Source of the DNA: an uncultured Chloroflexota bacterium | GTDB taxonomy: Bacteria > Chloroflexota > Dehalococcoidia > GIF9 > AB-539-J10 | Direction: 5' to 3' | NCBI GenBank assembly: GCA_903884455.1 | Contig: CAISEW010000003.1 | Span: 1-41,312 of the forward strand | DNA: 41,312 nt | In this document: in pieces, positions 1-41,312 of the stretch | How positions within the stretch are numbered: position 1 is the stretch's first letter | Layout: every line of letters begins with the position of its first letter | Translations under genes and position numbers: made by a program | Notes under the pieces: generated by a model | What the model was told of the DNA's origin: nothing | Database searches by the model: none | What the model saw: only the letters and a program-made list of their open reading frames with translations

Positions 1-1
1 A

Positions 2-565
2 ATTCCAATAGAAATATACACAGTTCATCAGGAAGAAATAATTAATAAGCAAACTGATTTTTTTGCACCTGTAATTACAACGGATGGTAATATCGTCTTC
101 TTACCAGTCGGAAAAGAGGATGCACTTCGTAATCTTCAGCAAAAGATATCTAGTATTGCTACTAGTCAAATTCACTCAAATAAGGTCTCTGAAATATCTA
201 TAGGTAGTTTTGCTGTAGTCGGAACTAGTTTCCATTTGCCAGACACGCCAAACATACACTGTGAAGTTTATAGAGTATTAACATATCAAAAACCACTTCC
301 TGAATTTGAACGCCTCTATACCTCCCTAAAGGCATATTGTGAAAATATAGAAATTAGACCCAAAATTCAATCATATTTTTCTCAAGATTTACAAAAGAGA
401 TGGATAAATAATGTTATTTCAGGACTAAAACAAAGATTAAATTGGAATTCTATTGTGAGTAATGCAATAAATGAAGCTTATAAAGAGGCTGATAAACATG
501 AGAAAGTCAATCAGGAAAAAGTAAGATTTATACAAATAGACGAGGATGGTAGAATATCGAGATGA
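2..565 (+). CDS. Unknown protein, 5' end cut off by the window
   Basis: The reading frame is open from base 2 to a TGA at 563-565, so at least 187 residues of the C-terminal part are present and the true start lies outside the window. I do not recognise the family. The visible part begins with a beta-rich stretch (IPIEIYTVHQEEI) and ends in a charged, helical C-terminus rich in Lys, Glu and Asn. A TTG at 236 could act as an internal start, but the same frame upstream reads like normal protein, so I treat the whole stretch as one truncated gene. It is clearly AT-richer than the genes that follow, which may mean a different origin. No function is proposed. Confidence 0.6.
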   Translation: MPIEIYTVHQEEIINKQTDFFAPVITTDGNIVFLPVGKEDALRNLQQKISSIATSQIHSNKVSEISIGSFAVVGTSFHLPDTPNIHCEVYRVLTYQKPLPEFERLYTSLKAYCENIEIRPKIQSYFSQDLQKRWINNVISGLKQRLNWNSIVSNAINEAYKEADKHEKVNQEKVRFIQIDEDGRISR

Positions 566-757
566 ATAAGCATTTGGCGATTTAATATAAATCGTTATTG
601 GACTTCTTCACGAACATAACATAAGTATGCACAAAAAACCAGACATCGCCATGTTTGTATCACTAATTACAAACACTTAACTAGGAACTCAAAAGGTATT
701 AAATATTCGTACGCATGGCTGGACAATGATGCCGATGTCTGTGTGGTAGTAACATTC
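566..757. other. Intergenic stretch with a small AT-rich hairpin
   Basis: No gene is seen between the truncated first gene and the dispersed repeat. A perfect hairpin (CGATTTA, loop ATA, TAAATCG) spans 578-594, just after the stop codon. It is AT-rich and has no T-tract, so it is only a weak terminator candidate. Confidence 0.35.
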
Positions 758-889
758 TAGCGGTTTGTACAATTTCATACTCTGAAAGCTGAGTGAAACA
801 CTTGAAAACCATCCCTGTTTATGCTCACGTGAGAGGCTGCTATACTTAGCAGTGCATGGGCATTGCATTGAGAGAAACGACGTGACTGA
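758..889 (+). repeat. Dispersed 132-bp repeat, copy A
   Basis: This stretch matches 10359-10489 with about 11 differences including one single-base gap (roughly 92 percent identity by eye). Both copies run from TAGCG to GTGACTGA and carry a perfect hairpin (CTGCTA, loop TACT, TAGCAG; here 837-852). In copy B the final GTG is the likely start codon of a UbiA-family gene. Here the repeat is followed only 9 bases later by the 3' end of a minus-strand ABC permease gene, so copy A is cut off from any matching gene. It may be a duplicated leader or small mobile or regulatory element. No coding function is apparent. Confidence 0.8.
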
Positions 890-897
890 TCCTCCCT

Positions 898-1683
898 TTA
901 TGCAGACGCTCCAGAGTAACGTTTTAGCCCGGTTTTCCAGAAAATCCGTGAGACTATGAACAAGACAATGGACAAAGCTATTGCACCCACTAGCGTTTGC
1001 CAATTTAAACGGCTGGTCAGAGCTTCAGCAGGTATGGTCGTGGCAAAAGCGACTGGTATAATAAAGGTTAATCCGTAGCGCAACCAACCCGGGTATAGAC
1101 TTACTGGCCAGCGGCCAGCTTCGTACACGCTCTGGAAAATGACCAGGATGTTTTCAACCCTAACAAACCAGAACGATAAGGTACTTAAAATCAGAAAGAA
1201 GCTGTAAATGATGACACCACCGGCCGTTAACATGAGGACAAACTCTGCCGCTTGTAGAACGCCGATAATTTCGCCCAGCTTGACCAGAGCATAGATCAAT
1301 ACTCCTAAGCCCAGTATAATCTCCAGTATTTCCCAAATTTCCACGCGTTGAAGACTGACTATTGCCTGAGCATCGGCGGGCTTGGTGAGTCTGAAATCTA
1401 GAGTGCCGTCACGGACTGATTCTATTAGTTGTTCCATGCCCGGTTGGATGATCAGCCTGATGATGCCACCGATAAGGAAGTAAACTCCCACCAGCGCTAG
1501 GACTTCGTTAGGCTGCCATCCGCCCAGTAAGTTGGTGTAGGTAAAGATTATCGCAAGTCCCCCGAGTGTCATGCCCAGGTTGAGTAGTGATTGAAATAAC
1601 TGGATAATAAAATTGATACGGTAAGCGGTCTCACCGTAAATATTTACCCGCAAGAACGCTAAAAATATACGAAAATAACTCAT
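898..1683 (-). CDS. ABC-2 type exporter permease (second subunit)
   Basis: The 261-residue product is a polytopic membrane protein with about six hydrophobic segments. It resembles the DUF990/COG3694-type permeases that pair with a COG4587-type permease and a COG4586-type ATPase. It opens with a short amphipathic N-terminus (MSYFRIFLAFLRVN), followed by a long hydrophobic helix, and contains a conserved-looking loop around SVRDGTLDFRLTKP, which resembles the VRxGxLDxxLxKP motif of this permease group. Its ATG overlaps the stop of the upstream permease gene (1680-1683), so the two are translationally coupled. The complex probably exports a small molecule, lipid or drug-like compound. The substrate cannot be inferred. 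It is the last gene of the minus-strand operon. Confidence 0.85.
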   Translation of the reverse strand: MSYFRIFLAFLRVNIYGETAYRINFIIQLFQSLLNLGMTLGGLAIIFTYTNLLGGWQPNEVLALVGVYFLIGGIIRLIIQPGMEQLIESVRDGTLDFRLTKPADAQAIVSLQRVEIWEILEIILGLGVLIYALVKLGEIIGVLQAAEFVLMLTAGGVIIYSFFLILSTLSFWFVRVENILVIFQSVYEAGRWPVSLYPGWLRYGLTFIIPVAFATTIPAEALTSRLNWQTLVGAIALSIVLFIVSRIFWKTGLKRYSGASA

Positions 1684-2483
1684 GCCCCCACCGCCGTATA
1701 AACTTTTACTCCGGCGCGCCAGACTATACGTAGTAAGATTATGCTGACTATTAGCCAGCCAAATTGAGCCCCCAACCCGATTAGCGTTTCTACCATGGTG
1801 AGCCTGCCCAGTAACAGCTCTACCGGGAAACTAATCAGCCACCGAAAAGGTAACAGCAAAGATAAAATTTGAACTGGATGTGGCAGAAGGGTAAGTGGGG
1901 CAATTTGCCCAGAGAGGAACAGAAACGCCACGAAGTAGCTCTGGTTGATAGCACCAACTCTCGTCGTCCAGAAAGCTGCCTGCGCCAGCGTCCATTCCAG
2001 GACAAACCTGACCGAAAAAGCGAGTAGTAACACCGGAATGAACACTAGGATCGCCCAGAGTGGCGGTGCCACCGAAGCGTGAAAGGCGAAGACGAAGATA
2101 ATGGCGATTGTTATCATAATCGGCAGGGTAATTATTTTTGACGAGATATTATCGGCGATATCTGAGTGAATTGGATGGACCGGTTTCAGCAATGCAACGG
2201 ATAGGACCCCTTCCCGGACACGGTGCTCGAACTCATACATTATCCAGGTATAGGTGACCTGATTTACTAGCATCAACACGATAAAATAAGCAGCGAAATC
2301 GGTGGTTGTGTAGCTGCCGACACTGCCGCCGCTGCTCTTGGCTACAACCAACCAAACAATCAGGTACACCAGTGGTTCTAGCACCTGCCCGATAGTCCAA
2401 ATAACTAGGGATGCCCGGTACTGGAACATCATCGCCAGCGTCGTTTTAAACTGCTGAACGTAAAGCTGTATAAGGTGTTTCAC
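1680..2483 (-). CDS. ABC-2 type exporter permease (first subunit)
   Basis: The 267-residue protein has about six transmembrane segments and the layout of COG4587-type ABC-2 permeases. It begins with a cytoplasmic N-terminus (MKHLIQLYVQQFKTTLAMMF) and carries a central loop with VREGVLSVALLKP, the counterpart of the VRDGTLDFRLTKP loop in its partner. The two permeases are thus diverged paralogues that likely form a heterodimeric pore. Its start overlaps the stop of the ATPase gene (2480-2483) and its stop overlaps the start of the next permease, which is the usual arrangement for this three-gene exporter family. Confidence 0.85.
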   Translation of the reverse strand: MKHLIQLYVQQFKTTLAMMFQYRASLVIWTIGQVLEPLVYLIVWLVVAKSSGGSVGSYTTTDFAAYFIVLMLVNQVTYTWIMYEFEHRVREGVLSVALLKPVHPIHSDIADNISSKIITLPIMITIAIIFVFAFHASVAPPLWAILVFIPVLLLAFSVRFVLEWTLAQAAFWTTRVGAINQSYFVAFLFLSGQIAPLTLLPHPVQILSLLLPFRWLISFPVELLLGRLTMVETLIGLGAQFGWLIVSIILLRIVWRAGVKVYTAVGA

Positions 2484-3481
2484 TTTTCCTCTTGGGCGAA
2501 AACCCGGGCGATAACTTCTTCAATCGGCGGTTCTTCAACCAGTAAATCGATAACCGGTAGCTCGGCAAGTAATCTCTCCGTAACACGAGCTGTCTCGGCC
2601 TTGGGGACTCTTAGAGTGTACCGTCCGTCTTCATAGGACTTGACTTCACCATAGTTACTTAAATTGGCTTTGCAGTTGTCAAGTTGAATGATGATAGTCT
2701 TATGTGAGGTAAATTGTTGAAGCAGGCCGGATAGCTCGCCATCGAAAAGCAACTTACCATGATGAATTACCAGGACGCGTTTGCACAACGCAGCTACATC
2801 GGCCATATAGTGGCTGGTCAGCAGGACGGTCGCGCCAGAACGCTGGTTGTATTCAGCTATGAAGGTACGTATCCGCTGCTGCATGGTTACATCCAGCCCG
2901 ATGGTCGGCTCATCAAGAAAGACCACGCCCGGTCGGTGCAGCAGTGCCGCAGCAATTTCACATTTCATCCTTTCGCCTAAGGAAAGGTTGCGCACCGGTT
3001 TTTTAAGCAGCGACCCCAAGTCAAGGAGTTCGGTAAGCTCAGTAACCATACTCCGGTAGCTGTCCCGAGGTATGCGGTAGATCACTTGATTCAGTTCAAA
3101 GGTAAGCTCAGCCGGAATATCCCAGACGAGCTGATTACGCTGGCCCATTACCAGTGTTATTTGCCTCAAGAAAACTGCTTCGCGTTTTGAAGGAACATAG
3201 CCAAGCACACTTAATTCACCAGAAGTGGGGTGTAACAGACCGGAGAGCATTTTAAGAGTGGTTGTTTTACCAGCGCCATTAGGCCCTAGGAACCCCACAA
3301 TTTCGCCGGGTTCGATATCAAAAGAGATGCCATCGACTGCTCGTACTTCGGTTTTACGGCGGTGCACCAGGTTTTGGAAAGCCGCTTTTGTGCCGGTTTC
3401 TTGCTGGCTGACCACATAAAATTTTGACAGGTCTCGAACGTGAATCGCGTATGCCATCGGGTTGTGCTTTTCTTTACTCAT
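2480..3481 (-). CDS. ABC transporter ATP-binding protein of the COG4586 type
   Basis: This 333-residue ATPase energises the two permeases encoded downstream. Walker A GPNGAGKT is at about residues 66-73, the signature LSLGE at 166-170, Walker B VVFLDEP at 186-192 with the catalytic Glu, and the H-loop His at 224. After the nucleotide-binding domain there is a C-terminal extension of about 80 residues, ending in EEPPIEEVIARVFAQEEK, as is common for exporters of this group. The start at 3481 has only a weak ribosome site. A second ATG eight codons later (MAYAIHVRDL) is an alternative. The first gene of a three-gene operon with ATGA overlaps; the function is presumably export or extrusion. Confidence 0.9.
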   Translation of the reverse strand: MSKEKHNPMAYAIHVRDLSKFYVVSQQETGTKAAFQNLVHRRKTEVRAVDGISFDIEPGEIVGFLGPNGAGKTTTLKMLSGLLHPTSGELSVLGYVPSKREAVFLRQITLVMGQRNQLVWDIPAELTFELNQVIYRIPRDSYRSMVTELTELLDLGSLLKKPVRNLSLGERMKCEIAAALLHRPGVVFLDEPTIGLDVTMQQRIRTFIAEYNQRSGATVLLTSHYMADVAALCKRVLVIHHGKLLFDGELSGLLQQFTSHKTIIIQLDNCKANLSNYGEVKSYEDGRYTLRVPKAETARVTERLLAELPVIDLLVEEPPIEEVIARVFAQEEK

Positions 3482-3893
3482 TCTATACCAGCCCTTCGTT
3501 TGTTACCAGTTTGCTGGGGACTTCGTTGACTCTCTGTCATTAAGTTACAATTGCTGAAAAAGAGAAACAAAAGAATGGAATAAGGAGGAATCAATAGGTT
3601 GCGAGTGCTAGGCAACAAGTGAGTATGCTGGAAGATTCTACCAAGTGAGAAGTATTGAAAGAGTCATCTATGAAGATTGGAACAAAACATCCAATCTGTA
3701 AATATGAGTCTTCATTCAATTAAACATTATAGGAGAAAGTTATCCAACAAAATATCTAATTGTTGCCTTCCTGGCATTTTAATGGTTATCTCCTATCCGG
3801 CCGAGTGAATGTCACAGTTAGTACTTTTTAGGCTAATGCGCTAAATCCTGACTTGCCCGCTTTCAAGGGCGACTCCAGGTCAAACAAACCGGC
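3482..3893. other. Intergenic stretch, no gene seen
   Basis: About 410 bases lie between two minus-strand genes. There is an AAGGAGG-like sequence near 3580 on the plus strand, but it leads only to a seven-codon frame. A weak hairpin (TTGCCC/GGGCGA) near 3853-3872 has no T-tract. The promoter of the ABC operon must lie in the part next to 3481 but I see no clear -35/-10 pair. Confidence 0.35.
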
Positions 3894-4727
3894 CTAACGA
3901 ATTAAGAATATGCTGATTGCCATGATAAGCATACCTGCCAAAACACCCAGAATCACGAAGTGCTGCTTGCCATATAGTTGCGCAGTTGGCAAGATTTCAT
4001 CCAGACTTATATAGACCATGATACCGGCGGAAAAGGCTAGTAGGCTATACACCAAGGTGGGTGTTAGAAAAGGGAAGAGAATGGCATAGCCGATGATTGC
4101 GCCTACCGGTTCTGCTAGTCCGGATAAAAATGAGTAAACGAAAGCCCGCCGACGATTGCCGGTAGCTTCTGAAATAGGCACTGACACGCTGATTCCCTCA
4201 GGGATATTGTGGAGAGCAATAGCGATAGCTACTAGGAGGCCGAAAGTCCGGTCCCCTGTGACCGCGCCACTAAAGACAGCGAGTCCCTCGGGGAAATTAT
4301 GTATGGCGATGCCTAAAGCAATCAGCATACCAGCCCGCCTAAGGTTCGACCGTTGTTCAACGGTAAGTGAGGCGGTTGGTTGTACATCGCTTCCGTGTCC
4401 CGTTTTGTTTCGTCCACCAGATGAAGAGCGTGAGTTCTCAACCCGTTCTTGCTTGTACTCATGGGGAACCAAAATATCGACTATCGCAATAAAGGCGATG
4501 CCGACGAAGAATCCCAAATTGGCGGTGACAAAGCCAACCTTATCAATAGCGCCGTAAAGTAATTCAGCAAATGAGATATAGACCATCACGCCAGCGGAAA
4601 ACCCCAGAATTAGCGATAATTGCCAGTCTTTGGGCTTACGTATGAAATAGGCAATTACACTCCCTATCCCAGTAGATAGCCCTGCCAACAGGGCCAACAA
4701 AAGTCCGAAGGATACATTGTTTGGCAT
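3894..4727 (-). CDS. zupT: ZIP family metal transporter, ZupT-like
   Basis: The 277-residue membrane protein belongs to the ZIP family, which brings Zn2+ and other divalent metals into the cytoplasm. The two hallmark metal-binding helices are present: HNFPEG at residues 143-148 and HNIPEG at 173-178, in the spacing typical of ZupT. About eight hydrophobic segments can be counted. The loop between helices 3 and 4 (about residues 90-130) is long, polar and Ser/Gly-rich, but not His-rich. ZupT of E. coli is 257 residues, so the length fits. The gene stands alone on the minus strand, and a GAGGG sequence lies upstream of the ATG. Metal specificity cannot be read from the sequence, so the symbol is by family resemblance. 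Confidence 0.88.
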   Translation of the reverse strand: MPNNVSFGLLLALLAGLSTGIGSVIAYFIRKPKDWQLSLILGFSAGVMVYISFAELLYGAIDKVGFVTANLGFFVGIAFIAIVDILVPHEYKQERVENSRSSSGGRNKTGHGSDVQPTASLTVEQRSNLRRAGMLIALGIAIHNFPEGLAVFSGAVTGDRTFGLLVAIAIALHNIPEGISVSVPISEATGNRRRAFVYSFLSGLAEPVGAIIGYAILFPFLTPTLVYSLLAFSAGIMVYISLDEILPTAQLYGKQHFVILGVLAGMLIMAISIFLIR

Positions 4728-5099
4728 TAGTCTAACTAGCCCTCATTGTAGCAGACTCACATCACCGTGGATTCAGTTTGATTTTAGCTGGGAATCTCTA
4801 TCAAATACAAGTCCGGCCTGCACATTTTAACGTTTTGTTCACGCATTGGATTTAATGCTAGGTGGTCTCGTCATCCTGGATAGCTAATGACCGAATCCTG
4901 ATAAATGCTTCGTGCGATAGCCCGTGTTGCCCTGTCCCAAGACGTACGGTGATTATTGACGTAGGCGTTGATAATGGCTAAAATATATAATCGGACCCAA
5001 GGCACGATTGCAAAGGAATGCAGCGGAGTTCATATAACGACATAAAGAGTCAATAGTGTGACAACCTCTCTTCACTAAAATTTCCATCAAATTAGATGG
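4728..5099. other. Divergent intergenic region
   Basis: This 372-base stretch separates the minus-strand zupT-like gene from the plus-strand HesB-like gene. The only convincing signal is the plus-strand promoter at 4956-4984. On the minus strand a TGC-TACAAT sequence about 20 bases from the zupT-like start could be an extended -10 box. No other gene or RNA was recognised. Confidence 0.4.
4956..4984 (+). promoter_or_regulatory. Predicted sigma70-type promoter for the HesB-like gene
   Basis: TTGACG (4956-4961) and TAAAAT (4979-4984) are separated by exactly 17 bases. Transcription would start near 4991, giving a leader of roughly 110 bases before the small gene at 5100. Confidence 0.6.
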
Positions 5100-5468
5100 G
5101 TGAAAAGGAGGTGGAAAATCAATCCCATAGTCAAGTTGGGGCCAGGTGTAAGCCAGGCCATCAGATCATTTCTAGCTGATAAAGGTATCCAGCAGTCTAT
5201 TCGCATTGATCTCTATTTTAGCGGATGCTGTGATTCGTCACTATACCTATGCGTGGACACTATCTTTGAGACCGATTTGACCTTGGAATTAGATGGCCTG
5301 ACATTCGTTATTAATCCCGAGATTTATCAAGTTGTGGGTGAAGTAACCATCTCCTATGTGGATGAAATGGGGAGGAAAGGATTTGTGCTCACATCAAGCA
5401 AACCTGTAGGCGAGTGGGATGGTTTCGGTGTCAGCGACATCAAAATTCAGCCTAACCTTTACGTATAA
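5100..5468 (+). CDS. Degenerate HesB/IscA-like small protein
   Basis: The 122-residue product resembles the A-type iron-sulfur carrier fold. The order is a short N-terminal helix, a beta strand with SGCCDSS (matching the GGCxG region of IscA), the LDGLTFVINP strand (matching the VDGVxVVVDP strand), and a strand with SYVDEMGRKGFVLT. The C-terminal CGC pair that IscA uses for cluster or iron binding is missing, so ordinary cluster transfer is doubtful. The start is unclear: a GTG at 5100 is the only usual start codon, but the strong Shine-Dalgarno-like AAGGAGG lies inside the first codons (about 5104-5111). No ATG follows it in frame, so the true start may be a rare codon just downstream. It precedes the dehydrogenase fusion gene by 87 bases. 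Fold assignment is moderate. Confidence 0.65.
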   Translation: MKRRWKINPIVKLGPGVSQAIRSFLADKGIQQSIRIDLYFSGCCDSSLYLCVDTIFETDLTLELDGLTFVINPEIYQVVGEVTISYVDEMGRKGFVLTSSKPVGEWDGFGVSDIKIQPNLYV

Positions 5469-5555
5469 ACGTGCGGATTTTACAGTATGTGACCATATAT
5501 TTGTAAGCGTATGATATTACGCTGTCATTTTGAAATATATTAAAGGAGGGAGCTG

Positions 5556-8216
5556 ATGGAACAATATAAACTGTTTATCAATGGCGAGTTCGTAGATGCT
5601 GACAGTGGAAAAACGTTCGAGACGATTGACCCCGGCACTGAGGCACCCATAGCCACAGTAGCCCAAGCAGGAAAGGCTGACGCAGAAAAGGCCATAGCGG
5701 CGGCACGTAAGGCTTTCGACAGAGGGGATTGGAGCGGTCTTACCCCGGCAGCCCGTGCCGCCAAAGTCCAGGATTTTGCCGACCAGATAACACGGCAGGG
5801 TCTGCGCCTAGCTTTCACTGAATCGATGAACTCCGGCCAGGTCATATCACTGGCCAGGTTCATGCCTTTAATCAGTGTCACTTTATTACGCAATTTAAGC
5901 CTGGCGGCAGTCACAAAATTTCCTTGGGAGGAGGAAATACCAGTCTCAGGAAACGCTTTTGCGCCGGGCCGTGAATTCATCCGCAGGGAACCGGTTGGGG
6001 TATGTGTAGGAATTTCTCCCTGGAATTACCCTATGTATATAGCCTGCTGGAAGATCGCTCCCGCTCTCCTAATGGGGAACACTATGGTTTTGAAACCGGC
6101 TTCGTATACCCCTCTTACCGCACTCATAGTGGCAGAAGCAGCAAAAGCAGCTGGCATCCCGGATGGAGTATTCAACGTCATCGCTGGCCCAGGAAGGGAG
6201 TTGGGCGAAATTCTCTGCACCCACCCGGATGTAGATAAGATAGCCTTTACCGGCAGCACGGAAGTCGGTCGTGAAATCATGCGGATGGCTGCCGGTACAA
6301 TAAAAAAGGTGACGCTCGAGCTGGGCGGCAAGTCAGCCAATATCATACTCGACGATGCAGATATGGAGCTTGCCGTGGAGGGTGCCCTCTTTAGTAACTT
6401 CTTCCACCAAGGACAGGTTTGTTCCTCGGGTAGTCGTGTATTAGTCTCATCAAAGATTCATGATGAATTCCTCGACAAGATGATAAAGCGGGCTGAATCT
6501 ATCCGTATCGGATACCAGATGGACCAGACCTCTCACATGGGGCCCCTTGTCAGCAAACAGCAATTGGCTACAGTTGAACGCTATGTCAAACTGGGTAAGG
6601 AAGAGGGGGCGGAATTGATCACCGGCGGCAAACGCGTCGAGGTTAAAGGGATCAAAGGTGGGTTCTACTATGCTCCCACCATCTTTGCGAATGTGAACAA
6701 CAAGATGCGTATCGCGCAGGAGGAGATATTTGGCCCTGTTCTTTGCATCATAAAATACGATAGTGATGAAGAAGCGATTGCCATTGCTAATGATTCCGTG
6801 TACGGCCTGGCAGGTGGTGTATTTTCCACTAACACCGCCAGGGCTGAACGTATAGCTCGTGGGGTTCGTACTGGAACAATGTGGATTAACAATTACCACA
6901 TTTTTTCCGATTATTGCCCCTTCGGCGGCTACAAGCAATCTGGCGTCGGCCGCGAATTCGGTCTAGAAAGCCTGCGTGAATATACCCAAATCAAGAGAAT
7001 ACATGTATCCGCAATTGCCGACCATAAGTCGAATATGACCTTCCAAATTATGTCGGACTATAAGAAAGTAGACGGTTTTTCATATAATTGCCCGACTAAT
7101 GTAGTAGCCGGTCATGGGGCTCTGAGCTCAATCTACAAGGCAGTCGCCGATCTTGGCTGCCGCAGGGCTCTTATTCTTACCGACTCAGGAGTCAACAAAG
7201 CAGGGCTTGCCCAATTGGTGAAGGATGCCCTAGTGGATTTCTGTGTGGGCATCTATGACAATATCTCACCGGATCCCGATCTGGAAACAGTGGACGTGGC
7301 CAATGCCGTGGCCCGCGAACTGAAGGCGGACTGCATCGTCAGCGTCGGCGGTGGCAGCGTCATCGATACTGCCAAAGGGGTCTGTGTAACCTTAAAGAAC
7401 GGCGGCAAGATAAACGATTACCTAAACTTCCTGGTGCTTACTGAGCCACAAACCCCACACATCGCCATTCCCACAACAGCAGGGACCGGCAGCGAAGTAA
7501 CAAATATAGCCGTACTCACAAGCAAGGGCGGCGGACGTAAACTCTTCATAATAGACACACGAATCATGCCGAATGTGGCTATTCTGGACCCGCGTTTCAC
7601 CATGACCCTGCCCAAGGATTTAACAGTCACCACTGCCATGGATGCCATGACACATGCCATTGAGGCTATGATGAGCACCCTGGCGAACCAGATTTGCGAC
7701 GGTCTGGCATTACATGCCATACGCCTGATCAACGAGAACCTGCCACTTGTCGTAGCCGATGGTAGCAATGAAAAGGCACGGCTCAGTATGCAGCTAGCAG
7801 CCACCATGGCAGGGTGGGCATTCACCATTGCCCAGGTTGGTCTGGCGCATGGAATGGCACATACTATAGGGACGCTGCACCATGTCCCACACGGGGTAGC
7901 CTGCGGCATCGTATTACCTAAGGTGATGCGTTACAATGTTGACCATGCTGCTGACAAGCTGGCTCTGGTAGCACAGGCTCTGGGCATCAACACCGCCGGC
8001 ATGAAAGAACATGATGTCGCCCTGGCAGCAGCAGACGCAGTAGAATCCCTGATGAAAAAGGTGGGCCATCCGATGAGACTGCGCGACGTGGGCGTTCCGG
8101 AAGAAAACCTTGCAATATGCGCATTTCATGCGATTGCCGATACGGCTGTCATCTTCAATGGGCGCCCTGTCAGTGATCCAAACGAAGTTTTACAAATTTA
8201 TAGGCAGGCTTATTAG
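5556..8216 (+). CDS. Fusion of non-acylating aldehyde dehydrogenase and iron-type alcohol dehydrogenase
   Basis: The 886-residue protein joins two oxidoreductases. Residues 1 to about 485 form a classical NAD(P)-dependent aldehyde dehydrogenase: PWNYP 155-159, cofactor-region Lys180, FTGSTEVG 231-238, general-base Glu255 in LELGG, catalytic Cys289 in GQVCS, and EEIFGPV 389-395. Residues about 500-886 form a group III, iron-containing alcohol dehydrogenase: GGGSVIDTAK 598-607, GTGSE 643-647 and metal ligands Asp696, His700, His765 and His779, in the spacing of FucO. The order is that of AdhE, but AdhE carries an acylating aldehyde dehydrogenase. The predicted chain is therefore alcohol to aldehyde to free acid, without CoA. 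The ribosome site AAAGGAGGG is well placed before the ATG. Both domains look intact. The substrate is unknown. Confidence 0.92.
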   Translation: MEQYKLFINGEFVDADSGKTFETIDPGTEAPIATVAQAGKADAEKAIAAARKAFDRGDWSGLTPAARAAKVQDFADQITRQGLRLAFTESMNSGQVISLARFMPLISVTLLRNLSLAAVTKFPWEEEIPVSGNAFAPGREFIRREPVGVCVGISPWNYPMYIACWKIAPALLMGNTMVLKPASYTPLTALIVAEAAKAAGIPDGVFNVIAGPGRELGEILCTHPDVDKIAFTGSTEVGREIMRMAAGTIKKVTLELGGKSANIILDDADMELAVEGALFSNFFHQGQVCSSGSRVLVSSKIHDEFLDKMIKRAESIRIGYQMDQTSHMGPLVSKQQLATVERYVKLGKEEGAELITGGKRVEVKGIKGGFYYAPTIFANVNNKMRIAQEEIFGPVLCIIKYDSDEEAIAIANDSVYGLAGGVFSTNTARAERIARGVRTGTMWINNYHIFSDYCPFGGYKQSGVGREFGLESLREYTQIKRIHVSAIADHKSNMTFQIMSDYKKVDGFSYNCPTNVVAGHGALSSIYKAVADLGCRRALILTDSGVNKAGLAQLVKDALVDFCVGIYDNISPDPDLETVDVANAVARELKADCIVSVGGGSVIDTAKGVCVTLKNGGKINDYLNFLVLTEPQTPHIAIPTTAGTGSEVTNIAVLTSKGGGRKLFIIDTRIMPNVAILDPRFTMTLPKDLTVTTAMDAMTHAIEAMMSTLANQICDGLALHAIRLINENLPLVVADGSNEKARLSMQLAATMAGWAFTIAQVGLAHGMAHTIGTLHHVPHGVACGIVLPKVMRYNVDHAADKLALVAQALGINTAGMKEHDVALAAADAVESLMKKVGHPMRLRDVGVPEENLAICAFHAIADTAVIFNGRPVSDPNEVLQIYRQAY

Positions 8217-8271
8217 AGCTATCAACTACGGTACAGTTGGGTCCGAAACAACTGAATAACCGAGGGCAGAG

Positions 8272-8385
8272 ATGATTTTTAAGATAAGAAGGGATAAGTG
8301 TGCACTAATTGGATACCTGAATGACAATACGGATCTGCGTGTCGCGTTGCCTGATACTATGGCGGACATGGAAGCGAGAAACTAA
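8272..8385 (+). CDS. Possible 37-residue small protein
   Basis: An ATG with GAGGG a few bases upstream opens a 37-codon frame (begins MIFKIRRDKCALIGYL). It is unlike anything I recognise and may be chance or the remnant of a larger gene. Only the ribosome-site-like sequence supports it. Confidence 0.2.
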   Translation: MIFKIRRDKCALIGYLNDNTDLRVALPDTMADMEARN

Positions 8386-8451
8386 AGAAGCATAGTGTCA
8401 AGAGTTTTGTGTATAGCCTGCTGAGCATAACCCCAGAGAGTCGACCTCGAC

Positions 8452-8720
8452 CTAGCTGTATTTATCCCTCCTGATGGATAGTAATGCATCTTTAGCTAAC
8501 CAGAACTCCCTGACTACCCTTCTACCGTATTTCTCGTTCACTTCCTGAGTTACCAGATAGACGACCTTGCTGCAATCTGTGAATTGAAGCTAGGTCACCA
8601 ACATAACCCCGCGCATCATATAGATAATATCCCATTAATTCACCTTGGCGGCCGATGTCGCTAATTGTGTTAATTCTACCTTAATATGCTGGATTTGCTG
8701 ACAGAAGGCAAGTACCGATT
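8452..8720 (-). pseudogene. Remnant of a decayed gene, frame-shifted
   Basis: Read on the minus strand, three overlapping frames each give protein-like text. From about 8717 it reads QQIQHIKVELTQLATSAAK, from about 8680 ISDIGRQGELMGYYLYDARG, and from 8589 to a TAG at 8452-8454 a 45-residue stretch including VVYLVTQEVNEKYGRRVVRE. The pieces are joined only by changes of frame and stops interrupt each, as expected of a gene broken by small indels. The family is not recognised, and the charged, helical end could fit many proteins. This is a reading by eye and could be accidental. Confidence 0.3.
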
Positions 8721-8797
8721 ATTAACGGAAGTATTGGCTAATGCCAGGTTTTGCCGTCCAACCTGGGCAATATGCTATCCGATGCCATGTAACATTT

Positions 8798-8870
8798 TAG
8801 CGATTTGTTAAATCCTCCGATACAGCCTCAAGCTATCCTCGAACTTCACCGAAAACTGTTCTCATTGTTG
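8798..8870 (+). repeat. Degenerate relative of the dispersed repeat
   Basis: The start, TAACATTTTAGCGATTTGTT (8790-8809), resembles the left end of copy A (TAACATTCTAGCGGTTTGTA), and a later AGCTATCCT is shared with the stretch at 13242. Beyond that the match fades. Membership of the repeat family is tentative. Confidence 0.3.
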
Positions 8871-8942
8871 TTCCGTTAGTTTCAGGCTATACCGGACAAA
8901 TTGGTTTTTTGCCTTCAACGTATTGTGGACATATAATGAATC

Positions 8943-9473
8943 ATGTTTTGCCCCAATGATAGGACTGAAATGCACGAGGTCAAAATAGTATCGCATTATG
9001 GTCAGCCAATCATTGTTGACCAGTGTGAGAAGTGTGGAGGTATCTGGTTCGACGAGTCGGAGCTATTTCGGGCAAAACAAGGTGAGGCAGAGAAAATCGA
9101 GGTACTGAATACCGAAATTCTACGGACTCCCTCCACGATTGAGAATTCCAGCTTAATTTGCCCCAGAGACCAAACAACAATGCACCGATTTACTGACAAG
9201 TATTTCCCTCAGGATATTGTCTTAGTGCGTTGCCTATCGTGTCATGGAATCTGGATCAATAGAGGCACGTTCACGAAGTATCAGCAATTCCGCCAAAAAT
9301 TAATGCCGAAGAAGAAAAGCTCTCAAGATGAGAGACTGGAAAAAAGCATTGCTCCGTTGATAGTATCATACAAATACGAGTGCGAACGCTCAAATGAAGC
9401 ACAGAGAAGAGATGTCGATATTGCTCTTAATATCCTGAAAACAATCCTAAGGTTGTTCATTTTCAAGTCCTGA
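8943..9473 (+). CDS. Two-ribbon zinc-finger protein (zf-TFIIB type)
   Basis: The 176-residue protein has two related zinc-ribbon units. The first spans residues 1-40 with Cys3 in CPND, then C28 and C31 in CEKCGGIWFDESEL. The second spans about 71-110 with Cys73 in CPRD, then C97 and C100 in CLSCHGIWINRGTF. The CxxCxGIWxD pattern is the mark of the zf-TFIIB family of bacterial proteins, whose function is mostly unknown. In both units the second Cys of the first knuckle is replaced by Asp, so metal binding may be altered. The C-terminal 70 residues are Lys/Glu-rich and end in a hydrophobic stretch. The gene stands alone; the ATG was chosen because it directly precedes the first ribbon. Confidence 0.75.
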   Translation: MFCPNDRTEMHEVKIVSHYGQPIIVDQCEKCGGIWFDESELFRAKQGEAEKIEVLNTEILRTPSTIENSSLICPRDQTTMHRFTDKYFPQDIVLVRCLSCHGIWINRGTFTKYQQFRQKLMPKKKSSQDERLEKSIAPLIVSYKYECERSNEAQRRDVDIALNILKTILRLFIFKS

Positions 9474-9567
9474 TACATCAACAAGAGTAGAAGATAACGA
9501 TAGAATATTGAGTGACACATTTGCTTGTCTTGTTACCTCTGACGTAACAATAAGCCATTTTGTGATT

Positions 9568-9596
9568 TTGCCGAAATCAGTAAGGTTCGATACAAT
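9568..9596 (+). promoter_or_regulatory. Predicted promoter for the SpoIIM-like gene
   Basis: TTGCCG (9568-9573) and TACAAT (9591-9596) are 17 bases apart. Transcription would start near 9603, about 18 bases before the ATG at 9621. Confidence 0.5.
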
Positions 9597-9620
9597 GACT
9601 GCTTAGCTTTAGAGTGAATC

Positions 9621-10208
9621 ATGCAGGTAACTCAGATAATAAGACAAAAGGTGTTGATTCGGAATCTTATATTGGCGACCAGCACATTTTTTGTTAGTCT
9701 TGTATTAGGTACGCTTATTGGTCAGAATACCGCTGAGGGGCTTATGAGACAGTTCGGCGTTGTACTAGAGCCCTTGGCATAGATGGGTAACCCGTCTATG
9801 CTATTGTTCTTAATAATATTCATCAACAACGCAATCAAGGCTCTCGGGCTAGTTTTTTTAGGTATCTTACTGGGACTACCACCTCTATTTTTCATAGGCC
9901 TAAACGGCTTTATCCTTGGAGGCTTCGGCTCCGCGCTTGAATCAGTCAACGGATGGAGATATGTTATAGCTAACTTTGTACCGCATGGTGTGATCGAGAT
10001 TCCAGTGATCTTGCTAGCCACCGCTTTGGGTCTCACGGTAGGTATGGAATCACTTAAATGGCTAGTACGAAGAGAGAGCCGAGTCAAATTACAGTTGTCA
10101 GATTGCCTTAAAGTTTACTTGAGGTGGATTCTTCCTGGGCTTGCCGTTGCAGCCATCATAGAGGTCTTTGTTACCCCCTTGCTAATCGGGTTGGTTAATG
10201 TTGGTTAG
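9621..10208 (+). pseudogene. SpoIIM/DUF95-like membrane protein split by an in-frame TAG
   Basis: The frame from the ATG at 9621 to the stop at 10206-10208 would give about 194 residues, the usual size of SpoIIM-family (DUF95) membrane proteins. The segments fit: an N-terminal helix (ILATSTFFVSLVLGTLIG), then LLFLIIFINNAIKALG, a GLPPLFFIGLNGFILGG helix pair, PHGVIEIP, and a last hydrophobic helix near the C-terminus. A TAG at 9780-9782 interrupts it after residue 53, and an ATG follows at once, so the downstream 141 residues might be made by restart. The family occurs widely outside spore formers and its role there is unknown. Whether the stop is a real mutation, a sequencing error or recoded cannot be settled here. 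Confidence 0.7.
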
Positions 10209-10358
10209 CTTGGCTTCTGTAAATATCCCCGCAGACAAATGCGAACAGGCTTGAGGACATTTTCCAGTCTGTTGTGGGTTCTCAATGGAGATTCAGGCAC
10301 TCAAAGAATACTGAGATGGCTTCCTTTGATGCTCGAGAAGTTTGGCCGCTGCACGATT

Positions 10359-10489
10359 TAGCGTATTGTGCAATTCCATACTCTGAAAGCCGAAGAAACA
10401 CTTGAAAACCATCCGTGTTTATGCTCACTTAAGAGGCTGCTATACTTAGCAGTGCATGAGCATTGCATTGAGAGAAACGACGTGACTGA
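10359..10489 (+). repeat. Dispersed repeat, copy B, in front of the UbiA-family gene
   Basis: This is the second copy of the element at 758-889, with about 11 differences. It carries the same CTGCTA/TAGCAG hairpin (10437-10452), and its last eight bases, GTGACTGA, contain the start codon of the downstream gene with GAGAG a few bases before it. The element thus doubles as that gene's leader and ribosome site. The reading frame stays open through the repeat, which is probably accidental. Confidence 0.8.
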
Positions 10490-11345
10490 ACGTAAAGCGC
10501 GGTTTTCTAAACCTTTAGCCTTCTTTTGGCTGCTGCGTCTTAATCGCACCGTGATGGTGGCTATGATTACTGGTGCGGCAGCCTTCACTGCCAATGCCGG
10601 AGTGACCAACGCAATATGGATGACCCTGGCAGGTTGGTGTTTGGCTGTGGGTGGCTTCTCTTTGGACTTCTATGCTGATCGTGACTTGGATGCCGAGGGA
10701 CCTCGGGCAGAGATACGCCACAATCCTCTGACGGATGGCTCCCTATTACCATCGATAGGGCTCGCCTTCTCAATGACTTTCATCGCCATTAGCTTCGCTA
10801 TGACACTTCTGGTTGCCCCGTGGGCTCTGCTGCCATGGAGTATCATTCTTGCCATCATCATAGGCTTGGCACTACATCTTTTTGAGCGTCCTCTAACTCG
10901 TGCACTTACTCTTGGCTTGCTGCAAGGCCTCTATGCGCTTATGGGAGGCATGAGCGGCCGCCTGAGCCCAGGATTGTGGCTCTTGGCTGGTATGTTCTTC
11001 TTTGCCATGTTTGGTGGGCGAGGGATGATCGACATCCGCGATTTCCCACAGGATAAAGTTACTCGCGTGCAGACTCTGCCGAAGTGCTATGGAGTAAAGC
11101 GTACTGCACAGTTCACAGCTATCTGCTTACTCATAGCGTATGCCCTGAGCCTGGCTGCATACTTTACAGGTGAATTTAGCCCAATCTATCTATACCTTGA
11201 TTTGGCTTTTATCGCCGTGGGTGTGGTGTGCGCCTGGCTTTTCGCCACTCGCCCTAGCCCCAGGCTGGCCTACATTCTGACTCTTGTGTGCATGATGGGC
11301 ATGGGGTCCCTCATTTGCCTAGCGATGATCCTAGGTAGCATGTAG
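10482..11345 (+). CDS. UbiA-family membrane prenyltransferase
   Basis: From the GTG at 10482 the product has 287 residues with about eight or nine transmembrane helices. The first Asp-rich motif is LDFYADRDLDAEG (about residues 61-73, Asp62, 66 and 70), a slight variant of the usual NDxxDxxxD. The second is GMIDIRDFPQDKVTRVQTLP, followed by a conserved-looking YGVKRT. UbiA enzymes transfer prenyl chains to aromatic or other acceptors in quinone, heme O, chlorophyll or archaeal-type lipid synthesis; which one applies here cannot be said. The start was chosen at GTG because AGAGAAACGAC precedes it and the upstream extension is only repeat sequence. It has no biosynthetic partner nearby. Confidence 0.82.
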   Translation: MTERKARFSKPLAFFWLLRLNRTVMVAMITGAAAFTANAGVTNAIWMTLAGWCLAVGGFSLDFYADRDLDAEGPRAEIRHNPLTDGSLLPSIGLAFSMTFIAISFAMTLLVAPWALLPWSIILAIIIGLALHLFERPLTRALTLGLLQGLYALMGGMSGRLSPGLWLLAGMFFFAMFGGRGMIDIRDFPQDKVTRVQTLPKCYGVKRTAQFTAICLLIAYALSLAAYFTGEFSPIYLYLDLAFIAVGVVCAWLFATRPSPRLAYILTLVCMMGMGSLICLAMILGSM

Positions 11346-11393
11346 CGGTTAATATACCTGGTTTTTCTGGGCAGTAAGAGTTCGTATGAAAAA

Positions 11394-11410
11394 CAGGCTT
11401 TTACAGCCTG
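11394..11410 (+). terminator. Weak terminator-like hairpin
   Basis: CAGGCT, a five-base loop and AGCCTG form a perfect six-base-pair stem 48 bases after the UbiA-family stop codon. There is no T-tract, so this is a candidate only. Confidence 0.3.
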
Positions 11411-11691
11411 AATCTAGTGAACACAGCATCTGTCGGGCTCAGCCACTGGTTCTAGTATTTAGTGTAAGCACTCACCAAAAGTCCCTAATGTGCAGCTCGG
11501 GTAACAATTGCTTGAAGTGTTTCAAATGTCCCACACAGCGGTGACCCAAACCTTGCTTCTGTTAAACTTTCAAAGTATGAGCTGGTATTAATTGTCTTTA
11601 TGATGTTTTTGCGGTACATTTAAATAAGCACCGTCAGTTGATAATGTTTAGGGAAATGCCTGTTGGTATTTACTATTGAAATTATTGATGA
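11411..11691. other. Intergenic region before the acyl-CoA synthetase
   Basis: Apart from the promoter candidate at 11592-11620 nothing is recognised here. Confidence 0.35.
11592..11620 (+). promoter_or_regulatory. Predicted promoter for the acyl-CoA synthetase
   Basis: TTGTCT (11592-11597) and TACATT (11615-11620) are 17 bases apart. The leader to the ATG at 11722 would be about 95 bases. Confidence 0.45.
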
Positions 11692-11721
11692 TTGGATTTC
11701 GCCTTGGAATGTGAGCCGCCT

Positions 11722-13185
11722 ATGACTGGGGAAAAATTCCACGCGCTGTTTAATGCACGTTCCATAGCTTTTCTGGGCGCTTCCAAAGACCCCAGAAAGT
11801 GGGGGTTCACCATGCTAAATAACGTGATAAATGGTGGATTTAAGGGGAGGATCTATCCGGTAAACCCTAATGAAGACGAGATACTGGGACTTAAGGTATA
11901 CAAAAGCATTGCCGATATTCCGGAAATACCTGATCTGGCGGTCATTGCAGTGCCGCCTATGAACGTGCTTCAGGTAGTTAAAGAATGTGTCAAAAGAGGG
12001 GTAAGGGCGGGAATAGTCATAACTGCTGGATTTGCCGAGCTTGGGGAGAGTGGAGCACGGCTTGAACAGGAGCTGATCGAGGTAGCCCGTACTGGTGAAA
12101 TGGTCTTGGTGGGGCCAAACTGCAATGGAATAATGAACCCTTGGGAGAAGCTCTATATTCAATTCCCACCTTTCTTCGTTCCACCTGGCCCCATAGCCGT
12201 TATCGCCCAAAGCGGTAATGTGGTTGATTCCTTAGCACGTCAAATCATGTTGCGGGGCTTCGGCTGCAGCATATGTATAAGCAGCGGTAATGAGGCCGAC
12301 CTACACAGCGAAGACTATCTGGAGTACCTGGCGGAAGATCCCCACACTAAAGTCATTTTGAGCTACATCGAAGGTTTTAAGGACGGCAAACGATTTTTCC
12401 GGGTAGCCAGGGAGGTTAGCCAAAAGAAGCCCATTGTCATGGTCAAGGCAGGAAGAACGTCAGCCGGGGCCAAGGCTGCCCTATCACACACCGCGTCTAT
12501 CGCTGGGGCGGATGCCGTCTTCGAAGCTGTATGCAAACAATCTGGGATGGTAAGGGCAAAGAGTTTGGATGATTTGTTGAACGTTGGCATAGCCTTTCTT
12601 CGGCAACCTCTACCCAAGGGCATGAGAGTAGGCATAGTGACCGCTGGTGGAGGCGCAGGGGTCCTCGCCGCCGATGCATGCGCCGAACTGGGCCTTGAGG
12701 TGGTCTCCTTACCTAAGGTGACCATTAAGGAGCTGGATAGTTTCATGCCTGCGTGGTGGAATCGAAATAATCCGGTTGACTTGGTGGCTGGCGGTTCGAC
12801 AGATACAAGTTTTAAAGCCGTTGAAACGGTGTTGCGCTGTCCATCAGTGGATGGGGTTATTATGATGAGTATAATGCCTGCTTTGCGTTTGGAAAGGCTC
12901 TCTGCATCCGCTGATGAAGCTGATAGACAGCGTTGGGCAAATAACTTGGTCCGAGCGGTAGTCAGTGTCATAGAAAGATTCACTAATCTGGCCGATAGAT
13001 ATCAAAAGCCTGTTATTGTTGCATCTGAGCAAATGTTTGCTGACGCCATCCAGGAGACCAAGATCATCTATGCTCTGGGACGGCAAAACCTTATGTGCTA
13101 TCACATGCCCCACCAAGCAGCTGTGGTGCTCTCTGGCTTAGCTAGTTATAGAGAGTATCTGGAGCGTTATGGAAAGCATGAATAA
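11722..13185 (+). CDS. NDP-forming acyl-CoA synthetase, alpha-subunit type
   Basis: The 487-residue protein has the layout of the alpha part of ADP-forming acetyl/acyl-CoA synthetases: an N-terminal CoA-binding Rossmann domain (NARSIAFLGASKDPRKWG), a succinyl-CoA synthetase-like ligase domain with GPNCNG at 131-136 and IAQSGN, and His256 in LSHTASIAG as the likely phosphohistidine. A third domain follows, with TAGGGAGVLAAD. The ATP-grasp beta part is absent and no separate beta gene is nearby, so the protein would need a partner from elsewhere. Known enzymes make acyl-CoA from acid, CoA and ATP, or run in reverse. The ATG at 11722 matches the usual beginning; a TTG at 11692 is a less likely alternative. 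It could activate the acid made by the fusion dehydrogenase (inference). Confidence 0.85.
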   Translation: MTGEKFHALFNARSIAFLGASKDPRKWGFTMLNNVINGGFKGRIYPVNPNEDEILGLKVYKSIADIPEIPDLAVIAVPPMNVLQVVKECVKRGVRAGIVITAGFAELGESGARLEQELIEVARTGEMVLVGPNCNGIMNPWEKLYIQFPPFFVPPGPIAVIAQSGNVVDSLARQIMLRGFGCSICISSGNEADLHSEDYLEYLAEDPHTKVILSYIEGFKDGKRFFRVAREVSQKKPIVMVKAGRTSAGAKAALSHTASIAGADAVFEAVCKQSGMVRAKSLDDLLNVGIAFLRQPLPKGMRVGIVTAGGGAGVLAADACAELGLEVVSLPKVTIKELDSFMPAWWNRNNPVDLVAGGSTDTSFKAVETVLRCPSVDGVIMMSIMPALRLERLSASADEADRQRWANNLVRAVVSVIERFTNLADRYQKPVIVASEQMFADAIQETKIIYALGRQNLMCYHMPHQAAVVLSGLASYREYLERYGKHE

Positions 13186-13241
13186 CCCTTAATCAGGTAT
13201 TATGCTCTCGGAATACCACTTCATTTTACTGTTGCACAAAG

Positions 13242-13353
13242 TAGCGTTTGGTATAATTTCAACCGTCCGCACAAATCCCTGAGCTATCCTGTCCCCGTAG
13301 AGTATATTGGAGGGGAGCTTGCTGAACTATACTGCCCAGTGCAGCCTGTGTGG
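13242..13353 (+). repeat. Possible degenerate relative of the dispersed repeat
   Basis: TAGCGTTTGGTATAATTTC (13242-13260) aligns with the left end of copies A and B (TAGCGGTTTGTACAATTTC in copy A). Further on, GAGCTTGCTGAACTATACTGCC resembles the GAGGCTGCTATACTTAGC hairpin part. The similarity is patchy. A TATAAT at 13252-13257 lies in it. Confidence 0.3.
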
Positions 13354-13370
13354 TCAGCCAGGACACGTTG

Positions 13371-13399
13371 TTGACGAAAACTCTCCCTGATGATATAGT
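13371..13399 (+). promoter_or_regulatory. Predicted promoter of the TetR-thiolase operon
   Basis: TTGACG (13371-13376) and TATAGT (13394-13399) are 17 bases apart, close to the sigma70 consensus. Transcription would start near 13406, just upstream of the palindrome at 13415, so a repressor bound there would block initiation or early elongation. Confidence 0.65.
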
Positions 13400-13414
13400 G
13401 GAGCCATATTTGTA

Positions 13415-13434
13415 GATTGAATGTTCGTTCAATC
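13415..13434 (+). promoter_or_regulatory. Palindromic operator, likely bound by the TetR regulator
   Basis: GATTGAATGTTCGTTCAATC is an inverted repeat with perfect seven-base arms (GATTGAA/TTCAATC) around a six-base centre. Size, symmetry and place, between the predicted promoter and the TetR start codon, fit the autoregulatory operators of the TetR family. The assignment to this regulator is inferred. Confidence 0.6.
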
Positions 13435-13447
13435 AGCCGGGTGAGAA

Positions 13448-14119
13448 TTGTCTGAAGAGTTCACAATACGCACCTTTAGTAGTGACGAGGCTTTAGTCAA
13501 AGAGCGCAGAAATCATATAGTTCGCTGCTCTACAAAAGTATTTACTAAGAAAGGATATGACCGAACCAATATGCGTGAGTTGGCTAAAGCTTGCGAGATG
13601 AGTGCCGGCGCGCTGTATCACTATTTTGGTTCTAAAGAAGAGATGCTCTATTCGATTATCAATAGTGCTACGTCACAACAGGCGGGTTCCATGGAAGATT
13701 ATGCCAATGAGTTGGCAACAGCGAGCCCAACACTAGCTCTTGTAGGGCTTATGAGAAAATTTTATGAATGGCATGACGACAATCAAGATATTACTCTATT
13801 TGCATATCAGGAAACGAAAAACCTGCCAGGCAATGCCCAAGAAAGTATTTTCGACTCCGAAGCGCGTATATTAACTGTATTTGAGAAGTTGCTGATAAAA
13901 GGTATGGAAGAGGGTGAGTTTAATATTGATGATCCCAGGTTGATTGCTCATGATATAGTCGTTCTTGGGCATGCCTGGGCCCTCAGGCGTTGGCATCTGA
14001 GAAAACACTGGACTTTCAAAACATATGTAAAGAAACAGACCGATGCTATGTTAAGGGCGATTACGATAGATAATAACACTGATGTTGCCAATAAACAGAG
14101 AAAGGAGTCGTCCAAGTGA
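13448..14119 (+). CDS. TetR/AcrR family transcriptional regulator
   Basis: The 223-residue protein has a TetR-type helix-turn-helix at about residues 20-70. It reads RRNHIVRCSTKVFTKKGYD, then TNMRELAKACEMSAGALYHY followed by FGSKEEML. The ligand-binding C-terminal domain is helical; in this subfamily it often senses acyl-CoA or related compounds, which would suit its neighbours (inference). TTG at 13448 is the only suitable start, with GGGTGAG just before it. The last codons overlap the start of the thiolase-like gene (GTGA), so the regulator is made in step with the enzymes it probably controls. A strong promoter and a palindromic operator precede it, which suggests autorepression of the whole operon. 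Confidence 0.85.
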   Translation: MSEEFTIRTFSSDEALVKERRNHIVRCSTKVFTKKGYDRTNMRELAKACEMSAGALYHYFGSKEEMLYSIINSATSQQAGSMEDYANELATASPTLALVGLMRKFYEWHDDNQDITLFAYQETKNLPGNAQESIFDSEARILTVFEKLLIKGMEEGEFNIDDPRLIAHDIVVLGHAWALRRWHLRKHWTFKTYVKKQTDAMLRAITIDNNTDVANKQRKESSK

Positions 14120-15486
14120 TTATTTTGAAGAAAGGAAATTTGCGCATTCCCAAATGGAACAGAAAGGTATTTGCAGTTGCTGGGGGTCTGACAAATTATA
14201 AAAAGTTTTGCCCGGAAATGAAGCTTGAAGAGCAAGTGATGGTGGCATTCCGGCAGATGTTGGAGAATAATGATTTAAAGATCTCTCCGGCAGAAATCAA
14301 GGGATTAGTCAACTTTCTGGCCTGCGGTAATTTTTCCGACCACTTTCAAGACCAGCTCCTGTGCGAAGCCAAGGTCACTGACTACCTCGGCCTTGATCCC
14401 ATGTACGATATAGGTATCAAGACGGGCGGGGCTACCGGTGGCTCCACAGTGCTAACAGCCGCTATGGCGATAGCCAGTGGATATGCTGATGTGGCGTTAG
14501 CAGTAGGCTGGGAGCGCATGTCTGAAGTGGATACGCGAACAGGTAACTACTACATTGCTAACGCAGCCTGTAAAGACTTTGAGACCAGGCTTTCCCGCAT
14601 TTATGCTGCCTACTATGCTCCTATGGCCGTCCGTTTCGCCTGGGCCTACAACCTCTCTGAGGAGACTAGAGCCAAGGTGGCAGTCAAGAATCATCTCTAC
14701 GCCTATTACTCGCCATATTCCCAGCAGCCAGGCAAGTACACAATTCAGGATGTCCTTAACAGCCCAATGTCAACCTACCCGTTACGTTTCTTGGAATGTT
14801 GTGCCATGACAGATGGTGCTGCCTGCATGCTACTTTGCGATGAAAAAACTGCCTATAAGTTAACCGATAAACCTTGCGAGCTTTTCATAGCCGGCGGGAG
14901 CCATACCTTGAGGGTGGCAGACCGTAGGGACATGGAGATCCCGTTACTGCCACATGAGACTCCTGATATGTATAAGGGCCTGCGCAAAAAAGAGGGGCAG
15001 CGGTGGCCGGGATTTGAAAGCTTTGCTGCGGCACGATTTGCCGCTTATTTTGCTTACCGAATGGCCGGCGTTACTAACCCGCTTGAAGAGCTTGACCTGG
15101 TGGAGTTGCATGATGCATTTACCATAAGTGACATTCAAACTTATGGAGACATTGGACTCCGTCCCTATGGACAGGAACCTGATTACATTGAATCTGGAGA
15201 TGCTTATTTTGGTGGTAAATGTCCATCCAATCTGTCGGGAGGGTTAATAGGCACCATGCATGCCGTAGGAGCAACTGGCATCTTTCAAGGAATCGAGTGC
15301 CTCTGGCAAATACAGGGCAAGTATAATAAGTTTCATGGCGACCCCAAGATTTGGGAGTCTTTTGGCAAGAAAAAGCCCAAAGATTGGAAGAGTCTCCAAG
15401 TACCTAACGCTAAACAGGCAGCCTGGGTATCTCACGCTGGTGTCGGGTCACATGTAACAGTAGGCATTCTCAGGAAGGCTTTCTAA
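14116..15486 (+). CDS. Thiolase-like enzyme lacking the nucleophilic cysteine
   Basis: The 456-residue protein belongs to the SCP2/lipid-transfer branch of the thiolase family. The active-site parts are visible: IKTGGATGG (101-109), LHDAFT with His332, and HAVGATG with His382. Where thiolases of this branch have the nucleophilic Cys (as in EAACASGG), this protein has Gly105. Loss of that Cys is known from Ltp2, a thiolase-fold aldolase that works with a DUF35 partner in steroid side-chain cleavage, so a retro-aldol or other C-C cleavage is as likely as thiolysis. It is followed by a DUF35 gene after 12 bases. The GTG start overlaps the TetR stop and has AAAGGAG eight bases upstream. The substrate is unknown. 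Confidence 0.82.
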   Translation: MIILKKGNLRIPKWNRKVFAVAGGLTNYKKFCPEMKLEEQVMVAFRQMLENNDLKISPAEIKGLVNFLACGNFSDHFQDQLLCEAKVTDYLGLDPMYDIGIKTGGATGGSTVLTAAMAIASGYADVALAVGWERMSEVDTRTGNYYIANAACKDFETRLSRIYAAYYAPMAVRFAWAYNLSEETRAKVAVKNHLYAYYSPYSQQPGKYTIQDVLNSPMSTYPLRFLECCAMTDGAACMLLCDEKTAYKLTDKPCELFIAGGSHTLRVADRRDMEIPLLPHETPDMYKGLRKKEGQRWPGFESFAAARFAAYFAYRMAGVTNPLEELDLVELHDAFTISDIQTYGDIGLRPYGQEPDYIESGDAYFGGKCPSNLSGGLIGTMHAVGATGIFQGIECLWQIQGKYNKFHGDPKIWESFGKKKPKDWKSLQVPNAKQAAWVSHAGVGSHVTVGILRKAF

Positions 15487-15498
15487 AGGAGGGAAACT

Positions 15499-16020
15499 GT
15501 GGCATCAAAAAGCAAGATAACAAAGTATACTGGCAAACCAGCAAAGGTGCTTCAATCCGAACCAGCCATAGTGATAGAGTGGCCGAGGAGTTTGGCCCAC
15601 AGGCATACTTATGGAAAACTTTCCCCGTTCTTCAAAGGTCTGACAGAGGGCAAACTGCTGGCTACGAGATGCATCAATCCTGAATGTGTAGAACACAGGC
15701 TGTGGCTTCCGCCGCGGGCTGACTGCCCCGATTGCAACCAGCCCATGACCTGGGAAGAACTGCCCCAGCCAGTAATTGGCACGGTGCACACCTATGCGCG
15801 TGTGGAGTACGCCGGTGCTGGCATAGAACTCACTACCCCCTATTTCCAGGTTGACGTTGAGTTGCCTGGCGTATGCACTATATTCAAGGGCTATCTGCAA
15901 TACGGAACACCCGAAATAGGCATGAAAGTTAAGGCTTGCTTTCGAACCGAAGACCCTACTAACACAATTCTTGACATGTACTGGATCCCTTTAGCCGATG
16001 ATAAAGCCGCCCGGTTTTGA
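15499..16020 (+). CDS. DUF35 OB-fold protein with rubredoxin-like zinc ribbon
   Basis: The 173-residue protein has an N-terminal helical part, a zinc ribbon with Cys58, Cys63, Cys76 and Cys79, and a C-terminal OB-fold (about residues 90-165: GTVHTYARVEYAG, then VDVELPGVCTIFKGYL). DUF35 proteins form complexes with SCP2-type thiolases or Ltp2-type aldolases and shape CoA-substrate access. The partner here is the gene just upstream. AAAGGAGGG precedes the GTG start. Its presence strengthens the view that the upstream enzyme is a functional two-protein complex and not a decayed thiolase. Confidence 0.85.
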   Translation: MASKSKITKYTGKPAKVLQSEPAIVIEWPRSLAHRHTYGKLSPFFKGLTEGKLLATRCINPECVEHRLWLPPRADCPDCNQPMTWEELPQPVIGTVHTYARVEYAGAGIELTTPYFQVDVELPGVCTIFKGYLQYGTPEIGMKVKACFRTEDPTNTILDMYWIPLADDKAARF

Positions 16021-16079
16021 ACAGGTAATTGGCAGCGAGCTAACTGGCACAAACACTAACAAAACAGGGGAGAGATGGC

Positions 16080-18041
16080 ATGGGCAAGTTACTTTGGGAG
16101 CCGACGGAAGAGCGAAAGAAGAATGCGAACATAACCAGCTTCATGAAGTTCGTTAACAAACGACATAAACAGAGCTTTCGTTCCTATAAAGAGCTTTATG
16201 ACTGGTCCGTAGATAAGATACCGGATTTCTGGGCTGCTGTGTGGGATTTTGTTGGGGTGAAGGTTTCCAAAGGCTACAAGGTAGTGGTTGACGATGTAAC
16301 TAAGATGCCGGGTGCAAAATGGTTTACTGGCGCGAGGCTAAATTTCGCCGAAAATCTACTGAGATACAGGGATAAGAAGACAGCCTTCATCTTCAAAGGA
16401 GAAACTCAGAAGACAGAGAGGATGAGTTACGCTGAACTGTATAAATCTGTGGCACGCCTGGCAGAATCTCTTCGAGAAGTAGGAATCAAGCCTGGAGACC
16501 GGGTGGCTGCCTACATGCCTAATATGATAGGGACGGCTGTGGCGATGCTTGCCAGCACGAGTATCGGCGCTGTCTGGGCTTCGTGTGCCACCGATATCGG
16601 TTCTGGGGCAGCCATTGATCGCTTTGGTCAAATCGAACCAAAAGTTCTGTTTACCGCTGATGGCTATTTCTACAAAGGAAAACCCTTCAATTCTCTCTCT
16701 AACGCTGCTGAAATTGTAAAGGGGGTACCCTCTATTGAGAAAGTCATAGTGGCCCGCTACAGGGAAGAGAAACCCGATATCAGCCATATTCCTAACTCCG
16801 TATATTATGATGATTTTCTATCACGAGAGAAGTCGGAAATTCAATTCGAACAATTGCCCGCAGACCATCCTGTGTTCATCATGTTTTCGTCAGGGACGAC
16901 TGGCAAGCCAAAGTGCATGGTTCAAGGAGCAGCCGGAATTCTGGTTAATCAACTGAAGGAGCTAATAATCCACACCGATTTGAAGCGAGACGATGTCCAT
17001 TTCTTTATCACGACTTGTAGCTGGATGATGTGGAACTGGATGCTGACTTCCTTAGCCACAGGTAACACCATTATTCTGTATGATGGCAACCCCACCTATC
17101 CTAGGCCAGGGGCTATGTGGAAACTGATACAGGATGAAAAAGTGACTATGTTTGGCTGCAGCTCCAGCTACATTAACTATCTCAGGAGTGAAAACATTAG
17201 GCCGGCTAATGATTATGACCTGTCGTCATTAAAGGAAATATGGCAGACTGGTTCGGTTCTATCAGCGGAAGGATTCGAGTACGTGTATCAGGAAGTCAAG
17301 AAAGACCTGCATTTTAATTCCAGTTCAGGTGGCACAGACATCAATGGCTGCTTTTTCACCGGAAGTCCGATTCAGCCTGTATACGCTGGTGAGTTACAGG
17401 GGCCGGGTTTGGGGATGAAGGTGAAAGCGTATGATGAAGAAGGGCATCCGGTATTTGACCAGCAGGGCGAACTCGCCTGTGAAGCCGCTGCCCCGCCTAT
17501 GCCGCTTTATTTCTGGAATGATCTGGACGGTAAGAAGTACAGGGACGCTTATTTTGGTGTTTACCCTGGTGTGTGGCGTCACGGGGACTATATAGTATTT
17601 CATAGTGATACCGGAGGAGCTACTTTCTATGGTCGCTCTGACTCAGTACTGAAACCGTCCGGTGTTCGCATAGGTACGGCCGAAATATATAACGTGATGG
17701 AAGGGCTACTGGAGATTGCTGATAGCCTAGCAATAGGGCAGAGATGGGAGGGAGACCAGCGTGTCCTTCTTTTTGTCAAATTGGCTGAAGGATATCATCT
17801 AACGGAAGACCTGGAGAACAAAATCAAGAGAAATCTTCGTGAGAAAGCTTCCCCAAGACACGTCCCAGCGAGAATCATTGCGGTACCGGATATTCCTTAC
17901 ACCACGAACATGAAGAAGGTCGAAAGCGCTGTCACAAACATAATGCATGGCAGGCCCGTCCTGAACAGGAATGCCTTGTGCAATCCCCAATGCCTGGATT
18001 ACTATGAGAAGCTTATTGGAGAAGGGGTACTCAAATCTTAA
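16080..18041 (+). CDS. Acetoacetyl-CoA synthetase-like acyl-CoA ligase
   Basis: The 653-residue protein is an AMP-forming ligase of the acetoacetyl-CoA synthetase family; the length and the N-terminal ACAS-type segment (MGKLLWEPTEERKKNANI) fit. The phosphate-binding motif SSGTTGKPK is at 270-278. The hinge region reads YGRSDSVLKPSGVRIG and the C-terminal catalytic lysine lies in PYTTNMKKVE. The reaction is acid plus ATP plus CoA to acyl-CoA, AMP and PPi. Acetoacetate or another 3-oxoacid is the expected substrate, and the product would be a natural substrate for a C-C cleaving partner. A GGGGAGAG ribosome site precedes the ATG. It is the third enzyme gene of the TetR-controlled operon. Confidence 0.88.
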   Translation: MGKLLWEPTEERKKNANITSFMKFVNKRHKQSFRSYKELYDWSVDKIPDFWAAVWDFVGVKVSKGYKVVVDDVTKMPGAKWFTGARLNFAENLLRYRDKKTAFIFKGETQKTERMSYAELYKSVARLAESLREVGIKPGDRVAAYMPNMIGTAVAMLASTSIGAVWASCATDIGSGAAIDRFGQIEPKVLFTADGYFYKGKPFNSLSNAAEIVKGVPSIEKVIVARYREEKPDISHIPNSVYYDDFLSREKSEIQFEQLPADHPVFIMFSSGTTGKPKCMVQGAAGILVNQLKELIIHTDLKRDDVHFFITTCSWMMWNWMLTSLATGNTIILYDGNPTYPRPGAMWKLIQDEKVTMFGCSSSYINYLRSENIRPANDYDLSSLKEIWQTGSVLSAEGFEYVYQEVKKDLHFNSSSGGTDINGCFFTGSPIQPVYAGELQGPGLGMKVKAYDEEGHPVFDQQGELACEAAAPPMPLYFWNDLDGKKYRDAYFGVYPGVWRHGDYIVFHSDTGGATFYGRSDSVLKPSGVRIGTAEIYNVMEGLLEIADSLAIGQRWEGDQRVLLFVKLAEGYHLTEDLENKIKRNLREKASPRHVPARIIAVPDIPYTTNMKKVESAVTNIMHGRPVLNRNALCNPQCLDYYEKLIGEGVLKS

Positions 18042-18191
18042 TCTACTCTTATGAGAAACGCGAGGAGCCGAAACATTGAGAGCAATTGGACTCAGTAGCG
18101 ACATTGCTCAAACACAGTTCAAGAAAGCGGGAGCCCTCAGGTACCTTTCTTGTGTATACTGCGCGGAGAGTACCCTTGGGGGAGATGAACC

Positions 18192-19355
18192 ATGGATTTT
18201 GATTTGAGCGAAGAGCAGAATCTAACACGCCAGGCGATTCGGGCTTTCGCTGAAAGGCAGATTGCCCCGATCGCCCGAGAGCTGGACGAAAAGGAGAAGT
18301 TTTCTGCCGAGCTAACGCACAAAATGGCGGACTTAGGGCTGCTGGGTTGCTTTGTTCCAGAGAAATATGGCGGCTCCAATATGGGCTACATCTCGTATGC
18401 AATTGCGGTTGAAGAGCTGGCTAGGGTGGATGCTTCCCAGGCCGCTACTATTGCTGCCGGAAACTCTCTAGGAATTGGCCCCATCTATTATTTCGGTAAC
18501 GAAAAGCAAAAGCAAGAATGGCTTCCCAGGCTCTGTTCGGGAGAGTGCCTAGCTGCATTTGGTCTGACGGAGCCTGATGCTGGCTCCGACGCTGGAAGCT
18601 CTCGAACCACCGCAACACTTGAAGGGGACTACTGGACTATCAATGGGCATAAAATTTTTATCACCAACTCGGCTTGCCCATTGACCGGTGTTATTATTGT
18701 CCAGGCTGTCACTGGTAAACATGAGGATGGCAAACCAGAGATTAGTTGCCTTATCGTTCCGAGCGACACACCTGGCTTGACAGCTAAGGAGATGAAAGAC
18801 AAGATGATGTGGCGAGCATCCAACACGGGTGAACTTTTTTTCGATGATTGTATTGTGCCTGAAGCAAACCTTCTAGGAAAAAGGGGGGACGGCTTCCATC
18901 AAATGCTTGCGACACTGGATGGCGGACGCCTTAGCATCGCCGCCATGGGATTGGGTGGGTCTCAGGCGGCTTTCGAGTTGGCCTTACAATACGCCAATTC
19001 TCGCATCCAATTTGGACGGCCAATCGGTTCCTTTCAAGTTAACGCTTTCAAACTAGCCGACATGGCCCTAGAGATCGAACTGGCCAGGAATCTTCTCTAC
19101 AAGACCTGCTGGCTGCGAGAAAACGGACGTCCCATTACTAAAGAGGCAGCCATGGCAAAATTGTTCTGTTCCGAGGTTATGCGCCGCTGTGTCCATCACG
19201 CAGTGCAACTTCACGGAGGGTACGGGCTGATGAAGGATTATGAAGTCGAGAGATTATATCGGGATCAGAGGATTCTGGAGATCGGCGAGGGAACGTCGGA
19301 AATACTACGCATCGTGATTGCTCGTAACATTGGCGTGTCGGGAAGGGCAATCTAG
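18192..19355 (+). CDS. Acyl-CoA dehydrogenase
   Basis: The 387-residue flavoprotein has the three-domain layout of the family: an N-terminal helical domain (MDFDLSEEQNLTRQAIRAFA), the middle beta domain with AAFGLTEPDAGSDAGSSR and WTINGHKIFITN, and the C-terminal helices with RIQFGRPIGSFQ. Glu366 in IGEGTSEI is at the position of the catalytic base of medium- and short-chain enzymes. It would oxidise a saturated acyl-CoA to the 2-enoyl-CoA, passing electrons to ETF. Neither ETF nor enoyl-CoA hydratase genes are in the window. GGGGGAG lies just before the ATG. The 150-base gap from the ligase gene is longer than elsewhere in the operon and may contain an internal promoter, but I see no clear one. 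Confidence 0.9.
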   Translation: MDFDLSEEQNLTRQAIRAFAERQIAPIARELDEKEKFSAELTHKMADLGLLGCFVPEKYGGSNMGYISYAIAVEELARVDASQAATIAAGNSLGIGPIYYFGNEKQKQEWLPRLCSGECLAAFGLTEPDAGSDAGSSRTTATLEGDYWTINGHKIFITNSACPLTGVIIVQAVTGKHEDGKPEISCLIVPSDTPGLTAKEMKDKMMWRASNTGELFFDDCIVPEANLLGKRGDGFHQMLATLDGGRLSIAAMGLGGSQAAFELALQYANSRIQFGRPIGSFQVNAFKLADMALEIELARNLLYKTCWLRENGRPITKEAAMAKLFCSEVMRRCVHHAVQLHGGYGLMKDYEVERLYRDQRILEIGEGTSEILRIVIARNIGVSGRAI

Positions 19356-19368
19356 AAGGAAGGGCACC

Positions 19369-20058
19369 ATGAAAAAAGAGAAGGCAAAACGCAAGACTTC
19401 TGCCAGAGTGAGTCCGGCTAAGAGTAAAGCGGCGAGGCATGATGATTTTCTCACCGACTCGGCTAACATCGCTCGCATACAAGAGGTAGAGGGGGAAAAA
19501 GAATCTCTGAGCGATCGGCTTCGCAGGGTTCGAGAAATGCGGGGACTTACCATTAGGGACCTCAGTAGCCGAACAGGGATCAATATAGCTACCTTGGAAC
19601 GTATAGAATCAGGCGAAATAATCCCGGCATTAGGGCAGTTAGTTAGGTTAGGCAGAGCGCTTGATATGAAGATGGGCTACTTTATCTCGCCAGGAATTGA
19701 CAAGCTCATGTCCGTGGTGCGCAAGCACGAACGGCGGCCAATATCTCGCTACGGAGAGGCGAAGAGCATCGAGTGCGGTTACTTTTACGAATCCCTGGCC
19801 CCGGAAAAGGCCGACCGATTGATGGAGCCTTTTATTGTGACGCTGGTGCCAACAGACATAGAAGAGTTCTCCGCCCACGCCGGACAGGAGTTTATTTATG
19901 TCCTGGAGGGCGAAATGAAAGTGCAAGTTGGGGATCGCGTCGACCTTCTCAAGCCTGGAGATGCCATTTATTACGACTCTAATCAACCTCACTTCGTTAG
20001 ATGTGCCGGCACCACTGCAACGAAGTTATTGGCTGTTCTTTATACGGGATCACCATAG
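19369..20058 (+). CDS. XRE-family regulator with C-terminal cupin sensor domain
   Basis: From the ATG at 19369 the product has 229 residues. A basic N-terminal tail is followed by an XRE helix-turn-helix (about residues 45-105: LRRVREMRGLTIRDLSSRTG then TLERIESGEIIPALGQLVRL). The C-terminal cupin has HAGQEFIYVLEGEMKVQVGD and LKPGDAIYYDSNQPHFVR. This combination regulates catabolic or sugar genes in many bacteria, with the cupin binding a small ligand. The gene follows the acyl-CoA dehydrogenase by 13 bases, with GAAGGAAGGG in between, so it is a second regulator at the end of the operon. A longer frame starting upstream is rejected because the ribosome site is inside it. Confidence 0.85.
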   Translation: MKKEKAKRKTSARVSPAKSKAARHDDFLTDSANIARIQEVEGEKESLSDRLRRVREMRGLTIRDLSSRTGINIATLERIESGEIIPALGQLVRLGRALDMKMGYFISPGIDKLMSVVRKHERRPISRYGEAKSIECGYFYESLAPEKADRLMEPFIVTLVPTDIEEFSAHAGQEFIYVLEGEMKVQVGDRVDLLKPGDAIYYDSNQPHFVRCAGTTATKLLAVLYTGSP

Positions 20059-20117
20059 ACCACAAAACGAGCGGGGCCTGCTATGAGACTCCTGAAAAAG
20101 CCCCTAGTCGAAAAAAC

Positions 20118-20246
20118 ATGGAGGACTTTTCAGTAGTCTCCTGGGAGAAAGTTGTGGAATCGGTAAGGAGAAAAGAGGCTAGCCCGATTTTCGTCCCGAC
20201 AGTTGATAACAGTTGCCTGGAATGTTACTTCAGAGACAAGACATAG
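20118..20246 (+). CDS. Possible 42-residue protein before the terminator
   Basis: The frame ends at the operon terminator. From an ATG at 20118 it gives 42 residues (MEDFSVVSWEKVVESVRRKE and so on, ending CLECYFRDKT with a CxxC pair). The reading frame is open further upstream into the regulator gene, so the start is unsure. Protein-like composition and the position between gene and terminator are the only support. Confidence 0.35.
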   Translation: MEDFSVVSWEKVVESVRRKEASPIFVPTVDNSCLECYFRDKT

Positions 20247-20274
20247 GGTCGAGGTTAACTTCTCGACCCTATGT
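20241..20274 (+). terminator. Strong hairpin at the end of the catabolic operon
   Basis: ACATAGGGTCGAG, loop GTTAACTT and CTCGACCCTATGT form a perfect 13-base-pair stem. The left arm contains the stop codon of the small ORF. No T-run follows, but the stem is long enough to be a terminator or to protect the mRNA 3' end. Confidence 0.65.
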
Positions 20275-20351
20275 CGATTTGAGGAAAACCTTGGCCAGTC
20301 TTAATCACTATGCGGTGCCAAGCCAAAGGTCCTCTCTGAAAAGCCAAGAAG

Positions 20352-20380
20352 TAGACATAAGCTTGAGCAAGGGTTAAAAT
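20352..20380 (+). promoter_or_regulatory. Predicted promoter of the tRNA-Thr gene
   Basis: TAGACA (20352-20357) and TAAAAT (20375-20380) are 17 bases apart, so transcription would start near 20387, five bases before the tRNA. Confidence 0.65.
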
Positions 20381-20391
20381 TTAGCTTCTGT

Positions 20392-20463
20392 GCCAGCGTA
20401 GCTCAGGGGTAGAGCAGCGGTTTCGTAAACCGTCGGTCGTCGGTTCGAATCCGACCGCTGGCT
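20392..20463 (+). tRNA. tRNA-Thr(CGT)
   Basis: All arms fold: acceptor GCCAGCG/CGCTGGC, D-arm with AGCTCAGGGGTAGAGC, an anticodon loop TTCGTAA with anticodon CGT at 20424-20426 (reads ACG), and a T-arm with GGTTCGAATCC. The discriminator base is T at 20463 and CCA is not encoded. It marks the border between the catabolic region and the housekeeping genes, and the next gene starts only 9 bases downstream. Confidence 0.95.
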
Positions 20464-20472
20464 GGGGGTAAT

Positions 20473-21243
20473 ATGAGCAAATTTGTAGATAAATTGCAGA
20501 GTCTTTCTAAGTCTTCAACCACGCCCATAGGTTTCCATCCCTCTGTCGCTGAACTAAAAAGTCCCGCAATGTTGCTTATTGCGGGACTGTCCGAGACACA
20601 GGTCAAGGAAGCCAAAATCGTGGCTGATGTCAATGCTGATGCCGGGTTGATATTGAGCGAGGGCCCAAGTGCCAAGATTGTTAAGCAAGTAGTCGAAGCT
20701 GTAGGCAATGTCCCTCTGGGGGTATTTGTGAAGGGCATGAGCGAAGAGAAAATAAATGAGCTTGCAAGTGTGGGGTGCGACTTTGTGGTCTTTGATATCA
20801 AGATAGCTGCGGCAGTCCTGAGCAAAAAAGAGGTAGGCAAATTCTTGATGATAGAGCCTTCATTAGACCAGGGTCTTGTGAGAGCCATTAATAGCCTTGA
20901 AGTAGATGGTGTGTTTATCAATAGTAGGGACGGAGATTCTTTTGTTGCTGTGGAGCATCTGCTTGTTTGTCGAAGGTTCGTCGAGCTCTTAGAGAAGCCT
21001 GTTATGATATCTTTGCCTTCTTTGGTCACAAAGGCTGCGCTAACAAGTTTATGGCAAGCTGGGATAGATGGCGTAGTTGCTCCCTCAACGGAGTCGGTTG
21101 AGGCATTGGCAGAGCTAAAGAAAATGATTGGCGATTTGCCCAGAGGAGCCAGAGATAGGCGTTCCAAGGCAGGTGTGGTGCTCCCTCATTATGGTGGAAG
21201 TGTGGCTGGAGAGGAGGAGGACGAGGAAGAAGAGGAAGTTTAG
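20473..21243 (+). CDS. Unknown TIM-barrel-like protein with acidic tail
   Basis: I do not recognise a family for this 256-residue protein. The alternation of strands and helices looks like a TIM-barrel: IGFHPS near residue 19, then MLLIAGLSE, DAGLILSEGPS, PLGVFVKGMS, CDFVVFDIK, FLMIEPSL, DGVFINSRDG, PVMISLPSL and IDGVVAPST. The order fits a (beta-alpha)8 layout. It ends in EEEDEEEEEV, an unusual acidic tail. A GGGGG sequence directly follows the tRNA end and precedes the ATG, so the gene is probably transcribed with the tRNA and released by 3' processing. It may bind a phosphorylated ligand (inference from fold only). Confidence 0.7.
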   Translation: MSKFVDKLQSLSKSSTTPIGFHPSVAELKSPAMLLIAGLSETQVKEAKIVADVNADAGLILSEGPSAKIVKQVVEAVGNVPLGVFVKGMSEEKINELASVGCDFVVFDIKIAAAVLSKKEVGKFLMIEPSLDQGLVRAINSLEVDGVFINSRDGDSFVAVEHLLVCRRFVELLEKPVMISLPSLVTKAALTSLWQAGIDGVVAPSTESVEALAELKKMIGDLPRGARDRRSKAGVVLPHYGGSVAGEEEDEEEEEV

Positions 21244-21272
21244 CCTGAACCTGGTTTTGCCCAAAGTAAGTC

Positions 21273-21887
21273 ATGGAGACAAGCCTGGGCCTATTTTTAT
21301 TATCAGCAGCGGGAATTTCTCTTACTGGCGTTATGCTACCCGGACCGCTCACCGCGGCTACCATAGTAAAGGGTTATAGCGATAAACACGCGGGTGCCTG
21401 GATTGCAGCGGGTCATGCTGTTATCGAGATACCACTCATAGCTGTAATTTATTTTGGACTCGGGCATTTCATCGATTCTCCTCATGTGGAAAAAGGTATA
21501 TATCTTGCCGGTGGCTTGATGCTGCTCTACCTGGGTTTTCGGATGTTTCGGGCTACTGGTGATGCGCCTGGTACTGTGGGTGGTCTACCAGCTAGCTCTT
21601 TAGTAACAGGCATTGTGATTACGGGGACTAACCCCGCCTTTTACATATGGTGGGCGACTGCGGGTGCAATTCTAGTAACCGGTGCTGCTAAGTTCGGGCT
21701 TGTCGGCATTATTTTGTTTACTCTGGTGCATTTGCCTTGTGATTTGGCCTGGAGTGAATTTCTCTCGGTGAGTACATTTGAATCAAGGCGATGGTGGACA
21801 CAGAAGGTACAAAGGATTGTGTTTAGCGTTTGCGCTTTGATTCTAGCTGGCTTTGGGGTCTGGTTTTGCTTTTCTGCGTTTCTCTAA
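21273..21887 (+). CDS. LysE-family exporter
   Basis: The 204-residue membrane protein has about six transmembrane helices. The family motif is present in GVMLPGPLTAAT (about residues 19-30), and a second conserved part is TGTNPAFYIWWATAG. LysE and RhtB relatives export amino acids or similar small molecules by proton antiport. The substrate here is unknown. It follows the TIM-barrel gene by about 30 bases and ends two bases from the convergent guaB-like gene. Confidence 0.8.
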   Translation: METSLGLFLLSAAGISLTGVMLPGPLTAATIVKGYSDKHAGAWIAAGHAVIEIPLIAVIYFGLGHFIDSPHVEKGIYLAGGLMLLYLGFRMFRATGDAPGTVGGLPASSLVTGIVITGTNPAFYIWWATAGAILVTGAAKFGLVGIILFTLVHLPCDLAWSEFLSVSTFESRRWWTQKVQRIVFSVCALILAGFGVWFCFSAFL

Positions 21888-21889
21888 AC

Positions 21890-23035
21890 TCAAGGGACAT
21901 TCTGGGTTGCCTGAAAGTATTTCCCTTCAGTCTTTATAGATGGTGCAATAACCATCTTAGCTTTATGCATTTCTTTGATGGTTCGAGCGCTGCATACTCC
22001 CATGCCAGTGCGTAGAGCGCCAACTAAGTTTTGAGTGCCGTTGGTGACGGAGGTAGGACCGAAGAGAATTTGCTCTAATGAGGCGGTAGTGCCGACTCTA
22101 ATACGTGTCCCTCTAGGCAATGCTGGATGAGAATGAGACATGCCCCAGTGATAGCCTTTTCCTGGCGCTTCTGTCGCTTGAGCTAAAGGCGAGCCAATCA
22201 TTACAGCGTCAGCACCGGCGGCGAATGCTTTACATAAATCACCACCAGTGCGAATACCTCCATCTGTTATCACTGCTACGTATTTACCACTTTCTTTGAG
22301 ATATGCTTCTCTGGCAGCGGCACAATAAAGAGTAGCAGTTATCTGAGGAACTCCAACACCGATGACTTCCCGAGTGGTACAAGCAGCCCCAGGACCCACT
22401 CCAACTAGGATGCCATCGACTCCTGTCCTCATTAGCTCTAATGCCGCACTATAGCTGCAACAATTGCCCACTATGATAGGCAAGGACATTTGCTGGCATA
22501 GCTCAGGCAGGATAAGTCCCCGATAGCTCTTAGAGATATGCCTGGCTGTGGTGACGGTAGATTGCACCACGAGTATATCCATCCCGGCATCTTTAGCTAT
22601 GGGAGTCAACCGTTTAGTGTTGGCTGGAGTTACAGATACGGCACAGATGGCCCCAGCCTGTTTTATTGCTCCAATGCGTTGGCTAATAAGCTTTTCCTTG
22701 ATAGGCTTAGAGTAAATTTTTTGAAGTAGGGAAGTAACCTCTTTCTCAGGAGTTTGGGCAATTTGGTTTAAGACCTCATTGGTGTTCTCGTACCTTGTCT
22801 GTATACCTTCTAGATTAAGGACAGCTAGCCCGCCAAGCTTGCTAAATTTAATAGCAAAGGCGGGGTCAACAATAGCATCCATAGCTGAGGCTAGAATGGG
22901 GATGGACAAAGTGTAATCTCTTACGGTAAAGTCTATGTTAGTTTGGTCAGGATTAATGGTTACATCTCCGGGGACAAGTGCAACTTCATCAAATCCGTAA
23001 GCACGTTCAATCTCTTTGAATTTGAAGTGAGGCAT
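21890..23035 (-). CDS. IMP dehydrogenase/GMP reductase family protein, GuaB3 type
   Basis: The 381-residue protein is an IMPDH-like TIM-barrel without CBS domains, close in size to the GuaB3 group. The start of the barrel reads YGFDEVALVPGDVTINPD. The catalytic loop is GVGPGAACTTREV with Cys219, and there is DGGIRTGGDLCKAFAAGADA for phosphate binding. GuaB3 relatives may act as IMP dehydrogenases or GMP reductases, so the activity is not certain. Start was set at the ATG at 23035 because the longer frame would start inside the promoter (TTGACT/TATAGT at 23067-23095). The gene is divergent from rsmI. Confidence 0.85.
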   Translation of the reverse strand: MPHFKFKEIERAYGFDEVALVPGDVTINPDQTNIDFTVRDYTLSIPILASAMDAIVDPAFAIKFSKLGGLAVLNLEGIQTRYENTNEVLNQIAQTPEKEVTSLLQKIYSKPIKEKLISQRIGAIKQAGAICAVSVTPANTKRLTPIAKDAGMDILVVQSTVTTARHISKSYRGLILPELCQQMSLPIIVGNCCSYSAALELMRTGVDGILVGVGPGAACTTREVIGVGVPQITATLYCAAAREAYLKESGKYVAVITDGGIRTGGDLCKAFAAGADAVMIGSPLAQATEAPGKGYHWGMSHSHPALPRGTRIRVGTTASLEQILFGPTSVTNGTQNLVGALRTGMGVCSARTIKEMHKAKMVIAPSIKTEGKYFQATQNVP

Positions 23036-23066
23036 TTTTTTCTTTACTTGATAGAAATTGCCACAA

Positions 23067-23095
23067 ACTATACAAGGATGGCAGTCTAAAGTCAA
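23067..23095 (-). promoter_or_regulatory. Predicted promoter of the guaB-like gene
   Basis: On the minus strand TTGACT (23090-23095) and TATAGT (23067-23072) are 17 bases apart. The start would lie near 23060, giving a leader of about 25 bases. It settles the start codon choice. Confidence 0.65.
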
Positions 23096-23127
23096 GGAAA
23101 GATGTAGATAAAATTACAGCTATTAAG

Positions 23128-23133
23128 TATAAT
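23128..23133 (+). promoter_or_regulatory. -10 box of a leaderless rsmI promoter
   Basis: TATAAT ends 8 bases before the ATG at 23142, so the first transcribed base would be at or next to the A of the start codon. No ribosome site is present, which fits. The -35 region is poor. Confidence 0.5.
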
Positions 23134-23141
23134 TCTAGGTC

Positions 23142-23834
23142 ATGCCTGTTCTTTATGTCATTGCTACTCCTATTGGCAATCTGGAAGATATTTCCCTGCG
23201 TGCCTTACGCCTTCTGCGAGAGGTGAAACTTATTGCTGCTGAGGATACCCGTAAAACGCGCCGCTTGCTTAATGCCTATAATATAAAAACTTCGTTGACT
23301 AGTTATCATGAGCATAGTAAAAGAGCTAAACTTGATTATTTATTGGATTATCTCGAAAAAGAAGACTTGGCTCTAGTTTCGGAAGCTGGCATGCCAGGGC
23401 TAAGTGATCCTGGTTACGAGCTTATCGTTGCGGCCATTGAGCGCGGGATTCCCGTGGTACCGATTCCTGGTGCTTCAGCGGTGATTACCGCGTTAGTGGT
23501 TTCCGGGTTGCCGACCGATCAATTCCTTTACGTTGGGTTTTTGCCCCGCCGCAAGGGACAAAGGCAGCGTCTTCTCAGTTCAATAGTCGATGAACCAAGA
23601 ACTATAGTAGCTTTCGAGACACCACATCGCCTTAAGGAGACATTGAGTGATATTGGAGAAATTTTAGGAGATAGAAGAATATCTGTATGCCGTGAGCTTA
23701 CCAAAGTCCACGAAGAGATTTTCCGGGGCAGAGTGAGCCAGGCTAGGGAGCATTTTGTCGAACCAAGAGGGGAGTTCAGTCTTGTTATTGAAGGTAAGAC
23801 TCGAGCCTGGTTGAAATTTCAAGAAAGGAGCTAA
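23142..23834 (+). CDS. rsmI: 16S rRNA 2'-O-methyltransferase RsmI, short form
   Basis: RsmI methylates the ribose of C1402 in 16S rRNA with SAM. The tetrapyrrole-methylase fold is clear: ATPIGNLEDIS (about residues 8-18), AEDTRKTRRLL, VSEAGMPGLSDPGY and PIPGASAVITALVVSGLP. With 230 residues it is shorter than E. coli RsmI (286) and lacks the C-terminal helical domain; short forms occur in other bacteria. The catalytic core is complete. The stop is one base before the start of the next small gene, with AAGGAG in between, so the two are an operon. Confidence 0.92.
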   Translation: MPVLYVIATPIGNLEDISLRALRLLREVKLIAAEDTRKTRRLLNAYNIKTSLTSYHEHSKRAKLDYLLDYLEKEDLALVSEAGMPGLSDPGYELIVAAIERGIPVVPIPGASAVITALVVSGLPTDQFLYVGFLPRRKGQRQRLLSSIVDEPRTIVAFETPHRLKETLSDIGEILGDRRISVCRELTKVHEEIFRGRVSQAREHFVEPRGEFSLVIEGKTRAWLKFQERS

Positions 23835-23835
23835 A

Positions 23836-24039
23836 ATGCGCCGTGGTTGTATTGCTATAGCAAAGTTGGAGTGTGGTGGTTGTCAGCGTCCTATTAAATA
23901 TGGAGAACGCTATCTTTTAATCAACGGGGAGGGAGATGAAAAGCAACGTCTTTGTATTGATTGTTGCCTGAGTCGTGGTTATATCTCATACGGAACAGAA
24001 AAAGGAAAGCAAATAATCACTTTTCTCCCCAAGGAATAA
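23836..24039 (+). CDS. Small zinc-binding protein of unknown function
   Basis: The 67-residue product has two CxxC pairs, CGGC (about residues 13-16) and CIDCC (about 38-42), and basic residues, so a treble-clef or ribbon zinc site is likely. The AAGGAG ribosome site overlaps the end of rsmI. No function is known to me; the coupling to rsmI suggests a role near translation (inference). Confidence 0.7.
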   Translation: MRRGCIAIAKLECGGCQRPIKYGERYLLINGEGDEKQRLCIDCCLSRGYISYGTEKGKQIITFLPKE

Positions 24040-24130
24040 ACCTTGGCAATCATTATCTGAGAGCTCCAGTTCATGGCAATGACATGGGGCAATTAATGAT
24101 TTACAATAGGATAACTTTTTGGGGGATAAT

Positions 24131-25819
24131 TTGAGCGAGCGCATTTTTATCGGTGTGGCTTGGCCTTATGCCAATGGTCCTCTACATTTAGGACATGTTG
24201 CTGGTGCTTATCTGCCAGCCGATATTTTTGCCCGGTATCATCGTCTTAAGGGCAATAAAGTGCTGATGGTTTCCGGTAGCGACCAGCACGGAGCACCGAT
24301 TACAATTCGTGCTGAACAAGAATCTACCACGCCACAAGAGGTGGTAGCTAAATACCATCAACAATTTATTGACTGCTGGAAAAAACTGGGCATCTCTTTC
24401 GACTTATTTACCACCACTGGCACTCCAAATCACACTCAAGTTACTCATGATATATTCCTCGCTTTGCTCAATAGGGGCTATATTTACAAAGACAAGATGC
24501 TCCAAGCTTATTGTCCTAAGTGCCAGAGGTCCCTTCCCGACCGCTATTTGGAAGGTACTTGTCCTTACTGTGGCTTCACGAAAGCGAGAGGTGATGAATG
24601 TGATGGGTGTGGTAAGCCTTTGAATCCATGGGAGCTTAAGGATCTTCGCTGTTACCTTTGTTCTACTCCGCCTCGTTTTGAGTCTTCGGAGCATTTCTTT
24701 TTGCGCCTTTCTTCTTTTCAGGATAAGTTGACTGCCTGGATAAAAGAGCAGACTCATTGGCGGCATAATGTGCTTAGCACCACGTGGAAATTTCTGGGTG
24801 AAGTATTAAAGGACAGGGCTATTACTCGGGATTTGGATTGGGGAGTAATTGTGCCGCAATCAGGCTTTGAGCGTAAACGTATTTATGTATGGTTTGAGGC
24901 AGTCATTGGTTATTTATCGGCAAGCAAGGAATGGGCAAACTTGCAGGGAGATGATACCGCCTGGCAAACTTTCTGGCAAGACGATGCCAAGAGTTTTTAT
25001 TTCATCGGCAAAGATAATATCTTTTTCCATACCCTTGTTTGGCCGGCGATGTTGATGGGTTATGATAGTCTGAATCTTCCTTATGATGTCCCAGCTAATG
25101 AATTTTTGACTATCGAAGGCAAAAAGCTTTCTACTAGCCGTGGTTGGGCGATCTGGCTTCATGAATATCTGGAACGATATGAACCAGATCCCCTGCGGTA
25201 TACTTTGGCAGCGAATATGCCCGAGACCGGGGACAGCGATTTTTCCTGGCATGAATTCCTTCGTCGTAATAATAATGAGTTGGTAGCCACCTATGGCAAT
25301 TTAGCTCATCGTGTTCTCACCTTTGCTTATCGCAATTTCGATGGAGCTGTGCCTGCACCGGGTGAACTGGATGAACGCAGCCAGGGCTTGCTTCATGGGG
25401 CTGAAGTTACGTTAGATACTGTGGATAAGTTGCTTTATCGTTGTGAATTTAAAGGAGCGATTAAAGAGGCTATGTCTCTAGCCCAGGAAGCTAATCGTTA
25501 TCTTGATGAACAAGCTCCGTGGAAGACAATCAAAACTGAACGAGAGACTTCGGCTAAATCCGTCTATACAGTCCTCTCTGTGCTGGCAGTATTGAAAACT
25601 ATTTTCTATCCTTTCCTTCCCTTCAGTTCCGAAAAGCTCCATTCCTTTCTTGGATTTGATGGCAGTGTGAAAGAAGCAGGTTGGAAAGTTCAGTTTCTAC
25701 CCCCGGGGCAGAAACTTCGCCAACCCCAACCGTTATTTGTCAAGCTAGATGAAAATATTGTCGCTAAAGAAAGTAGCCGGCTTGACTCCCTGAAAGGAAA
25801 TCAAAAAATTGAATCTTGA
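24131..25819 (+). CDS. metG: Methionyl-tRNA synthetase, short form
   Basis: MetG charges tRNA-Met with methionine. The class I signature PYANGPLHLGH is at residues 12-22 and KLSTS at 332-336. The zinc knuckle has CPKC, CPYC and CDGC in order, that is a four-Cys or larger zinc module as in E. coli MetG. The protein has 562 residues and lacks the C-terminal tRNA-binding domain found in longer MetG forms. The start was set to the TTG at 24131 because GGGGGAT precedes it by five bases and the protein then begins MSERIFIGVAW, the usual beginning. A TTG at 24119 is another option. A TACAAT at 24102-24107 may be its -10 box. It converges with ftsH. Confidence 0.93.
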   Translation: MSERIFIGVAWPYANGPLHLGHVAGAYLPADIFARYHRLKGNKVLMVSGSDQHGAPITIRAEQESTTPQEVVAKYHQQFIDCWKKLGISFDLFTTTGTPNHTQVTHDIFLALLNRGYIYKDKMLQAYCPKCQRSLPDRYLEGTCPYCGFTKARGDECDGCGKPLNPWELKDLRCYLCSTPPRFESSEHFFLRLSSFQDKLTAWIKEQTHWRHNVLSTTWKFLGEVLKDRAITRDLDWGVIVPQSGFERKRIYVWFEAVIGYLSASKEWANLQGDDTAWQTFWQDDAKSFYFIGKDNIFFHTLVWPAMLMGYDSLNLPYDVPANEFLTIEGKKLSTSRGWAIWLHEYLERYEPDPLRYTLAANMPETGDSDFSWHEFLRRNNNELVATYGNLAHRVLTFAYRNFDGAVPAPGELDERSQGLLHGAEVTLDTVDKLLYRCEFKGAIKEAMSLAQEANRYLDEQAPWKTIKTERETSAKSVYTVLSVLAVLKTIFYPFLPFSSEKLHSFLGFDGSVKEAGWKVQFLPPGQKLRQPQPLFVKLDENIVAKESSRLDSLKGNQKIES

Positions 25820-25839
25820 CTTGACCTGTGCCTTTTGAT

Positions 25840-27681
25840 TTAGCTGGAGGTTGGCTGTGGTGCTAAGCCTTCAAATATTTTATCGAGCTCAGGTTCATCC
25901 AGAGTTTCATGAGCTATAAGCTCTTCAGCTAGCTGGTTTAGTTTTTCTTTATTCGCGGTCAAAATTTTCTTGGCGGTATTGTAGGCCCCCTGGATAATAT
26001 TATGCACTTCTTCATCGATTTCTTGGGCTATCTTATCACTGTAATCCCTCTGTTCGCTGATTTCACGACCCAGAAAGACGAGTTCTTGCCTTTGACCAAA
26101 GGTCCGCGGGCCCAATTTCTCACTCATGCCGTATTCAGTGACCATTTTTCTCGCTAGCTTAGTTGTTTCCGCTAAGTCATGTTGGGCACCGGTAGTCATT
26201 TCCCCAAATGTAATTTCCTCGGCAACGCGTCCGCCCAAGCTCACTGCCAATCTATCATCAAACTGAGACTTAGTCCATAAATGACGGTCTTCGGATGGTA
26301 GGAAGCGTGTCCAGCCTCCAATCCCAATACCGCGAGCAATAATGGAGACTTTGTGCACTGGGTCAGCATTAGGCAACATCCTGGCAGTCAAGGCATGCCC
26401 ACTTTCGTGGTAAGCAGTTATTTCCTTCTCCTTGAGGCTTATTACACGGCTTTTCCTTTCTGGGCCAAGCATAACTCGCTCACTGGCATCCTCAAGCTCC
26501 TTCAATGTGATATCTTTACGGTTGCGTCGCGCAGCCAGGATGGCTGCTTCATTGATTAAGTTAGCAAGGTCAGCGCCGCTGAACCACGGCGTTTCCTTGG
26601 CTAATGTTTCGAGGTCAACTTCTTTGGCCAGTGGTTTGCCCTTGGCATGTACCTCAAGAATAGCCTTGCGACCTTTTATATCGGGTAGATCAATGACAAC
26701 GTGACGGTCAAAGCGACCAGGGCGGATGAGGGCTGGGTCGAGGATATCGGGGCGATTGGTGGCGGCCATGACGATGACGTTGGCATTGGTATCAAAGCCA
26801 TCCATCTCAGCCAGAATCTGGTTGAGGGTCTGCTCCCTTTCGTCGTGTCCTCCACCTAAGCCAGCACCACGGTGTCGCCCCACAGCATCGATTTCATCAA
26901 TAAATATAAGGCATGGTGCATTACGCTTGGCTTGTTCAAACAGGTCTCTGACCCTGGCGGCACCCACGCCCACAAACATCTCCACAAATTCGCTGCCACT
27001 AATAGAGTAAAAAGGTACCCTAGCCTCTCCGGCTATAGCTTTAGCTAGTAAAGTCTTACCTGTTCCGGGTGGCCCTACAAGGAGCACTCCTCGGGGTATG
27101 CGTCCCCCCAGTGCCTGGAATTTCTGGGGGGATTTTAGGAATTCCACTATTTCTTGGACCTCTTCTTTAGCCTCGTCTGTTCCAGCGACATCGGCGAAAG
27201 TTACATCAGGCCTCTTGTCAAGAGTTAATCGGGCACGGCTTTTGCTGAAATTGAAGGCTTGTGTGCCAGCGCCACGGGCGGCACGGAAGAATAAGAAGTA
27301 AAATAACGCCCCAAGCAGCACAATGGGTAGAATGACTGTTAGTCCTATTGCTCCCCAATCAACGCCACTAGGTTCAACGACGAACTTTATTCCTTCCCCT
27401 TCTACTCCCAGGACTATCCCTTCATCTTTGAGAAAATTGACCAGCTCATAGGTAGTACCGTCAAAATGCGTTGTAATTGTGACTTGGTCATCTTTCAAGC
27501 CCTCGACCGTATCGCCACTTTGCCTGATGGTATCAATTTGCCCTTCTTTAGCGCTCTGGACAAAATCAGACAGCTCTACATTCGTGGGACTTTCGCGTGG
27601 CATAAAGGTAAATACTAAAGCCAATACCGCTACTAGAAGCAGTAGGTAAAAAAACCCGCTACGCCACCATTTTGCTTGCAT
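25840..27681 (-). CDS. ftsH: ATP-dependent zinc metalloprotease FtsH
   Basis: FtsH degrades membrane and short-lived cytosolic proteins. The 613-residue protein has two N-terminal membrane helices (about residues 9-27 and 110-132) flanking an extracytoplasmic domain, then the AAA+ module with GPPGTGKT (203-210) and IDEID (261-265), and the zinc protease motif HESGH (425-429). Size and order are normal. The second His-Glu-Asp ligand set is also expected downstream ([12 protein letters not shown] region). An extended -10 promoter (TGC TATAAT) lies about 20 bases before the ATG, and GAGGA serves as ribosome site. Confidence 0.96.
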
Positions 27682-27699
27682 ATCTTTATCCTCGTTTCA

Positions 27700-27708
27700 A
27701 TTATAGCA
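27700..27708 (-). promoter_or_regulatory. Extended -10 promoter of ftsH
   Basis: On the minus strand TGC TATAAT occupies 27700-27708. Transcription would begin near 27692, giving an 11-base leader with GAGGA. The -35 region is weak, as is usual for extended -10 promoters. Confidence 0.55.
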
Positions 27709-27820
27709 GATATATTGCAAACTGAAAAATTTCACTCTCAAATTTGCAAGTGGAGTAGTCTTGAAGTACAGTTCTAATACTGGGTACAGTACCTTCAAAA
27801 TATACATGGCAAGATAGTCC

Positions 27821-27850
27821 TTGGTCAAATGTTGCCATAAGTGATATAAT
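27821..27850 (+). promoter_or_regulatory. Predicted promoter of rsfS
   Basis: TTGGTC (27821-27826) and TATAAT (27845-27850) are 18 bases apart. The start near 27857 falls within a GAAGGAGG sequence at 27855-27862, so that sequence would be at the very 5' end of the mRNA. Confidence 0.6.
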
Positions 27851-27897
27851 TATAGAAGGAGGTTAGTGCCTTTCTGGAAGCGGAGGAAATAGCACGC

Positions 27898-28218
27898 TTG
27901 GCTACCGAACTTGCTTCTGAGAAGCAAGCAGGGGATATCGCTATGCTAGATGTTAGAGCTTTGTGCTCTTTCGCGGATTACTTTGTTATTTGTACTGGAG
28001 ATACTAAGCGGCATATTGAAGCTATCTGGCAGGGTATTGATGAAGTGTTGAGAGCTAAAGACGTCATACCTCGTCATAATGAAGGGACTCCTGACTCAGG
28101 TTGGATGCTTGCTGATTTTGGTTCGGTTATTGTCCATATATTTGCCCCGCTTGAGCGGGATTATTATCAACTGGATAAATTATGGGACAAAGCAACCCCC
28201 GTAGTTAGAATTCAATAG
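27898..28218 (+). CDS. rsfS: Ribosomal silencing factor RsfS
   Basis: RsfS binds the large ribosomal subunit through L14 and blocks subunit joining in starvation. The 106-residue product has the family features: DIAMLDVRALCSFADYFVIC, HIEAIWQGI, PDSGWMLADFGSVIVHIF and DYYQLDKLW. The start is unsure. TTG at 27898 has GGAGGA ten bases before it, but the frame continues upstream with family-like text (LEAEEIARLATEL), which could begin at a CTG at 27874. Only a short leader is available from the promoter at 27821. Its stop overlaps the stop of ndk on the other strand by seven bases. Confidence 0.9.
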   Translation: MATELASEKQAGDIAMLDVRALCSFADYFVICTGDTKRHIEAIWQGIDEVLRAKDVIPRHNEGTPDSGWMLADFGSVIVHIFAPLERDYYQLDKLWDKATPVVRIQ

Positions 28219-28658
28219 ATCCACGTATCCAGCTCCCGGTCATAGTTGAAAATTTCCTTTGCTGAGAAGAATAAGTCTATTTCTTTCGAAGCATTTTCCA
28301 GTGAATCAGAGCCATGTATTAAGTTGTGTCCGATATCAAAGCCAAAATCGCCTCTGATAGTGCCACTAGATGCTTTAGCAGGGTCAGTTTCTCCCATCAT
28401 TTGTCGTATTATTTCCACGGCATTTTTACCCTGGAAGACGATGGCGATGAGTGGGCTGGAAGTAATGAAACTTACCAAATCGTCAAAGAAAGCTTTTCCT
28501 TTATGGATGGCGTAGTGGCGTTGGGCCAAATTTTTGTCCATATGCAACATCTTCAGAGCTACGATTTTAAGCCCCTTCCTTTCCAGACGAGAAATGATTT
28601 CCCCGGCCAATCCCCGTTGTATGGCATCAGGCTTGATAAGAACTAAACTTCTCTCCAT
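28212..28658 (-). CDS. ndk: Nucleoside diphosphate kinase
   Basis: Ndk balances nucleoside triphosphates by moving the gamma phosphate. The 148-residue protein begins ERSLVLIKPDAIQRGL and has the active-site His115 in NLIHGSDS. Length and motifs are normal. It is the last gene of the minus-strand run thiL-tsaE-tsaB-(PaaI/HAD)-ndk, 33 bases after the fusion gene, and ends tail to tail with rsfS. Confidence 0.96.
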   Translation of the reverse strand: MERSLVLIKPDAIQRGLAGEIISRLERKGLKIVALKMLHMDKNLAQRHYAIHKGKAFFDDLVSFITSSPLIAIVFQGKNAVEIIRQMMGETDPAKASSGTIRGDFGFDIGHNLIHGSDSLENASKEIDLFFSAKEIFNYDRELDTWIY

Positions 28659-28691
28659 GAGACTAAACCTCCTTCCATAATTGGCTCCTTT

Positions 28692-29753
28692 CTAAACTCT
28701 CATGAGCAGGGTGATCAAATCCACGTTTTCTAGGGAGTCAACTACTCTGTCAGCATCCTCGAGCTTTTGTCGGGGGTGTGTATTAGTTATGGCCAGGCAT
28801 TTCATCCCCGCAGTTTTGGCTGCTTTGACTCCCAGTGGGGAATCTTCAATTACCACGCAATCGTTAGGTGTCACTTCCAGCTTCCTGGCGGCTAAAAGAT
28901 ATATCTGGGGGCTAGGTTTGCTTTCGGATACTTCTTGACCAAAAACAATACAATTAAAAATTCCTGCCAAATTAAGCTCATTAAGGACCAAGTCGATATT
29001 TTCCTTGGGCGCTGAAGAAACCAAGCCTAGTTTAAAATTTCCCTTCTTTAGGATATTCAGCAACTTTACTGCTCCCGGAAATGGCTTGATGCTTCCTATT
29101 GCCTTCCGTCTAAAATTTTCTTCTTTCTCCTGTACCATGATTTTGACATCTCTTTCAGGGAATTCCCGGCCCATAATGGTGCCGATTATGAAGTCATTTC
29201 TGGTACCGAAGAGCTTGGTAAAATCTTCTTTGGTGAATTTTATACCTCTTTTAGTGAAGACCTCTTGCCAGGCAGCAAAGTGAAAGGAATAGGAATCGGA
29301 AATCACTCCGTCCATGTCCCAGAGAATTGTCTTCTTTGACTGTCTCAAGACGTAGAAGAGGAAGTTACCATCGACTATGACTGTATTATCCTTGAGGGTG
29401 AGCACTCCTTTAGTTTCTACGAGCCGTTTTGTCAGTTTAGTAACCCAGGCAGAGGCTTGGATGGGCTCATTGATGGGTGCTACTTGTTTGAACCTTATCT
29501 CGCTCTTGGCAGTAACGCCAAGCTCAATCCCGTGGCAAAGCATAGCGTAAGCAGTTACTTCATCGAGGAGGGTATAGAGAATACCGCCATGGACCACATC
29601 ATTCCAGCCTTGATGAAACTTCCCGGCGGTGAACTCCGCGGTGACCTTTTCTCCATTGTGAACAGGTTTCAGCTTTAGCCCTATAGGGTTCTCCTGGCTA
29701 CAGGCAAAACAGAACCTTGCGATATATTCAACATCTAATTTGGGAATTTCCAT
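28692..29753 (-). CDS. Fusion of PaaI-type thioesterase and HAD phosphatase
   Basis: The 353-residue protein joins two enzymes. Residues 1 to about 137 are a hotdog thioesterase of the PaaI type: CFACSQENPIGLKLKP (residues 15-30), VVHGGILYTLLDE with the usual HGG and Asp64. Residues 141-353 are a beta-phosphoglucomutase-like HAD hydrolase: WDMDGVISDS with Asp146 and Asp148, SSAP, SKPSP with the motif III Lys, and VIEDSPLGVKAA. Each would be a complete enzyme by itself. Its start overlaps the end of tsaB by 26 bases. The combination suggests a repair or housecleaning role (release of acyl groups and phosphates), but no substrate is known. A frameshift artefact joining neighbours is unlikely because the frame is continuous across a short linker. 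Confidence 0.85.
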   Translation of the reverse strand: MEIPKLDVEYIARFCFACSQENPIGLKLKPVHNGEKVTAEFTAGKFHQGWNDVVHGGILYTLLDEVTAYAMLCHGIELGVTAKSEIRFKQVAPINEPIQASAWVTKLTKRLVETKGVLTLKDNTVIVDGNFLFYVLRQSKKTILWDMDGVISDSYSFHFAAWQEVFTKRGIKFTKEDFTKLFGTRNDFIIGTIMGREFPERDVKIMVQEKEENFRRKAIGSIKPFPGAVKLLNILKKGNFKLGLVSSAPKENIDLVLNELNLAGIFNCIVFGQEVSESKPSPQIYLLAARKLEVTPNDCVVIEDSPLGVKAAKTAGMKCLAITNTHPRQKLEDADRVVDSLENVDLITLLMRV

Positions 29754-30471
29754 TTCTTTGTATCCGTTGCTCCACTCGGGGTGACAAAAAGGGCGTTCTC
29801 TCTCTGGGCTTGGTTATATGAGGAGGGCGAAGGTATAATGGCTGAAGGGTGACCGGGTCATCATGTTCTCCTTTGTTCAATTTTCGCCAACCTAATGTAG
29901 CCAAAGAGCTAGCTCGAAATGGGCTATTACTTTGGGAAATTATAGCTCGCCTGCCCAAGTTTTGCTGTATTTCCTTTATTATGTCAGCAGGGATTTCACC
30001 ACAAAAAAGCGTTTTTTGCTTAGTCCGGTGGCACAAAGTTTTAACTGTGGTTAGATTTTCTGCCTCTAGGCATTGCCATTCATTATCTTTTTGCCGGTAA
30101 AGGGCAGTGGCTATTTCCTCGCGACCAGCCTTTTGAATGGGACGCAAGGGCAGTCCAGTAAAGGCCACGGAATAGGCTTCGGCTTCTAATGTGTTTACAC
30201 CAAGCAAAGGAATATTTAAGGCAGAAGTCAGCCCCTTAGCAGTGCTTATGCCTACCCGGAGTCCATTAAAGCTTCCCGGACCCTTAGCTACAATGATTGC
30301 TTCTATAGAGTCTAGCTCCACCTGGGCTTGTTGCAACAAGCAAACTAAATTCGGCAACAGTTCTATTGTATGGTTTTGTGTTGTTTGCCAGGTTAGCGAA
30401 GCCAGTATCTCACCTTTATGAGATAAGGCAATGCTAACGATATTGGATGAAGTATCTATAGCTAATTCCAT
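29728..30471 (-). CDS. tsaB: tRNA threonylcarbamoyladenosine protein TsaB
   Basis: TsaB is a non-catalytic partner of TsaD in making t6A37 in ANN-decoding tRNAs. The 247-residue protein begins MELAIDTSS and has the family's AKGPGSFNGLRVGISTAKGL (about residues 62-81), with the ASKHA-type fold. Length is normal. Neither TsaD nor TsaC is in the window, but tsaE is next upstream. Its 3' end overlaps the thioesterase/HAD gene. Confidence 0.92.
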   Translation of the reverse strand: MELAIDTSSNIVSIALSHKGEILASLTWQTTQNHTIELLPNLVCLLQQAQVELDSIEAIIVAKGPGSFNGLRVGISTAKGLTSALNIPLLGVNTLEAEAYSVAFTGLPLRPIQKAGREEIATALYRQKDNEWQCLEAENLTTVKTLCHRTKQKTLFCGEIPADIIKEIQQNLGRRAIISQSNSPFRASSLATLGWRKLNKGEHDDPVTLQPLYLRPPHITKPRERTPFLSPRVEQRIQRNGNSQIRC

Positions 30472-30572
30472 ATCAGAAATCTAATTTCTAAACTCCAGAC
30501 AAATCCCTCCGAAGTGCAAAAGGTAAAAACAAAGGTGATAGAGCAAAGGTTAAAAAGTTTAGCATTTCGTAT

Positions 30573-31058
30573 TCAGGGCCACAATTCCTTCTCTTTTTTG
30601 AGTTGTTCTATTAATTCATAGTAGCGCTCGCCTTGAGGTTTCAGGCAAATAGACCGTCCTGTCTGAGAGGCAGGAATATAGTGTATGGTGATGAGTAAAT
30701 TATCCTGGGGTACTACCTGCAGCCCCTTCTCTGCCCATTCAACCACACAGACTCCGTCGTCATAAAAATACTCCTCCAGCCCCAGGTCAGCAATTTCCTC
30801 AATGTGATCTAGGCGATAAAAATCAATGTGGTATAAAGGAAGTCGGCCATGATACTCTCTAAGGATGACAAAAGAGGGACTGAAGGCATATTCTCTTACA
30901 TCCAGCCCACGAGCGATGCCTTGGACCAGACAAGTCTTGCCCGTTCCCAACTCACCTACGAGAAGGAAAACATCAGCTTTTTGAGCTAGTTCCCCAAGGT
31001 AGCTTCCCAAAAGCTGAGTTTGTTCAGGGCTATGCGAATTTAACTTCAGAGACTCCAT
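30573..31058 (-). CDS. tsaE: tRNA threonylcarbamoyladenosine ATPase TsaE
   Basis: TsaE is the small P-loop ATPase of the t6A system. From the ATG at 31058 it has 161 residues: LLVGELGTGKT with the Walker A at residues 35-42, SPSFVILREY, LYHIDFYRLD and CVVEWAEKG. The longer open frame starts inside thiL and was rejected because the family starts near MESLKLNSHSPEQ. It overlaps the end of thiL by 29 bases, so the two are coupled. Confidence 0.92.
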   Translation of the reverse strand: MESLKLNSHSPEQTQLLGSYLGELAQKADVFLLVGELGTGKTCLVQGIARGLDVREYAFSPSFVILREYHGRLPLYHIDFYRLDHIEEIADLGLEEYFYDDGVCVVEWAEKGLQVVPQDNLLITIHYIPASQTGRSICLKPQGERYYELIEQLKKEKELWP

Positions 31059-32058
31059 TCTTAAAGTGTTCCCAGCCCCCTTTTTTGTAAGGGATGATAT
31101 TTCCCTTGCTATCCACAACCGTCACTCGTGTTGGTAACTTTTCTTTTGTTATATCACCGATTACAGTAACCGGGCAATTTAGGGCTTGCTTAGCCCGGGC
31201 GACAGTGGCCTCATCAGCGGTAAAAAGAAGCTCATAATCCTCTCCACCACATAAAGCCAGCTCCTGATGGTTAGGGAAATTTGCCGTGACTACAGGGTGT
31301 ATTGGCACTTGTTCTATCTTTATCTTAGCGTTGACTTTGCTGGATTCACATATATGGTCAAGGTCAGCAACAAGCCCATCGCTTATGTCTATAGCAGTTT
31401 TAACTCCTTGTTCGATTAAGATTTGTCCCTCTTTTATTTTTGGCATGGGCTTAAAGTGAGCTCGTCGCAAGAAGTTGCTTACTTCAGGATCTGAGATGAC
31501 TTTTCCCTTGAGCATTTCCAGGCCGGCTGCCGATGATCCCAGGTATCCTGTGACAGCTATTTGCTCACCAGAAGAAGCTGTTGATCTCTTAAGCAAGTTT
31601 TTGCCTTTGGAGCAACCAATGATTGTTACAGTGATAACTACATTGGGAGCGGTAGCGACATTACCTCCAACTATAGCCACTCCAAATTCTCTGGCCATAT
31701 GCATTATGCTGTTGATAAACTTGGAGATGTCTTCCACCTCCAGTTCGCCAGGCAGTGCCAGAGAAAGTAAAGCGTACTTGGGAATACCGCCCATGGCAGC
31801 TATATCGCTTAGATTTACTGCCAGTGCTTTCCAGCCCAATTCTTCCCAGTTAATGACGTCTAGGTCGAAGTGTACATCCTGAACCAAGGTATCTGTAGTA
31901 GCTAATTGGATGCGCTTATCACTTTGCCAAGCAGCAGCGTCATCACCAATACCCACTAAAACTTCTTGCCACGGAGTGCGTCCAAAATTTTCGTATCTAG
32001 CGCTGCTGCTGCGTATGAGGTTAATTAGGCCAAACTCTCCCAACTCAGACAGTTTCAT
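31030..32058 (-). CDS. thiL: Thiamine-monophosphate kinase
   Basis: ThiL phosphorylates thiamine monophosphate to the diphosphate cofactor. From the ATG at 32058 it has 342 residues: MKLSELGEFGLINLI, then GIGDDAAAWQ, ATTDTLVQDVHFD (metal-binding Asp residues), AVNLSDIAAMGGIPKYAL and GGEDYELLF. These match the PurM-like fold of ThiL. The start is supported by the -10 box that ends seven bases upstream, which would make the mRNA leaderless; a frame starting 11 codons earlier lies in the promoter. No TPP riboswitch is seen. Confidence 0.93.
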   Translation of the reverse strand: MKLSELGEFGLINLIRSSSARYENFGRTPWQEVLVGIGDDAAAWQSDKRIQLATTDTLVQDVHFDLDVINWEELGWKALAVNLSDIAAMGGIPKYALLSLALPGELEVEDISKFINSIMHMAREFGVAIVGGNVATAPNVVITVTIIGCSKGKNLLKRSTASSGEQIAVTGYLGSSAAGLEMLKGKVISDPEVSNFLRRAHFKPMPKIKEGQILIEQGVKTAIDISDGLVADLDHICESSKVNAKIKIEQVPIHPVVTANFPNHQELALCGGEDYELLFTADEATVARAKQALNCPVTVIGDITKEKLPTRVTVVDSKGNIIPYKKGGWEHFKNGVSEVKFA

Positions 32059-32065
32059 CGGTGGA

Positions 32066-32074
32066 ATTATAGCA
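32066..32074 (-). promoter_or_regulatory. Extended -10 promoter of thiL, leaderless
   Basis: On the minus strand TGC TATAAT occupies 32066-32074 and seven bases separate it from the ATG. Transcription should start at the A of the start codon. No ribosome site is present. Confidence 0.55.
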
Positions 32075-32130
32075 TTGGCTTTGTTTAACATTCTAGCTGG
32101 TAGATATAGCAGGTGGCTAAAACATAGGCC

Positions 32131-32160
32131 TTGTTGTCATTTTATTTCCTGTGGTATAAA
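32131..32160 (+). promoter_or_regulatory. Promoter of the rpsF operon, leaderless
   Basis: TTGTTG (32131-32136) and TATAAA (32155-32160, preceded by TGG) are 18 bases apart. Eight bases separate the -10 box from the rpsF ATG, so the mRNA probably starts at or within two bases of it. Confidence 0.6.
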
Positions 32161-32168
32161 ATCTAGAC

Positions 32169-32456
32169 ATGCATGATTATGAACTGGTGGCTATAATTAG
32201 TCCCGAAGTTGATGAAGAGGGAATGTCTAAAATCGTAGACAAGGTGACTCAGTCCATTAATAGCCGTGGGGGGGCGGTGGAAGAGATAAAAAATTGGGGA
32301 AAAAGAAAGCTAGCTTACCCTGTAAGGAAATTTATGGAAGCTGATTATATGCTAGCTCGCTTTAAGTTAATGCCAAAATCGGTTAAGGAACTTGAAAGAG
32401 AAATTAGCGCTTCGGGGGACATTCTACGATATCTTGTGGTAAAGGTGGGTGATTGA
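32169..32456 (+). CDS. rpsF: 30S ribosomal protein S6
   Basis: S6 binds the central domain of 16S rRNA with S18. The 95-residue product has the family text: MHDYELVAIISPEVDEEGM, GKRKLAYPVRKFMEADYMLA and a C-terminal LRYLVVKVGD. Length and order are normal. It leads the ribosomal block. No Shine-Dalgarno precedes the ATG, in line with the leaderless promoter. Confidence 0.95.
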   Translation: MHDYELVAIISPEVDEEGMSKIVDKVTQSINSRGGAVEEIKNWGKRKLAYPVRKFMEADYMLARFKLMPKSVKELEREISASGDILRYLVVKVGD

Positions 32457-32457
32457 T

Positions 32458-32853
32458 ATGGCAAGCTTAAGCAAAGTAATACTCGTTGGCAATCTAGGTT
32501 CTGATCCGGAGATGAGGTATACGCCTAATGGGAAAGCAGTTACCTCTTTTCGTATGGCTACTAATCGTCGTTACACTACTTCTGCCGGAGAGAGCAGGGA
32601 AGAAACGGACTGGTTTAGAGTTAGCGTTTGGGGCAAGCAAGCTGAGCAGTGTAATCAATTTTTAAGCAAGGGAAAGCAAGCTTACGTTGAGGGAAGATTG
32701 CACGCTCGCAATTGGGAAGGACAGGATGGGCAGATGCGCACCAGCCTTGAAGTGACTGCGGACCGTGTCCTTTTCCTTGGTAGGCAAGCTCCGGCGTCAC
32801 TTCCTGAGGAAGGGGAGCTTGAGCCTGAAGATTTACCTTTTGATCTAAAATAA
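32458..32853 (+). CDS. ssb: Single-stranded DNA-binding protein
   Basis: SSB coats single-stranded DNA in replication and repair. From the ATG at 32458 it has 131 residues with an OB-fold ([39 protein letters not shown]) and an acidic tail. The tail has the usual DLPF near its end but goes on for three residues (DLK), so the protein-interaction tip is not quite C-terminal. It starts one base after the rpsF stop, with AAGGTGG inside rpsF as ribosome site; the rpsF-ssb-rpsR order is the classic one. Confidence 0.94.
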
Positions 32854-32866
32854 AGGAGAAGAAAAA

Positions 32867-33181
32867 TTGGCTAATACTGGAAGAGTAGCTAATACCGGAA
32901 GAGTAAGAGGTACGAGGAACTTCGTCACCAGGCCAGCAATTTGTCCCTTTTGCAAAGGGAAAGGGAGTATGAAAATCGATTATAAGGATGTTTCTATGTT
33001 GTCTCGCTATATTTCCGGTCAGGGTAAGATTGTATCGCGGCGGAGGAGCAGAACCTGTGCTAAACATCAAAGAAGCTTGGCACGAGCTATAAAGAGGGCT
33101 CGTTATCTCGCTATGTTACCTTACGCACCAAGACATATTTGGAAAACAGGAGGCGTCGGCCTATCCCGTTCGACAGTTTAA
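32867..33181 (+). CDS. rpsR: 30S ribosomal protein S18
   Basis: The 104-residue product has a Cys pair CPFC, the family core [18 protein letters not shown] and [31 protein letters not shown] at 32867 is the start with AAAGGAGAAG before it. The N-terminus carries a directly repeated [12 protein letters not shown], from two 18-base tandem copies (32870-32905), so it is a little longer than usual. CPFC with the later Cys suggests the zinc-binding form of S18. Confidence 0.93.
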
Positions 33182-33184
33182 AGA

Positions 33185-33325
33185 ATGCCAAAGCGGACTT
33201 ATCAACCGAAGAAAATTCCCCGAAGGCGCAGCTTAGGTTTTCGTGCTAGAATGGCCACTCGGGGTGGAAGACGAGTGCTTCAAGCAAGGCGCCTTAAGGG
33301 GAGGTATAGGCTAACTCCAGTTTAA
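33185..33325 (+). CDS. rpmH: 50S ribosomal protein L34
   Basis: A 46-residue, very basic protein starts at the ATG 33185: [19 protein letters not shown], then [19 protein letters not shown]. This is the whole of L34, with the usual TYQPK and GR-rich ends. It starts three bases after the rpsR stop and is followed by rnpA after nine bases. Confidence 0.96.
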
Positions 33326-33334
33326 CTCTATCCT

Positions 33335-33682
33335 GTGAAGGAGCCTCGTTTTTTAACTAATAGAGCGCAATATACTTTGGTTTATCGACAAGGTAAAGTA
33401 TGGGCAAATAGCTTGCTAGTGATGAAGGCGATGCCCAATGGCTTAAGTCTAAGCCGATATGGTTTTTCCGTGACCAAAAAAGTAGGTAAGGCGGTGCAGC
33501 GTAATCGCTTGAAGAGGTTACTCAAGGAAATAATGAGGCTGCAATCGCTAAGACCCGGATGGGACATCGTCTTCATGGCTCGGTCTGTAGCAGCCAATAC
33601 TGACTATCACCAGCTAGAGAGTGCAGTAACCAAGCTTTTAGCTCGGGCGCAATTGTTGGAAAGTAACGAATGTCTCAATTAG
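33335..33682 (+). CDS. rnpA: Ribonuclease P protein component
   Basis: RnpA assists the RNase P ribozyme in cutting tRNA 5' ends. The 115-residue product has the RNR motif region [18 protein letters not shown] (about residues 48-65) and [13 protein letters not shown] at 33335 is the likely start. It follows rpmH as in most bacteria, and its last 13 bases overlap yidD. Confidence 0.93.
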
Positions 33683-33879
33683 CTCTGGGGTTAATTAAAT
33701 TGTACCAGAACACAGTGTCGAAGGTTCTCCCTCCTGTTTGTCGTTTCCAGCCTACATGCTCTCATTATGCTTTTGAGGCAATTAAAAAATATGGGTTTGC
33801 CCGCGGTAGCTGGCTGGCAGCCAAGAGGATAGCTCGATGTAATCCCTTCTCCGAAGGTGGCTACGACCCCGTACCTTAG
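33670..33879 (+). CDS. yidD: Membrane protein insertion efficiency factor YidD
   Basis: The 69-residue product is a full YidD (family DUF37): [53 protein letters not shown] and GGYDPVP. It is thought to help membrane protein insertion by YidC. It overlaps rnpA and precedes the lipoprotein gene by seven bases. Confidence 0.95.
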
Positions 33880-33886
33880 TTATAGA

Positions 33887-35002
33887 ATGAAACAACCAAA
33901 GACATTGTTCCTCGTTGCAATTGCTCTTTTGCCCTTGGTCCTGGTTTCCTGTATTTCAAGTGGAGCTTCGGTACCAAGAGGATGGGCCGGAACTGTAGTT
34001 CATGACGGCATCATTTATGCCGGCACTAGAGATGGCAGGGTGGTGGCGATAAACTCATCGACTCAAAGTCAACAATGGGATTACGCTTTCACCTCTACTG
34101 CTATATATACCACGCCGATAGTGGATGGCGATTTAGTTTATGTTGGCACATACAGTGGCCAGGTATATGCCCTGACCATAGCCCGAGGCATCGAAAGATG
34201 GGTTTATCCCAGAACTGGTTCGATCGGAGCTATTGTGGGCACGCCAGTCGTAGCTAATGAAACTATCTATGTTAGCAGCTCAGATGGCAGAGTTTATGCT
34301 CTGGATACAATTTATGGTGACCTTAAGTGGAAATCTGAGCCCTTAGCTGAAAAACTATGGACCTCCCCGGTAATTCAGGGTGATACGCTCTATGTCAGCA
34401 CTTTCGATGGTCATATCTATGCTTTATCGATGGAAACAGGAGAATTATTGGGCTGGTCTTTCGAATCAGAGGCAGGCTTTGCTTCTTCACCAGTGATTTA
34501 CGGAGATACTATATTTTTGGGTTCTTTTGACCGCCATCTTTATGCCGTAACAATAGGTAGCAATGTGTCAATGTGGAAATTTCCCCAAGAGAAACCAGCC
34601 GGTAATTGGTTCTGGGCGTCTCCTATAGTCAATGAAGGCATTGTTTATGCTGGCTGTCTCGATAGCAAACTTTATGCTATTGAGGCAAAAACAGGAGAAA
34701 AATTATGGGAATTTGATGCTGGAAACCCTATAGTCTCTTCGCCTGTTTTGATGGATAATCTACTGATAGTGGCTGCTGAGTCAGGCAATGTGTATGTCAT
34801 TAATCCCGAGACTGGTAGCAGTGAGCAAATCCAGGATCCCCTAAGTAGCAATAGCAATGCACCAAGCATTAATGCCCAAATAAGAGCGCCTTTTTGTGCT
34901 TACGAGGGTTTGATTTATATTCGAGCTGAAGATAACCAGTTATATGTTGTGGATATTGATATGCGGGCAGTGATTTGGAAGGTTTCTCTGACTACTAAAT
35001 AA
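33887..35002 (+). CDS. PQQ-repeat beta-propeller lipoprotein
   Basis: The 371-residue product starts with a lipoprotein signal: MKQPK, hydrophobic residues to LVLVSC, with Cys22 as the lipidation site. The rest is a series of PQQ-type propeller blades: GRVVAINSSTQSQQWDY, GQVYALTIARGIERWVY, GRVYALDTIYGDLKWKS, GHIYALSMETGELLGWS, RHLYAVTIGSNVSMWKF, SKLYAIEAKTGEKLWEF and GNVYVINPETG, about seven or eight. It resembles BamB in fold. BamB works in outer-membrane assembly, which does not apply directly to Chloroflexota. The place between yidD and yidC suggests a role in folding or quality control of exported proteins (inference). ATG 33887 was chosen because the signal peptide starts there. Confidence 0.88.
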   Translation: MKQPKTLFLVAIALLPLVLVSCISSGASVPRGWAGTVVHDGIIYAGTRDGRVVAINSSTQSQQWDYAFTSTAIYTTPIVDGDLVYVGTYSGQVYALTIARGIERWVYPRTGSIGAIVGTPVVANETIYVSSSDGRVYALDTIYGDLKWKSEPLAEKLWTSPVIQGDTLYVSTFDGHIYALSMETGELLGWSFESEAGFASSPVIYGDTIFLGSFDRHLYAVTIGSNVSMWKFPQEKPAGNWFWASPIVNEGIVYAGCLDSKLYAIEAKTGEKLWEFDAGNPIVSSPVLMDNLLIVAAESGNVYVINPETGSSEQIQDPLSSNSNAPSINAQIRAPFCAYEGLIYIRAEDNQLYVVDIDMRAVIWKVSLTTK

Positions 35003-35017
35003 TGAGGGTTGCATCTG

Positions 35018-35776
35018 ATGAGTCCCGGAGATGTTTGGTATTTAATTATAGGTAACCCTGTACTTAATGTACTGGTTGCCTTAAGCCACATTTTAGGTGG
35101 TAGTTTTGGCTTAGCAATCATTGTCCTTACCGTTATCATACGTTTAATCTCCTGGCCTCTTACCAAGCGCCAGCTTAATTCCACTAAGGCTTTGCAGGAT
35201 ATGCAGCCGAAGATTCAAGAATTGCAAAAAAAATATGGTAAAAATCAGCAAAAGCTTCAGCAAGAAATGATGAAGCTTTATAAGGAGGCCGGGGTAAATC
35301 CTCTGGGCTGCTTATGGCCTATGTTGATTCAGTTTCCTATCTGGATTGCCCTCTATCAAGCCATTATGAGAGCTCTGGCTACCACGCCGGAGAACTTACT
35401 TGATTTAGCTCAGCGTCTTTACTCCTGGGACATAGTGAGTCAAGCGATTCCGTTAAATAGCCATTTCTTGGGGCTTGATTTAGGAAGCCAGGGTAATCTT
35501 ATTTTAGCCATCATAGTTGGTGGCACAATGTGGGTACAGCAGAAGATGACCCAAGCACCGGCCGTTGACCCGAGGCAAGAGTCCACAAGCAGGATGATGT
35601 TGTTGATGATGCCTCTCATGTTTGGTTTTCTCACCCTGATGTTCCCCAGTGGTCTGGCTCTCTACTGGGCTGTTTCTAATATAATTGGTATTATAACTCA
35701 ATATTTCGTCACTGGTGGCTGGGGTTACCTTAAATTCCGTTCTCCATTTCAGTCAACACCAGTGAAGGGAAAATGA
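35018..35776 (+). CDS. yidC: Membrane protein insertase YidC, short (Oxa1-like) form
   Basis: YidC inserts membrane proteins. From the ATG at 35018 it has 252 residues and lacks the large periplasmic domain of proteobacterial forms. Features are an early helix (FGLAIIVLTVIIRLISWPL) with the conserved Arg, a charged cytoplasmic hairpin (IQELQKKYGKNQQKLQQEM), the helix pair NPLGCLWPMLIQFPIWIALY and the MMPLMFGFLTLMFPSGLALY helix. There are five or so membrane segments. GAGGG lies nine bases before the ATG. It is preceded by the propeller lipoprotein. Confidence 0.95.
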   Translation: MSPGDVWYLIIGNPVLNVLVALSHILGGSFGLAIIVLTVIIRLISWPLTKRQLNSTKALQDMQPKIQELQKKYGKNQQKLQQEMMKLYKEAGVNPLGCLWPMLIQFPIWIALYQAIMRALATTPENLLDLAQRLYSWDIVSQAIPLNSHFLGLDLGSQGNLILAIIVGGTMWVQQKMTQAPAVDPRQESTSRMMLLMMPLMFGFLTLMFPSGLALYWAVSNIIGIITQYFVTGGWGYLKFRSPFQSTPVKGK

Positions 35777-35844
35777 ACTAGTATTACAGAGGCGATCGCA
35801 AATTGTGTTAGTAATAAAGCAAATTATTGAAGGGGACTCGGACT

Positions 35845-36477
35845 ATGGAAAGGATTGAGATAACAGCTGCGACAGTAGAACAGGCAATAGAAAAGGCGGA
35901 GGTACAGCTAGGGCTAAGCCGAGACCAATTTGAAGTGGAGGTTATTAAGGAGGGAAAGTCGGGAATTTTAGGAGTGGGGGGCAGAGAGGCTGTGATTAGA
36001 GTGAACCCAGTAACTCTACCGGAAAAGGATGCGGTCAAAGGGGTCACAGAAATTTTAGATACGTTGCTTGGATTACTGGGTGTACCAGGCAAGGTTGAAG
36101 TACTATCGAATGAGATACCTCTAGCTTTGGATATCAAGGGTGACGATTTGGGTATCTTGATTGGTCGGCGAGGTCAGACTCTAGCTTCCTTGGAATATAT
36201 TACTAAGCTCGTAGTAGTTGGACGGTTAAAGGCTTGGCTGCCGTTAGCAGTTGACGTTGCAGGATACAAAAAACGCCGGCGTGATTCTTTGCAAAGATTG
36301 GCTTTATATCTAGCTGAGCAGGTGAAATCAAGACGCTGTGCTATAACTATGGAGCCAATGCCTGCTGACGAACGCCGTATTGTTCATTTAACTTTGGCTG
36401 ATGATCCTGACATAACAACTCAGAGCATAGGTGAGGGTGAGAATAGGAAGGTGGTTATTTTATTAAGACAGGGTTAG
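35845..36477 (+). CDS. jag: RNA-binding protein Jag (KhpB)
   Basis: Jag is a three-domain RNA-binding protein: Jag-N (residues 1-50, MERIEITAATVEQAIEKAE to GILGVGGREA), a KH domain with GILIGRRG at 103-110, and an R3H domain (145-210) with the Arg-x3-His pair in DERRIVHL. It links RNA binding to cell-envelope growth and partners YidC in many bacteria. ATG 35845 was chosen over a TTG six codons earlier because GAAGGGG precedes it. Its stop is two bases before ileS, so the two are an operon. Confidence 0.93.
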   Translation: MERIEITAATVEQAIEKAEVQLGLSRDQFEVEVIKEGKSGILGVGGREAVIRVNPVTLPEKDAVKGVTEILDTLLGLLGVPGKVEVLSNEIPLALDIKGDDLGILIGRRGQTLASLEYITKLVVVGRLKAWLPLAVDVAGYKKRRRDSLQRLALYLAEQVKSRRCAITMEPMPADERRIVHLTLADDPDITTQSIGEGENRKVVILLRQG

Positions 36478-36479
36478 CC

Positions 36480-39400
36480 ATGTTCCGGGAAGTAAACACT
36501 AAGATTAACTTTATTCAATTGGAAGAAGATATCCTTCGCTTCTGGAAGGAGCAGGGAATTTTTGACAAGAGCATCGAGATAAGAAAAAAGGGGCCACATT
36601 ACGCCTTTTATGAAGGCCCACCTACAGCTAATGGCAGCCCTGGAGTTCATCATGTGCTATCTCGTCTATACAAGGACATTGTTTGCCGGTATAAGACAAT
36701 GAAAGGTTACCATGTGCCGCGAAAGGCGGGGTGGGATACCCATGGTTTGCCCGTTGAGTTGGAGGTGGAGAGCTCTCTTGCCCTTACCAGTAAGGCTCAA
36801 ATTGAGGAATATGGAGTGGCTCGATTCAATGACCATTGTCGCCAGAGCGTTTTCAGATATATTAAAGAATGGGAAACCATGACCGAGCGCCTCGGCTGCT
36901 GGTTGGACATGGAGCATCCTTATATAACATTAGACAATAGCTATATTGAATCCTGCTGGTGGATAACGAAGCAGCTATGGGACAAGGGCTTAATTTATCA
37001 GGGCTATAAAGTAACGCCGCATTGTCCTAGATGTGGCACGTCTCTTAGCTCTCACGAGGTGGCTTTGGGTTACCGGGATGACGCTGAAGATCCGTCGGTT
37101 TATATAAAGTTTAAACTCGTGCTCGGTTCAATTGAGGAAGGAATGCGTCTTCGTTCTTTTTTTTCGCCTTCTTGTGTGTCAGGTAAACCGGCATTTCTCC
37201 TGGCTTGGACTACGACACCGTGGACACTGCCAGGCAATACAGCTTTGGCAGTTGCTCCTCGTGCCGAGTATAGTGTGATGGAAGGTGACCAAGATTATCT
37301 CATTCTAGCCACAATGCTTGTGGATAGGGTTGGGTTGGAGGGGTACACCGAGTTAGGAGTTGTTTTGGGCGAGGATCTTGTGCATCTTGAATATGAGCCA
37401 TTGTTTAATCCTCATAATTTTGCTGTGCAGCGTCTGGACTTGCCAACACTGCGCGTGGAAAAGACAAGAGAAAACTTAACTTATTCTGTGATCGGCGCTG
37501 ATTTTGTCTCCTTGGATGAAGGCACTGGTGTAGTTCATATTGCTCCGGCCTTTGGAGAGATTGACTTTGATATTGGGATGAGTAGTGGGCTTGATTTCGT
37601 TCAACCCGTGAATTTGGAGGGCAGGGTTATCGGCACCTATCCCTTTGCTGGCAAGTTTGTTAAAGATGCTGACCCTTTTATTCTTGATGACCTTAAATCG
37701 CGTGGTTTGCTTTATCGTAGTGAGAAGGTTATTCATACCTACCCTTTTTGCTGGAGGTGTGAGACACCTCTTCTCTACTATGCCAAGCAGACCTGGTACA
37801 TCAGGACAACAGCGATGAAAAGGGAACTTATCTCAGGCAATACCAAGATAAACTGGTACCCTGATTATATTAAGCATGGTCGTTTTGGCGATTGGCTGGA
37901 GAACAACGTTGATTGGGCTTTTTCTAGGGAGAGGTATTGGGGAACTCCGCTCAATGTTTGGCACTGTTCTTCCTGTGATAATTATGAATGTGTTGGCAGT
38001 GTGGACGGATTGAGGGCACAGTCAAGTCTCAGTGGCTTAACCACGCCCCTGGATTTACATCGCCCATATGTAGATGAAATAACATTTGCCTGCCCTAAAT
38101 GTGATGGCAAAATGCAGCGTGTTCCCGAGGTAATTGATTGTTGGTTTGACTCCGGAGCTATGCCCGTAGCTCAGTGGCATTATCCCTTCGAGAATGAAGA
38201 TAAATTTAGGCAGAATTTTCCCGCCGATTTTATTTGCGAGGCTGTGGACCAGACTCGAGGCTGGTTTTACAGCTTACATGCCATATCTACTCTGCTTTTC
38301 AATCGTCCTTGCTTCAAGAATGTCATCTGCCTAGGGCACGTTGTCGATGCTCAGGGTGAGAAAATGAGCAAGTCCAAGGGCAACGTAATTGATCCCTGGG
38401 CGGTGATTAATAATTATGGTGCCGATGCTCTAAGATGGTATATACTGGTTTCTACTCCGGGAGAAGATAACCATCGTTTCTCCACTAAGATGCTTGAAGA
38501 GACGATACGTAAACTTTTCCTTACTTTGTGGAATACGTATTCCTTTTTTACCCTTTATGCCAATATCGATTGCTTTATTCCTCAGCCCTTGACGGTTGAC
38601 AGCGGTCAGCCAAAAGCTTTCACAGAGCTAGATAAGTGGATTATTTCCGAACTCAACCGGCTTGTAAGCGAGGTTTCCAAATTGATGGACGGCTATAATC
38701 CTACTTCTGCGGCACGCAAAATTGAGGGATTTATAGATAATCTCTCTAACTGGTATGTGAGAAGAAACCGCCGCCGGTTCTGGAAAAGCGAGAACGATAC
38801 CGATAAATTGGCCGCATATACTACGCTATATCAATGTCTGGTGACTTTGTCTCAATTGTTGGCTCCTTTTGTGCCATTTATTGCTGAAGAGCTTTATCAG
38901 AATTTGTTTCGCTCTGTTAATCCTCAGGCGAGAGAAAGCGTTCATCTAACTGATTTCCCCATAGCGGATGAGGCTAAAATCAATGACAAGCTAAACAGTG
39001 GTGTTGAGCTAGCTATGAAAATATCCAGCTTGGGCAGGGCAGCACGAGCTAAGGCGGGGATTAAAGTGCGCCAGCCATTGGGTAAAGCCGTGGTCAATGT
39101 GGGAGCCGAAGGGGAGAAAAAAGCCTTGGAGAGCTTAGCTACTGAGGTAATGGAAGAGATAAATGTTAAGCAACTCGTCATATTGTGTGAAGCAAAAGAA
39201 CAAGAGGAATTTCTTTCCAACATGCCAGATTACAGCGTGGCCAACGACGCCAGATATTGGGTGGCCATAAGTACTGAATTGCCCCCTGAGCTAATTGCTG
39301 AGGGAGTAAGTAGAGAACTTGTGCGTCACCTTCAAAATATGCGTCGCAATGCCAAATTTGATATCACAGACCACATCATTACCTATTATCAGACAAAAGA

Positions 39401-39566
39401 ACGACTTATCAAGCAAGTAATAAATGCTTTTGCCGACTATATTAAACAGGAGACCTTATCTCAGGAACTCATTGATAGTTTGCCTCCTGATGGGACTTAT
39501 GGTGAGAAACACAGCATCTCGAATAGTGAGGTCTCTTTGGCAATCAAAAAGACAAATCCTAAATAG
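36480..39566 (+). CDS. ileS: Isoleucyl-tRNA synthetase, long form
   Basis: IleRS charges tRNA-Ile. The 1028-residue protein has the HIGH-type motif GVHHVLSR (55-62) in PPTANGSPGVHH, an editing CP1 domain with FLLAWTTTPWTLPGNTALAV, KMSKS at 628-632 and a long C-terminal part. Length and the ANGSPGVHH form point to the IleS2 (eukaryote-like) type, which in other bacteria is less sensitive to mupirocin; this is inferred from the sequence. Cys pairs CPRC, CWRC, CSSC and CPKC hint at zinc knuckles. It starts two bases after jag. Confidence 0.95.
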   Translation: MFREVNTKINFIQLEEDILRFWKEQGIFDKSIEIRKKGPHYAFYEGPPTANGSPGVHHVLSRLYKDIVCRYKTMKGYHVPRKAGWDTHGLPVELEVESSLALTSKAQIEEYGVARFNDHCRQSVFRYIKEWETMTERLGCWLDMEHPYITLDNSYIESCWWITKQLWDKGLIYQGYKVTPHCPRCGTSLSSHEVALGYRDDAEDPSVYIKFKLVLGSIEEGMRLRSFFSPSCVSGKPAFLLAWTTTPWTLPGNTALAVAPRAEYSVMEGDQDYLILATMLVDRVGLEGYTELGVVLGEDLVHLEYEPLFNPHNFAVQRLDLPTLRVEKTRENLTYSVIGADFVSLDEGTGVVHIAPAFGEIDFDIGMSSGLDFVQPVNLEGRVIGTYPFAGKFVKDADPFILDDLKSRGLLYRSEKVIHTYPFCWRCETPLLYYAKQTWYIRTTAMKRELISGNTKINWYPDYIKHGRFGDWLENNVDWAFSRERYWGTPLNVWHCSSCDNYECVGSVDGLRAQSSLSGLTTPLDLHRPYVDEITFACPKCDGKMQRVPEVIDCWFDSGAMPVAQWHYPFENEDKFRQNFPADFICEAVDQTRGWFYSLHAISTLLFNRPCFKNVICLGHVVDAQGEKMSKSKGNVIDPWAVINNYGADALRWYILVSTPGEDNHRFSTKMLEETIRKLFLTLWNTYSFFTLYANIDCFIPQPLTVDSGQPKAFTELDKWIISELNRLVSEVSKLMDGYNPTSAARKIEGFIDNLSNWYVRRNRRRFWKSENDTDKLAAYTTLYQCLVTLSQLLAPFVPFIAEELYQNLFRSVNPQARESVHLTDFPIADEAKINDKLNSGVELAMKISSLGRAARAKAGIKVRQPLGKAVVNVGAEGEKKALESLATEVMEEINVKQLVILCEAKEQEEFLSNMPDYSVANDARYWVAISTELPPELIAEGVSRELVRHLQNMRRNAKFDITDHIITYYQTKERLIKQVINAFADYIKQETLSQELIDSLPPDGTYGEKHSISNSEVSLAIKKTNPK

Positions 39567-39613
39567 GCAAGTCTTGGTTGCTGAGCTTGATATTTGAATA
39601 AATGAAGCTTATC

Positions 39614-40711
39614 CTAGGAAGTAGAGCGCTCTACGAGTCGCGCCGAGGTTGTTTTAGTATCTTCGCCTCTGACAAAAACTATTTCTACATCTTCGCCAAT
39701 TTCGCTAATTCGAATAGCTTGGACGAGGTCGGCAACATTGCTTATTTCCTTGCCCCCGAAGCGGATGATGACATCGCCCACTCTTAATCCCGCAGCCTCT
39801 GCCGGGCTGTCAGCAACTATTTCTGCAATAAGCGCTCCCCTGTCCACAGAAAGATTCTCTGATGCAGCTAGCAAAGGAGTCACGGTAGATACGCTTACTC
39901 CTAGCCAAGGATAGGTCACGTGACCATAACGAATTAGATTCTCGATGATAGGTTTAGCCTCATTGCTGCTTATGGCATAACCTATACCTTCTACCGCGGA
40001 TGCAACTATCTTAATACTGGTAATGCCTATCACTTCACCGGCCATGTTCACGAGCGGGCCACCGCTGTTGCCGGGATTGACAGGTGCTGTCGTTTGAATT
40101 AAGCCGTAAAGGGTATTTCCCTCAACGTTCACAGATACATTTAAGCGGCTAACTATGCCCTCAGTCGCCGTTATTCCTTCTCCCAGTGCATTGCCAATAG
40201 CTAGCACCCACCTGCCGACGGATAATAAGCTCGAGTCGCCCCAATAGATATAAGTCAAATTCGCAGCATCTATCTTTATCACAGCAAGGTCAGACAAGGA
40301 GTCCGTGCCCACTGTATTCGCGGGGAAAATTCTGCCATCGGCCAACTCTACATAGATGCTCTGGGCATCTTCAACTACATGGTTGTTGGTGACAATATGT
40401 CCATTATCATCGATAAGTATCCCGGACCCAGCAACATATTCAGTAGATTGACGACCGAAGAAATCAGAGACAACAATCTCTGTGGTTACGGAAACCACCG
40501 ACGGCATCACCTCGGCAACTACCGGGGGGAAATCAGGCAAAGGAGTAACTGGCTCACTCTCTAATGGGAATGTCCAATCGGAATCAGTGTGCTGAGTTGA
40601 GTTATCAGACTGGGTTGGGCTAGATGTTGGGGAACGAGATAGGGCCCAAACACCGATACTTAACCCTACCGCTATTAGTATTACTAAAGCCAGAATGTAT
40701 TTTTTAGACAT
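39614..40711 (-). CDS. HtrA-like serine protease with one PDZ domain
   Basis: The 365-residue protein has an N-terminal membrane anchor (about 5-24), a Ser/Thr/Pro-rich linker, a trypsin-like domain with His111 (TNNHVVEDA), Asp141 (SDLAVIKID) and Ser216 (GNSGGPL), and a C-terminal PDZ domain (about 258-355). This is the DegP/DegS layout with one PDZ, the usual form of envelope stress proteases in such bacteria. It is divergent from pyrG. The extended -10 box lies 11 bases before the ATG, so the leader would be very short. Confidence 0.94.
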   Translation of the reverse strand: MSKKYILALVILIAVGLSIGVWALSRSPTSSPTQSDNSTQHTDSDWTFPLESEPVTPLPDFPPVVAEVMPSVVSVTTEIVVSDFFGRQSTEYVAGSGILIDDNGHIVTNNHVVEDAQSIYVELADGRIFPANTVGTDSLSDLAVIKIDAANLTYIYWGDSSLLSVGRWVLAIGNALGEGITATEGIVSRLNVSVNVEGNTLYGLIQTTAPVNPGNSGGPLVNMAGEVIGITSIKIVASAVEGIGYAISSNEAKPIIENLIRYGHVTYPWLGVSVSTVTPLLAASENLSVDRGALIAEIVADSPAEAAGLRVGDVIIRFGGKEISNVADLVQAIRISEIGEDVEIVFVRGEDTKTTSARLVERSTS

Positions 40712-40722
40712 TTTTCGTCATT

Positions 40723-40731
40723 ATTATAGCA
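40723..40731 (-). promoter_or_regulatory. Extended -10 promoter of the htrA-like gene
   Basis: On the minus strand TGC TATAAT lies at 40723-40731 and ends 11 bases before the ATG. The leader would be about four bases. No clear -35 box. Confidence 0.5.
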
Positions 40732-40780
40732 TTGCTACCTTTTTTACAAAAAATCTGTGCCTAATTTGAACAAGGCAGGC

Positions 40781-40810
40781 TTGACAATTTAGACTCTTAC
40801 TTTTTATAAT
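40781..40810 (+). promoter_or_regulatory. Strong predicted promoter upstream of pyrG
   Basis: TTGACA (40781-40786) and TATAAT (40805-40810) are 18 bases apart, a near-consensus pair. A start near 40817 gives a leader of about 70 bases with a short AGGC/GCCT hairpin followed by TTT. A second -10-like TATACT at 40869-40874 lies closer to the gene. Confidence 0.7.
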
Positions 40811-40887
40811 AAAAGAAACCCAGGCTTGCTTCGCCTTTTAGGATCGACCTACAAGATTTGGTTTTCTCTATACTCTTGTAATAAGCA

Positions 40888-41312
40888 GTGAGTAAGTATA
40901 TTTTCATTACTGGCGGCGTAGTTAGTTCTGTAGGCAAGGGAATTTCGGTAGCGTCTATCGGCAAAATATTGAAAAGCCGTGGCATATCTGTCTCTGTGCA
41001 AAAGCTTGATCCTTACTTAAATGTTGACCCAGGGACAATGTCCCCTTACCAACACGGTGAAGTGTTTGTTACTCAAGATGGTGCTGAGACTGATTTGGAT
41101 TTAGGACATTATGAGAGGTTTATTGGAGTGGAGCTGACCCAAGCTTCTAACGTCACTTCCGGTCAAGTATATTCTTCGGTCATTGCTCAGGAAAGGAGAG
41201 GGGATTTTCTGGGAGGCACAATTCAGGTGGTTCCTCACGTAACCAATGAAATAAAGAGCAAGATAAGAAAAGTAGCCGAAATATCTCAGGCTGAGGTAAT
41301 TATTGTTGAAGT
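40888..41312 (+). CDS. pyrG: CTP synthase, 3' end cut off by the window
   Basis: CTP synthase makes CTP from UTP, glutamine and ATP. Only the N-terminal 141 residues are in the window, up to the border. They show the ATP/UTP-binding amidoligase start [40 protein letters not shown], and [11 protein letters not shown], which are diagnostic for PyrG. GTG at 40888 is the start; no good ribosome site is seen. Confidence 0.95.

Follow-up and report, generated by a model that had tools for sequence, protein, structure and literature searches.

The closest described system is BdhE (bifunctional dehydrogenase E), a fusion of an aldehyde dehydrogenase (ALDH) and an alcohol dehydrogenase (ADH) that was named, assayed, and structurally solved by Konno et al. 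(September 2025, PMC12454647). According to the main text of that paper, 47 BdhE proteins were drawn from GTDB r202 and their fusion is independent of that of AdhE; the enzyme is a ring tetramer, with channelling inferred from a tunnel together with docking. The same account reports Halomonas BdhE to be active with ethanol, acetaldehyde, acetyl-CoA, and choline, with NADH consumed in the presence of acetyl-CoA and formed from ethanol with CoA (200 uM in the ethanol oxidation mixture), more slowly than with AdhE, and proposes that the two enzymes are redundant because 0 of 25,877 species hold both. A literature search recognised no second paper on the ALDH-ADH BdhE fusion. The same two-enzyme architecture has evolved twice, and the literature already uses it as a model case for convergence by gene fusion.

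A BdhE homologue in a Dehalococcoidia genome

The window, a stretch of 41,312 nucleotides from a Dehalococcoidia-class Chloroflexota genome, carries a gene for an 886-aa protein of this kind, with the following parts:

5556..8216, + strand: bdhE, an 886-aa ALDH-Fe-ADH fusion of the BdhE family (open frame, domains, 9LDL alignment, trees)
5589..6998, + strand: aldehyde dehydrogenase domain, residues 12-481 (Pfam PF00171 Aldedh, 557 bits)
6318..6320, + strand: codon for Glu255 (E in 42/42 BdhE rows, V in 4/4 AdhE, A in 1/1 EutE)
6420..6422, + strand: codon for Cys289, the catalytic nucleophile (C in 42/42 BdhE rows)
6999..7091, + strand: linker between the domains, residues 482-512 (gap between Pfam domains, gapless against 9LDL)
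7092..8213, + strand: iron-type alcohol dehydrogenase domain, residues 513-886 (PF00465, PF25137)
7641..7892, + strand: metal-ligand stretch with Asp696, His700, His765, and His779 (alignment of 42 BdhE rows)

The frame runs uninterrupted from ATG to TAG over 886 codons, and a GGAGG read by eye at 5545-5549 lies 6 nt before the ATG. Pfam divides the C-terminal half into Fe-ADH (513-679) and ADH_Fe_C (690-886) matches, and it bears out the AdhE-like order, ALDH then Fe-ADH in a single chain, that the original prediction had read from the sequence. The catalytic residues named there, Cys289 in GQVCS and Glu255 in LELGG along with all four Fe-ADH metal ligands, Asp696, His700, His765, and His779, are present in the product, as are two further residues of the hydrolytic ALDH site, Asn157 and Lys180. 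The genome as a whole (G000; 1.56 Mb in 63 contigs, 99.5% complete) has one bdhE copy and no AdhE above the NF010378 cut-off.

Aligned with the Halomonas eurihalina BdhE of known structure (9LDL), the window protein matches from residues 1-886 to 1-886 with no gap (1308 bits), at 64.0% identity over the 886 aligned columns (65.9% in the ALDH half and 62.7% in the ADH half); its identity to E. coli AdhE is 29.6%. It has the ALDH-ADH architecture, exceeds 700 aa, is more than 40% identical to known BdhE in both halves, and is monophyletic with BdhE in both domain trees, with AdhE apart. Length (886 aa), domain order, linker, clade, and the catalytic residues of ALDH and Fe-ADH are all shared with 9LDL, whereas the host, a Chloroflexota of the class Dehalococcoidia, and an IscA/HesB-like gene upstream set the window member apart from the Halomonas one. 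These sequence comparisons identify the product as a BdhE, an ALDH-ADH fusion separate from AdhE. The independent fusion that had been proposed for this gene is right but already known, and the gene adds a member to BdhE, bringing an anaerobic-type Chloroflexota lineage to the family.

A Foldseek search with the predicted window model returned 9LDL at the top (E 6.4e-103, 64% identity), followed by the best AdhE chain at 24%. The predicted monomer (pLDDT 76.8, pTM 0.57) is of low confidence in its linker and active-site loops, and its domain arrangement does not reproduce that of 9LDL (TM 0.44). Since the model is uncertain between domains and unlike 9LDL in their arrangement, the quaternary structure of the window protein can be drawn by analogy only.

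Both halves branch apart from AdhE

Trees were built for each half under LG+I+G4 with ultrafast bootstrap (60 ALDH rows and 72 ADH rows), with the collected single-domain rows as outgroups. The 42 BdhE rows contain one locus twice (L022 = L143) and therefore 41 distinct members including 9LDL and the window; the fusion rows come from 35 other genomes and 9LDL, and three of them (L014, L109, and L110) stop at a contig edge. Duplicate loci were left out of the trees, as were the contig-edge or frame-broken copies L010, L011, L016, L019, L100, L111, L120, L121, and L126.

In the ALDH tree the BdhE rows separate from all others with a support of 100; in the ADH tree the support for this split is 84, rising to 100 once the basal row L018 is set aside. 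9LDL pairs with L012 within the BdhE clade at a support of 100 in both halves. AdhE and EutE form a clade of their own in the ALDH tree (100), and in the ADH tree AdhE stands as a clade apart (100). A placement of the N-terminal half within the acylating AdhE clade, an outcome named as refuting a separate origin, was looked for and is absent, the AdhE plus EutE clade (100) holding no BdhE. The trees of both halves thus agree on an origin separate from AdhE, as already published for BdhE in the main text of PMC12454647. The window protein resembles AdhE in its ALDH-then-Fe-ADH chain and in the metal-ligand pattern of its ADH half, but it lacks the AdhE active-site pattern and both its halves fall in separate clades; with NF010378 scores of 314 and 310.5 bits against a cut-off of 951, membership in AdhE was rejected.

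Distribution of the fusion

Scanning other genomes for the same architecture, as had been suggested for this gene, returned fusion frames in many of them, single-frame homologues at 51-83% identity. Among the best 80 matches of a genome-contig scan, fusions occur in Chloroflexota and 'Deltaproteobacteria' MAGs, in an Acidimicrobiaceae MAG (where a contig end truncates the frame), and in a Myxococcales MAG. In whole-genome searches, which scored the two best candidates per genome, matches at E <= 1e-150 were found in 13/393 genomes of the window's class, in 2/400 drawn from its phylum, and in 24/389 of the class of G750, a Desulfobacteraceae MAG; the last 24 include contig-edge pieces, an unfused pair (G947), and a truncated copy (G757). 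Within the window's genus BdhE is present in 2 of 13 sampled genomes, which indicates frequent gain or loss. Two copies each are carried by G751, G758, G747, G753, G817, G769, and G876. Several bdhE copies have a stop, a frame break, or a truncation (L010:9687-9689, L011, L016, L167, L019/L169), reflecting either MAG error or decay.

The other outcome named against the original prediction, that bdhE is an assembly artefact linking two neighbouring genes, can be put aside as vanishingly unlikely. Unfused ALDH and ADH neighbours do exist elsewhere (L021, L136), but the single frame recurs, linker included, in many other genomes, and the homologue 9LDL was produced as a single chain and its structure determined in that form.

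A third fusion family was sought among the distant full-length matches, none of which is a new fusion. L020, L023, L024, L028, L030, and L031 have separate frames with the ADH ahead of the ALDH, L021 has an unfused ALDH, an SCP2-like gene, and an ADH, and L136:5473-8280 (- strand; G947) is an unfused tandem of ALDH and Fe-ADH, whose in-register frames are separated by one TAA. The ADH of L136 belongs to another subfamily, grouping with L046 at a support of 97. In L021:8001-11099, from a Spirochaetales MAG, ALDH, SCP2-like gene, and Fe-ADH stand in fusion order and both halves branch close to the BdhE base; this arrangement is possibly a relic of a pre-fusion operon.

The aldehyde dehydrogenase active site

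In classical ALDHs a Glu acts as the general base, activating the water that releases the acid. Asn, Lys, Glu, and Cys at positions 157, 180, 255, and 289, which we take to be the active-site residues of hydrolytic ALDHs, are each present in 42/42 BdhE rows of the alignment, whereas the AdhE/EutE rows share the Cys only, with Thr at the first of these positions, Ser or Ala at the second, and Val or Ala at the third. The claim that the N-terminal half has a non-acylating active site holds across the family at the level of these residues, and the pattern supports placing the ALDH half among putative hydrolytic (non-acylating) ALDHs.

The best NCBIfam model for this half is BADH (TIGR01804), at 562.7 bits. 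The half is like betaine aldehyde dehydrogenase/ALDH2-type hydrolytic ALDHs in fold and catalytic residues, with about 40% identity to E. coli BetB (40.4%), and it differs from them in its fusion to an ADH, in extra columns at residues 123-124 and 133-135, and in carrying Ser or Thr in place of a BetB Glu. The extra columns, candidate counterparts of the elongated interface loops by which BdhE is characterised, are BdhE-specific and common to 9LDL, but the unfused ALDH of L021 is partly extended there too. All 42 BdhE rows have either Ser (28) or Thr (14) at the position of the E. coli BetB Glu; such a replacement is presumably linked to a looser choice between NAD and NADP, and suggests that this choice may be loosened in BdhE.

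The kinship with BADH raises the possibility that BdhE naturally acts on choline or another amino-alcohol, and that it would serve choline-to-betaine osmoprotection in one protein, as BetA/BetB or GbsB/GbsA do in two. The ALDH half does score highest with betaine aldehyde dehydrogenase models, and choline was oxidised by Halomonas BdhE in the main text of PMC12454647. We nevertheless regard this as quite improbable: the BADH score lies under the equivalog cut-off of 668.6, the Trp-Gly of the BetB INTWG segment is replaced in BdhE by Tyr (38 rows) or Phe (4) followed by His (42/42), none of the 20 proteins of the window that were run against Pfam (from 60 frames of >=100 aa) could be recognised as a choline transporter or a bet product, and the same main text describes AdhE as likewise active on choline.

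The alcohol dehydrogenase metal site

His700 and His765 are conserved in 42/42 BdhE rows and Asp696 and His779 in 41/42 each, the sole exception to both being L139. L139:4343-7000 is a full-length BdhE frame whose ADH half has Ala for Asp696 and Tyr for His779, and a separate Fe-ADH and an aldehyde:ferredoxin oxidoreductase (AOR)-like gene lie upstream of the fusion. Given two lost metal ligands and these two separate genes, the ALDH half may act alone in L139.

The closest single-domain relatives found for the C-terminal half, at 47-49% identity, are SCP2-linked Fe-ADHs of Syntrophales and relatives (L025, L026, L027, L029, and the second ADH of L016; L029 is outside the tree). In the ADH tree the nearest single-domain sequences are those of L025-L027 and L016 together with the L021 ADH. 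These single-domain enzymes stand alone and adjoin an SCP2-like gene, whereas the ADH half of the window protein is fused.

Alcohol-to-carboxylate oxidation or an AdhE-like reaction

We give a probability of roughly 0.7 to a reading of BdhE as a bifunctional enzyme separate from AdhE, which would interconvert alcohol and aldehyde through its Fe-ADH half, form carboxylate through a hydrolytic ALDH half, and probably transfer the aldehyde within a ring tetramer. Using NAD(P)H, the Fe-ADH half would interconvert alcohol and aldehyde. The ALDH half, of a betaine-aldehyde-dehydrogenase-like hydrolytic type to judge from the conserved residues, would then convert aldehyde to carboxylate by forming a thiohemiacetal on Cys289, passing a hydride to NAD(P)+, and hydrolysing the product with Glu255 as the general base. 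By analogy with the Halomonas protein at 64% identity, the aldehyde is probably passed between the ALDH and ADH domains of neighbouring chains of the ring. An alcohol-to-carboxylate function is plausible for the window BdhE from its residues, with small alcohols or aldehydes most likely being oxidised in what would be an anaerobic sediment-type bacterium.

The published reading is an AdhE-like one, in which the ALDH half is CoA-acylating and BdhE would interconvert acetyl-CoA and ethanol in fermentation. Its evidence in PMC12454647 is the use of NADH with acetyl-CoA and the formation of NADH from ethanol plus CoA; a Halomonas BdhE that reduces acetyl-CoA with NADH, and whose ethanol assay contained CoA, would be acylating like AdhE. 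To this is added the finding of no species with both enzymes. Against it, the Glu, Asn, and Lys that are missing from the AdhE/EutE rows are kept throughout BdhE, and the main text of PMC12454647 describes neither a CoA-free control or assay nor acetate as an identified product: that main text nowhere uses the terms 'no CoA', 'absence of CoA', or 'hydrolysis', and 'acetate' there refers to the uranyl stain. The exclusion argument is also weak in the classes sampled here, and overall we hold the acylating reading to be unlikely.

AdhE above the cut-off was found in 0/314 genomes of the window's class and in 1/389 of the class of G750, the two best candidates per genome being scored in both searches. 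Because AdhE is nearly absent from both classes, its rarity alone would leave the two enzymes without overlap, and the exclusion is uninformative in either; where AdhE hardly occurs, its absence from BdhE genomes has little bearing on redundancy. The sole genome with AdhE, the Desulfobacteraceae MAG G750 (locus L012), also has BdhE, with AdhE on contig C499 (1405 bits) and BdhE on contig C309, and it is an apparent exception to the published exclusion in which contamination is possible. Returning to the alcohol-to-carboxylate reading, the residues of the ALDH half raise the question of whether BdhE really makes acyl-CoA despite an active site of the hydrolytic type.

An IscA/HesB-like neighbour

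Gene neighbourhoods were compared across 46 bdhE loci, a set without the duplicates L168, L142, and L019 and with L165, L166, and L170 standing in for L005, L007, and L017. The set includes broken and contig-edge copies, with flanks from almost none to 8 kb per side, so that all counts from it are lower bounds. One neighbour of the window gene recurs:

5100..5468, + strand: IscA/HesB-like gene, 122 aa, with a GCCD motif (conserved adjacency, NF038090, predicted fold)

This gene ends 87 bp upstream of bdhE. Counterparts adjoin bdhE in 13 of the 46 loci, window included, lying upstream in eight (the window, L002, L004, L006, L011, L163, L165, and L167) and downstream in five (L013, L143, L144, L157, and L164). 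Examples of the IscA/HesB fold with the GCCD motif are L004:2529-2873, L013:10759-11088, and L144:7457-7828, on either side of bdhE depending on lineage. When 28 bdhE genomes were searched in full with an alignment of the IscA/HesB-like proteins, 15 matches fell below E 1e-25, 13 of them beside bdhE; the two unlinked ones are on other contigs in G739, the genome of L001, and in G246, where bdhE runs into a contig end. Against a strict linkage, no IscA/HesB-like gene was detected in 33 of the 46 bdhE loci, and L141 (G199), from the window's own genus, carries bdhE but not this gene.

The upstream gene scores below the cut-off with NF038090 (IscA/HesB; E 1.3e-14), and a Pfam search of its product gave no match. 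Its best predicted model (pLDDT 81.6, the other four at 44-66) was matched by Foldseek to IscA 1r94 (E 5.4e-7), and the predicted fold matches that of an A-type Fe-S carrier. A-type Fe-S carriers have three conserved Cys, including a C-terminal Cys-x-Cys. Across seven IscA/HesB-like sequences the invariant Cys are C43 and C44 alone, and an invariant C-terminal Cys is absent, so the three-Cys pattern of IscA/SufA is lacking. A role as a partner gene of bdhE is possible, and service to the iron of the ADH site is a guess; whether the linked protein does serve that site is the second question raised by these comparisons. The word HesB is absent from the main text of PMC12454647.

A wider proposal is that much of the BdhE family consists of non-acylating alcohol-to-carboxylate oxidases with a dedicated adjacent Cys-Cys partner of the IscA/HesB fold, which would load or protect the iron of the ADH site. 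We put this forward tentatively and consider it rather unlikely; if it is true, the published view of BdhE as a stand-in for AdhE needs correcting.

Other neighbouring genes

The remaining flanks of the window gene hold a ZupT-type transporter, ABC-2 transporter genes, a zinc-ribbon protein, and SpoIIM-like and UbiA-like genes, and the nearest acyl-CoA genes begin about 3.5 kb downstream of bdhE:

11692-20058, + strand: acyl-CoA cluster, comprising ADP-forming acetate-CoA ligase alpha-like, TetR, thiolase, OB-fold (weak match), acetoacetyl-CoA ligase, acyl-CoA dehydrogenase, HTH-cupin regulator

No AOR, SCP2, or second ADH gene stands beside bdhE in the window. With no adjacent AOR and with acyl-CoA genes at that distance, the window context says little about substrate or product.

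Across the 46 loci, AOR and SCP2-like genes were sought with profiles from one and four sequences, respectively, at E <= 1e-5. AOR-like genes lie near bdhE in 7/46 loci, which fits aldehyde/carboxylate metabolism, and five of these seven (L001, L004, L016, L139, and L163) also have an SCP2-like gene and a second Fe-ADH; the SCP2 Pfam match is above the cut-off for L021 and below it for L001. Clusters of SCP2-like, Fe-ADH, and AOR-like genes beside bdhE span L139:256-3795, L004:6228-9730, L163:11881-15384, and L016:2873-6452. In L011 a frame at 5736-7562, with a Fe-ADH match and also with 4Fe-4S ferredoxin-like Cys motifs recognised by eye, lies upstream of bdhE between the AOR-like gene and the IscA/HesB-like gene.

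Follow-up and report, generated by a model that had tools for sequence, protein, structure and literature searches.

The window, that is, the whole 41,312-nucleotide stretch of DNA from an uncultured Dehalococcoidia bacterium (Chloroflexota) analysed here, carries a run of plus-strand genes in which a TetR-family regulator (13448-14119; TetR_N, 58 bits) overlaps by 4 bases the start of a gene for a 456-aa protein, here called ThiL (14116-15486). The GTG start codon of ThiL overlaps the TetR stop codon, and TetR genes about 90% identical to that of the window occupy the equivalent place at two other loci (L027 and L043). ThiL scored above the Pfam cut-offs for both Thiolase_C_1 (71 bits) and Thiolase_N (55 bits). 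After a 12-base gap it is followed by a GTG-started gene, preceded by an AGGAGG-like site, for a 173-aa zinc-ribbon OB-fold protein of the DUF35 type (15499-16020); both open reading frames were as an earlier sequence-only reading of this DNA had described them. The DUF35 partner matched Pfam zf-ChsH2 and OB_ChsH2_C, both slightly below cut-off, and the DUF35 chain of 6esq (6esq_E; E 2.4e-4), and most partners from its clade (clade I, see below) keep a C-x4-C...C-x2-C pattern plus an H-x-H-T-Y-G motif. Further downstream lie an acetoacetate-CoA ligase-like AMP-forming ligase (16080-18041; TIGR01217, 819.7 bits against a cut-off of 520.9), an acyl-CoA dehydrogenase of the butyryl/short-chain type (18192-19355), and an XRE-cupin regulator (19318-20058), homologues of which occur near many clade I pairs. 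The dehydrogenase has the loop Glu of the short-chain type, the position of the catalytic Glu being what we take as a guide to dehydrogenase type, and an isovaleryl-CoA dehydrogenase as a neighbour of the pair was not supported. No hydratase lies beside the ThiL-DUF35 pair in the window, and neither steroid genes nor a MaoC hydratase were seen beside it.

The proposal that ThiL is a thiolase-fold protein with glycine in place of the nucleophilic cysteine was borne out. In HMMER alignments Gly105 (codon 14428-14430, plus strand) falls on the residue that is the nucleophilic Cys in 6esq, 7yvy, and 6hsj, and position 105 was Gly in 20 of 20 clade I orthologues (alignment A1). Across 87 non-redundant thiolase-like relatives, the same position held Gly in 63, Cys in 23, and another residue in 1. 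The surrounding motif, KTGGATGG, was invariant in orthologues 59-97% identical to ThiL from Chloroflexota, Thermodesulfobacteriota, Zixibacteria, Planctomycetota, and WOR-3, a conservation that rules out a mutation in a single genome or an assembly error as the source of the glycine. Substitution by a different cysteine was likewise ruled out, as no conserved Cys aligns at position 105: Cys70 and Cys83, which had been named as possible nucleophiles, are Cys in only 4 and in 17 of the 20 orthologues, respectively, and neither lies at the nucleophile position, while Cys152, Cys228, Cys229, and Cys241 are invariant in A1 and align away from it. SCP2-type and degradative thiolases carry their nucleophilic Cys where helix N-alpha-3 begins; ThiL has Gly105 there, and Ala334 in place of the second catalytic Cys of thiolases (HDCF), which 21 of the 23 Cys-bearing rows possess. 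Without the nucleophile, ThiL is unlikely to run a thiolase reaction through an acyl-enzyme. The other thiolases encoded in the same genome (L060-L062) retain both the Cys and HDCF.

The predicted structure agrees with the thiolase assignment. In an earlier AlphaFold2 model, based on close orthologues, the active-site region was of poor quality (pLDDT 73.6), and a model built from 45 diverse relatives reached a pLDDT of 92.1 and a pTM of 0.94. Its best structural match was 6et9 (Z 55.4, rmsd 1.5 A over 384 residues), followed by 4yzo (Z 52.5), 7yvy (51.9), BbsB (48.9), and the steroid aldolases Ltp2 (45.0) and Sal (43.8). On this model ThiL has the thiolase fold, with a helix beginning at residue 107 like that of thiolases.

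ThiL belongs to an old, widespread, and functionally unnamed family of Cys-less proteins. Its close relatives (59-97% identity; clade I) came from Chloroflexota, Desulfarculaceae, Syntrophaceae, Zixibacteria, Planctomycetota, WOR-3, and a marine proteobacterial MAG, and further Cys-less groups were found at about 52% (clade II), 40% (clade III, with VEGGGATGG), 33% (clade IV), and 33% (clade V) identity to ThiL. A quick tree was built from 68 rows without the motif columns; several of its remaining Gly rows have long branches. In it, a single branch set all Cys-less rows apart from the 23 Cys-bearing ones (SH-aLRT 97), and clades I-V were united (SH-aLRT 99). Clade IV is taken here as L084 plus L110, L150, L153, and L156; clade III shows two changes in the residue count because the last four of these loci were labelled III there. 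The NCBIfam model PRK06365 (NF004982, "thiolase domain-containing protein"; cut-off 695 bits) was reached or exceeded by clade II and III proteins (774, 744, and 695.7 bits; loci L101, L098, and L075), with clade I below it at 534 (the window protein) and 546 bits, clade IV at 402, and clade V at 350. PRK06365 thus covers the wider Cys-less family and names no function. Searches of the open-licence literature for the family, for dismutation by Smithella, and for DUF35-containing isobutyrate clusters returned no paper naming the family's function, and a plasmid search gave only relatives of at most 31% identity among the matches listed. Some Dehalococcoidia also encode Cys-less proteins with YD-type motifs, nearer the pattern of Ltp2 and Sal.

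Two histidine motifs of the thiolase active site, HDAF and HAVGATG, had been read as retained, and they are: His332 (15109-15111, plus strand) lies in HDAF as the oxyanion-hole His, and His382 (15259-15261, plus strand) is the GHP-type His in MHAVGATG. These counterparts of the thiolase HDCF/GHP histidines were found in 97% of clade I-IV rows and in 91% of Cys-bearing rows; in clade V, His332 is lost and HDAF is replaced by [TA]PYD. Other residues set the Cys-less proteins apart. His76 (14341-14343), Gln80, Tyr163 (14602-14604), and His440 of the C-terminal catalytic loop (15433-15435; all three codons on the plus strand) showed no variation among 36 clade I-IV rows and 3 clade V rows. Among the 23 Cys-bearing rows, Gln80 occurred in 3 and the other three residues in none, with Ala, Phe, Ser, or another residue at position 163 and Leu, Phe, Val, or Ala at position 440.

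These patterns bear on whether ThiL is an enzyme at all. A non-catalytic, CoA-binding scaffold or pseudoenzyme serving the mutase or dehydrogenase encoded nearby could account for the lost nucleophile and for tight linkage to other enzymes, yet clade I shows little or no variation in its active-site residues (KTGGATGG, HDAFTISD, MHAVGATG, and SHAG.GSHVT among close relatives), and new ionisable residues have been gained and fixed, so that we consider a pseudoenzyme improbable. The same residues would also fit a retro-Claisen cleavage that proceeds without a covalent intermediate, in which water or CoA, occupying the place of the Cys and activated by His440, would attack a 3-oxoacyl-CoA to give an acid or acyl-CoA plus acetyl-CoA. 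Clade I keeps both thiolase oxyanion histidines, unlike Ltp2 and Sal, Gly105 leaves room, and His440 sits in the catalytic loop. However, we know of no precedent among thiolase-fold enzymes with DUF35, which counts against such a reaction, and in clade III operons a Cys-type thiolase from another subfamily is already present; on balance it appears unlikely, though worth keeping in mind.

Gene order was compared across relatives. The pairing with DUF35 that the sequence-only reading had pointed out recurs in clades I-IV, where the DUF35 gene is directly downstream of ThiL at every locus with the downstream flank read, except L118. At most loci the pair has a homologue of the window acyl-CoA dehydrogenase in its vicinity (14 of the first 24 loci, several of the remainder having flanks cut short); six clade I loci with flanks read (L035, L036, L042, L044, L045, and L049) have neither a dehydrogenase nor a mutase nearby. 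Fifteen loci share the order mutase large subunit, mutase small subunit, ThiL, DUF35, dehydrogenase, from clade I (L034, L133, L166, and L167), clade III (L117, L119-L122, and L170-L172), and clade IV (L127, L168, and L169); L118, of clade III, is rearranged. MeaB comes next in 12 of the 15. Clade III operons add CoA-transferase subunits, further dehydrogenases, an enoyl-CoA hydratase, and a 3-hydroxyacyl-CoA dehydrogenase, along with the thiolase mentioned above, which is of the ordinary Pfam type; the clade I and clade IV mutase operons, to the extent read, contain no hydratase.

The B12 mutases were typed by the residues that correspond to Tyr89 and Arg207 in methylmalonyl-CoA mutase. Those of L034, L117-L122, L127, L133, and the window's own genome all had Phe and Gln, which we take to be the isobutyryl-CoA-mutase pattern; a second mutase at L034 was of the Tyr/Arg type. 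The mutases of L166-L172 were assigned by 62-83% similarity to the typed mutases rather than by specificity residues. In the window's own genome, the Phe/Gln mutase is on contig 5 with its small subunit and a dehydrogenase, away from the window. Because mutase-family genes are present in 161 of 297 genomes, whole-genome co-occurrence of the mutase was uninformative, and gene order was used instead. The linkage of ThiL to mutase and dehydrogenase points, as far as gene content can tell, to branched acyl-CoA substrates.

Mutase operons could also be read in the joining direction. As an aldol synthase, ThiL-DUF35 would form a 2-methyl-3-hydroxyacyl-CoA that is dehydrated, reduced, and fed to the mutase (for example, 2-methylpentanoyl-CoA to hexanoyl-CoA), giving a possible propionate-to-butyrate route. 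The clade III setting, where the pair sits among genes for a mutase, dehydrogenases, a hydratase, a 3-hydroxyacyl-CoA dehydrogenase, a thiolase, and a CoA-transferase and the typed mutases are isobutyryl-type, is consistent with such a route. Yet no neighbouring gene explains the required aldehyde or second acyl donor, we found no paper on it in the open-licence literature, and it is built on the general physiology of Smithella, which we count against it; we judge this synthesis to be a long shot.

The ligase next to the pair needs separate treatment. An acetoacetyl-CoA synthetase-like neighbour had been noted, and the gene is real, with TIGR01217 above cut-off, but its link to the pair is local: it adjoins ThiL-DUF35 only in close Dehalococcoidia relatives and at one other Chloroflexota locus (L033), is mostly absent beyond them, and was ruled out as part of the conserved core. 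The link found across clades is instead that to the acyl-CoA dehydrogenase and, in three clades, to the isobutyryl-CoA-mutase-type B12 mutase with MeaB. With the ligase immediately downstream in the window, ThiL might be a thiolase-fold substitute for HMG-CoA lyase, splitting HMG-CoA into acetyl-CoA and acetoacetate, which the ligase would re-activate; this would be a special case of retro-aldol cleavage. At two Chloroflexota loci, L125 and L126, a 3-methylcrotonyl-CoA-carboxylase-like beta gene lies divergently next to the pair, that of L125 being typed as methylcrotonyl (779 bits versus about 295 for the propionyl type) and L126 having a biotin carboxylase nearby as well; the carboxyltransferase beside clade II L114 is propionyl-type. 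Across 301 Chloroflexota genomes, the canonical lyase was missing in 11 of 12 ThiL-positive genomes against a background of 51% positive (Fisher p 0.0025), and ThiL occurred in 4 of 23 carboxylase-positive, lyase-negative genomes versus 1 of 99 with both (p 0.004), p-values that overstate the association because the genomes are related. Those four carriers, however, belong to one family, and 19 of the 23 have no ThiL. The window's own genome (99.5% complete) contains no 3-methylcrotonyl-CoA carboxylase at E 1e-140, a result that concerns that source of HMG-CoA alone, five genomes outside Chloroflexota encode both ThiL and a canonical lyase above cut-off, and the ligase is outside the wider conserved core. 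A general role in HMG-CoA lyase substitution is thus weakened and a role in some lineages is possible; as an account of ThiL, we rate it as unlikely.

Taken together, the data support ThiL-DUF35 as a probable C-C bond enzyme in carbon catabolism, as had been suggested. Our preferred reading, tentative and given slightly less than an even chance, is that the pair forms a Cys-independent C-C lyase belonging to the thiolase superfamily, most likely a retro-aldolase, in an anaerobic pathway for branched-chain acids. From a branched 3-hydroxyacyl-CoA it would release acetyl-CoA (or propionyl-CoA) together with a ketone or an aldehyde. In the active site, His332 and His382 would hold the oxygen of the thioester enolate as in thiolases, the backbone amide of Gly105 would hold the beta-oxygen, Tyr163, His440, and perhaps His76 would serve as acid and base, and DUF35 would complete the cleft for CoA and substrate, as in the complexes of Ltp2 and Sal. 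The pathway may start with activation of the acid by the ligase here, or perhaps by the CoA-transferase in clade III; the mutase, where present, would then rearrange the branch, the dehydrogenase would yield an enoyl-CoA, and a putative hydratase would add water. ThiL-DUF35 would cleave substrates whose 3-hydroxyl, being tertiary or blocked in some other way, is closed to the oxidation that ordinary thiolysis requires. A beta-methyl substrate is argued against because the window dehydrogenase is short-chain-type and not isovaleryl-CoA-dehydrogenase-like. The lyase reading is also weakened by the missing hydratase, both next to the window pair and in the clade I and IV operons as far as read, and by the six clade I loci that have no dehydrogenase or mutase close by. 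A fuller claim, which we hold to be possible and on the doubtful side, is that ThiL represents a third class of C-C lyase built on the thiolase fold, its site made up of His and Tyr (His332, His382, His440, and Tyr163) where others use Cys or the residue pair of Ltp2 and Sal. It would act after an isobutyryl-type B12 mutase and an acyl-CoA dehydrogenase, a step not yet described in the anaerobic degradation of branched acids in several phyla. The family carries thiolase-derived names, although the missing Cys makes thiolase activity unlikely. If the proposal is true, metabolic reconstructions of Dehalococcoidia and of sulfate-reducing or syntrophic bacteria lack one reaction at a C-C bond, and evolution has given the thiolase fold a further active site free of Cys; the B12 mutase linkage offers a concrete substrate class for ThiL-DUF35.

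Known systems resemble ThiL-DUF35 in part. The best structural match, the archaeal acetoacetyl-CoA thiolase of the thiolase/HMG-CoA synthase/DUF35 complex (6esq, 6et9), has the DUF35 subunit type in common with it, but has a Cys nucleophile and HDCF. Benzoylsuccinyl-CoA thiolase BbsAB (7pxp) shares the HDAF motif and a DUF35 partner, and its BbsB subunit, unlike ThiL, retains the nucleophilic Cys. ST0096 of Sulfolobus tokodaii (4yzo) is thiolase-like and also without the Cys (aligned motif NTSGSGG), with Ser at the nucleophile position and an HDMAT motif; its entry title gives no function. In Desulfotomaculum arcticum, an acetone-induced thiolase is likewise encoded next to a DUF35 gene (04022/04021; PMC8084838). 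The nearest precedents for the proposed reaction are the Ltp2-ChsH2 and Sal-Shy(DUF35) steroid aldolases (6ok1, 9myr), which carry out retro-aldol cleavage with a Gly-for-Cys thiolase fold and DUF35 (PMC12329534); ThiL shares the fold and the glycine, as well as an adjacent putative DUF35 partner. The sequence-only reading had extended this likeness to mechanism, and there it was not supported. The catalytic residues are Tyr294 (YDHF) and Tyr344 in Ltp2 and Tyr302 and Cys304 of YDCY in Sal, which has Gln352 at the Ltp2 Tyr344 position (PMC12329534). In ThiL, the catalytic Tyr of Y-D-[HC]-[FY] is His332 (H-D-A-F), Tyr344 of Ltp2 corresponds to His382, and Cys304 of Sal corresponds to Ala334, positions matched by counting the spacing from the shared motif (+50 to His382) rather than by residue-level alignment to 6ok1. 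An Ltp2-type mechanism is rejected for ThiL on these positions, and the closest mechanistic precedent is not transferable residue for residue because the catalytic Tyr of Ltp2 and Sal is absent. His76, Tyr163, and His440 are, in turn, peculiar to the ThiL side, and the kept histidines together with the new Tyr163 and His440 point, judging from conservation, to an acid-base arrangement unlike that of Ltp2 and Sal.

The window also encodes a bifunctional aldehyde/alcohol dehydrogenase resembling AdhE (5556-8216) and an alpha-type protein of ADP-forming acyl-CoA synthetase (11692-13185), which scored 445 bits against the acetate-CoA ligase alpha subunit model, below that model's cut-off of 567. 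An XRE-cupin regulator is encoded at 19318-20058, and such regulators recurred near clade I pairs (the window and compared loci L038-L041, L046, and L129-L131), with some clade I loci carrying two each. The DUF35 partner at one Chloroflexota locus, L125 (7241-7789), has lost its zinc-ribbon cysteines.

On contig 5 of the same genome, separate from the window's contig, we identified the large subunit of an isobutyryl-type (Phe/Gln) B12 mutase (locus L165, 8536-10260), accompanied by a mutase small subunit and an acyl-CoA dehydrogenase. In Desulfotomaculum arcticum, a DUF35 protein and an acetyl-CoA acetyltransferase (04021/04022) are induced by acetone and share a cluster with a B12 mutase (PMC8084838).

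Other thiolase-like proteins without the Cys were observed in Dehalococcoidia. Those of clade V (L016, L017, and L018) have also lost His332 (FTPYDG/FAPYDG), while retaining Tyr163 and His440 (numbering of the window protein). Outside clades I-V, further Cys-less thiolase-fold proteins occur at L032 (2688-3926), L139, L142-L144, and L146, several of which have Y-D motifs closer to those of the steroid aldolases Ltp2/Sal.
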